Translations under genes and position numbers: made by a program
The notes under the pieces: generated by a model
Seen by the model: only the letters and a program-made list of their open reading frames with translations
The model's database searches: none
Told to the model about the DNA's origin: nothing
From: Deltaproteobacteria bacterium
GTDB lineage: Bacteria > Desulfobacterota > Syntrophia > Syntrophales > UBA8958
Direction: 5' to 3'
NCBI GenBank assembly: GCA_029553375.1
Contig: JAKPCH010000011.1
Location: forward strand, 1 to 47,191
Length of the DNA: 47,191 nucleotides
Shown: positions 1 to 47,191 of the stretch, one piece after another
Layout of the letters: every line of letters starts with the position of its first letter
Position numbering within the stretch: position 1 is the stretch's first letter

Positions 1-1
1 G

Positions 2-160
2 GCCAACATCCTCATCGCCGGGGTGGTCTTCACCTTCGCCTCGGGCCTCAACCGCTTCCTCGGTCAGACGGGGGCGGGCATCGTCTCCAAGATCGGGAAT
101 CTCCTCCTGGCGGCCATCGCCATCATGATGATCCGCAAGGGCCTCATGTCCTTCCTGTGA
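2..160 (+). CDS. MarC-family integral membrane protein, C-terminal fragment
   Basis: Only the last 52 codons are in the window; the gene enters from the left edge and ends with TGA at 158-160. The visible part holds two hydrophobic segments. The second contains 'LLLAAIAIMMIRKGL', which resembles the last membrane helix of MarC/UPF0056 proteins, where a Gly-rich loop (here GQTGAGIVSKIGN) precedes a final helix ending in a short polar tail. MarC proteins are inner-membrane proteins of unknown function, once wrongly linked to multiple antibiotic resistance. The family call rests on a short fragment and could be wrong; that it is a membrane protein C-terminus is clear. Confidence 0.6.
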   Translation, partial: ANILIAGVVFTFASGLNRFLGQTGAGIVSKIGNLLLAAIAIMMIRKGLMSFL

Positions 161-285
161 AGAGTAGGGTTTCCGACCTTTCTGCCTGTCGCGGTCCGGC
201 GCCCGCGTCGTTGCGGACATAAAGGCGGCTTTTCCCCTTCGCCGGTACGGGGGGTGACCCGAAAAAGCCTCGGATCCCCCGTCGC

Positions 286-310
286 CGGGCCCGGAATTTC
301 GGGCCCGTTT
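286..310 (+). terminator. possible terminator hairpin downstream of the MarC gene
   Basis: The 8-base arms CGGGCCCG at 286-293 and 300-307 can pair around the loop GAATTT, and three T follow at 308-310. The stem is strong but the T tract is very short, so this is a weak candidate. It is the nearest GC-rich hairpin to the MarC gene, 125 bases after its stop codon. Confidence 0.3.
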
Positions 311-854
311 CCGGGGCGGGTCCGGGGGGATTAAACGTGAAAAACGGCCCGTTTCGCCCCGTTTGTCACCACCCCGGACTATTTTTGCCCGTTTTGCAAC
401 GGGGTTCGGGGGGCTCGACGGGAAAAGGGCTCATTTTTACGATTCCCCATCGACCCCGTCAAAGTCCTTTTTGAAAAACGGGCCATTTTGCCCCAAAAAT
501 CTTCCGCCGCAAAAAAACAGGTCAAAAGAGGCCGTTTTCGGGGCCGATTTCGACAAAATTTATTATCAGAGTATGGGGTCTATATTAGATCAAAAACGGA
601 CTGCAGAGGGGGTATGTCGGCGCGCCGACGTAGGTAGACTACTTGAAATCATTGAATAATCGGCGATCGACAAAAAATTTTCCCCCTCGAAATTTTCCTC
701 CCCGCCCCGGGGGCGGGGGAAGAAGACCCTCATGGTCAGTTGATATTGATGCACCACACCGGCGCCCCCGGGTCGGCTGCAATACTTGGCGGAGTTGACG
801 TCTCAAAAAGGCCCCCTCCACCGGCCGCTCTCCCTGCCCGGCCCATGAATCGTC

Positions 855-881
855 TTGACGGGAAAACAATCGTCTTATAGT
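855..881 (+). promoter_or_regulatory. possible sigma-70 promoter for the diguanylate cyclase
   Basis: TTGACG at 855-860 and TATAGT at 876-881 are separated by 15 bases, shorter than the usual 16-18. If real, it would give a leader of about 105 bases before the GTG start at 993. It is the best promoter-like pair in this intergenic region, but the spacing makes it uncertain. Confidence 0.3.
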
Positions 882-992
882 AGATGAGTATCGACCGGGT
901 TCTCGTGGGCCGACGATGAATAGGCAGGAGAAGGGCTCGGAATCAGGAGCCGGGGAAGTCGTGGCATGAAGCATTCATAGGAAAAGGGTCCT

Positions 993-3476
993 GTGCCGAT
1001 GAAATCCCTGCGGGCCAAGCTCCTCGTTCTCATCCTGGTGTCGGTTCTGCCCGGCCTCGCCGTCGTCCTGTATGCGAATTACGAGCGGCGGCAGGCGGAC
1101 ATCGAACGGGCCAGGGCCGACGCCCTCTTGATGGTCCAAAGCCTGGGGATCGAGCACGAAAACGACATTGAGGCCTTAGGAAGGCTCCTCCAGACGGTGT
1201 CTGGCCTGGCGGCCCTGAGGGGTCGCCACTCCGACGCCGGCCTTTTCTTGAGAAACATCCTCAAAGATTACCCGTTTTTGACGAATGTCATCGCCGCCGA
1301 CGAGAAGGGCAGGGTCTATTTGAGCGCCCTGCCGGTGAGAGAGCCGTCGATCAAGGATAGGTCTTACTTCCTCCAAACCCTCAAGAGGGGATCCTTGACG
1401 GCCGGTGAGTACCTGATCGGTCGTTTGACGGGGCGTCCTATCCTCCCCATCTCATATCCCATCCGGGATAACGCCGGACGGATCAGGGGGGTGACGGCGG
1501 CGTACATCGACCTGGAGAAATACGGCCGCCGCTTCGCGGCCTTGAAGGCCTTTCCCCCCCGCTCGACCCTCAACCTCCTCGACCGCCGCTTCGTGCGTCT
1601 CTACCGCTATCCCGACAACGAGCTCCACGCGGGCAAGGTGGATCTGCCCGCCATGTTGAAAAACCTCTCCTCGGGACAGGCGGAGGGGGTCTTCACCGCC
1701 GAGGGGGTGGACGGCGTCAAGCGCATCTTCGCCTACCGGCGGTTTCTCCTCCCCGGCGACGAAACCCCCTATCTATACCTGCGGGTGGGTGTGCCGGAGG
1801 ATTGGGCCCTGGCGGGGGCGAGGCGGCACTTCCTCCGCGACACGGCCCTGTTGGGGGGGGCGCTCCTCCTGTCCTTACTGGCGGCGTGGATCTTCGCCGA
1901 CGTCCTGGTCATGAGGAGGATCGGGGGCCTGGCCGAGGCCGCCGCCCGCCTGGGGAAGGGGGATCTGTCCGTCCGGACGGGCATGGCCGACGGGGGGGAC
2001 GAGGTGGCCGAGCTGGCCCGTTCCTTCGACGCCATGGCCGCAGCCCTGGAGGAGAAGGAGGGGGAACGCCGCAGGGCGGAAGAGGAACTGCGCCAGGGCA
2101 GGGATCGTTACCGGGTCTATGTGGAGAACAGCTTCGACGCCATCTGTCGCCTGGAGATCTCGGGAGAGCCCCTGGACCTCTCGGCGCCCCTGGAAAAGCA
2201 GCTCGACGACCTCTACGAGCGGGCCGTGATCGGCGAGTGCAACGGCGTCTACGCCCGGGGTTTCGGGTACGACGATCCCCGGGAGATGACGGGCCTCCGC
2301 CTGGGACAGGTCTATCCCCGCCTGTCGAGGCAGAACGTCGAACAGTTCCAGGCCTTCCTCGAAAACGGCTGCCGCCTCGTGGGGATGGAGATCAAGGCCG
2401 TCTCGCGGGGCGGGGGGGTGGTGTACTTCCTCAACAACATGTACGGCCAGGTGGAAGGGGGCCGCCTGGTGAGGATCTGGATCTCCCTGAAGGACATCAC
2501 GACCCTCAGGGAGGCCCAGGAGGAGCTGCGCCGCCGGGAGGAGGATCTCTCCCGCCTCATCGAGAGCATGCCCGCCCCCATCTTCATCCATGTCAGGGGC
2601 CGGATCGTCTTTGCCAACCCGGCCCTGGTGAGGCTCCTGAAGGCCTCCGCCCCGGAAGACGTCATCGGCAGGCGGATCGTCGAGTTGGTGCCCCCCGAGT
2701 TGTTCGATCTGGTCCTGGAGAGGGCGAGGCTGATGGAGCAGGAGAAGATCAACGTCCCGCCCCTGGAGCTCAACATGTCCTGCCTCGACGGCAGTACCGT
2801 CACCGTCGTTTCCTCCCCCATACCCTTCGTCTTCCGGTCCCAGGCCGGTGTCCTGACGGCCCTCCACGACATCACCGATCGAAAGCGCAGCGAGATCGAA
2901 CTGCAGAAGGCCCACCTCCTCTTGCAGAAAAACTACCTCGAGATCCAAAAACTCAAGGACGAGCTCAGGGAACAGGCGATCCGCGATCCCCTGACGGGCC
3001 TCTACAACCGCCGCTACCTGGATGAGACCATGGAAAGGGAGCTGGCCCGGGCGAAACGGGGGGGGTACCCCGTGAGTTTCGTCATGGTCGATATCGACCG
3101 TTTCAAGGAGATAAACGACACCTACGGGCACAACATCGGCGACGTGGTCCTCCAGAGACTGGCCGCCCTTCTCCTCTCCGGGATCAGGACGGGCGACGTG
3201 GCCTGTCGCTTCGGGGGGGAGGAGTTCCTCCTCGTCCTCCCCCACGCGTCGAAGGAGCAGGCGGCCAAGAGGGCACAGGGATGGCGCCGGGAATTCGCCG
3301 CCTTGGAGATCGAGCACAACGGCCTCACCCTCCGGGCGACGGTCTCCATGGGCGTCGCCGCCTATCCCGAAGACGGCGGTAAGGCCGACGAGGTCATCTA
3401 TGCCGCCGACGGGGCCATGTACGAGGCCAAGAGGCAGGGGCGCAACCGGGTGGTCTTGTTCGCGCCGCGAAGTTAG
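993..3476 (+). CDS. membrane diguanylate cyclase with extracytoplasmic sensor, HAMP, two PAS and GGDEF domains
   Basis: Makes cyclic di-GMP from two GTP in response to an unknown external or internal signal. The order along the 827 residues is: an N-terminal membrane helix (about 8-27); an extracytoplasmic sensor of about 250 residues, Cache-like by position and pattern; a second helix (about 283-306); HAMP (about 307-355); two PAS-like regions (about 370-500 and 520-635) linked by coiled coil; and GGDEF (about 660-825). The active site reads GGEEF near residue 741. An RTGD motif five residues before it matches the RxxD inhibitory site, so product feedback is expected. The start may be GTG 993 or ATG 999; AGGAAAAGGG just upstream can serve either. 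It stands alone, with no operon partner. The ligand is unknown. Confidence 0.92.
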   Translation: MPMKSLRAKLLVLILVSVLPGLAVVLYANYERRQADIERARADALLMVQSLGIEHENDIEALGRLLQTVSGLAALRGRHSDAGLFLRNILKDYPFLTNVIAADEKGRVYLSALPVREPSIKDRSYFLQTLKRGSLTAGEYLIGRLTGRPILPISYPIRDNAGRIRGVTAAYIDLEKYGRRFAALKAFPPRSTLNLLDRRFVRLYRYPDNELHAGKVDLPAMLKNLSSGQAEGVFTAEGVDGVKRIFAYRRFLLPGDETPYLYLRVGVPEDWALAGARRHFLRDTALLGGALLLSLLAAWIFADVLVMRRIGGLAEAAARLGKGDLSVRTGMADGGDEVAELARSFDAMAAALEEKEGERRRAEEELRQGRDRYRVYVENSFDAICRLEISGEPLDLSAPLEKQLDDLYERAVIGECNGVYARGFGYDDPREMTGLRLGQVYPRLSRQNVEQFQAFLENGCRLVGMEIKAVSRGGGVVYFLNNMYGQVEGGRLVRIWISLKDITTLREAQEELRRREEDLSRLIESMPAPIFIHVRGRIVFANPALVRLLKASAPEDVIGRRIVELVPPELFDLVLERARLMEQEKINVPPLELNMSCLDGSTVTVVSSPIPFVFRSQAGVLTALHDITDRKRSEIELQKAHLLLQKNYLEIQKLKDELREQAIRDPLTGLYNRRYLDETMERELARAKRGGYPVSFVMVDIDRFKEINDTYGHNIGDVVLQRLAALLLSGIRTGDVACRFGGEEFLLVLPHASKEQAAKRAQGWRREFAALEIEHNGLTLRATVSMGVAAYPEDGGKADEVIYAADGAMYEAKRQGRNRVVLFAPRS

Positions 3477-3543
3477 GGAGGTTTCTTCGCAGACCGGGTC
3501 AGGGCGGACCCACCCGGGCGATGCCCCGCGCCGGGGGTGCGGT

Positions 3544-3566
3544 GGGCCTCACGGCCCTGCTTTTTT
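3544..3566 (+). terminator. intrinsic terminator after the diguanylate cyclase
   Basis: GGGCC (3544-3548) pairs with GGCCC (3553-3557) around the loop TCAC, and six T follow at 3561-3566 after TGC. It lies between the converging cyclase gene and the minus-strand mog gene, where a terminator is expected. The stem is short (5 bp). Confidence 0.5.
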
Positions 3567-3570
3567 CGGC

Positions 3571-4080
3571 TTAGAGGGGTGAGGCGCACTCGCCCTCGTC
3601 GCCCTGGATCTTGGCGATGGCGTGGCCGAGGGCGGGGAGGATGACGGCGAGATTCTCCGTCGCCCCCCGGGGGCTCCCGGGGAGGTTGACGACGAGACAC
3701 CTCCCCCGGATGCCGGCGACGGCTCGGGAGATCATGGCGTGGGGGGTCTTCTGCAGGCTCGCGGCGATCATGGCCTGGGCCATGCCGGGTATCTCCCGGT
3801 CGATGACGTCCCGGGTGGCGTCGGGGGTGACGTCCCGCGGGGAGACCCCCGTGCCCCCCGTGGTGACGACGAGGTCGCAGGCGTCCTCGTCGGCGGCGGC
3901 GACGATGGCGGCGGCGATGAGGTCCCGCTCGTCGGGGACGACGAGGTAACGGACGACGGCGAAGGAGTGATCCTCGAGGACGGCGGCGACGGCGGGTCCC
4001 GAGAGGTCTTCCCGCTGTCCCCTCGCGCCCCGGTCACTGACGGTGACGACGGCCGCCCTCAAAGACGGCGGATGGGCCAT
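3571..4080 (-). CDS. mog: molybdopterin adenylyltransferase (MogA/MoaB family)
   Basis: Activates molybdopterin by adenylylation so that molybdate or tungstate can be inserted, a cytosolic step in making the cofactor of formate dehydrogenases and similar enzymes. The 169 residues are normal length for the family. 'TVSDRG' near the N-terminus and 'TTGGTGVSPRDVTPDA' at mid-length are the nucleotide and pterin binding motifs; the Pro-Gly-Ser-Pro loop in 'VVNLPGSPRGA' near the end is also typical. The ATG is four bases after the stop of the upstream EF-G-like gene, whose last codons provide a GGAGG-like ribosome site, so the two are probably co-transcribed and perhaps translationally coupled. Their link in function is not obvious. 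MogA and MoaB cannot be separated by eye. Confidence 0.9.
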   Translation of the reverse strand: MAHPPSLRAAVVTVSDRGARGQREDLSGPAVAAVLEDHSFAVVRYLVVPDERDLIAAAIVAAADEDACDLVVTTGGTGVSPRDVTPDATRDVIDREIPGMAQAMIAASLQKTPHAMISRAVAGIRGRCLVVNLPGSPRGATENLAVILPALGHAIAKIQGDEGECASPL

Positions 4081-4084
4081 GGCC

Positions 4085-6178
4085 CTACTTCTCCCCCTCC
4101 TCCTCTTTCCTCTTCTTCGCCTCGGCGATGATCTTCTCGGCGATGAAGGGCGGGACCTCCTCGTAGTGGGAGAAGGTGTAGGTGAAGGTGCCGCGGCCGC
4201 TCGTCATGGACCTGAGATCGGGGGCGTACTTCAGGATCTCCGCCAGGGGGACCTGGCCCTTGATCACCTGGTTGGCCCCCTTCGTGTCCATGCCCAGGAC
4301 CTTGCCCCGGCGGCTGTTCAGGTCGCCGATGACATCCCCCATGTACTCGTCGGGGATCTCGATGTCGATGTTGACGATGGGCTCCAGGAGGGTGGGCTGG
4401 CAGGCCAGGACCCCCTTCTTGAAGCCGAGGGAACCGGCGATCTTGAAGGCCATCTCCGAGGAGTCCACGGTGTGGTAGGTGCCGTCGACGAGGGAGACCT
4501 TGACGTCCACGACGGGGTAGCCCGCCAGGACGCCTTCCTCCATGGCCTCGAGGATGCCCTTCTCCACGGCGGGACGGTACTGCTGGGGGATGACGCCGCC
4601 GACGATCTTGTCGACGAACTCGAAGCCCGCCCCCCGGGGGAGGGGCTCGATATCGAGCCAGCAGTCGCCATACTGGCCGCGGCCGCCCGACTGTTTCTTG
4701 TACTTGCCCTGGACGTTCGTCTTCCCCTTGATGGTCTCCTTGTAGGGCACCTTGGGGGTCTTGAGGTTCACCTCCACGCCGAATTTGCGTTTCATCTTCT
4801 CCACGGCCACCTCGATGTGGATCTGGCCCATGCCGGAGAGGATCATCTCCTTCGTCTGGTCGTCCCGGTAGAACCTCATGGTCGGGTCCTCCTCGAGGAG
4901 GCGGCTCAGGGCGGAGGTGATCTTCTCCTCGTCGCCCCGGCTCTTGGGCTCGATGGCGAAGGACATGATCGTGGGGGGCGGCGTCACCCCCTCGTAGAGG
5001 AGGGGGGCCTTCTCGTCGCAGAGGGTGTCGCCCGTCGTGGTCTCCTTGAGCTTGGCCATGGCGGCGATATCGCCGGCGATGACGGCGTCCGTGGCCTTCT
5101 GGGCCTTGCCCTCCAGGAAGAAGATGCTGCCGAAACGTTCGCTGATCTTACGGGTGGCGTTGTAGACGTTGGCGTCCGAGGAGAGCTTACCCGAGTAGAC
5201 GCGGAAGAGGGTGAGGCGACCCGCGTAGGGGTCGGCGATGGTCTTGAAGACCAACGCGGAGAAGGGGGCGGTCTCCGAGGGCTCCCGTTCCTCTTCGCCC
5301 TCGCCGCTTAAGGACCTGCCCTTGGCGGGACCGCGGTCGGCGGGCGAGGGCATGTAGGAGGTGATCATGTCCGCCAGGACGGAGACGCCCATGACCTTCA
5401 GGGCGGCCCCGCAGGCCACGGGGACGACGGCCCCGGCGTTGACGGCCCGGCGGAGACCCGCCGCCAGCTCCTCGGGGGAGAGCTCGCCCCCCTCGAGGTA
5501 CTTCTCCATGAGGGTCTCGTCCGTCTCGGCGATGTCCTCCACCATCGTTTCCCGGTACTTTTCGGCCTCTTCCATCATCTCGGCGGGGATTTCAATCTGT
5601 TCGTACCCCCCCTTGGGGTCGTTGAAGACGAGGGCCTTCATGGCCACGAGGTCCACCACCCCCCGGAAGGAGTCCTCCTTGCCCATGGGGAGGATAAGGG
5701 GCGTCACCTTGGCCTTGAGCTTCTCGGCGATGCTGGCGAGGGCCTTCGGGAAGTCGGCCCGCTCCCGGTCCAGGCGGTTGATGAAGACCATCCTGGGGAG
5801 GTTGTAGAGGTCGGCGTACTCCCACACCTTCTGGGTCTGGAACTCGACGCCGCTGACGGCGTCTATGACCACCACCGCGCCGTCGGCGATCCTGAGACAA
5901 CTCATGGTGTCATAGGCGAAATTGGAATCCCCGGGGGTGTCGATGATATTGACCTTGCACTTGTTCCACTCGAAGTAATTCGTCGCGGCGCTGATGGAGA
6001 TGTGACGCTTCTGCTCTTCCGGCTCGTAGTCCATGCAGGAGGAGCCGTCGTCCACGCGGAGGAGGCGGTCGTTCCTGCCGGCCATGAACAACAGGGCCTC
6101 GCACAGGGTGGTCTTGCCCGTCCCTCCATGCCCGACGACGGCGATGTTTCTGAGGGCCTTGGTGTCATACTTTGCCAT
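4085..6178 (-). CDS. fusA: elongation factor G paralogue (EF-G-like translational GTPase)
   Basis: A ribosome-associated translational GTPase of 697 residues with all five EF-G domains in order: GTPase, domain II, the ribosomal-S5-like fold of domain IV near 480-600, and the C-terminal EF-G_C domain. The G motifs differ from housekeeping EF-G: G1 reads GHGGTGKT (16-23), the switch I segment RHISIS instead of RGITIT, G3 DTPGDSNF (80-87) with Asp84 in place of the catalytic His, and G4 NRLD. This pattern marks a divergent second EF-G class; the housekeeping fusA normally sits with rpsL-rpsG-tuf and is not here. It may act in translocation under special conditions, in ribosome recycling or in ribosome protection; the sequence does not decide. 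The ribosome site AAGGAG precedes ATG 6178. It is transcribed divergently from the carboxylase genes. Confidence 0.92.
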   Translation of the reverse strand: MAKYDTKALRNIAVVGHGGTGKTTLCEALLFMAGRNDRLLRVDDGSSCMDYEPEEQKRHISISAATNYFEWNKCKVNIIDTPGDSNFAYDTMSCLRIADGAVVVIDAVSGVEFQTQKVWEYADLYNLPRMVFINRLDRERADFPKALASIAEKLKAKVTPLILPMGKEDSFRGVVDLVAMKALVFNDPKGGYEQIEIPAEMMEEAEKYRETMVEDIAETDETLMEKYLEGGELSPEELAAGLRRAVNAGAVVPVACGAALKVMGVSVLADMITSYMPSPADRGPAKGRSLSGEGEEEREPSETAPFSALVFKTIADPYAGRLTLFRVYSGKLSSDANVYNATRKISERFGSIFFLEGKAQKATDAVIAGDIAAMAKLKETTTGDTLCDEKAPLLYEGVTPPPTIMSFAIEPKSRGDEEKITSALSRLLEEDPTMRFYRDDQTKEMILSGMGQIHIEVAVEKMKRKFGVEVNLKTPKVPYKETIKGKTNVQGKYKKQSGGRGQYGDCWLDIEPLPRGAGFEFVDKIVGGVIPQQYRPAVEKGILEAMEEGVLAGYPVVDVKVSLVDGTYHTVDSSEMAFKIAGSLGFKKGVLACQPTLLEPIVNIDIEIPDEYMGDVIGDLNSRRGKVLGMDTKGANQVIKGQVPLAEILKYAPDLRSMTSGRGTFTYTFSHYEEVPPFIAEKIIAEAKKRKEEEGEK

Positions 6179-6284
6179 GGGGACTCCTTTTTGCGCGATA
6201 GGGTGTAATAATGAGGGGTTTGCTTACCGTAATCGTCTTTTTGAAGTCAAGATAATTTTGGCTCCCGGGGGACGACAATTCAGA

Positions 6285-6313
6285 TTGACAAGGGTTGTGG
6301 ACGTATGTATTTA
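6285..6313 (+). promoter_or_regulatory. probable sigma-70 promoter for the biotin carboxylase operon
   Basis: A perfect -35 box TTGACA (6285-6290) is followed after 17 bases by TATTTA (6308-6313). The -10 box matches the consensus in only three positions, but the spacing is ideal and the site lies in the divergent gap 64 bases before the start of the carboxylase subunit. Confidence 0.42.
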
Positions 6314-6376
6314 GCCCTTTTACCTTGGGGTCGCTGGACCCGGAATCCCTTTTGGTAAAAGGAAAAAAAAGAGATA

Positions 6377-7849
6377 TTGAAGGTGGATATGGTGGAAAAG
6401 AAGAGAAAGATCAAAAGAGTCCTCATAGCGAACCGGGGAGAGATCGCCCTGCGGATCATGCGGACGGTGCAGGAGCTCTCCCTCGACGCCGTCGTTATCT
6501 ACGAGCGTCCCGACTCGGAGGCCTATTACGTCCGTCTGGCCGATCACGCCATTCTCATCGGCGAGGGACCGAGAAAGGACTATCTCGACATAGACAGGAT
6601 CATCTGGGCGGCCAAGAAGACGGGGGCCGACGCCATCCATCCGGGTTACGGCTTCCTCGCGGAAAACCCCGATTTTTCGGCGGCCTGCGAAAAAGAGGGG
6701 ATCATCTTCATCGGGCCTCCCCCGGACGTGATCCGCAACCTCGGTAACAAGGTCGTGGCCCGGCAGATCATGGAGAAGGCGGGCATACCCTTCATACCGG
6801 GGACCTGCGACCTGCCCGCGGGGAGCGAGGGGATCAGGGAGGCCTTCGCCTTCGCCCGCACCTGCGGTTATCCCGTCATGCTCAAGGCCTCCTCCGGCGG
6901 GGGCGGCCGCGGCATCAGGAAGGTGACGGACGAGACGGACCTCATGGTCCAGCTGCCCCTGGCGCGCGCGGAGGCCCTGGCGGCCTTCAAGGACGAGAAC
7001 GTCTACATGGAGAAGTGCATCGAGTCGCCCCGCCACGTGGAGATCCAGATCCTCGCCGACAGCCACGGCAACGTCATGCACCTGGGCTCCCGGGACTGCT
7101 CCATCCAGAGGCGCCATCAGAAGCTCCTGGAGATCGCCCCGGCGGACCTGCCCGAGGAGGTCCTCGAGAACATGTACGACTGCGCCATCCGCGCCGCGAA
7201 GGAAGCGAACTACATCAACGCCGGCACGGTGGAGTTCCTCGTCGATTCCCGGACCAACGAGTTCTGGTTCATGGAGATGAACACCCGCCTCCAGGTGGAA
7301 CACACCGTCACGGAGGAGCTGACGGGGGTGGACATCGTCCGGGAGCAGATCCGGATCGCCGAGGGCGGTGTCCTGGAGATACCGAGGGAGAGGGTACGCC
7401 TCTTCGGCAAGGCCGTACAGGTCCGGATCAACGCCGAAGACCCGAAGAACAACTTCATGCCCGAGGGGGGCAAGCGGGTGGAGGTGTACCAGTCGCCGGG
7501 CGGGCCCGGGGTGCGCCTCGACGGGGCCGTTTATCAGGGCTACAAGATCCCGACGGATTACGATTCCCTCCTCGTGAAGATGACCGTCCGCGGCTACAAC
7601 TGGGAACAGACCCTCCAGCGCCTGAAGCGGGCCCTCAACGGCTTCGTCATCGTCGGACCCAAAACGACCATTCCCTTCTATCTGGCCATCTGTGACGAGC
7701 CGGACTTCCGGGCGGGTCGCTTCGACACGAGCTATATCGAGACCCATCCCCAGATCTTCGACTACCCCGAGCCGGAGCGCGAGATCGCCAAGCTGGCGAG
7801 GCTCATCGCCGAGATCCACGCCCACAAGGTAAACAAATATGCCTTTTGA
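6377..7849 (+). CDS. pycA: biotin carboxylase subunit (pyruvate carboxylase subunit A / AccC type)
   Basis: Carboxylates the biotin of the partner protein using ATP and bicarbonate, in the cytosol. The 490 residues show the whole family pattern: N-terminal 'VLIANRGEIALRI', 'IHPGYGFLAEN', the glycine-rich ATP-grasp loop 'KASSGGGGRGIR', 'VEIQILADSHGN', and the catalytic 'EMNTRLQVEHTVTE' with its Arg and Glu residues. The gene ends 31 bases before the carboxyltransferase-biotin carrier gene, so the pair forms a two-subunit carboxylase like PycA-PycB and unlike AccC with AccB. In an anaerobe this would feed oxaloacetate for gluconeogenesis or a reverse or incomplete citrate cycle. ATG 6377 is used; ATG 6389 (MVEKKRK) is an alternative start. 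Confidence 0.92.
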   Translation: MKVDMVEKKRKIKRVLIANRGEIALRIMRTVQELSLDAVVIYERPDSEAYYVRLADHAILIGEGPRKDYLDIDRIIWAAKKTGADAIHPGYGFLAENPDFSAACEKEGIIFIGPPPDVIRNLGNKVVARQIMEKAGIPFIPGTCDLPAGSEGIREAFAFARTCGYPVMLKASSGGGGRGIRKVTDETDLMVQLPLARAEALAAFKDENVYMEKCIESPRHVEIQILADSHGNVMHLGSRDCSIQRRHQKLLEIAPADLPEEVLENMYDCAIRAAKEANYINAGTVEFLVDSRTNEFWFMEMNTRLQVEHTVTEELTGVDIVREQIRIAEGGVLEIPRERVRLFGKAVQVRINAEDPKNNFMPEGGKRVEVYQSPGGPGVRLDGAVYQGYKIPTDYDSLLVKMTVRGYNWEQTLQRLKRALNGFVIVGPKTTIPFYLAICDEPDFRAGRFDTSYIETHPQIFDYPEPEREIAKLARLIAEIHAHKVNKYAF

Positions 7850-7880
7850 CAATTCTTGACAAAAAGGAGAACGCGTTGAG

Positions 7881-9809
7881 ATGACGATCCATGAAGGAAG
7901 AATCACCCCCCGGGAACTGACGGAAAAGGGGGTCGCCTATATACTGGAGAAGGTAAGGCGCCAGGACGGCTACTATCTGACCAACACGGAGAGGGACCTC
8001 TCCCAGTCCGACTTCAAGAACCGCATCATGCCCCACACCCAGCTCCTGGTGGCCCAGGAGAGGAACGACGCGGGCTACTTCTCCCTCGAGATCTCGGGGG
8101 GGGCGTCGGTCCACGTGGACATGCTCCGAAAGCAGATCAACCCCCTGGAAAAGCTCCAGGTCCTCCAGGAGAGGATGCCCGACACCCTCTTTCAGACCCT
8201 CTGCCGGGGCATCAATCTCTTCGGGTACCGTCCCTACCCGGAGAACGTCATCCGGCTGACCGTCCGGGCCTTCGCCCGTTACGTCCACGTCTGGAGGGTC
8301 TTCGACTTCTTGAACTACATCCCCAACATGGTCCCCGTCTTCGAGGAGGTCAAGGCGGCGGGCTGCATCCTGGAGCCTTCCATCTGCTTCTCCACGGGAC
8401 CGGAGCACACGGACGAGTTCTACGTCCGCAAGGTGGGGGAGATCCTGGACGTCACGGGCCCGGACATCATCCTCTGCATCAAGAACCACGGCGGCCTCGG
8501 GACGCCGAAGAGGATCGGCGACCTCGTGCGGGCCATCCTCGCCAAGTATCCCGACCTCATCATCCACTACCACGGCCATAACACGGACGGGGCGGACCTG
8601 GGGAGGATCGTCGAGGCGGTCCGCAACGGGGCGAAGATCGTCGACGCCAGCGATCACGCCTTCACGGGGTTCTACGGGCCACCGCCCCTCCTGACGGCCA
8701 TCGACGTCCTCGAGGATTACGGCTACAAGGCCGTCGGGATAAACCGCCAGGCCGTCATCGACACCTCCAACAAGCTGAGGCCCGAGCGGGAATACTACCG
8801 TGATTTCGAGTCCCAGTTCCTGGGGTTCGACCCGAGCGTCCAGATCCACAAGCTCCCCGGCGGCGCCACGGGCTCCAGTTTCGAGCAGGCCGTCAAGGGC
8901 GGGTTCCTCCATCGGATGCCCGAGATCCTCCAGAGGGAGCTGCCCCGGGTCCAGGTGGAGCTGGGCAACTGGTGGAGCGTCACGCCCGGTTCCCAGATCC
9001 TCTGGACCACGGCGGTCAACAACGTCCTGAAGGGGCAGCGTTACAAGGACGCCAACGACGACCTCAAAAATCTCATGCTGGGTCGTTACGGGGAGTTCCC
9101 CTTCTACCGCCCCGCCGACGAGATCTACCACGCCGTCTTCGGCGACGACTGGAAGCGGATCGTCGAGTGCGACACGTGCTACCAGAAGATCGAGGACGTG
9201 GACCTGGAGGTGGAGAAGAAGGTCCTGGAACACCGCATCGGCAGGCCCGCCACGGAGGAAGAACTGGTCCTCTACCTCCAGCACCCCAACGACGCCGTCG
9301 ATTTCTTCAAGTTCGAGGCCAAATACGGCAAGACCTGGGTCCTGCCCCCGAAGATCTGGTTCCGCCGGGGCGGCTTCAACCTCGGGGAGAAGTTCGAGAT
9401 CCCCGACGCCTACGGCCGTCTCCACTCCATCGAGATCGGGCCCCAGCGCAAGACCCGCGGGGGTGAAACGGTGACCTATCTGATCATCGACCACCACCCC
9501 GAGCCGATCGTCACGGAAGAGGAAGAGGGTGAGGAAAAGGCGGCGAAAAAGAAGCTGATGTCTCCCAAGGAGATCGAGGCCGCCTGGAAGATGGGCGACA
9601 TCCGGGCCCACGTGACGGGGACGGTGAACGAGGTGGCCGTCGAGATGGGCGAGGAGGTCTCCGTCGGTCAGGTCCTGGTGGTCCTAGAGGCCATGAAGAT
9701 GCTCAACAACATCGTCTCCGAGGTCAGCGGCAAGGTCTCGGAGATCTCCGTCTCCCCCGGCGACAAGGTCACGGTGGGCGACAAGCTCCTTTTCGTGACG
9801 AAAGAATAG
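7881..9809 (+). CDS. pycB: carboxyltransferase with biotin carrier domain (pyruvate carboxylase subunit B-like)
   Basis: Transfers the carboxyl group from biotin to an acceptor, probably pyruvate. The N-terminal 450 residues form an HMGL-like carboxyltransferase barrel: RDLSQSD near residue 40, 'RGINLFGYRPY' near 110, Lys201 in 'IKNHGGLG' at the place of the carboxylated lysine, and the metal pair His-x-His in 'HYHGHNTDG' (229-237). The last 75 residues are a biotinyl domain with EAMKM, Lys606 being the biotin site. Several active-site neighbours differ from standard pyruvate carboxylase: KDMAGL is KNHGGL, HTHDTSG is HGHNTDG, and the MPGGQYTN loop is LPGGATGS. The acceptor may therefore be another 2-oxo acid, or the enzyme may form a separate PycB subgroup. 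The ribosome site AAGGAG precedes ATG 7881; secA follows after 8 bases. Confidence 0.85.
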   Translation: MTIHEGRITPRELTEKGVAYILEKVRRQDGYYLTNTERDLSQSDFKNRIMPHTQLLVAQERNDAGYFSLEISGGASVHVDMLRKQINPLEKLQVLQERMPDTLFQTLCRGINLFGYRPYPENVIRLTVRAFARYVHVWRVFDFLNYIPNMVPVFEEVKAAGCILEPSICFSTGPEHTDEFYVRKVGEILDVTGPDIILCIKNHGGLGTPKRIGDLVRAILAKYPDLIIHYHGHNTDGADLGRIVEAVRNGAKIVDASDHAFTGFYGPPPLLTAIDVLEDYGYKAVGINRQAVIDTSNKLRPEREYYRDFESQFLGFDPSVQIHKLPGGATGSSFEQAVKGGFLHRMPEILQRELPRVQVELGNWWSVTPGSQILWTTAVNNVLKGQRYKDANDDLKNLMLGRYGEFPFYRPADEIYHAVFGDDWKRIVECDTCYQKIEDVDLEVEKKVLEHRIGRPATEEELVLYLQHPNDAVDFFKFEAKYGKTWVLPPKIWFRRGGFNLGEKFEIPDAYGRLHSIEIGPQRKTRGGETVTYLIIDHHPEPIVTEEEEGEEKAAKKKLMSPKEIEAAWKMGDIRAHVTGTVNEVAVEMGEEVSVGQVLVVLEAMKMLNNIVSEVSGKVSEISVSPGDKVTVGDKLLFVTKE

Positions 9810-9817
9810 AATAGGCC

Positions 9818-12337
<2,520 letters not shown>

Positions 12338-12341
12338 TCAG

Positions 12342-13541
12342 ATGTCGACGGAAAGGAAGACTTTCGTCATCGGGGGTTTCCGGGCCGCGGGAGCGGCCTC
12401 CGGCGTCAAGCCCTCGGGGGGCATGGACCTGGCCCTGATCTGCGCCGACGAACCGGTCCCGGCGGTGGGGGTCTTCACGGGCAACGACTTCAAGGCGGCC
12501 CCCGTCGTCCTGACCCGGGAGAGGCTCGCCGCCGGCACGGCCAGGGCCGTCGTCGTCAACAGCGGCAACGCCAACGCCGCCACGGGGGAAGAGGGCCACG
12601 CCGACGCCCGGGCCGTGACCGCCGCCGTGGCGAAGGAGTTGGGGATCCCCGAGGCGGAGGTCCTGGCGGCCTCGACGGGGATCATCGGCCACCGCCTCCC
12701 CGTCGGCCGGATCACGGCCAAGATACCGGAGCTGGTGGCCAGACTCCGGGCCGACGGCTTCATGGAGGCCGAGGAGGCCATCATGACGACGGACCGCTTC
12801 CCCAAGACCTCTTTCCGCGAGGTGACGCTCGGCGGGAAGACCGTTCGGATCGGCGGCCTCGCCAAGGGGGCGGGGATGATCGAGCCTTCCATGGCCACCA
12901 TGCTCTCCTTCGTCATGACCGACGCGGCCGTGGAGAGGGAGGCCATGGGGAGGGTCTTCCGCCACGCCGTGGATCGGACCTTCAACGCCGTCACCGTGGA
13001 CGGCTGCATGAGCACCAACGACACGGCCCTCCTCATGGCCTCGGGGAGGGCGGGAAACAGGCCCGTCCGGTCGGGGACGGCGGCCTACGGCGCCTTGAGG
13101 GACGGCCTCTGCGCCTGCCTCGGGGACCTGGCCAGGGCCATGGTGCGGGACGGTGAGGGGGCCACCAAGGTCATCGAGATCAGGGTGGAGGAGGCGGCGA
13201 CGACGAGGGAGGCCAAGGCCGTGGCCAAGGCCGTGGCGAACGCCAATCTGGTGAAGGCGGCCTTTTTCGGCGGCGATCCCAACTGGGGGAGGATCATCTC
13301 GGCGGCCGGTTCCCTGGGCCTCGGTCTCCCCGAGAAGGCCGTGCGTCTCTACCTCGAGGACGTCCTCCTCTTCGCGGGGGGGCGGGGGGTAGGGGCCCCC
13401 GAGCCGACCCTGAGGGAGATCATGGCCCGGCCGGAGATCGCCGTGACCCTGAGGCTCGGCATGGGACGGCGGTCGTGGCGGGTCTGGGCCTCCGACTTGA
13501 CCTTCGATTACGTGCGCATCAACGCCCAATACTCCACATGA
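12342..13541 (+). CDS. argJ: bifunctional ornithine/glutamate N-acetyltransferase ArgJ
   Basis: Recycles the acetyl group of N-acetylornithine onto glutamate in arginine synthesis; bifunctional members also use acetyl-CoA. The 399 residues match the family. The self-cleavage site lies in 'KGAGMIEPSMATMLSF', where the Thr after Ala becomes the nucleophile of the beta chain. 'VVNSGNANA' and the C-terminal 'RINAQYST' are also typical. It starts four bases after the secA stop and is followed directly by the adenylate cyclase gene. Whether it is the mono- or bifunctional form cannot be decided by eye. No other arginine gene is nearby. Confidence 0.96.
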   Translation: MSTERKTFVIGGFRAAGAASGVKPSGGMDLALICADEPVPAVGVFTGNDFKAAPVVLTRERLAAGTARAVVVNSGNANAATGEEGHADARAVTAAVAKELGIPEAEVLAASTGIIGHRLPVGRITAKIPELVARLRADGFMEAEEAIMTTDRFPKTSFREVTLGGKTVRIGGLAKGAGMIEPSMATMLSFVMTDAAVEREAMGRVFRHAVDRTFNAVTVDGCMSTNDTALLMASGRAGNRPVRSGTAAYGALRDGLCACLGDLARAMVRDGEGATKVIEIRVEEAATTREAKAVAKAVANANLVKAAFFGGDPNWGRIISAAGSLGLGLPEKAVRLYLEDVLLFAGGRGVGAPEPTLREIMARPEIAVTLRLGMGRRSWRVWASDLTFDYVRINAQYST

Positions 13542-13556
13542 AAGAAACCGGGGCCT

Positions 13557-15455
13557 TTGCATCTCAAGACATTCCAGCAGAACAAGCAGACCTTCCTGGC
13601 GTACAACCACTTTCGCAAACGGATCCTCTCTAAGCTCTCGCCCCGCGAGGCGGAGGTGATCCTCTATCTCGTCCCCTGGCTCCTTTCCGTCAACGAACCG
13701 GCCGTGCCGGGCTACCTGCCGGGTCTCAAGAGACCCTTCAAGGTCCACGGCATCGAGTCCGACCCGGAGATCAAGAAAAGGATCCCCGTCTTTCGGAACC
13801 GCTTCGGCCTCGGCGAGGGGGGCGGGGCCTTCGCCTTCGGGTCCCGGGTCTGTGTCATCGAGGGTCTCTACACCATGGGCAGCCTCGGCACGGTCCACCA
13901 GACGGCCGTCTCCGATTGTGACCTGTGGCTGTGCATCGACGCCAAGACCTTCGACGGCCACTGCCGGAACGATCTCGTGAAGAAGGTGAACCTCGTCAAG
14001 GACTGGCTCGACGCGTTTTTGCGGATGCAGGTCTATTTCTTCATCAACGACCGGGAGGGCATCCGGGATTGCGCCTTCGGGGCCGTGGACTACGAGGGGT
14101 CGGGGAGCCTCCAGCGGGGTATCCTCAAGGAGGAGTTCTACCGGACCATGATCGTCGTGGCGGGGAAGATCCCCCTGTGGTGGGTGTGCCGGGACGAGGA
14201 CGGCCGGGCGGACTACGGCCGCCTCCTTGCGGTCTTCAAGAGCGGCGAGCTGGGCGATTACGACTTCAACGACCTCGGCGACCTGACCGCCGTGGAGCGG
14301 GAGGAGTTCTTCGGGGCCGCCGTCTGGCAGTTCAACAAGGCCCTCGTCCACCCCCTGAAGTCCATCATCAAGATGCTCACCCTGGAGATGCTGATCCTCT
14401 CCCCCCGCCATGAACCCCTCTGCCGCCGTTTTCGCGACCGCGTCCTCGGGGCGGGGAAGGGGGGTGCCTTTCAAGACCCCGGCACGTTCACCATGAAGGC
14501 CCTCCTCGACTACCTCAAGGAAAACCGGGGGGAAGAGACCCTCGAGTTCGTCAAGCAGTGTTACTACCTCCGCTGCGACCTCAAGCTCTACACGAAGAAG
14601 GCGGGCGTCAAGGAAGAGCTCCTAGCCGGTGTCCTGAAAGAACACCCCCTGGGGATGTCCGTCGTGGACGACCTCAACGGCTTCGCCTCCTGGCCCCTCC
14701 ATCGGCAGATCGAGCTGGGCTCCCGGATCCTGGGCGTCATGATGGAGAGTTACCGCCGGATCCGCGACGAGTGGCGGGAGACGCCCACGGCCGCCAAGAT
14801 GGACGACATGGAGGTCATCGGGCAGAAGCTCTTCTCCTGCCTCAAGAAGAGGCCCCACAAGATCCCCATCATCCACAAGCCCCTGGAGAACCTGAACCTC
14901 CCGGCCCTGACCCTCTCCTACGAGGGCGGCAGGTGGATCGTCTCGCCCGACTACGACCCTGCCGTGAGGATCGTGGAGAGCGGCGACGTCATCTACTGCC
15001 TCGCCTACCTCATCTGGAACGACCTCTACCGGCCCGGGCACCTGCGGATGATCCCCAACGCCACCTCCGTGACCCTGCAGGAGATCGTGAACCTGGCGAA
15101 GGTCATCGAGGGTCTCTTCGGGAAGATGGACGTCAGCGCCGTGGATTTCGAGAATTTCCGCCGTGACGAGACCCTGGAGAGGCTCCTGGTCATCGTCAGC
15201 TTCGAGGAGGCCCATGACCGCAAGGCCCTGAACAAGTTCTGCCTCCTCTTCTCGAACAACCGGGGGGAGCTGTTCCTCCGGCGTTTTCAATCCACGGCGG
15301 CCCTCGTCGCCTTTCTCTCGGAAAGGGTGCCGAAGAACCGCTTCGCCGACATCGGCCTCTACGTGCAGCGCAACTGTCTCCAGTACGAGAAGATCGTCGC
15401 GAGAACGAAAAAACTCCTCCGTGCCGCCATCATGGCCGATCTGGGGGAGGATTGA
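13557..15455 (+). CDS. cyaA: class I adenylate cyclase (CyaA family) with shortened regulatory part
   Basis: Makes cyclic AMP from ATP. The first 500 residues follow enterobacterial CyaA closely: 'GYLPGL' near 60, the nucleotidyltransferase core 'GLYTMGSLGTVHQT...SDCDLWLC' with the metal-binding Asp120 and Asp122, 'LKEEFYRTMIVVAGKIPLWW', and 'DLGDLTAVEREEFFGAAVWQFNKA'. At 632 residues it is about 200 shorter than the E. coli enzyme, the missing part being in the C-terminal regulatory region. The start is TTG 13557, 15 bases after the argJ stop and in the same frame; no in-frame ATG lies nearby, and the N-terminal sequence fits the family from this point. The ribosome site is poor, so coupling to argJ translation is likely. 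The Crp-type receptor is not in this window. Confidence 0.9.
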   Translation: MHLKTFQQNKQTFLAYNHFRKRILSKLSPREAEVILYLVPWLLSVNEPAVPGYLPGLKRPFKVHGIESDPEIKKRIPVFRNRFGLGEGGGAFAFGSRVCVIEGLYTMGSLGTVHQTAVSDCDLWLCIDAKTFDGHCRNDLVKKVNLVKDWLDAFLRMQVYFFINDREGIRDCAFGAVDYEGSGSLQRGILKEEFYRTMIVVAGKIPLWWVCRDEDGRADYGRLLAVFKSGELGDYDFNDLGDLTAVEREEFFGAAVWQFNKALVHPLKSIIKMLTLEMLILSPRHEPLCRRFRDRVLGAGKGGAFQDPGTFTMKALLDYLKENRGEETLEFVKQCYYLRCDLKLYTKKAGVKEELLAGVLKEHPLGMSVVDDLNGFASWPLHRQIELGSRILGVMMESYRRIRDEWRETPTAAKMDDMEVIGQKLFSCLKKRPHKIPIIHKPLENLNLPALTLSYEGGRWIVSPDYDPAVRIVESGDVIYCLAYLIWNDLYRPGHLRMIPNATSVTLQEIVNLAKVIEGLFGKMDVSAVDFENFRRDETLERLLVIVSFEEAHDRKALNKFCLLFSNNRGELFLRRFQSTAALVAFLSERVPKNRFADIGLYVQRNCLQYEKIVARTKKLLRAAIMADLGED

Positions 15456-15463
15456 TTTTTATC

Positions 15464-15492
15464 TTGATGCGATGAAACTTCCGTGCTAAATC
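15464..15492 (+). promoter_or_regulatory. probable promoter of the rpsB-tsf-pyrH-frr cluster
   Basis: TTGATG (15464-15469) and TAAATC (15487-15492) are 17 bases apart, and the -10 is preceded by TGC, an extended -10 element. It starts just after the cyaA stop, leaving a leader of about 105 bases before rpsB, which holds a nested hairpin. Confidence 0.42.
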
Positions 15493-15524
15493 TCCGCGAA
15501 TTTCTCACACGCCGGGATGGGACG

Positions 15525-15571
15525 GCCGGTTGCCCCCGCGACGACGGGGGTTGCCCTTCCAGGAGACCGGC
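15525..15571 (+). promoter_or_regulatory. structured rpsB leader (nested hairpin)
   Basis: GCCGGT (15525-15530) can pair with ACCGGC (15566-15571), enclosing a tight stem CCCCCG (15533-15538) / CGGGGG (15545-15550). It is followed 27 bases later by the ribosome site AAGGAG and ATG 15604. Bacterial rpsB leaders are often targets of S2 autoregulation, so this may be the S2 site; I do not recognise a described motif. Confidence 0.4.
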
Positions 15572-15603
15572 GTGGCGGAAAAAACCAGAACAAGGAGTGA
15601 CTT

Positions 15604-16425
15604 ATGGCCGGTATTTCCATGAAACTGCTCTTGGAAGCGGGGGTCCACTTCGGTCACCAGACCAACAAGTGGAACCCCAAGATGAAGCCCTACATCTTCG
15701 GGGCGAGGAACGGGATCTACATCATCGACCTGCAGCAGACGGTGGTCCTGTTCCAGAAGGCCTACGACTTCGTCGTGGAGATGGTGGCGGGGGGCGGAGA
15801 GCTCCTCTTCGTGGGCACGAAGAAACAGGCCCAGGAATCCATCAGGGAGGAGGCGGAGAGGTGCGGCATGCCCTACGTGAACGAGCGCTGGCTCGGGGGG
15901 ATGCTCACCAATTTCGTGACCATCAAGAAGAGCATCGACCGCCTGAACAAGCTCGACGCCATGTTCGCCGACGACTCGGTCCGTTCCTTCCCCAAGAAGG
16001 AGGTCCTGTCCCTCCAGAAGGAGAGGGTCCGCCTGGAGAAGGTCCTCGGGGGGATCAGGAACATCAAGGGCTACCCGGGCGCCCTGTTCATCGTCGATCC
16101 CAAGCGGGAGGACATCGCCGTCAAAGAGGCGCGGAAGATGAAGATCCCCATCGTGGCCATGGTGGACACGAACTGCAACCCCGACGAGGTGGATTACATC
16201 ATCCCGGGCAACGACGACGCCATCCGGGCCATCAAGCTCTTCACGTCCCGCATGGCCGACGCCGTCATCGAGGGCAAGAGGCGCCTCGAGGAGCGTCTCC
16301 AGGCCGAAGGTGACAAAGAGGTCACGTCCGTGGAGGTCCCCGTGAGGGAGGACGACGAGGCGGACGTCCCGGAGAGCGTGGCGATGGCCGAGGAAGACAG
16401 CCCCTACGAAGAGACCTACGACTAA
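15604..16425 (+). CDS. rpsB: 30S ribosomal protein S2
   Basis: Component of the small ribosomal subunit, on the back of the 30S head. The 273 residues begin with the classic '[19 protein letters not shown]', followed by '[16 protein letters not shown]' and, later, 'PGALFIVDP' and '[14 protein letters not shown]'. The acidic C-terminal tail of about 35 residues is longer than in E. coli and low in complexity. First gene of the rpsB-tsf-pyrH-frr cluster, with AAGGAG six bases before the ATG. Probably regulated through the hairpin in its leader. Confidence 0.98.
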
Positions 16426-16450
16426 GGAAAATCTCAAGGAGGATGCGAAA

Positions 16451-17056
16451 GTGGATATAACATCGGAGATGGTGAAACAACTACGGGTCAAGACCGGTGC
16501 CGGGATGATGGACTGCAAGGAGGCCCTCAAGGCCTCCGACGGCGATTTCGACAAGGCCGTCGATTACCTGCGTAAGAAGGGCATGTCGGCGGCTACCAAG
16601 AGGTCGTCCAAGGCCGCCAAGGACGGCACCATCGCCGCCTACATACACATGGGAGGAAAGATCGGCGTGTTGGTGGAGCTCAACTGCGAGACCGATTTCG
16701 TGGCCAAGACCGACGACTTCAAGGAACTGGCCAGGGACCTCGCCATGCACGTCGCCGCCTCCAACCCCCTCTACGTCCGTCCCGAGGACATACCACCGGA
16801 GGCCCTGGAGCGGGAGAAGAACATCTACAAGGAACAACTGGCGGCGGAAAAGAAACCCGAGAAGATCTGGGACCGGATCATCGAGGGGAAACTGAAGAAA
16901 TTCTACGAGGAGGTCTGTCTCCTCAACCAGAAATTCATAAAGAACACGGACATCACCGTCGAGACCCTGATCAACAACATGATCGCCAAGACGGGTGAGA
17001 ACATCGTCCTGCGCCGTTTCGCCCGGTTCCAGCTCGGAGAGGAAACGAAGGGTTGA
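16451..17056 (+). CDS. tsf: elongation factor Ts
   Basis: Nucleotide exchange factor that returns EF-Tu to the GTP form. 'VKQLRVKTGAGMMDCKEAL' at the N-terminus is the UBA-like EF-Tu binding part, and 'VELNCETDFVAKTDDF' is the core signature. At 201 residues it is the short form, lacking much of the second half of the E. coli protein, as in many non-gamma bacteria. It starts with GTG 16451; AAGGAGG lies seven bases upstream, which fixes this start. 25 bases after rpsB; its stop overlaps the pyrH start. Confidence 0.97.
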   Translation: MDITSEMVKQLRVKTGAGMMDCKEALKASDGDFDKAVDYLRKKGMSAATKRSSKAAKDGTIAAYIHMGGKIGVLVELNCETDFVAKTDDFKELARDLAMHVAASNPLYVRPEDIPPEALEREKNIYKEQLAAEKKPEKIWDRIIEGKLKKFYEEVCLLNQKFIKNTDITVETLINNMIAKTGENIVLRRFARFQLGEETKG

Positions 17057-17784
17057 AGGGCGGCCAAGACGGCGGGCCCCGATACCGACGGGTCCTCTTG
17101 AAGCTGAGCGGAGAGGCCTTCCAGGGCCGTCAGGCCGGGGGGATAGATTTCTCCGTCCTCAACGAGATCGCCGCGGAGATCGAGGAGGTCGTCAGGATCG
17201 GTGTCCGCATCGGTGTCGTCATCGGGGCCGGGAATTTCTGGCGGGGCCGGGAGGCCCACCGGGTGGGCATGGACAGGACGACGGCGGACTACGCCGGCAT
17301 GATCGCCACCCTGATCAACTGTCTGGCCCTCCAGAGCGTCCTGGAGAAGAGGGGCCTCGAGACGAGGGTCCAGTCGGCCATCGAGGTGAAGGAGATCGGC
17401 GAGGCCTATATCCCCCGCCGGGCCCTGAGGCACCTCGAGAAGGGCAGGGTGGTCATCTTCGGCGGGGGGACGGGGAATCCCTTTTTCTCCACCGACACGG
17501 CGGCGGCCCTGCGGGCCGTGGAGATCGGGGCCGAGGCCCTCCTGAAGGCCACGAAGGTGGATGGGGTTTTCGACCGGGACCCCGTCGGCCACCCCGAGGC
17601 GGTCCATTTCGACCGCATCACCTACACCGACGTCCTCACGAGGGACCTGAGGGTGATAGACGCCGCCGCCGTGGCCATTTGCCGGGAAAACCGCCTTCCC
17701 GTCGTCGTTTTCAACCTGATGAAGAAGGGCAACATCTTGCGGGCCGTCTGCGGGGAACCCGTCGGCACCATATTGGAGGGATGA
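17053..17784 (+). CDS. pyrH: UMP kinase
   Basis: Phosphorylates UMP to UDP; a hexameric amino-acid-kinase-fold enzyme specific to bacteria, regulated by GTP and UTP in relatives. The 243 residues contain 'RVLLKLSGEAFQG', 'GVVIGAGNFWRG', 'IFGGGTGNPFFSTDTAAALRA' and 'DGVFDRDP'. The likely start is TTG 17053, which overlaps the tsf stop (TTGA); a start at the second TTG (17098) would remove part of the first beta strand. Between tsf and frr in the standard order. Confidence 0.96.
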   Translation: MKGGQDGGPRYRRVLLKLSGEAFQGRQAGGIDFSVLNEIAAEIEEVVRIGVRIGVVIGAGNFWRGREAHRVGMDRTTADYAGMIATLINCLALQSVLEKRGLETRVQSAIEVKEIGEAYIPRRALRHLEKGRVVIFGGGTGNPFFSTDTAAALRAVEIGAEALLKATKVDGVFDRDPVGHPEAVHFDRITYTDVLTRDLRVIDAAAVAICRENRLPVVVFNLMKKGNILRAVCGEPVGTILEG

Positions 17785-17787
17785 CTT

Positions 17788-18345
17788 ATGAAAGACGAGA
17801 TATTCAAGGAATTGATGGATAATATGGACAAGGCCGTCATGGCCCTGGAGAAATCCTTCAGCAAGGTGAGGACAGGCCGGGCCTCCCTGGCCCTCTTGGA
17901 CGGCATCAAGGTCGATTACTACGGCGTCCCGACACCCCTGAACCAGGTGGCCAACCTCTCCATCCCCGAGAGCCGCATGATCGTCATCGCCCCCTGGGAC
18001 ACGGGCGTCATCGGGTCCATCGAAAAGGCCCTCCAGAGGTCGGAGCTCGGTCTCATGCCGTCCAATGACGGGAAGGTCGTCCGCCTCGTCATCCCGCCCC
18101 TGACGGAGGAGCGGCGCAAGGAGCTGGTGAAGGTCGTGAGAAAAGGGGCGGAGGAGTGCAAGGTGAAACTCCGCAACGCCCGCCGGGACGCCAACGAGCA
18201 CTTCAAGGCCCTCAAGAAGGAGAACAAGATCTCGGAGGACGAGATGTTCACCTATCAGGAGGAGGTCAAGAAGAAGATGGACCGCTACATCGAGAAGGTC
18301 GACGCCATCCTGGCGGCCAAGGAGAAAGAGATCATGGAGATCTGA
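17788..18345 (+). CDS. frr: ribosome recycling factor
   Basis: Splits the post-termination ribosome together with EF-G. The 185 residues are full length: a long three-helix bundle with 'MDKAVMALEKSFSKVRTGRASLALLDGI', 'YYGVPTPLNQVANLSIPESRMIVI' and 'PLTEERRKELVKVVRKGAEECKVKLRNARRDANE'. Starts three bases after the pyrH stop with GGAGG inside the pyrH end. A strong terminator follows 30 bases after its stop and closes the cluster. Confidence 0.98.
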   Translation: MKDEIFKELMDNMDKAVMALEKSFSKVRTGRASLALLDGIKVDYYGVPTPLNQVANLSIPESRMIVIAPWDTGVIGSIEKALQRSELGLMPSNDGKVVRLVIPPLTEERRKELVKVVRKGAEECKVKLRNARRDANEHFKALKKENKISEDEMFTYQEEVKKKMDRYIEKVDAILAAKEKEIMEI

Positions 18346-18374
18346 TCCGCCCTTTCCCGTATCGGCGCCGAAGG

Positions 18375-18410
18375 GGCCCCGCCGGAGAGAGGAGAGGCGG
18401 GGCCTTTTCT
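18375..18410 (+). terminator. strong intrinsic terminator after frr
   Basis: A perfect 9-bp stem, GGCCCCGCC (18375-18383) and GGCGGGGCC (18396-18404), with a 12-base loop, followed directly by TTTTCT. It cleanly separates the translation cluster from the uppS run. Confidence 0.85.
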
Positions 18411-18480
18411 CGTTACGAAATCCCCGTCCGCCGTTGCCGGGGGGGAGACGCCGGGACGAGACACGGGGAAGCGGCCGACC

Positions 18481-19263
18481 ATGAAAGGCGTCTTGATTAC
18501 CTATGTCCCTTGTGTTACAGCCCAGCCCATGGAAGAGATCGACCCGAACCGACTGCCTCGACACATCGCCATCATCATGGACGGCAACGGCCGCTGGGCC
18601 CGCCGTCACACCCTCGGCCGCCTGGCCGGCCACCGCAAGGGCGCCGAGGCGGTGCGCGTCATCGTTGAGGCCTGCCGCGAGATCGGCATCCCCTGCCTGA
18701 CCCTCTACGCCTTCTCCTCGGAGAACTGGTACCGGCCGCCCCAGGAGGTGGCGGGTCTCATGGGCATCCTGAGGGACTACATAAGCTCGGAATTGAAGCG
18801 GATGCTGGAGAACGACATCCGCTTCAACGTCATCGGCGATCTGGAGGCCCTGGGGGAGCCCATCGTCGGGATCCTCAGGGACGCCATGGCCAAGACGGCC
18901 GCCAACCGGGGCATGGTCCTTTCCCTGGCCCTGAGTTACGGCGGCCGGGACGAGATCGTCCGGGCGGCCCGATCGATCGCCGAGGACGTCGCCAGGGGCG
19001 TCCTGACGAAAGAGGCCGTCGACAGCGAGACCTTCGCCCGGTATCTCTACACGGCCGACCTCCCCGATCCCGATCTGTTGATCCGAACCAGCGGGGAGTA
19101 CCGGATCAGCAACTTCCTCCTCTGGCAGTGCGCCTACACGGAATTCTACTTCACCGACACCCTCTGGCCCGATTTCACGAAAGAGGAGCTCCTGGCGGCC
19201 ATCAGGGATTTCCAGCGGCGGGAACGTCGTTTCGGCCGCGTCAGCGGGCAGGCGGAGGGGTGA
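18481..19263 (+). CDS. uppS: undecaprenyl diphosphate synthase (cis-prenyltransferase)
   Basis: Adds eight isopentenyl units in cis to farnesyl diphosphate to make the C55 lipid carrier for peptidoglycan and O-antigen. Visible motifs: 'RHIAIIMDGNGRWA' with the catalytic Asp, 'GHRKGAEAV', 'LTLYAFSSENWYRP' and 'DPDLLIRTSGEYRISNFLLWQCAYTEFYF'. Two starts are possible: ATG 18481, with a weak GGGGAAG upstream, or ATG 18529 (MEEIDPNRLPRH), which fits the family length better but has no ribosome site. First gene after the frr terminator; its stop overlaps the cdsA ATG (TGATG). Confidence 0.96.
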   Translation: MKGVLITYVPCVTAQPMEEIDPNRLPRHIAIIMDGNGRWARRHTLGRLAGHRKGAEAVRVIVEACREIGIPCLTLYAFSSENWYRPPQEVAGLMGILRDYISSELKRMLENDIRFNVIGDLEALGEPIVGILRDAMAKTAANRGMVLSLALSYGGRDEIVRAARSIAEDVARGVLTKEAVDSETFARYLYTADLPDPDLLIRTSGEYRISNFLLWQCAYTEFYFTDTLWPDFTKEELLAAIRDFQRRERRFGRVSGQAEG

Positions 19264-20072
19264 TGGAGAGGTCGCACCTCCAGCGATGGCTGACGGCCCT
19301 GGTGTTGGTGCCGCTCCTCTTTGCCGTCGTCGCCTGGGGGTCCCAGCTCGTCTTCACCCTCTTCGTCGCCTTCTTCATGCTGGCGGGCGTCTGGGAGTAC
19401 AACGGCATGGCCTTCGGGGAGGGACAGGGAATCCGGAAGATCGGGGTCCTGGTCTTTTCCGTCGTCGTTCCCGTGGCCTTCTACCTCCGGGAGGGGGCCG
19501 TCGTCCTCGGGATCGTGACCCTGGCCGTGCCCGCCCTCTTCATCCTCCACCTCGCCACCCTCAGGGGCGAGGCGATAGCTTGGGAAGGGGCGGCGAAGGC
19601 CGTCTTCGGCGTCCTCTACATACCCCTTCTACTATCCCATTTGATATGGCTCCGAGGCTGCCCGGACGGCGTCTTTTGGGTCTTCTTTGTCGTCGTCATC
19701 GCCTTTTCCGGGGACGTGGCGGCCTACTACGTGGGCCGGCGCTTCGGCAGGACCAGGCTCTGCCCCGCCGTGAGCCAGGGCAAGAGCGTGGCGGGGACCG
19801 TGGCCCTCGTCGTCGCCAGCACCGTCGCGGCACTGATCTACCGGGAACTCTTCCTGCCGGGCCTGCCCGTCCTCCACGCGGCCTGGCTGGGCCTCAGCGG
19901 CAGCGTCACGGGGCAGTTGGGGGACCTCTGCGAGTCCCTCCTCAAGAGATCGGCGGGCGTCAAGGACTCCGGGACCCTCCTGCCGGGCCACGGGGGCGTC
20001 CTCGACCGGTTGGACTGCCTTTTGTTCATCTCCCCCTACGTCTATTACTACCGTCTCTGGGTGGCGGGATGA
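19263..20072 (+). CDS. cdsA: phosphatidate cytidylyltransferase
   Basis: Makes CDP-diacylglycerol from phosphatidate and CTP, the branch point of phospholipid synthesis, in the inner membrane. The 269 residues are mostly hydrophobic with about seven or eight membrane helices. The C-terminal signature 'SLLKRSAGVKDSG', 'LPGHGGVLDRLD' is complete, with the metal-binding Asp residues. ATG 19263 overlaps the uppS stop, and its own stop overlaps the dxr start (ATGA), so uppS-cdsA-dxr-rseP-tsaB are translationally coupled. Its product feeds pssA farther down the run. Confidence 0.96.
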   Translation: MERSHLQRWLTALVLVPLLFAVVAWGSQLVFTLFVAFFMLAGVWEYNGMAFGEGQGIRKIGVLVFSVVVPVAFYLREGAVVLGIVTLAVPALFILHLATLRGEAIAWEGAAKAVFGVLYIPLLLSHLIWLRGCPDGVFWVFFVVVIAFSGDVAAYYVGRRFGRTRLCPAVSQGKSVAGTVALVVASTVAALIYRELFLPGLPVLHAAWLGLSGSVTGQLGDLCESLLKRSAGVKDSGTLLPGHGGVLDRLDCLLFISPYVYYYRLWVAG

Positions 20073-21232
20073 AACGGATCGCCATCCTCGGCTCGACGGG
20101 CTCCATCGGCGTCAACGCCCTGAAGGTCATCGACCTCCACCGGGACCGCTTCGCAGTGACGGCCCTGGCGGCGGGGCGCAACGTGGGTCTCCTGAAAGAG
20201 CAGATCGAGCGCTTCCGGCCCCGGGTGGCGGCGGTCCTCGACGCTGAGGCGGCCTCGGCCCTCCAGGCCCTCCTTCACGGGGGCGTGAAAACGGAGATCC
20301 TCCACGGTCAGGAGGGGTATCGGGCCGTCGCCGCCGAGACGGAGGCCCAGACGGTCCTCAGCGCCATGGTCGGGGCGGCGGGCCTCATCCCCACCCTGGC
20401 CGCCGTGGAGGCGGGGAAGGACGTCGCCCTGGCCAACAAGGAGTCCCTCGTCGTGGCGGGGGAACACCTCACGGCGGCGGTCAGGGAGAGGGGTGTCAGG
20501 GTCATCCCCGTCGACAGCGAGCACAGCGCCGTGTTCCAATGCCTCGAGGGCCAGCGGCGGGACCGGGTGCGGCGCATCGTCCTCACGGCCTCGGGAGGGC
20601 CCTTTCGCCGCCTCTCCGCGGCGGAGCTGGAGAAAGTGACGCCGGAGGAGGCCCTGTGTCACCCCAACTGGCGGATGGGGAAGAAGATCACCATCGATTC
20701 GGCGACGATGATGAACAAGGGTCTCGAGGTCATCGAGGCCCACTGGCTCTTCGGCAGGCCCTACGACGGGATCGAGGTGGTGATCCATCCCCAGAGCATC
20801 GTCCACTCCCTCGTGGAGTACGAGGACGGCTCCTTCCTGGCCCAGCTGGGCCTGCCGGACATGCGCGTCCCCATCGCCTACGCCCTGGCCTACCCCGACC
20901 GGATCACGGCGGGCGTTCCCTCCCTGGACCTCACGGCCCTGTCTTCCTTGACCTTCGAAAGGACGGACGGGGAGAGGTTCCCCTGTCTGCGTCTGGCTTA
21001 CGAGGCGGGCCGGGCGGGGGGAAACAGGCCGGCGGTGATGAACGCCGCCAACGAAAAGGCCGTGGAGGCCTTTCTGTCCCGCCGCATCCCCTTCAAGGCC
21101 ATCCCGCGGGTCATCGAGAGGACCCTGGAGACCGTGGAGGAGAACGCCCGACCGACGGTGGAGGATCTCCTGTGGGCCGACGGGCGGGCCCGGGAAATCG
21201 CGGAGAAGATCATCAGGGGAATTTCGTCATGA
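20069..21232 (+). CDS. dxr: 1-deoxy-D-xylulose 5-phosphate reductoisomerase
   Basis: Second step of the MEP isoprenoid pathway: rearranges and reduces DXP with NADPH to 2-C-methylerythritol 4-phosphate. The 387 residues start with the NADPH motif 'ILGSTGSIGVNAL', then 'ALANKESLVVAGEHL', the substrate and metal region 'PVDSEHSAVFQCLEG', 'LTASGGPFR', and 'HPNWRMGKKITIDSATMMNKGLEVIEAHWLF'. The flexible loop and C-terminal helices are present. ATG 20069 overlaps the cdsA stop. ispG of the same pathway lies 7 kb downstream. Confidence 0.98.
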   Translation: MKRIAILGSTGSIGVNALKVIDLHRDRFAVTALAAGRNVGLLKEQIERFRPRVAAVLDAEAASALQALLHGGVKTEILHGQEGYRAVAAETEAQTVLSAMVGAAGLIPTLAAVEAGKDVALANKESLVVAGEHLTAAVRERGVRVIPVDSEHSAVFQCLEGQRRDRVRRIVLTASGGPFRRLSAAELEKVTPEEALCHPNWRMGKKITIDSATMMNKGLEVIEAHWLFGRPYDGIEVVIHPQSIVHSLVEYEDGSFLAQLGLPDMRVPIAYALAYPDRITAGVPSLDLTALSSLTFERTDGERFPCLRLAYEAGRAGGNRPAVMNAANEKAVEAFLSRRIPFKAIPRVIERTLETVEENARPTVEDLLWADGRAREIAEKIIRGISS

Positions 21233-22329
21233 TCGGCGTCAATATCGTTTCCGTTATCATCCTCCTGGGCATCCTCATCTTCGCCCACGAGCTGGGCCAT
21301 TTTCTCATGGCCAAGTACTTCCGGGTCGGGGTCCTGAAATTCTCCCTCGGCTTCGGCAGGAAACTCGTGGGCCGGAAGGTGGGGGAGACGGAATACCTGA
21401 TCTCCCTCATACCCCTGGGGGGGTACGTGAAACTCCTGGGGGAGTCGGAGACGGAGGAACTCTCCGCCGAGGAGAGACGTCGGTCCTTCATGGAACAGTC
21501 CGTCTGGCGGAGGATGGCCATCGTCGCCGCCGGGCCGGCCTTCAATTTCCTCCTGGCCCTGATCGTCTTCTTTATCGTGAACATGGTCGGTGTCCCCGTC
21601 CTCTCCAACGTCGTCGGGACGGTCCTGCCGGGATCGGCGGCCCAGGAGGCGGGGCTCGTCGCCGGGGATGTCATCGAGGCCGTGGACGGCGTCAACGTGA
21701 GCCGGTGGGATGAGATGGCCGAACGGATCGCCCGAAGCGAGGGCAAGACCCTCAGGCTCACCGTCCTGAGGGCGGACAGGCGGGTGGATCTGGCCGTGAC
21801 GCCGAGGCCGGTTTCGGGCCGCAACATCTTCGGCGAGGAGGTCAAGGTTTACAAGATCGGCATCGGTCCCTCCCCCAAAACCGTCGTCGTCAGGCAAAAC
21901 CCCGCCCAGGCGGCCTACGGCGCCGTGAAGCAGACGTGGGTCATCACGAAACTCACCGTCATGAGCATCGTCAAGATCCTGGAGGGGGTCCTTTCCCCCC
22001 GGAACCTGGGCGGCCCCATCCTCATCGCCCAGATGGCGGGGGCCCAGGTCAAGGAAGGGATCATCCCCTTCATCCTCTTCATGGCCGTCTTGAGCATCAA
22101 TTTGGGGGTCCTCAACCTCCTGCCCATCCCCATCCTGGACGGGGGGCATCTGTTCTTCTACGCCGTCGAGGCCCTCCGCGGCCGGCCCGTGAGCCTCCGG
22201 TGGCGGGAGCGGGCCCAGCAGGTGGGTTTCGTCATCCTGGTGCTTTTGATGATCTTCGTCTTCGCCATGGACATCGACCGCCTGGACATCAAGGCCGTCA
22301 ACGAGGTGACGAAGTTCTTCACGAAATGA
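21229..22329 (+). CDS. rseP: site-2 protease RseP (membrane zinc metalloprotease)
   Basis: Cuts membrane-spanning segments, for example of anti-sigma factors and leftover signal peptides. 'IFAHELGHFLMAKYF' near residue 20 is the HExxH zinc site in the first membrane helix. A PDZ domain follows at about 115-200 ('GTVLPGSAAQEAGLVAGDVIEAVDG'); only one PDZ is evident, whereas E. coli has two. 'NLLPIPILDGGHLFF' near residue 300 supplies the third ligand Asp. The 366 residues are normal for a single-PDZ form. The start overlaps the dxr stop and the end overlaps the tsaB start. Confidence 0.96.
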   Translation: MIGVNIVSVIILLGILIFAHELGHFLMAKYFRVGVLKFSLGFGRKLVGRKVGETEYLISLIPLGGYVKLLGESETEELSAEERRRSFMEQSVWRRMAIVAAGPAFNFLLALIVFFIVNMVGVPVLSNVVGTVLPGSAAQEAGLVAGDVIEAVDGVNVSRWDEMAERIARSEGKTLRLTVLRADRRVDLAVTPRPVSGRNIFGEEVKVYKIGIGPSPKTVVVRQNPAQAAYGAVKQTWVITKLTVMSIVKILEGVLSPRNLGGPILIAQMAGAQVKEGIIPFILFMAVLSINLGVLNLLPIPILDGGHLFFYAVEALRGRPVSLRWRERAQQVGFVILVLLMIFVFAMDIDRLDIKAVNEVTKFFTK

Positions 22330-23036
22330 AGACCCTCTCCATCGACACCTCGGGACGGACCCTCTCGGCGGCCCTCCACGACGAAGACCGGCTCCTGGGC
22401 GAGATCACCCTCGCCTCCGGCCGTCACCACTCGGAGACCCTCCTCCCCGCCGTCGAGGCCCTGACCGCCCTGACCCGCGTGCCCCTGCGGGAGGTGGACC
22501 TCTTCGCCTGCACCGTGGGTCCCGGTTCCTTCACGGGGCTCCGCATCGGCGCGGCCACCGTCAAGGGCCTGGCCATGGCCATGGGTAAGCCCGTCCGGGG
22601 CGTCTCCACCCTGGCGGCCCTCGCCCTCGGTGCCGCCGCGACGGAGGGGTTGCTGGTCTGCCCCCTCCTGGACGCCCGGCGGGGACAGGTCTACTGGGGC
22701 CTGTACATGAACGAGGGCGGCAGGCCGAAGAATCTTGTCCCCGACGGCGTGTCGGACATCGAGGCCCTCGCGGGGTGTATTGAGGAAAAAACCCTCTTCG
22801 TCGGTGAAGGCCTCGAGACCTACGGGACCATCATACGCCGAATCCTCGGGGACCTGGCCCGGATCGAGGAGGGTCCGCCGCGGACGGTGCGGGCGGCCCA
22901 GGTGGGTCTCCTCGCCTACCGCGACTACCTCGAGGAAGGGGCCGAGGACCCTTTGACCTTCGCGCCCCGTTATCGGCGCCTCTCGGAGGCGGAGGAGAAA
23001 AAGGCGGCGCGGACGTTGACAAGACCAAGGGCCTAA
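22326..23036 (+). CDS. tsaB: tRNA threonylcarbamoyladenosine synthesis protein TsaB
   Basis: Partner of TsaD and TsaE in making t6A37 in ANN-decoding tRNAs; an inactive kinase-fold protein that scaffolds TsaD. The 236 residues show 'LSIDTSGRTLSAAL', 'GRHHSETLLPAVEAL', the signature 'VGPGSFTGLRIGAATVKGLA' and 'CPLLDARRGQVYWGLY'. ATG 22326 overlaps the rseP stop. The psd promoter lies inside its last codons. Function is by family; its partners are not in the window. Confidence 0.94.
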   Translation: MKTLSIDTSGRTLSAALHDEDRLLGEITLASGRHHSETLLPAVEALTALTRVPLREVDLFACTVGPGSFTGLRIGAATVKGLAMAMGKPVRGVSTLAALALGAAATEGLLVCPLLDARRGQVYWGLYMNEGGRPKNLVPDGVSDIEALAGCIEEKTLFVGEGLETYGTIIRRILGDLARIEEGPPRTVRAAQVGLLAYRDYLEEGAEDPLTFAPRYRRLSEAEEKKAARTLTRPRA

Positions 23037-23044
23037 GATAGAAT
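23016..23044 (+). promoter_or_regulatory. sigma-70 promoter for psd-pssA
   Basis: A consensus TTGACA (23016-23021), 17-base spacer and TAGAAT (23039-23044, five of six matches). The -35 lies within the end of tsaB and the -10 just past its stop. It is one of the best promoters in the window and suggests that psd-pssA can be expressed apart from the upstream run. Confidence 0.55.
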
Positions 23045-23070
23045 GATAAGCAAAATTGAAGGACAAGCTC

Positions 23071-23718
23071 ATGGAGAGAAATCATCGGGGCATCATCGCC
23101 CGTGAGGGGCTGCCCTTCATCCTGCCCCCCGCCGTCTTCACCTTGAGCGCCGCCGCCCTCGGTTATCGTTTCTCCGCCTTCGTCCTTTTCCTCATCACCT
23201 TCTTCGTCGTCTGGTTCTTCCGCAACCCCGAGCGGGTAACACCCCAGGAGCCCGCCTACATCATCTCCCCGGCGGACGGAAAGGTGATCGTCGTCGAGGA
23301 GAACGCCGCCCACGAGCTCCTTGCGGCCCCCGCGAAGAAGGTGAGCATCTTCATGAACGTCTTCAACGTCCACGTCAACAGGGCCCCCTGCGAGGGCCGG
23401 GTGGAGGAGATAAGGTACTACCCCGGGCGGTTTCTCTCCGCCAACCTGGACAAGGCCTCGGCGGAGAACGAACGGAACGCCGTCCTCCTGGAGCGGAAAG
23501 ACGGGCGGAGGATCCTGACGATCCAGGTCGCGGGCCTCATCGCGAGGCGGATCGTGTGCTGGATCTCCAAGGGGATGGAGGTGGAGAAAGGGGAGAGGTT
23601 CGGGATGATCCGTTTCGGGTCCCGCCTGGACGTTTACATGCCCCCCGAGACGCGGATCCTGGTGAAGACGGGCGCCAAGGTCCGGGCGGGCGAGACACCC
23701 ATAGGAGAGCTGCCATGA
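23071..23718 (+). CDS. psd: phosphatidylserine decarboxylase (short, archaeal type)
   Basis: Decarboxylates phosphatidylserine to phosphatidylethanolamine at the inner membrane, using a pyruvoyl group made by self-cleavage. The chosen start gives 215 residues, the short PSD-A form. An N-terminal hydrophobic segment (about 15-50) is followed by 'VWFFRNPERV', 'ISPADGKVIV', 'IFMNVFNVHVNRAP' and the cleavage motif 'FGSRLDVYMP', where the Ser after Gly becomes the pyruvoyl. I chose ATG 23071 because AAGGA lies seven bases before it; TTG 23056 in the same frame lacks a ribosome site. It overlaps pssA by four bases, so the two consecutive enzymes are coupled. Confidence 0.95.
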   Translation: MERNHRGIIAREGLPFILPPAVFTLSAAALGYRFSAFVLFLITFFVVWFFRNPERVTPQEPAYIISPADGKVIVVEENAAHELLAAPAKKVSIFMNVFNVHVNRAPCEGRVEEIRYYPGRFLSANLDKASAENERNAVLLERKDGRRILTIQVAGLIARRIVCWISKGMEVEKGERFGMIRFGSRLDVYMPPETRILVKTGAKVRAGETPIGELP

Positions 23719-24497
23719 AAAGACGAAGGCCCTTTCGCAAAGACAACGTGAAAAAGGGGATTTATGTCCTGCCGAACCTCTTTACTACGGCGAGCCTTTT
23801 TTCCGGCTTCTATGCCATCGTCGCCTCCATGAAGGGTCACTTCGAGGTGGCCGCCGTGGCCGTCTTGATCGCCGCCGTCCTCGACGCCCTGGACGGGCGG
23901 ATCGCCCGCATGACGAACACGACGAGCAAGTTCGGGGCCGAGTACGACTCCCTCTCGGATCTCGTGGCCTTCGGCGTAGCGCCGGCCATCCTGGCCTATA
24001 CCTGGTCCCTGGCGGAGTTCGGTAAATGGGGCTGGCTCGTCTCCTTCCTCTTCGTCACCTGCGGCGCCTTGAGGCTGGCCCGCTTCAACATCCAGATCGG
24101 CATCATCGAGAGCCGGGTCTTCAACGGGCTGCCCATCCCCGGGGCCGCCGCGGTCGTGGCGACGGGGGTCCTCCTCTACTACAAGCTGGGCGGTCACGGT
24201 CAGTTCCATCACGTGGGGGTCTTGCTCAGCGTGTTCGTCCTGTCCCTCTTCATGGTGAGCAGCATCAAGTACTACAGCTTCAAGGACCTCAACTTCTTCG
24301 CCCGCAAGCCCTTCATGTCCTTCATCCTCATCATCCTCGTCCTCGTCCTGATCGCCGCGGAACCCCAGATCATGCTCTTCACCTTCACGGCGGGCTACAG
24401 CGTCTCGGGGCCCATCTGGGCCGTCCAGAAGATCTACCGCAAGAGGATGCAGCAGTGGGAGGAGAGGAAGAAAGGGGCCAATTGCCCCGTCGTCTGA
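23715..24497 (+). CDS. pssA: CDP-diacylglycerol-serine O-phosphatidyltransferase
   Basis: Makes phosphatidylserine from CDP-diacylglycerol (the CdsA product) and serine, directly before psd in the pathway. A 260-residue membrane protein of the CDP-alcohol phosphatidyltransferase family, with about seven membrane helices. The catalytic motif DG-x2-AR-x8-G-x3-D-x3-D is complete in 'LDGRIARMTNTTSKFGAEYDSLSD' (about residues 56-79). This is the Bacillus-type membrane enzyme, not the E. coli phospholipase-D type. ATG 23715 overlaps the psd stop. Confidence 0.94.
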   Translation: MKRRRPFRKDNVKKGIYVLPNLFTTASLFSGFYAIVASMKGHFEVAAVAVLIAAVLDALDGRIARMTNTTSKFGAEYDSLSDLVAFGVAPAILAYTWSLAEFGKWGWLVSFLFVTCGALRLARFNIQIGIIESRVFNGLPIPGAAAVVATGVLLYYKLGGHGQFHHVGVLLSVFVLSLFMVSSIKYYSFKDLNFFARKPFMSFILIILVLVLIAAEPQIMLFTFTAGYSVSGPIWAVQKIYRKRMQQWEERKKGANCPVV

Positions 24498-24527
24498 CGA
24501 CGAAGAAAAGGGAGGGTGAACGATCCG

Positions 24528-24548
24528 AAGGGGTCGCCCCTTTAATAA
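24528..24548 (+). terminator. weak hairpin between pssA and asd
   Basis: AAGGGG (24528-24533) and CCCCTT (24537-24542) can pair around a three-base loop, followed by TAATAAT, a poor T tract. It may reduce read-through from the lipid genes into asd. The asd ribosome site GAGGAG lies 10 bases downstream. Confidence 0.3.
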
Positions 24549-24567
24549 TCGTGGTGAGGAGTTTTGT

Positions 24568-25584
24568 ATGCGAACCTTCAATGTAGCCGTCGTCGGCGCC
24601 ACGGGCGCCGTCGGCAACGAGATGATCAGGGTCCTGGAACAGAGGGATTTCCCCGTCGGCAACCTGAGGCTCCTGGCCTCGGAGCGGTCCTTGGGCAAGT
24701 ATCTGGAGTTCCGGGGCAAGGAGATCCCCGTGGAGGTCCTTGGGGAAGACTCCTTCAAGGGGATGGAGATCGGCCTGTTCTCGGCGGGCGGGAGCGTCAG
24801 CGAGCGCTTCGCCCCCATCGCCGCCCGGGAGGGGTGTGTCGTCATCGACAACACCAGCGCCTTCCGCATGGATCCCCAGGTCCCCCTCGTCGTGCCGGAG
24901 GTGAACCCCCAGGCCATCGCCGAATACAGGAACAAGAACATCATCGCCAACCCTAACTGCTCCACCATCCAGATGGTGGTGGCCCTGAAGCCCATATACG
25001 ACGCCGCGGGGATCAAGCGGATCGTCGTCTCCACATACCAGTCCGTGTCGGGGACGGGCAAGAAGGCCATCGACGAGCTGGAGCAGCAGACGCGGGCCCT
25101 CCTGTCCTTCCAGGACCCCGTCGTGAAGGTCTATCCCCATCAGATCGCCTTCAACTGTCTCCCCCAGATCGACGTCTTCCTCGACAACGGCTACACGAAG
25201 GAAGAGATGAAGATGGTCAACGAGACCAAGAAGATCATGGGCGACCCGGATATCGCCGTCACGGCCACGACGGTGAGGGTCCCCGTCTTCTACGCCCATT
25301 CCGAGTCCGTGAACGTGGAGACGAAAAGGAAGATCACGGCCGACGAGGTGCGGGACCTCCTGTCGAAGGCCCCGGGTGTCGTCGTCATCGACGACCCGAA
25401 GAACCGTCTCTACCCCCTGGCGATCAACGCCGCGGGCAAGGACGAGACCTTCGTGGGTCGCATCAGGGAGGACGAATCCATACCCAACGGGATCAATCTC
25501 TGGGTGGTGGCCGACAACCTCAGGAAGGGAGCGGCCCTCAACGCCGTCCAGATCGCGGAGATCCTCGTTAAGGACTACCTGTAA
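24568..25584 (+). CDS. asd: aspartate-semialdehyde dehydrogenase
   Basis: Reduces aspartyl phosphate to the semialdehyde with NADPH; needed for lysine, diaminopimelate, threonine and methionine. The 338 residues show the NADP motif 'AVVGATGAVGNEMIRVL', the catalytic Cys in 'IANPNCSTIQMVVALKP' near residue 130, 'TYQSVSGTGKKAIDEL', and the active-site His region 'VPVFYAHSESVNVET'. A clear GAGGAG precedes the ATG by eight bases. It heads a tight run with rsmD and coaD; the functions are unrelated and co-transcription is inferred from spacing. Confidence 0.98.
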   Translation: MRTFNVAVVGATGAVGNEMIRVLEQRDFPVGNLRLLASERSLGKYLEFRGKEIPVEVLGEDSFKGMEIGLFSAGGSVSERFAPIAAREGCVVIDNTSAFRMDPQVPLVVPEVNPQAIAEYRNKNIIANPNCSTIQMVVALKPIYDAAGIKRIVVSTYQSVSGTGKKAIDELEQQTRALLSFQDPVVKVYPHQIAFNCLPQIDVFLDNGYTKEEMKMVNETKKIMGDPDIAVTATTVRVPVFYAHSESVNVETKRKITADEVRDLLSKAPGVVVIDDPKNRLYPLAINAAGKDETFVGRIREDESIPNGINLWVVADNLRKGAALNAVQIAEILVKDYL

Positions 25585-25597
25585 CAGACCGAAGGGC

Positions 25598-26164
25598 ATG
25601 AGAATCACCGGCGGGAAGGCGCGGGGGAGGAAGATCCCGCCCTCCGGGGACAACCGCCTCAGGCCCACCCCGGAGTTGGTCAGGAAGGCCCTGTTCGACA
25701 TCCTGCCGGAAATGACCGGGCTAAGCTTCCTCGATCTCTTCGCCGGGACGGGGGCTGTCGGTATCGAGGCCCTGAGCCGCGGCGCCGTGAAGGTCGTTTT
25801 CGTGGAGAGGAACCGCAGGAGCGCCGAGGCCATTCGCCGCTCCCTCGAGGAGTTCGGCTGGAGCGGGAGGGGAAAGGTCCTGGCCCTGCCCGTGAGCAGG
25901 GCCGTGGCCGCCCTGCGGGAGAAGGGGGAGACCTTCGACGTCGTCTTTGCCGACCCCCCCTATGAGGAGGGCTACGTGGGGTATTGCTGCGACCTCTGCC
26001 TCCGGGGGGGGCTGTTGGGACCGGGGGGCGTCCTGGTCATACAGCACTCCATCCATGAGGAATACGATCGGTCGCTCCTGGCGGATCAGGGGGTGTCCAT
26101 CGAGGCGAGGCGGTACGGCGACACCGTCGTTACCTTTCTCGAGGTCCAGACACAGGAGAGATAA
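25598..26164 (+). CDS. rsmD: 16S rRNA (guanine966-N2)-methyltransferase
   Basis: Methylates G966 of 16S rRNA in the 30S subunit with S-adenosylmethionine. The 188 residues have 'MRITGGKARGRKI' at the start, 'RPTPELVRKALFDIL', the SAM loop 'FLDLFAGTGAVGIEALSRGA', and the catalytic 'VFADPPYEEG'. Start at ATG 25598, 13 bases after the asd stop. The rsmD-coaD pair is a very common bacterial arrangement, which supports both calls. Confidence 0.95.
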   Translation: MRITGGKARGRKIPPSGDNRLRPTPELVRKALFDILPEMTGLSFLDLFAGTGAVGIEALSRGAVKVVFVERNRRSAEAIRRSLEEFGWSGRGKVLALPVSRAVAALREKGETFDVVFADPPYEEGYVGYCCDLCLRGGLLGPGGVLVIQHSIHEEYDRSLLADQGVSIEARRYGDTVVTFLEVQTQER

Positions 26165-26167
26165 AGA

Positions 26168-26662
26168 ATGAAAACGAAAAAGATCGCTGTCTATCCCGGG
26201 TCCTTCGACCCCATCACCAACGGGCATCTGGACATCATCGTCCGGGGCCTGAGGATGTTCGACGAGTTGATCGTCCTGGTGGCCTACAATCCGAACAAGT
26301 CGTCCCTCTTTTCCGTCGAGGAGAGGATGGACCTCATCCGCCTCGTGACGCAGGATCTCGACGGGAGGCTGCGGGTGGACTGCAGCTCGGGCCTCTTGGT
26401 GGACTACGCCAAGAGCCAGGGGGCCAACGTCATCCTGAGGGGATTGCGGGCCGTGTCCGATTTCGAGTACGAGTTCCAGATGGCCCTCATCAACCGCCGC
26501 CTCAACCGGGACGTGGAGACGGTCTTTCTGATGACGGGGTATCAATGGTTCTACACGAGCTCCAATCTCATCAAGGAAGCGGCCGGCCTGGGGGGCTCCG
26601 TAAAGGGCCTGGTCCCCGACGTGGTCCTGGAAAGATTGGAGGAAAAATTCCGAACGAGGTAA
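26168..26662 (+). CDS. coaD: pantetheine-phosphate adenylyltransferase
   Basis: Penultimate step of coenzyme A synthesis: adenylylates 4'-phosphopantetheine. The 164 residues begin with the nucleotidyltransferase motif 'AVYPGSFDPITNGHLDII' (the TNGH form of T/HxGH), then 'ANVILRGLRAVSDFEYEFQMA' and 'YTSSNLIKEAAGLGG' in place of the common ISST. AGGAG in the rsmD end precedes ATG 26168. Confidence 0.97.
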   Translation: MKTKKIAVYPGSFDPITNGHLDIIVRGLRMFDELIVLVAYNPNKSSLFSVEERMDLIRLVTQDLDGRLRVDCSSGLLVDYAKSQGANVILRGLRAVSDFEYEFQMALINRRLNRDVETVFLMTGYQWFYTSSNLIKEAAGLGGSVKGLVPDVVLERLEEKFRTR

Positions 26663-26667
26663 ACACG

Positions 26668-27861
26668 ATGAAATTGTCGCAGCGGATCACGAAGATCAAG
26701 CCGTCCCCCACCCTGGCCATCACCATGAAGGCCAATGCCCTGAAGGCCCAGGGCAGATCCATCATCGGCTTCGGGGCGGGAGAGCCGGATTTCGACACGC
26801 CGGACCACATCAAGGAGGCGGCCGTCAGGGCCATCAGGGCCGGTTTCACCAAGTACACCCCCGTGGGGGGGACGGACGAGCTCAAGGACGCCGTCATCGA
26901 GAAGCTGCGGCGGGACCACGGCCTGTCCTACAAGCGGTCGGAGGTCGTCGCCTCTTGCGGCGCCAAGCACACCCTCTACAACCTCGCCCAGGTCCTCTTC
27001 GAGGAGGGCGACGAGGTCGTCATCCCCGCCCCCTACTGGGTCTCTTACCTGGATATCGTCGTCCTGACGGGGGCCAGGCCCGTCGTCGTCCCGACGTCGG
27101 AGGAGAACGGTTTCAAGATGACGCCGTCACAGCTCCAGGAGGCCTTGACGGACAGGACGAGGGCCGTCATCCTCAACAGCCCCTCCAATCCCACCGGGGC
27201 GGCCTACACGCGGCGGGAGATCGAGGCCTTGGCGGAGGTCGTCGCCCGGCGGGACGTCCTGGTGATCTCCGACGATATCTACGAGAAGATCATCTACGAC
27301 GGCCTGAGCTTTTTCAGCATCGCCTCCGTCGGCGAGGAGCTGAAGGCGAAAACCGTCGTCGTCAACGGCGTGTCCAAGGCCTACGCCATGACGGGATGGC
27401 GCATCGGTTACGCCGCCGGGCCCGAGGAGATCATCGCCGCCGTTACGAAGCTCCAGAGCCAGAACACCTCGAACCCGACCTCCATCTCCCAGCAGGCCTC
27501 CGTGGAGGCCCTGAGGGGGGACCAGGGACCGGTGGCCGAGATGGTGCGCCGTTTCGCCGAGCGCCGCGACGTGATCGTCAAGGCCCTCAACGACATCCCC
27601 GGCCTGAGCTGTCTTTGCCCCCAGGGGGCCTTCTACGTCTTCCCGCGGTGTGACGGCCTCTTCGGCCGGCGGGCGGGCGAGACGGTCATCAACTCGTCTT
27701 CGGATTTTGCCTCCTACCTCCTCGACGAGGCGGGGGTGGCCGTGGTGCCCGGCGCCGATTTCGGCAACGACGCCTACATCCGCCTCTCCTACGCCACGTC
27801 CATGGAAGACATCGTGGAGGGGACGAAGAGGATCCGCGAGGCCGTCCTCAGGCTCACCTGA
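26668..27861 (+). CDS. aspC: pyridoxal-phosphate aspartate aminotransferase (class I, Ib type)
   Basis: Transfers the amino group between aspartate and 2-oxoglutarate. The 397 residues match the short Ib subgroup: 'GFGAGEPDFDTPDHIKEAA', 'KYTPVGGTDELKDAV', 'LNSPSNPTGAAYT', 'ISDDIYEKIIYDG', the PLP lysine in 'NGVSKAYAMTGWRIGY' near residue 237, and 'DAYIRLSYATSMEDI' with the substrate Arg. Relatives also act as prephenate aminotransferase, so the substrate range is not certain. ATG 26668 is five bases after coaD; the ispG start follows 11 bases after its stop. Confidence 0.93.
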   Translation: MKLSQRITKIKPSPTLAITMKANALKAQGRSIIGFGAGEPDFDTPDHIKEAAVRAIRAGFTKYTPVGGTDELKDAVIEKLRRDHGLSYKRSEVVASCGAKHTLYNLAQVLFEEGDEVVIPAPYWVSYLDIVVLTGARPVVVPTSEENGFKMTPSQLQEALTDRTRAVILNSPSNPTGAAYTRREIEALAEVVARRDVLVISDDIYEKIIYDGLSFFSIASVGEELKAKTVVVNGVSKAYAMTGWRIGYAAGPEEIIAAVTKLQSQNTSNPTSISQQASVEALRGDQGPVAEMVRRFAERRDVIVKALNDIPGLSCLCPQGAFYVFPRCDGLFGRRAGETVINSSSDFASYLLDEAGVAVVPGADFGNDAYIRLSYATSMEDIVEGTKRIREAVLRLT

Positions 27862-27872
27862 AACCCCCCGCG

Positions 27873-28952
27873 ATGGAAGAGGCGCCGTCGAGGAAAAAGA
27901 CCCGCCCCGTCATGGTGGGAAAGGTGCGGATCGGCGGCGGCGCCCCCGTCGTCGTCCAGTCCATGACCTCCACGGACACCCGGGACGCGGGGCGCACCCT
28001 GAGGCAGATCCGGAGGCTCACGGCGGCGGGCTGCGAGATCGTCCGCGTGGCCGTCCCCGACGAGGAGGCCGCCGCCGCCCTGGGACGCATCGTGAAGGGG
28101 GCCCCCATCCCCGTCATCGCCGACATCCACTTCCGGCCCGCCCTGGCCCTTCTCGCCCTGGAGGCCGGCGTCGCCGGGATCCGGATCAACCCGGGGAACA
28201 TGCCCCGGCGCGACATAGGGGAGATCTGCCGCGCCGCGGCGGACAGGAAGGCCGTCATCCGCGTCGGCGTCAACGCCGGCTCCCTGGAAAAGGAACTCCT
28301 GAGGCGCCACGGGGGGCCCCGGGCGGAGGCCCTGGCCGAGAGCGCCCTGAACCACGTGCGTCTCCTGGAGGACCACGGCTTCGACGCCGTCAAGATCTCC
28401 GTCAAGTCCTCCGACGTCCCGACGACGATCAAGGCCTACCGCCTCTTGAGCGGGGCCTGCGATTATCCCCTGCACCTGGGGGTGACGGAGGCGGGGACCG
28501 TCGTCCCGGCCGCCGTCAAGTCCGCCCTGGGGATAGGGACGCTCCTGATGGAGGGTATCGGCGACACCATCCGGGTCTCCGTGACGGGCGACCCCGTCTC
28601 GGAAATTCCCCTTGCGTACGCCATCCTTCGTGCCTTAAATATAAGGAAGGTCGGGGTGGACATCATCTCCTGCCCGACCTGCGGCCGGTGCGAGATCGAC
28701 CTCGTCCGTCTGTGCCGCCGGGTGGAAAAACTTCTCAGAGGCGTCAAGACCCCCCTGAAGGTGGCCATCATGGGCTGCGTGGTGAACGGCCCCGGGGAGG
28801 CCGCCGAGGCCGACGTGGGTATCGCCGGCGGGCGGGGGATGGGCCTGGTCTTCAAGAAGGGCCGGGTCGTGGCCAAGGTGAGGGAAGGGGATCTCGTCGA
28901 GGCCCTGATGAACGAAATCGAGGGGTTGACGGTTAAAGACAAGGAGGTATGA
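27873..28952 (+). CDS. ispG: 4-hydroxy-3-methylbut-2-en-1-yl diphosphate synthase (IspG/GcpE)
   Basis: Sixth step of the MEP pathway; a reductive ring opening of MEcPP to HMBPP using a [4Fe-4S] cluster. The 359 residues have the barrel part '[18 protein letters not shown]' and '[11 protein letters not shown]', then the cluster cysteines in '[13 protein letters not shown]' (about 265-278) and '[21 protein letters not shown]'. It is the two-domain form, without the extra insert of plant enzymes. Located between aspC and proS; with dxr it is one of two MEP-pathway genes in the window. Confidence 0.97.
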
Positions 28953-28959
28953 CCATAAC

Positions 28960-30681
28960 ATGCGGTATTCACGGATGTTTCTCCCTACGGGACGCGAGGT
29001 GCCGTCGGACGCCGAGGTGGTGAGCCACCAGCTCATGATCAGGGCGGGCATGATCAGGAAACTGACGAGCGGCATCTACAATTACCTTCCCCTGGGCTAC
29101 AGGGTCGTCAGAAAGGTGGAGCAGATCATCAGGGAAGAGATGAACCGCGCCGGGGCCCAGGAGCTCTTCATGCCCATGGTCCAGCCGGCGGACCTCTGGC
29201 GCGAGTCGGGCCGGTGGTCCCTCTACGGAAAGGAACTCCTCCGCTTCCGGGACCGGAGGGACAGCGAGTGCTGTCTCGGCCCCACCCACGAGGAGGTCAT
29301 CACGGACATCGTCCGCAACGAGGTGAAATCCTACCGTCAGCTCCCCCTGAATCTCTACCAGATCCAGATCAAGTTCCGGGACGAGATCAGGCCCCGGTTC
29401 GGCGTCATGAGGTGCCGCGAGTTCGCCATGAAGGACGCCTACAGCTTCGACGCCGACGAGGAGGGCGCCGAGGCGAGTTACCGGAAGATGTTCGAGGCCT
29501 ACGAGAGGATCTTCACCCGCTGCGGCCTGAGGTTCAGGGCCGTGGAGGCCGATTCGGGAAGCATCGGCGGCAGCTTCTCCCACGAGTTCCTCGTCATCGC
29601 CGATTCCGGGGAGGACGCCATGGTCTTCTGCGAGCGGTGCGGTTACGCGGCGAACCTGGAAAAGGCCGAGATCGCCCGCCCGGAGGAGACGCCCCTGGAC
29701 GAGGGGGCCTTTCTGCCCCTGGAGGAGGTCCACACCCCCGAGGTGCGGACCATCGAGGAGGTGTGCGCCTTCCTTTCCGTCCGCCCCCAGGACGTGATCA
29801 AGACCCTCGTCTTCAGCGCCGACGGCAAACCGGCGGCCGTGCTGATCCGGGGCGACGAGGAGGTGAACGAGATCAAGGTGAAGAACTTCCTGGGCTGCGA
29901 CGTCCTCGAGATGGCCATGGACGACATGATCGTCCAGGTGGCGGGTTCCCCCCGGGGTTTCGTCGGACCCATCGGGATCTCGTGCCCCGTCTATGCCGAC
30001 TATTCCGTCATGAACCGCCTCAACATGGTGGCGGGGGCCAACCGGGAGGATTACCACGTCAAGAACGTGAACTTCGGGAGGGACTTCCCCAAACCCGTCT
30101 TCGCCGATCTCAGGGCCGTGAGGGAAGGCGACTCCTGTCCCCGGTGCGGGAAGGAGATCCGTTTCGCCCGGGGGATCGAGGTGGGTCACGTCTTCAAGCT
30201 CGGGACGAAGTACAGCGCCCCCATGAAGGCCCACTTCCTCGACCGGGACGGCAAGGAGCGGCCCATGGTCATGGGGTGCTACGGTATCGGCGTGGGGAGG
30301 ACGGTGGCCGCCTGCATCGAACAGAACCACGACCGGGACGGCATTATCTGGCCCATGTCCATCGCCCCCTACCAGGTCATCGTCACGCCCGTCAACGTCA
30401 ACGAGGCCCCCCTGAGGGAGGCGGCGGAGAAGGTCTACGAGGCCCTCGCCGAAAGGGGTGTGGAGGCCATCCTCGACGACCGGGACGAGCGGGCGGGGGT
30501 CAAGTTCAAGGACGCCGATCTCATCGGCATCCCCCTTAGGGTCACCGTCGGTCCCAAGCGCCTGGCGGAGGGCAAGGTGGAGATCCGCGAGCGCAGAACC
30601 GGCGCGGTCACCGTCGTCGAAATCGACAAGGCCGCGGACGAACTTGCAAGGATGATCAACGAGGCGATGCCCGTCACGTAA
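28960..30681 (+). CDS. proS: prolyl-tRNA synthetase (bacterial type with editing domain)
   Basis: Charges tRNA-Pro. The 573 residues carry class II motif 1 ('[20 protein letters not shown]...[13 protein letters not shown]'), motif 2 ('[25 protein letters not shown]') and motif 3 ('[19 protein letters not shown]'), with the INS editing domain between motifs 2 and 3 (about 220-390) and the anticodon-binding domain at the end. A very strong ribosome site, AAGGAGG at 28941-28947, lies upstream of ATG 28960. The stop overlaps the first base of rel. Its substrate tRNA-Pro(TGG) is encoded 4.3 kb downstream. Confidence 0.98.
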
Positions 30682-32825
30682 TGCTTCGTATCACCGACAT
30701 CCTCGAGAAGACCCAATCCTACCTGAACCAGGAAGATCTGGAGAAGATAGAGAAGGCCTACGTCTTTTCCGCCACGGTCCACCAGGGGCAGTTGCGCCTC
30801 TCGGGGGAGCCCTACCTCACCCACCCCATGGAGGTGGCGGGGATCCTGGCGGACATGAAGATGGACGCCGCGACCATCGTCACGGGTCTCCTCCACGACA
30901 CCGTCGAGGACACCCTGACCACCCTCGAGCAGGTGAGCGATAACTTCGGGGCCGACGTGGCCCAGCTCGTCGACGGCCTGACCAAGATCAGCCGCATCAC
31001 CTTCGGGAGCCAGGAGGAACGCCAGGCGGAGAACTTCCGCAAGATGATCCTCGCCATGTCCACGGACATCCGGGTCCTTTTGGTGAGGCTGGCCGACCGG
31101 GTCCACAACATGCGCACCCTCCAGTACCACCCCCCGGAGAAGCAGCAGTTCATCGCCCGGGAGACCCTGGAGCTCTACGCCCCCCTCGCCAACCGCCTCG
31201 GGATCAACTGGATCAAGGTGGAGCTCGAGGACCTGGCCTTCCTCTATCTCTACCCGGAGGCCTATCAGGAGATCAGGCGCCGGGTGGACAAGAAGAAGGA
31301 GCAGCGCCTCGCCTACACGGAAGAGGTCAAGGGCATCATCAGCCAGGAGATCGCCAAGTTCGGCCTCAAGGGCGAGGTGGAAGGCCGGGCCAAGCACTTC
31401 TTCAGCATCTACAACAAGATGAAGAGCCAGGGCATCGATTTCGACGAGGTTTACGACCTCATCGCCTTCCGGATCATCCTCGACAGCGACCAGGACAAGT
31501 CGTGCTACGAGGCCCTCAGCGTCGTCCACGCCCTCTGGAAGCCCGTCCCCGGCCGTTTCAAGGACCGGATCGCCATGCCCAAGGCCAACGGTTACCGGTC
31601 CCTCCACACGACGGTGATCGGCCCCTACGGGGAGAGGGTGGAGATCCAGATCCGCACCCGGGAGATGCACGAGTGGGCCGAGGAGGGCATCGCGGCCCAC
31701 TGGCGGTACAAGGAGAAGCGTTCGAAGCTCGGGGCGGAGGACGAGCAGATCATGAGGCTCCGGGAGCTCCTGGAGGTCCAGCAGGACTCGGGCTCGCCCA
31801 GGGAGTTCATGTCCAACCTGAAGATGGCCCTCTTCCCCGACGAGGTTTACGTCTTCACCCCCAACGGCGACGTGAAGGCCTTCCCCAAGGGGGCCACGCC
31901 CATCGACTTCGCCTACAGCATCCACACCGACGTGGGCCACTCCTGCATCGGCGCCAAGGTGAACCGCAACATCGTCCCCCTGAAGTACGAGCTCCAGAAC
32001 GGCGATACCGTCGAGATCATCACCCAGGCGGGTCACCACCCCGGCAAGGACTGGTTGAAATGGGCCGTCACCTCCCGGGCCCGCTCGAAGATCAAGAACT
32101 GGATCAAGACGGAGGAACGGAAGAAGAGCATCGAGCTGGGCCGGGACATCCTCGAGAGGGAGTTCAAGAAGCACAACCTGAAGCTCTCCCAATTCGTCAA
32201 GTCCGAACAGATGAAAAAGGTCTGCGAGGACAACGGCGTGGGGGATATCGACGACCTGATGGCCCACGTGGGGTACGGCCGGATCTCCGCCCGTCACGTC
32301 GTCAACCGCTTCCTCCCCGAGGACCTCGTCAAGCCCGAGGAGAAGGTGGAGAAACCCAAGGCGAAGGTCACGCCTCCCTCCCCCATGGGGATCAGCCTGA
32401 CGGGGATCGACGACGTCCTCGTCAAGTTCGCCAAGTGCTGCGCCCCCATACCGGGGGACGAGATCGTGGGTTACATCTCCCGGGGGAGGGGGATCACGAT
32501 CCACACCACCCAGTGCCCCAACCTGGCGGAACTGGATCCCGAGCGGATCCTCGAGGTCAACTGGAACGTCAAGGGGAAGGAGACCTACCCCGTCCACATG
32601 AGGGTCGTCTGCCGGGACAAGAAGGGGGTCCTCGCCGAGGTCAGTTCCGCCATCTCCGCCATGGACATCAACATCTCCCACGCCGAGGTGGAGACCACCC
32701 CCGATCTGAGGGCCATCTGCGATTTCCAGCTCGACGTCAACGACCTGGAGCAGCTCAACCACCTCATGGCCTCCATAAGGAAACTCAAGAGCGTCATGAC
32801 GGTGGAGAGACTGCGCCGGGGTTAG
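30681..32825 (+). CDS. rel: bifunctional (p)ppGpp synthetase/hydrolase (long RSH protein)
   Basis: Makes and degrades the alarmone (p)ppGpp in the stringent response. The 714 residues have, in order, the HD hydrolase domain ('ATVHQGQLR', His72-Asp73 in 'LLHDTVEDT', 'RLADRVHNMRTL'), the synthetase domain with 'GRFKDRIAMPKANGYRSLHTT' and 'VEIQIRTREMHEWAEEGIAAHW', TGS (about 390-450), a helical and zinc-finger-like region ('FAKCCAPIPGDEIVGYISRG') and a C-terminal ACT domain. The RFKD motif is the RxKD form found in bifunctional enzymes, and the hydrolase motifs are intact, so both activities are expected. ATG 30681 overlaps the proS stop. Confidence 0.97.
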   Translation: MLRITDILEKTQSYLNQEDLEKIEKAYVFSATVHQGQLRLSGEPYLTHPMEVAGILADMKMDAATIVTGLLHDTVEDTLTTLEQVSDNFGADVAQLVDGLTKISRITFGSQEERQAENFRKMILAMSTDIRVLLVRLADRVHNMRTLQYHPPEKQQFIARETLELYAPLANRLGINWIKVELEDLAFLYLYPEAYQEIRRRVDKKKEQRLAYTEEVKGIISQEIAKFGLKGEVEGRAKHFFSIYNKMKSQGIDFDEVYDLIAFRIILDSDQDKSCYEALSVVHALWKPVPGRFKDRIAMPKANGYRSLHTTVIGPYGERVEIQIRTREMHEWAEEGIAAHWRYKEKRSKLGAEDEQIMRLRELLEVQQDSGSPREFMSNLKMALFPDEVYVFTPNGDVKAFPKGATPIDFAYSIHTDVGHSCIGAKVNRNIVPLKYELQNGDTVEIITQAGHHPGKDWLKWAVTSRARSKIKNWIKTEERKKSIELGRDILEREFKKHNLKLSQFVKSEQMKKVCEDNGVGDIDDLMAHVGYGRISARHVVNRFLPEDLVKPEEKVEKPKAKVTPPSPMGISLTGIDDVLVKFAKCCAPIPGDEIVGYISRGRGITIHTTQCPNLAELDPERILEVNWNVKGKETYPVHMRVVCRDKKGVLAEVSSAISAMDINISHAEVETTPDLRAICDFQLDVNDLEQLNHLMASIRKLKSVMTVERLRRG

Positions 32826-32840
32826 GAAAGACGATGGTCA

Positions 32841-32870
32841 TTGACAAGGCCAAGAAGGTTGGGCTATGAA
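32841..32870 (+). promoter_or_regulatory. possible sigma-70 promoter for the amidase-rph-rdgB genes
   Basis: TTGACA (32841-32846), then 18 bases, then TATGAA (32865-32870, four of six matches). It sits just after the rel stop and 30 bases before the amidase start. Confidence 0.4.
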
Positions 32871-32900
32871 GCCGCCTGCTTAAGGGCGGCTGATTTATAT

Positions 32901-33590
32901 ATGAAACGGTCGAGTCTCATCGCTTTGTTGCTTTTCCTTCTCTCCCTGACGATGCTCCCCTCCGGGGCGGCGGGTCAGGGGGTGAAGGTCGTGGTCCTGG
33001 ACGCCGCCCACGGCGGCCGCGACGCGGGGGTACTCTCCGCCGACGGGACGGCGGAGAAGGATCTCAATCTGGCTTTGGCCTTGCTGGTCCAAAGGGAGCT
33101 CCAGGGGACGCCGGGGTTGAGGGTGGTCCTGACGCGCGCCGGCGACACGGACCTCTCCGTCGAGGAGCGGGTCAAGAGGATCACCGCCGCCGGCGCCGCC
33201 GCCGTCGTCAGCATCCACGCCAACGGCGGGTTCTATAAGGAAGCGAGGGGTTACGAGGTCTATTTCTCCGGACTGCGCGCCCCCGGCCAGGGGCGGGACG
33301 AGTCGTCGGCCATCATCGGGGACATGACCAAGACGAAACACCTCAACGACAGCGTGCGCCTGGCCCAGGGCCTCCAGAGGAACCTCGAGAAGGTATTCCC
33401 CAAGGAGGGCCGGGGGTTGCGGGAGGCCCCCGTGCCCCTCCTCACGAACCTCACCGTGCCCGCCGTGGTCGTGGAGGTGGGTTTCGTGACCAACACGAAG
33501 GACCGGAAAAAATTGAAGGACGAGGCGTCCCGCCTGGAGGTCGCCCGCGCCCTCGCCCGGGGCATCAAAGAGGGCCTGGCGGAGAGGTGA
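32901..33590 (+). CDS. secreted N-acetylmuramoyl-L-alanine amidase (Amidase_3, zinc-dependent)
   Basis: Cuts the amide bond between muramic acid and the stem peptide in the periplasm, in cell separation or wall turnover. The 229-residue protein starts with a signal peptide (about 1-25, '[20 protein letters not shown]'). The zinc ligands appear as His in '[12 protein letters not shown]', Glu in 'AEKDLNLAL' and His in 'VVSIHANGG'; the catalytic Glu is in '[13 protein letters not shown]' near the end. It is a bare catalytic domain without AMIN or LysM parts. The start is ATG 32901, chosen because the signal peptide begins there. rph follows after 7 bases. Confidence 0.9.
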
Positions 33591-33597
33591 AGGGCCC

Positions 33598-34314
33598 ATG
33601 AGGCGTGACGGCCGCGGACCGGGGGAATTGAGGGAGGTGCGGATCGTGAGGGATTTCCTGAAATACCCCGGCGGTTCCGCCCTCATCGAGATGGGGGACA
33701 CGAGGGTCATCTGCAGCGCCACCGTCGTGGACGAGGCGCCTCCCTTCCTGAAGGGGACCGGCCGGGGATGGCTGACGGGGGAATACGCCATGCTCCCCGC
33801 CGCCACGGCGGTCCGTTCGCCCCGGGAATCCCTCCGGGGCCGCGTCGGGGGGCGGACCCACGAGATCCAGCGCCTTATCGGGAGATCGCTTAGGGCCGTC
33901 ACGGACCTCGGGGGCTTCGGGGAGCGGACGATCCATATCGACTGCGACGTCATCCAGGCCGACGGGGGGACGCGGACGGCGGCCATTACGGGCGCCTTCG
34001 TCGCCCTGGTGGATCTCCTCAGGAGGGAGGGGCGGGGAGGGGACGTGTTTCCCGTGGCCGATTACGTCTCCGCCGTGAGCGTCGGCGTCGTGGACGGCGA
34101 GATCCTCCTCGATCTCGACTACGCGGAGGACTCCCGCGCCGAGGTGGACATGAACGTCGTCATGACGGGGGGCGGGAGGTTCGTCGAGGTCCAGGGGACG
34201 GCGGAACGTTCCCCCTTCGCCGCGCCGGTCCTCCAGGCCATGCTGGCGGCCGCCGCCGAGGGCATCGGCCGCCTCACGGGGCTCCAGCGGGAGATCCTGG
34301 GCGACCTGCGATGA
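33598..34314 (+). CDS. rph: ribonuclease PH
   Basis: Phosphorolytic 3'-5' exoribonuclease that trims tRNA 3' ends. The 238 residues start with '[15 protein letters not shown]' and contain '[11 protein letters not shown]', '[14 protein letters not shown]', '[20 protein letters not shown]' with the phosphate-binding Arg residues, '[21 protein letters not shown]' and '[19 protein letters not shown]'. The end overlaps rdgB by four bases. A tRNA gene lies just after rdgB. Confidence 0.97.
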
Positions 34315-34913
34315 AGACCCTGGTCCTCGCGTCGAAGAATCGTGGGAAGATCAGGGAGATCGAGGAGATGCTCCGTGGTCTCCCCTGGGAGATCAAATCC
34401 CTTTACGACTATCCCGACTGCCCCGAGCCGGCCGAGACGGGGGAGACCTTTCTCGCCAACGCCCTCATCAAGGCCCGCACCGTCTCCCGCCACACGTCCG
34501 AGGTCGTCCTGGCCGACGATTCGGGTCTGGAGGTCGACGCCCTCGGGGGGGAGCCCGGTGTCCGCTCGGCCCGTTACGCCGGCGAGGGGGCCTCGGACGA
34601 CGAGAACAACGACCAGCTCCTCAGGGTCATGAGCGACGTCCCCGAGGGGCAACGGGGCGCCGCGTTCCGCTGCGTCCTCGTCCTCTACCACCCCCGGGGC
34701 GACTACGTCACCTTCGAGGGGACGTGGCGGGGGGTGATCGCCTCTTCACCGGCGGGTACGGAGGGCTTCGGCTACGACCCCCTCTTCTATCTGCCCGAGC
34801 GGGGCCTCACGGTGGCCCAACTGACTCCGGAGGAGAAGAACCGCCTGAGCCACCGCTCCCAGGCGGTGGGCCGATTGAGAAAGTACTTGCAATCTCTCGA
34901 TCCTGACCCTTAA
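34311..34913 (+). CDS. rdgB: XTP/dITP diphosphatase (RdgB/HAM1 family)
   Basis: Cleans the nucleotide pool by hydrolysing dITP, XTP and ITP to monophosphates. The 200 residues show '[18 protein letters not shown]', '[14 protein letters not shown]', '[26 protein letters not shown]' and '[13 protein letters not shown]'. ATG 34311 overlaps the rph stop; rph-rdgB is a common coupled pair in bacteria. Last protein gene of the core segment before the tRNA. Confidence 0.96.
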
Positions 34914-34942
34914 TTTTCCACAAGGTCTCGGCCTGGTCTCGG

Positions 34943-35019
34943 CGGGGCGTGGCGCAGTCTGGTAGCGCGCTTGCTTTGGGAGCAAGATGTCGGGGGTTCA
35001 AATCCCTCCGCCCCGACCA
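34943..35019 (+). tRNA. tRNA-Pro(TGG)
   Basis: 77 bases with an encoded CCA. The acceptor stem CGGGGCG (34943-34949) pairs with CGCCCCG (35009-35015); the discriminator is A, then CCA. The anticodon loop TTTGGGA, between CTTGC and GCAAG, gives anticodon TGG (proline). The T arm contains GGTTCAAAT. It lies at the border between core genes and the accessory segment; tRNA genes are common integration sites, but no integrase is visible here. Confidence 0.96.
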
Positions 35020-35026
35020 GTAAATT

Positions 35027-35063
35027 AGAGGGGTTACGGACATGCCGCGACCCCTTTTGTTTT
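35027..35063 (+). terminator. intrinsic terminator of the tRNA-Pro gene
   Basis: AGAGGGGT (35027-35034) pairs with ACCCCTTT (35050-35057) with one G-T pair. Inside, CGG and CCG can form an upper stem with loop ACATG. The run TTTTGTTTT follows at 35055-35063. It starts eight bases after the CCA end. Confidence 0.75.
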
Positions 35064-35492
35064 CGGGAAAATACTCATATTATTTTTGCTTTCCCGGGCC
35101 CTCCAAAGGGGATGGGGACCAAAATTATGCGCGTAGCATAAGGTTTAAGTCCATGATATCATTGAGCGAAAAGCTACGCTTAGGCAGCGATTGAGGATTT
35201 TATAACCTACGGATATTGTTGATGATTCGACTTTCCGACCCTTGCGACCCCTTTTGCGGCCCAATCGACCAATATTATCAGTATTGACTAATATTGTGAC
35301 GCAGTCTGGAACCGTCAACCTAAATTGACCATCTGTGATACCCGGGTTCGACAGTGCTAGGTGAACGATTCGGTGATTGCTGAGTTATTGCATGCATTTA
35401 CGTTATGCCTGTTTTTTGGTCGTGTGCCTATGGATTTCGGGGGTGCATTGGATGCCCTGAATCCGCTTGGGAGGATGAATATTGAATTTGTA
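35064..35492. other. AT-richer non-coding stretch between tRNA-Pro and the attC-bounded segment
   Basis: About 430 bases with no credible gene. Composition drops sharply in GC compared with the left side. Visible features are an inverted repeat CAATATTA / TAATATTG (35270-35277 and 35289-35296), a 7-base inverted repeat GCGTAGC / GCTACGC (35131-35137 and 35173-35179), and a 13-base sequence GCGACCCCTTTTG at 35244-35256, identical to one in the tRNA terminator (35047-35059). No integrase, attI or promoter is recognised. It may be the edge of the accessory insertion. Confidence 0.5.
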
Positions 35493-35557
35493 GCCTAACG
35501 CCCGCGTTCAGCGGCCGGGCCGCGTAGCGGACCGGCCGCTGCAACCGGTTGTTCGAC
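35493..35557 (-). other. integron attC-like site downstream of hsdR (attC B)
   Basis: Read on the minus strand, the site starts with GTCGAAC (35557-35551, an R''-like box differing from RYYYAAC in one position) and ends with GTTAGGC (35499-35493), a perfect R' box of the form GTTRRRY. Between them a long imperfect hairpin folds: CAGCGGCCGG pairs with CCGGCCGCTG, with CCGC/GCGG further in, and GTT/AAC and CCG/CGG outside separated by unpaired G. The R'' box begins seven bases after the hsdR stop, the normal place of attC in a gene cassette. The orientation matches the other attC site and all genes between them. The assignment is by structure only; the R'' deviation lowers confidence. Confidence 0.65.
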
Positions 35558-35564
35558 GCCCCGT

Positions 35565-41080
<5,516 letters not shown>

Positions 41081-41091
<11 letters not shown>

Positions 41092-41299
41092 ACCCCACCA
41101 CCTCCGGGTTCTTCGCAATCGCCGCATCCAGCTTCGCCGCCCTGGCCTGCTGCTTGCGCGACGCCATGAACGACAGGAATCTTCTCATGGCCGTGCCTCC
41201 ACGTTCAACATAGGCAATTTTTGGCTCCATGATAAACGCAACGTTTATTATACCGCCGTGGACGCCTTCATATTCAAGGCTCGTAAGGTCACCCGCCAT
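41081..41299 (-). pseudogene. chimeric remnant: hsdS-like start joined to an hsdM-like tail
   Basis: A 72-codon frame begins MAGDLTSLEYEG, like an HsdS start (real HsdS: MAGEWREVEF), runs through 30 residues of no recognised family, and ends with '[19 protein letters not shown]', matching the HsdM C-terminus ('[19 protein letters not shown]'). It then stops in the ATGGCGGGTGA junction where hsdS starts. The same junction also stands at its own start (41289-41299). It therefore looks like scar DNA from loss of an earlier hsdS body or insertion of another gene. It could still be translated as a small protein. Confidence 0.6.
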
Positions 41300-41372
41300 A
41301 TCCCAGTTCCTCCAAATTCTTCGCAATCGCTGCATCCAGTCGCCGGGCCTCGGCCTGCTTGCTCAGCAATGC
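41289..41372 (-). pseudogene. hsdM C-terminal tail remnant
   Basis: About 26 codons read LSKQAEARRLDAAIAKNLEE, then LGYGG and TGA, a second displaced copy of the HsdM tail ('[19 protein letters not shown]' in the intact gene). There is no start codon; it follows a stop in the same frame. It sits between the ATPase gene and the chimeric remnant and shows that the ATPase gene was inserted between hsdM and hsdS with duplication of the junction. Confidence 0.6.
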
Positions 41373-41416
41373 TCATAAATATGAGCGGAAACGAGCGGTT
41401 TATGAGCGCGCTCATA
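41371..41416. repeat. pair of TATGAGC palindromes at the end of the ATPase gene
   Basis: GCTCATAAATATGAGC (41371-41386) has 7-base arms around AA; TATGAGCGCGCTCATA (41401-41416) is a perfect 16-base palindrome that includes the ATPase stop codon. On the plus strand the second is followed by TTTTTT, so it could act as a terminator for plus-strand transcripts. Two spaced copies of the same inverted motif also suit a regulator-binding site. Confidence 0.5.
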
Positions 41417-43102
41417 TTTTTTGCCCTCGCTCATACCACGCGCCCTTGCGCTCACCGTGGCGGATCAGACGCCCATCCTTGACCAAGCGGTCGAGCAGGC
41501 GCGTGGCTTGAAAGGGGCCGATCCGGCACAACTCCGCAGCTTCCCGGCGTGTGATGCGCCCGTGCTTGTCCACGTACTGCAGCACCATCTGCTCCTGTTG
41601 CAGGGGCTCAAAGCCGCGGCTGCGCACATAGCCCGCCTTGTCGCCAAGCAGCCGGTAGGCCGCGGCGGAGAGGTGCCAGGTGCGGCCTTTTTTCTGCCCG
41701 CGCTCCTCGACGAGCCCGGCTTCGACCAGGCGGTGCAGCGCGGCGCGCGTGTCGGTCTCCGGCTTTTGCACGAGGTGGGCCGCTTCGTCAGTGGTGAGGC
41801 TGCGCGTCTGCCACAGGCAGTTGAGGATCAGCAGCTCATCGAGCGCGAGGTCGCGCCCCTGTTGGGATTCCGTCACCAGTAGGCGCACAAAGTCGAGGTT
41901 GGCCGCGCCGCCGGGGATGACGACGCTGACCGTGGCGTCATTGCTGCGCGCGTAGGAGGGGGCTGGGCGGCCGTTGCGCAGTTGTTCGTAGAAGATGGTG
42001 TCGATGCCGCGCGCGGTGCGCTCGACGATGCCGGCGCGCTTGAAAGCATCGGCAAGCAAGGGGTTGCGCGGTCGGGGCGCAGTGACGAGCAGGTTATCGA
42101 GCCGCACCCCTTCGGGAAAGCCGCCGGGGCTGGTGATCTCGATCTGGTCGGTCTGCCACTGGAAGTGCACGGCGCCGAGGCGTTGGTAGTCGCGGTGGAT
42201 CAGCGCGTTTGCCAGCGCCTCGCGCAACGCGCGTTCCGGGTAGTCGGGCACGCCCACGCGCAGCAGCCCCACCATCAATTCCTGTTCGCGGTTGCGGGCG
42301 CGGATGCGCGTCTCGATTTCTTCCATCGTGCGTAGCAGCGGCCAGCGGAAGAAATCGTTGACTTCGACCTGCAGCCTGCGCAGCACCTGGAAAGCGACTT
42401 CGTGACTGGGGACGAAACGGCGCAGGGCATCCTCCTTGCCGAAGAGCAGCAGCGCCGCCAGCCGAACCCCGCGCACGACGCCGTTGGCGTCTACCACGCC
42501 GAGTGCCTTGGCCAGTTCCAGGTCGGGCAGATCGAGAAGGGATTCGTCGCTGCCGCGCCGCTCGCGCACGCTGCGGCGAAAGCGCTCGAACTCGAGCGGG
42601 TCGAGGTGCTCCCAACGTGCGTCGGCGACGATTTGTGCCGATGGGTCGAGCAGCCCGCGGTCGGCCTGCAACGACTGCACGGCGTAACCGTCCATCGGCA
42701 CGCAGGCAAGCTTGCCGTCGCCACCCAGCGCGCGCTGCAGAAAGACGCCTTCGCTGGTCGCCACGGGTTGACGCTGAGGTGGAATTTCGATGGCGAGCAC
42801 GGTGAAGCCATCGATCTGGACGCTTTCGATCCGCACGGAGAGCGGAGGCCGGGTGCGGTTGGCGATCAGCGCGGCGACTCGCGCCAAGTCGGTTGCCGCG
42901 CCATGCCGGGGCCGCGCGCCGGTGACGCGGCCATCGTCTTCCACGCCGATGAGCAGATAGGCGGCTTCGTGGCCAACGCGATTGGCTAGGCAGACGACGG
43001 CTTCGATGAGCTGGCGATCGGTCAGCGACGCGCGTTCCTCGCCTTTGAATTCGACCGCGAGGGTCTCTCCGGCTGCGATGAGGGCGCGCAGCTTCTCTGG
43101 GG

Positions 43103-43106
<4 letters not shown>
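41412..43106 (-). CDS. AlbA_2/Schlafen-type protein with RecG-like ATPase C-terminal part
   Basis: A 564-residue protein found as an accessory gene in many type I restriction operons. The N-terminal 130 residues resemble the AlbA_2/Schlafen nucleic-acid-binding fold ('[15 protein letters not shown]', '[22 protein letters not shown]'). The middle has '[16 protein letters not shown]' near residue 300 and '[13 protein letters not shown]', typical of the HATPase_c_4 part of this family. The last 150 residues look like winged helices ('[29 protein letters not shown]'). Its ATG overlaps the hsdM stop (ATGA), so it is translated with the methyltransferase. Function is unproven; a regulatory or extra defence role is plausible. 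Its insertion has split hsdM from hsdS. Confidence 0.8.
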
Positions 43107-44770
<1,664 letters not shown>

Positions 44771-44814
44771 TTTCTACCTCCCCAGAAAGTCGTGCACGGG
44801 CGTGTTCGAGGGAC

Positions 44815-44876
44815 GTCTAACGGTATGCCGCTCAGCCGCGCCGCGAAGCGGCGTCGGCTGTAGCGGCGGGTTAGGC
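44815..44876 (-). other. integron attC site upstream of hsdM (attC A)
   Basis: Read on the minus strand: R'' GCCTAAC (44876-44870) and R' GTTAGAC (44821-44815) both fit the attC consensus (RYYYAAC, GTTRRRY). The 48 bases between fold as GCCGCT / AGCGGC, CAGCCG / CGGCTG and CGCCG / CGGCG around CTTCG, with single unpaired A bases on the 5' side after the first and second stems. The core AGCCGACGCCGCTTCGCGG closely resembles the attC of aadA-type cassettes as I remember it. The stop codon TAA of the upstream small gene lies inside the R'' box. The cut would fall between G 44821 and T 44820. Good evidence that integron recombination shaped this locus. Confidence 0.85.
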
Positions 44877-45077
44877 TATATCCGGAATTATGAGTTGCAA
44901 CACATCCTCTTTGACTTCCGATAAAGCAGCTATCAGTTTCTGCCGAGCTGCGGCTTTTAGCAAGTCCATAATTGCTGCAGGGGAACAGACATCACTCCGG
45001 AGGGACAGTTTTTGTTCGGACAAAGGTACCCCTTCAGGCTCACGTAGGAATAAACCGGCTGACAAGAAGCTAAGCAT
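44871..45077 (-). CDS. small cassette-type gene of unknown function (68 aa)
   Basis: The product begins MLSFLSAGLFLREPEG, continues through a helical, charged part ('LLKAAARQKLIAALSEVKEDV') and ends in IIPDIA. The stop TAA is part of the R'' box of attC A, the arrangement typical of integron cassettes. It lies 32 bases downstream of the expected start point of the promoter in the 63-bp repeat. No good ribosome site precedes ATG 45077 and no family is recognised; many cassette genes are likewise orphans. The reverse strand is also open here, so the call rests mainly on position and the attC stop codon. Confidence 0.4.
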   Translation of the reverse strand: MLSFLSAGLFLREPEGVPLSEQKLSLRSDVCSPAAIMDLLKAAARQKLIAALSEVKEDVLQLIIPDIA

Positions 45078-45085
45078 TGATATTA

Positions 45086-45148
45086 ATTGATAAGAACTTG
45101 CTTTTCGTTGTCGGCAGGATAGGAAACACGGACTTGTATGTCAAGAAA
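45086..45148. repeat. 63-bp direct repeat, copy 1
   Basis: Identical to 46953-47015 except for one base (A here, G there, in AAAC-A/G-CGG). It carries a minus-strand promoter (TTGACA, 17 bases, TATCCT). The two copies flank the PLAT-CVNH gene in the same orientation and lie upstream of the small cassette-type gene and the PLAT-CVNH gene respectively. Confidence 0.9.
45116..45144 (-). promoter_or_regulatory. sigma-70 promoter in repeat copy 1
   Basis: On the minus strand TTGACA (45144-45139), 17 bases, TATCCT (45121-45116, four of six matches). It points into the small cassette gene and, through attC A, toward the hsd operon, for which no nearer promoter is seen. Confidence 0.55.
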
Positions 45149-45150
45149 GG

Positions 45151-45181
45151 ATCAAAATGCTAAAAAAAGACCTGACCCCAT
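45151..45181 (-). other. GGGGTCAGGTC-type sequence downstream of the PLAT-CVNH gene
   Basis: On the minus strand AATGGGGTCAGGTC is followed by a run of seven T and TAGCATTTTGAT, starting about ten bases after the PLAT-CVNH stop. I recall similar GGGGTCAGGTCT sequences near REP-type transposases in deltaproteobacterial genomes; here no transposase adjoins. The T run may help termination but no stem is evident. Confidence 0.3.
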
Positions 45182-45188
45182 TCCTGCT

Positions 45189-46913
45189 TCATTTGCATGG
45201 GCCGCATATCAGATTGCCATCACAATTGGAAAGTCCCACGAAACAATTTCTCCAGTTGAGAGAAGATGGAGGGCCAGCCACACAGGCATATCTCTTCCTG
45301 CCTTTTTTGTCCTTGCAGTCATTGCAGCACATCCTATTGTCGTCGCCAAGAACGCACGAACCACAGCTTTTTTCAAAACTGCCCTGACACATCAGGTTTC
45401 CGTCTGTGTTCATGACGCCACCCGCACACTTGTCTGCCTGGGGAAGCTCAGTCGTACGGAATTCTCCCCCCGCAGCTTTTTCGCAAGAATTGCTGCCGCA
45501 CTTGCATTCGCATCGCAAGACCGCATTTTCGTCAAACGTGCATTCTCCGCAGGAATTCTTATAGCTTCCACCCGGGATGATTTTGCCCAATCGTTGAGCG
45601 GCGGGGGTAAGCTCCACTTTTCCGATCTTGACGTTTTTCGCCTCCGGCTTTGGCGGCGTCAATCCGGGATGGGCCGGCAAGCCGACAACTTCAATGCTTT
45701 TAACTATTCCTGCGGCCATGATGATGCTGGAACCGGTAATCATGGCGCCTGTATTGGTACGCAAGCTGGCCGTTACCCAATTAGATCCCGGCTGCGTCCT
45801 CCCGATCTTGCACAGATTCAACTCCGCTGCCTCGCCAGCGTTTTGTAGGCTGCCGAAAGAATTCACCAATTTCGCATAACCTTGACCTTCACTTACTCTC
45901 GCAAGAAATTCCTCATACGGCTTAACCATATCTTCCGGCTTATCACTGGTCAAATTAATGATCTTTTTGATTCTGTCTTTGATAATAGCGCCGCTGAAGG
46001 CGGCTTTCAGATCCTTTCTCGTCTCGGCGCCGTTTAATCGGATACAGGTTTGCATTTCCGGAAAACTGGCAATTCCAAAATTGATGGGTCCACCTACATA
46101 GGCCACCGAAGCCTTGGCAGCGATAGGCCACGATCCATATGTGTCGAAGTAGCCTTTGTGTCCCGCTTCCGCAACAGCGCCGCCGATCCAGGCATCGGCG
46201 TAAATGTAGAACCAACCGTTTGATTTGTAGGCGCTGGTTCGCGCTCGGGAAACAAATCCCGGAGCATTGGTCCATTCATATTTATCGTAGTAGGGAGGTG
46301 TAATGACAATGCTTTTGAGATGATCAGCTCGGGAAACGGTGATGTCTATCTTCTTGTCGTTTTCGTCCGTCGCCAGCCAGCGATTGACCATAAAAATATC
46401 CACCTCTCCTGTTTGCCGGTCTCTCACCCGGACAAGAAAAGGATACCACCCGGGCTTATCGCCTGTATTGTCATGCCGGAGGCGGATCGCTTTGATCCTC
46501 CCGCAATCTACTCTTAGATGCAAGGGAAAGTCATCCCACTGACCACGCTCAAAATAATCAGGTTTCGGCTTCTTCCTCTCTTCGTCCACTCTGGCTTTCC
46601 ACTCCGCATAAGCTCTTGGTGCTTTGCTCGGATCCGGAGGATGTCCAAAATCGATTACAGGCCACGTTAACTCAGTTTCCTCGGAGCTGCCCTTCTCCCC
46701 AATTAAAGTCAAATAAACCTTGGCATTCGTCCCTGCATTCTCAACATCCCCGGTCACTACCGCCACATCCTTCCAAAACGTAGGGGCCGGCTTAAAACTT
46801 TTCGCACCTGTTTTATTGTCTTTTGTCCGTTGGCCTTGGGAGAAGGCCGGGGAAAAGGGTGATAAAACAAAGGCAGAAAACAAAATGAGCGTAAAAATCA
46901 ATCTGTAAATCAC
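45189..46913 (-). CDS. secreted PLAT-CVNH domain protein
   Basis: 574 residues, starting at GTG 46913 with AGGAG nine bases upstream. Residues 1-26 are a signal peptide ('LIFTLILFSAFVLSPFSPAFS'). Residues about 50-190 fit a PLAT/LH2 beta-sandwich: 'VVTGDVENAGTNAKVYLTLIGEKGSS', 'FERGQWDDF', 'IKAIRLRHDNTGDKPGWY' and 'VRVRDRQTGEVDIFMVNRWL'. Residues 200-447 are of no recognised family. Residues about 448-574 form a Cys-rich CVNH-like double repeat, GSYKNSC...GGVMNTDGNLMC and GSFEKSC...VGLSNCDGNLIC, as in cyanovirin-N lectins, with about 20 Cys that could make disulfides. Likely an exported lipid- or sugar-binding protein. AT-richer than the core; flanked by 63-bp repeats. The frame is open upstream of the start to 47132. 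Confidence 0.75.
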   Translation of the reverse strand: MIYRLIFTLILFSAFVLSPFSPAFSQGQRTKDNKTGAKSFKPAPTFWKDVAVVTGDVENAGTNAKVYLTLIGEKGSSEETELTWPVIDFGHPPDPSKAPRAYAEWKARVDEERKKPKPDYFERGQWDDFPLHLRVDCGRIKAIRLRHDNTGDKPGWYPFLVRVRDRQTGEVDIFMVNRWLATDENDKKIDITVSRADHLKSIVITPPYYDKYEWTNAPGFVSRARTSAYKSNGWFYIYADAWIGGAVAEAGHKGYFDTYGSWPIAAKASVAYVGGPINFGIASFPEMQTCIRLNGAETRKDLKAAFSGAIIKDRIKKIINLTSDKPEDMVKPYEEFLARVSEGQGYAKLVNSFGSLQNAGEAAELNLCKIGRTQPGSNWVTASLRTNTGAMITGSSIIMAAGIVKSIEVVGLPAHPGLTPPKPEAKNVKIGKVELTPAAQRLGKIIPGGSYKNSCGECTFDENAVLRCECKCGSNSCEKAAGGEFRTTELPQADKCAGGVMNTDGNLMCQGSFEKSCGSCVLGDDNRMCCNDCKDKKGRKRYACVAGPPSSLNWRNCFVGLSNCDGNLICGPCK

Positions 46914-46952
46914 GACAGCCTTCTCCTTCCTGTTAGCGTCCGCTCTGAGATT

Positions 46953-47015
46953 ATTGATAAGAACTTGCTTTTCGTTGTCGGCAGGATAGGAAACGCGGAC
47001 TTGTATGTCAAGAAA
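46953..47015. repeat. 63-bp direct repeat, copy 2
   Basis: The second copy of the promoter-bearing repeat, 1.87 kb from copy 1 and in the same orientation, 40 bases upstream of the GTG start of the PLAT-CVNH gene. One mismatch in 63. Confidence 0.9.
46983..47011 (-). promoter_or_regulatory. sigma-70 promoter of the PLAT-CVNH gene, in repeat copy 2
   Basis: On the minus strand TTGACA (47011-47006), 17 bases, TATCCT (46988-46983). This gives a leader of about 60 bases to GTG 46913 with a good ribosome site. Confidence 0.6.
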
Positions 47016-47191
47016 ATCTTGACCACAAGATGTGGGTTGTTGCGCAGATGACCGTGTTGAAGGCACATTCCGACATCTATCCTTCCGAGAAACCCGTTCA
47101 CCTTCTGGTCGTTTCACCCGCAAAACTGGCATTATCGCCGGAATTCAGACAGACTTCACCGTCACGCATTTTTATGTGATGCGTTATGACT
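47016..47191. other. right edge, no gene recognised
   Basis: 176 bases upstream of the PLAT-CVNH promoter. An inverted repeat ACGCAT / ATGCGT (47164-47169 and 47179-47184) with a nine-base loop lies near the edge. The minus strand is open in the PLAT-CVNH frame from 47132 but lacks a signal or family. If an array of cassettes continues, its next attC would lie to the right. Confidence 0.3.

Follow-up and report, generated by a model that had tools for sequence, protein, structure and literature searches.

The minus strand of a 47,191-nucleotide stretch of DNA (analyzed as a whole, and referred to here as the window) carries a gene for a 574 aa protein in which a predicted export signal, a PLAT/LH2 domain, a module without known family (X), and a divergent cyanovirin-N-like (CVNH) domain are joined in a single reading frame. 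We favor, with modest confidence, an account in which this exported PLAT-X-CVNH fusion was acquired laterally, is driven by a promoter in the end of an insertion sequence (IS), and acts outside the cell as a glycan-binding adhesin or lectin. Both known modules belong to ordinary families, and no other genome searched had them in this combination; module X is new and uncharacterized, and with this protein the CVNH lectins, a family of poorly known natural role, gain a divergent bacterial branch rich in Cys.

Domain architecture of the predicted exported protein

The coding sequence (45189–46913) is uninterrupted, with 574 codons open from a GTG start at 46913 to the stop at 45189, and is preceded by a Shine-Dalgarno-like AGGAAGGAG (46923–46931); all features given below for the gene and its flanking IS ends likewise lie on the minus strand. 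Residues 1–25 (46839–46913) have the makeup of a typical Sec signal peptide without a lipobox, with predicted cleavage at AFS/QG, and a helix at residues 2–16 falls inside the sole well-scored part of a structure model computed from the single sequence (AlphaFold2 without an alignment, pLDDT 37 for the whole protein). Given the signal peptide and the many Cys, 18 of 21 of which are within the last 126 residues, the protein should work outside the cell or in an oxidizing compartment.

The PLAT/LH2 domain (residues ~49–187, 46353–46769) matched PF01477 with an E value of 5.4e-15 and 56.6 bits, above the Pfam cut-off of 23, and its closest solved relatives in the PDB are polycystin-1 and 5-lipoxygenase. 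The PLAT motif is complete, and alignment places within the domain an insertion of ~30 residues that is absent from the relative in genome G003, a member of the same family. PLAT domains bind lipids or proteins. Module X (residues ~196–415, about 220 aa, 45669–46328) had no match in Pfam, NCBIfam, or PDB, and modeling it as a single sequence gave a pLDDT of 36. Across a 395-genome sample of the phylum, X was found in the window genome, in G003 (52–53% identical, in a PLAT-X protein), and in G164, where, at 22% identity, it is the N-terminal part of a secreted CARDB-repeat protein; the weak, partial hits in G323 and G390 were attributed to chance. Since its companion is PLAT in G003 and a CARDB-containing protein in G164, X appears to be an exported module with changing partners. 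A Pro/Lys-rich linker (residues 416–448, 45570–45668), absent from G003, leads from X to the C-terminal domain.

The C-terminal domain (residues ~449–574, 45192–45569) comprises two half-repeats with 18 Cys, and was assigned to CVNH by profile and through its relatives. As a single sequence it scored 14.8 bits (E = 0.052) against PF08881, below the cut-off of 24.5, which is a score threshold and not a biological feature of the CVNH family, and it reached 16.5 of 80 bits for the NCBIfam mannose-binding lectin NF052356, far under that threshold. A profile (A4) built from the domain and its stand-alone secreted counterparts in two related genomes (G008 and G013) matched the cyanovirin-N structures 3s3y (4.6e-7) and 1n02 (9.3e-5) in the PDB. 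The same profile picked up proteins with multiple repeats from further genera of the phylum, with E values down to 2e-20 (G499), which themselves clear the PF08881 cut-off at up to 66 bits (G499); compared directly by BLASTP, the window domain and the G499 protein gave an E value of 4e-12. Alignment of the halves showed that both carry G-x-aromatic-x-x-S/T-C ... N-x-D-G-x-L, so that the domain shows the internal duplication of ~50 aa typical of the family, its Cys and N-x-D-G being conserved. Because the profile matches both cyanovirin-N structures and proteins that pass PF08881, and because both half-repeats keep the pattern, homology identifies the C-terminus as a true CVNH domain despite its sub-threshold Pfam score. 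The secreted G499 and G427 proteins (L023 and L026) have three CVNH half-repeats rather than two.

The ligands of CVNH domains are mannose-rich glycans. Both halves of the window domain keep the N-x-D-G Asn and Asp, which we take to be mannose-contacting parts of the cyanovirin-N sugar sites; the domain also has insertions and extra Cys compared with cyanovirin-N. Other residues presumed to make contacts in cyanovirin-N (e.g., E41, E56, T75, and R76) are replaced, and for this reason the glycan specificity is not inferable.

Separate modules in related genomes

In the order (155 genomes), matches to any part of the protein were confined to the window genome, G003, G008, and G013. G003 encodes a 411-residue secreted PLAT-X protein that has no CVNH, ends where the window linker starts, and is 53% identical to the window protein over the common part, and G008 and G013 encode the stand-alone secreted CVNH proteins described above. 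Since PLAT-X occurs without CVNH in G003 and CVNH stands alone in relatives, the gene appears to join modules that exist separately in related genomes, and the fusion can be dissected for that reason. Neither these 155 genomes nor the phylum samples yielded a second PLAT-CVNH protein, and the named genome collection had no full-length relative, the PLAT-X profile recovering there no more than the PLAT domain of a protein that differs in its other parts; a literature search likewise did not find CVNH and PLAT domains in combination. A single fused copy gives no basis for judging whether the fusion is conserved.

This co-occurrence survey, with one fusion found, agrees with the first-pass annotation of the locus, which had called the architecture unusual. 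That annotation had also predicted the N-terminal signal peptide and an unknown region between PLAT and CVNH, both borne out by the results above; its PLAT/LH2-like sandwich was confirmed outright by the PF01477 search, and its Cys-rich cyanovirin-N-like double repeat proved correct through the relatives, the PF08881 search alone being sub-threshold.

An IS91-family end with a predicted outward promoter

Positions 46950–47191 match the last ~240 bp, at the 3' end, of an IS91-family element, which terminates ~40 bp before the start codon of the gene and whose remainder is beyond the contig end. At L037, a stretch 90% identical over 241 bp starts four bases past a complete IS91-family transposase ORF (PF04986 and PF14319; Y2_Tnp and Zn_Tnp_IS91), so that the Y2/HUH transposase and zinc-binding domain characteristic of the family stand beside the terminus in this homologous element, that of the window being cut by the contig end. 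Matches stop at a common terminus, ...AAGTTCTTATCAA, and then run into unrelated DNA. Because the transposase ORF precedes the stretch in L037 and the terminus is shared, the upstream stretch can be recognized as an IS91-family 3' end. Within it lies an outward-directed, sigma70-like promoter sequence, TTGACA-N17-TATCCT (46983–47011), the boxes of which are conserved over 21 aligned IS-end copies. Transcription of the gene would probably start here, and such a promoter would explain in concrete terms how a gene is expressed after its acquisition. We take ISCR1, in which promoters of this kind are known, to be a relative of IS91.

A second, truncated copy of the IS end lies behind the stop codon (45084–45149; 63 nt at 98% identity). 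Its promoter boxes (45144–45116) are aimed at hsdM, and it is cut just upstream of the -35 box; a sequence model of the IS end (R1) gave 93.5 bits for the upstream copy and 61 bits for the downstream one. The gene is therefore flanked on both sides by a 63-nt direct repeat, of which the upstream copy runs to the contig end and another copy is present at the end of contig C90. These repeats seemed to be the recombination sites of an integron-like cassette, and are actually copies of the IS91-type end. The short gap that separates the stop codon from the truncated IS end (45149–45188) contains AAAAAAAGACCTGACCCC, which may be what is left of another repeat. The stand-alone CVNH protein of G008 (L014:4366-5106) follows, in the same frame, a piece of the zinc-binding domain of an IS91 transposase, and this appears to be a second link of CVNH genes with IS91-type elements.

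Of the 155 genomes searched in the order, 106 contained stretches related to the 278 bp upstream of the gene; a strict 58-nt pattern proved too restrictive for IS ends. By the sequence model, four other genomes of the order (G023, G073, G065, and G107) hold at least 93, 84, 54, and 39 copies, these counts being lower bounds from the 150 candidates scored per genome, and G003 had none. In ten stretches of sampled relatives, picked non-randomly for closely spaced copies and with crude ORF calls, 25 of 27 elements preceded an ORF on their own strand, in most cases by no more than about 110 bp. Arrays of such ends were considered as cassette arrays; dispersed promoters fit better because the genes between the ends are ordinary and diverse. 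It is a tentative proposition that the IS91-type end is one of a set of order-wide mobile promoters that move between genes, switch on acquired genes such as PLAT-X-CVNH, and rewire expression across the order. The copies may instead reflect a strong host promoter type common to the IS.

Origin, function, and alternative explanations

The G+C content of the gene (0.502) is far from that of equal-length stretches in the rest of the window (0.643 ± 0.024 SD; lowest 0.591). This contrast, 0.50 against 0.64 around the gene, suggests lateral acquisition. As for a phage or plasmid origin, no relatives of the protein or the IS end were found in viral contigs, phages, or plasmids. We propose that a secreted PLAT-X protein was joined to a secreted CVNH protein to give a gene for a disulfide-rich protein of three modules, and that the gene was acquired laterally. 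The protein most likely functions extracytoplasmically, as an adhesin or lectin for carbohydrates, and would bind (oligo)mannose-like glycans through its CVNH part and dock on a membrane lipid or partner protein through PLAT; our best guess is thus an exported adhesin or lectin forming a bridge from a glycan to a membrane or a protein partner.

It is rather unlikely, albeit the most serious of the alternatives considered, that CVNH and PLAT have lost glycan or lipid binding and instead play a structural part in some other kind of extracellular protein, such as one of the matrix, an appendage, or the cell wall. The changed contact residues in both CVNH sites, the extra Cys, and the occurrence of the third X relative in a CARDB-type exported protein are all in keeping with such a role, but the Asn/Asp pair retained in both half-repeats and the complete PLAT motif argue against it. 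An assembly chimera, or a gene in decay, would fit the single copy found and a position close to the contig end with repeats on both flanks; however, the frame is open throughout, composition is even across the joint, both joined parts retain their family motifs, and the flanking repeats are outside the gene and not at the joint, making this explanation highly improbable.

We regard as equally improbable a defense or anti-predator lectin acting with the adjacent type I restriction-modification (R-M) system. The genes hsdM, hsdS, and hsdR adjoin the gene on the same strand, and the promoter of the truncated IS end points at hsdM, yet PADLOC gave no match for the 574 aa protein among known defense families, an exported protein contrasts with a cytoplasmic DNA-cutting system, and the modules in G003, G008, and G013 adjoin unrelated genes. 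Moreover, the IS-end fragment separates the gene from hsdM, and the two differ sharply in G+C (0.50 vs. 0.66) and GC3 (0.54 vs. 0.91). Of the earlier interpretation, then, both domain calls and the unusual architecture stand, and the link to a defense cassette finds no support in view of the PADLOC result, the IS-end fragment, and composition. As genomic context of the gene, the IS end and its promoter are stronger than the R-M system. The R-M locus has features of its own: HsdR (35565–39158) includes a GIY-YIG nuclease domain (residues 810–879, E 4e-13) beside its usual domains, and a RecG-like protein with Schlafen/AlbA_2 and HATPase_c_4 domains (41412–43589) is encoded between hsdM and hsdS.

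Comparison with known systems

Functional outward promoters have been described in the 232-bp oriIS region of ISCR1 (PMC6218425). Ends of the ISCR1/IS91 type share with the window element a terminal region of ~240 bp after an IS91-type transposase, an outward sigma70-like promoter, and a variable gene downstream; the window element differs in lineage and sequence, its promoter is predicted from sequence, and its transposase would lie beyond the contig end. The full PLAT motif is common to the window protein and the PLAT/LH2 family (PF01477) of polycystin-1 and lipoxygenase but, unlike those, the domain here is part of an exported bacterial protein with module X and no recognized catalytic partner domain. 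Similarly, the CVNH family (PF08881; cyanovirin-N, 1n02/3s3y) shares two half-repeats with the family pattern and secreted relatives, whereas the window domain has 18 Cys, insertions, changed contacts, and a C-terminal place in a larger protein. In fungal type III CVNH proteins (CVNH-LysM), a LysM domain is inserted between the CVNH halves (PMC4926178); these proteins resemble the window protein in combining CVNH with another module, but in the window protein an intact CVNH domain is appended to PLAT-X.
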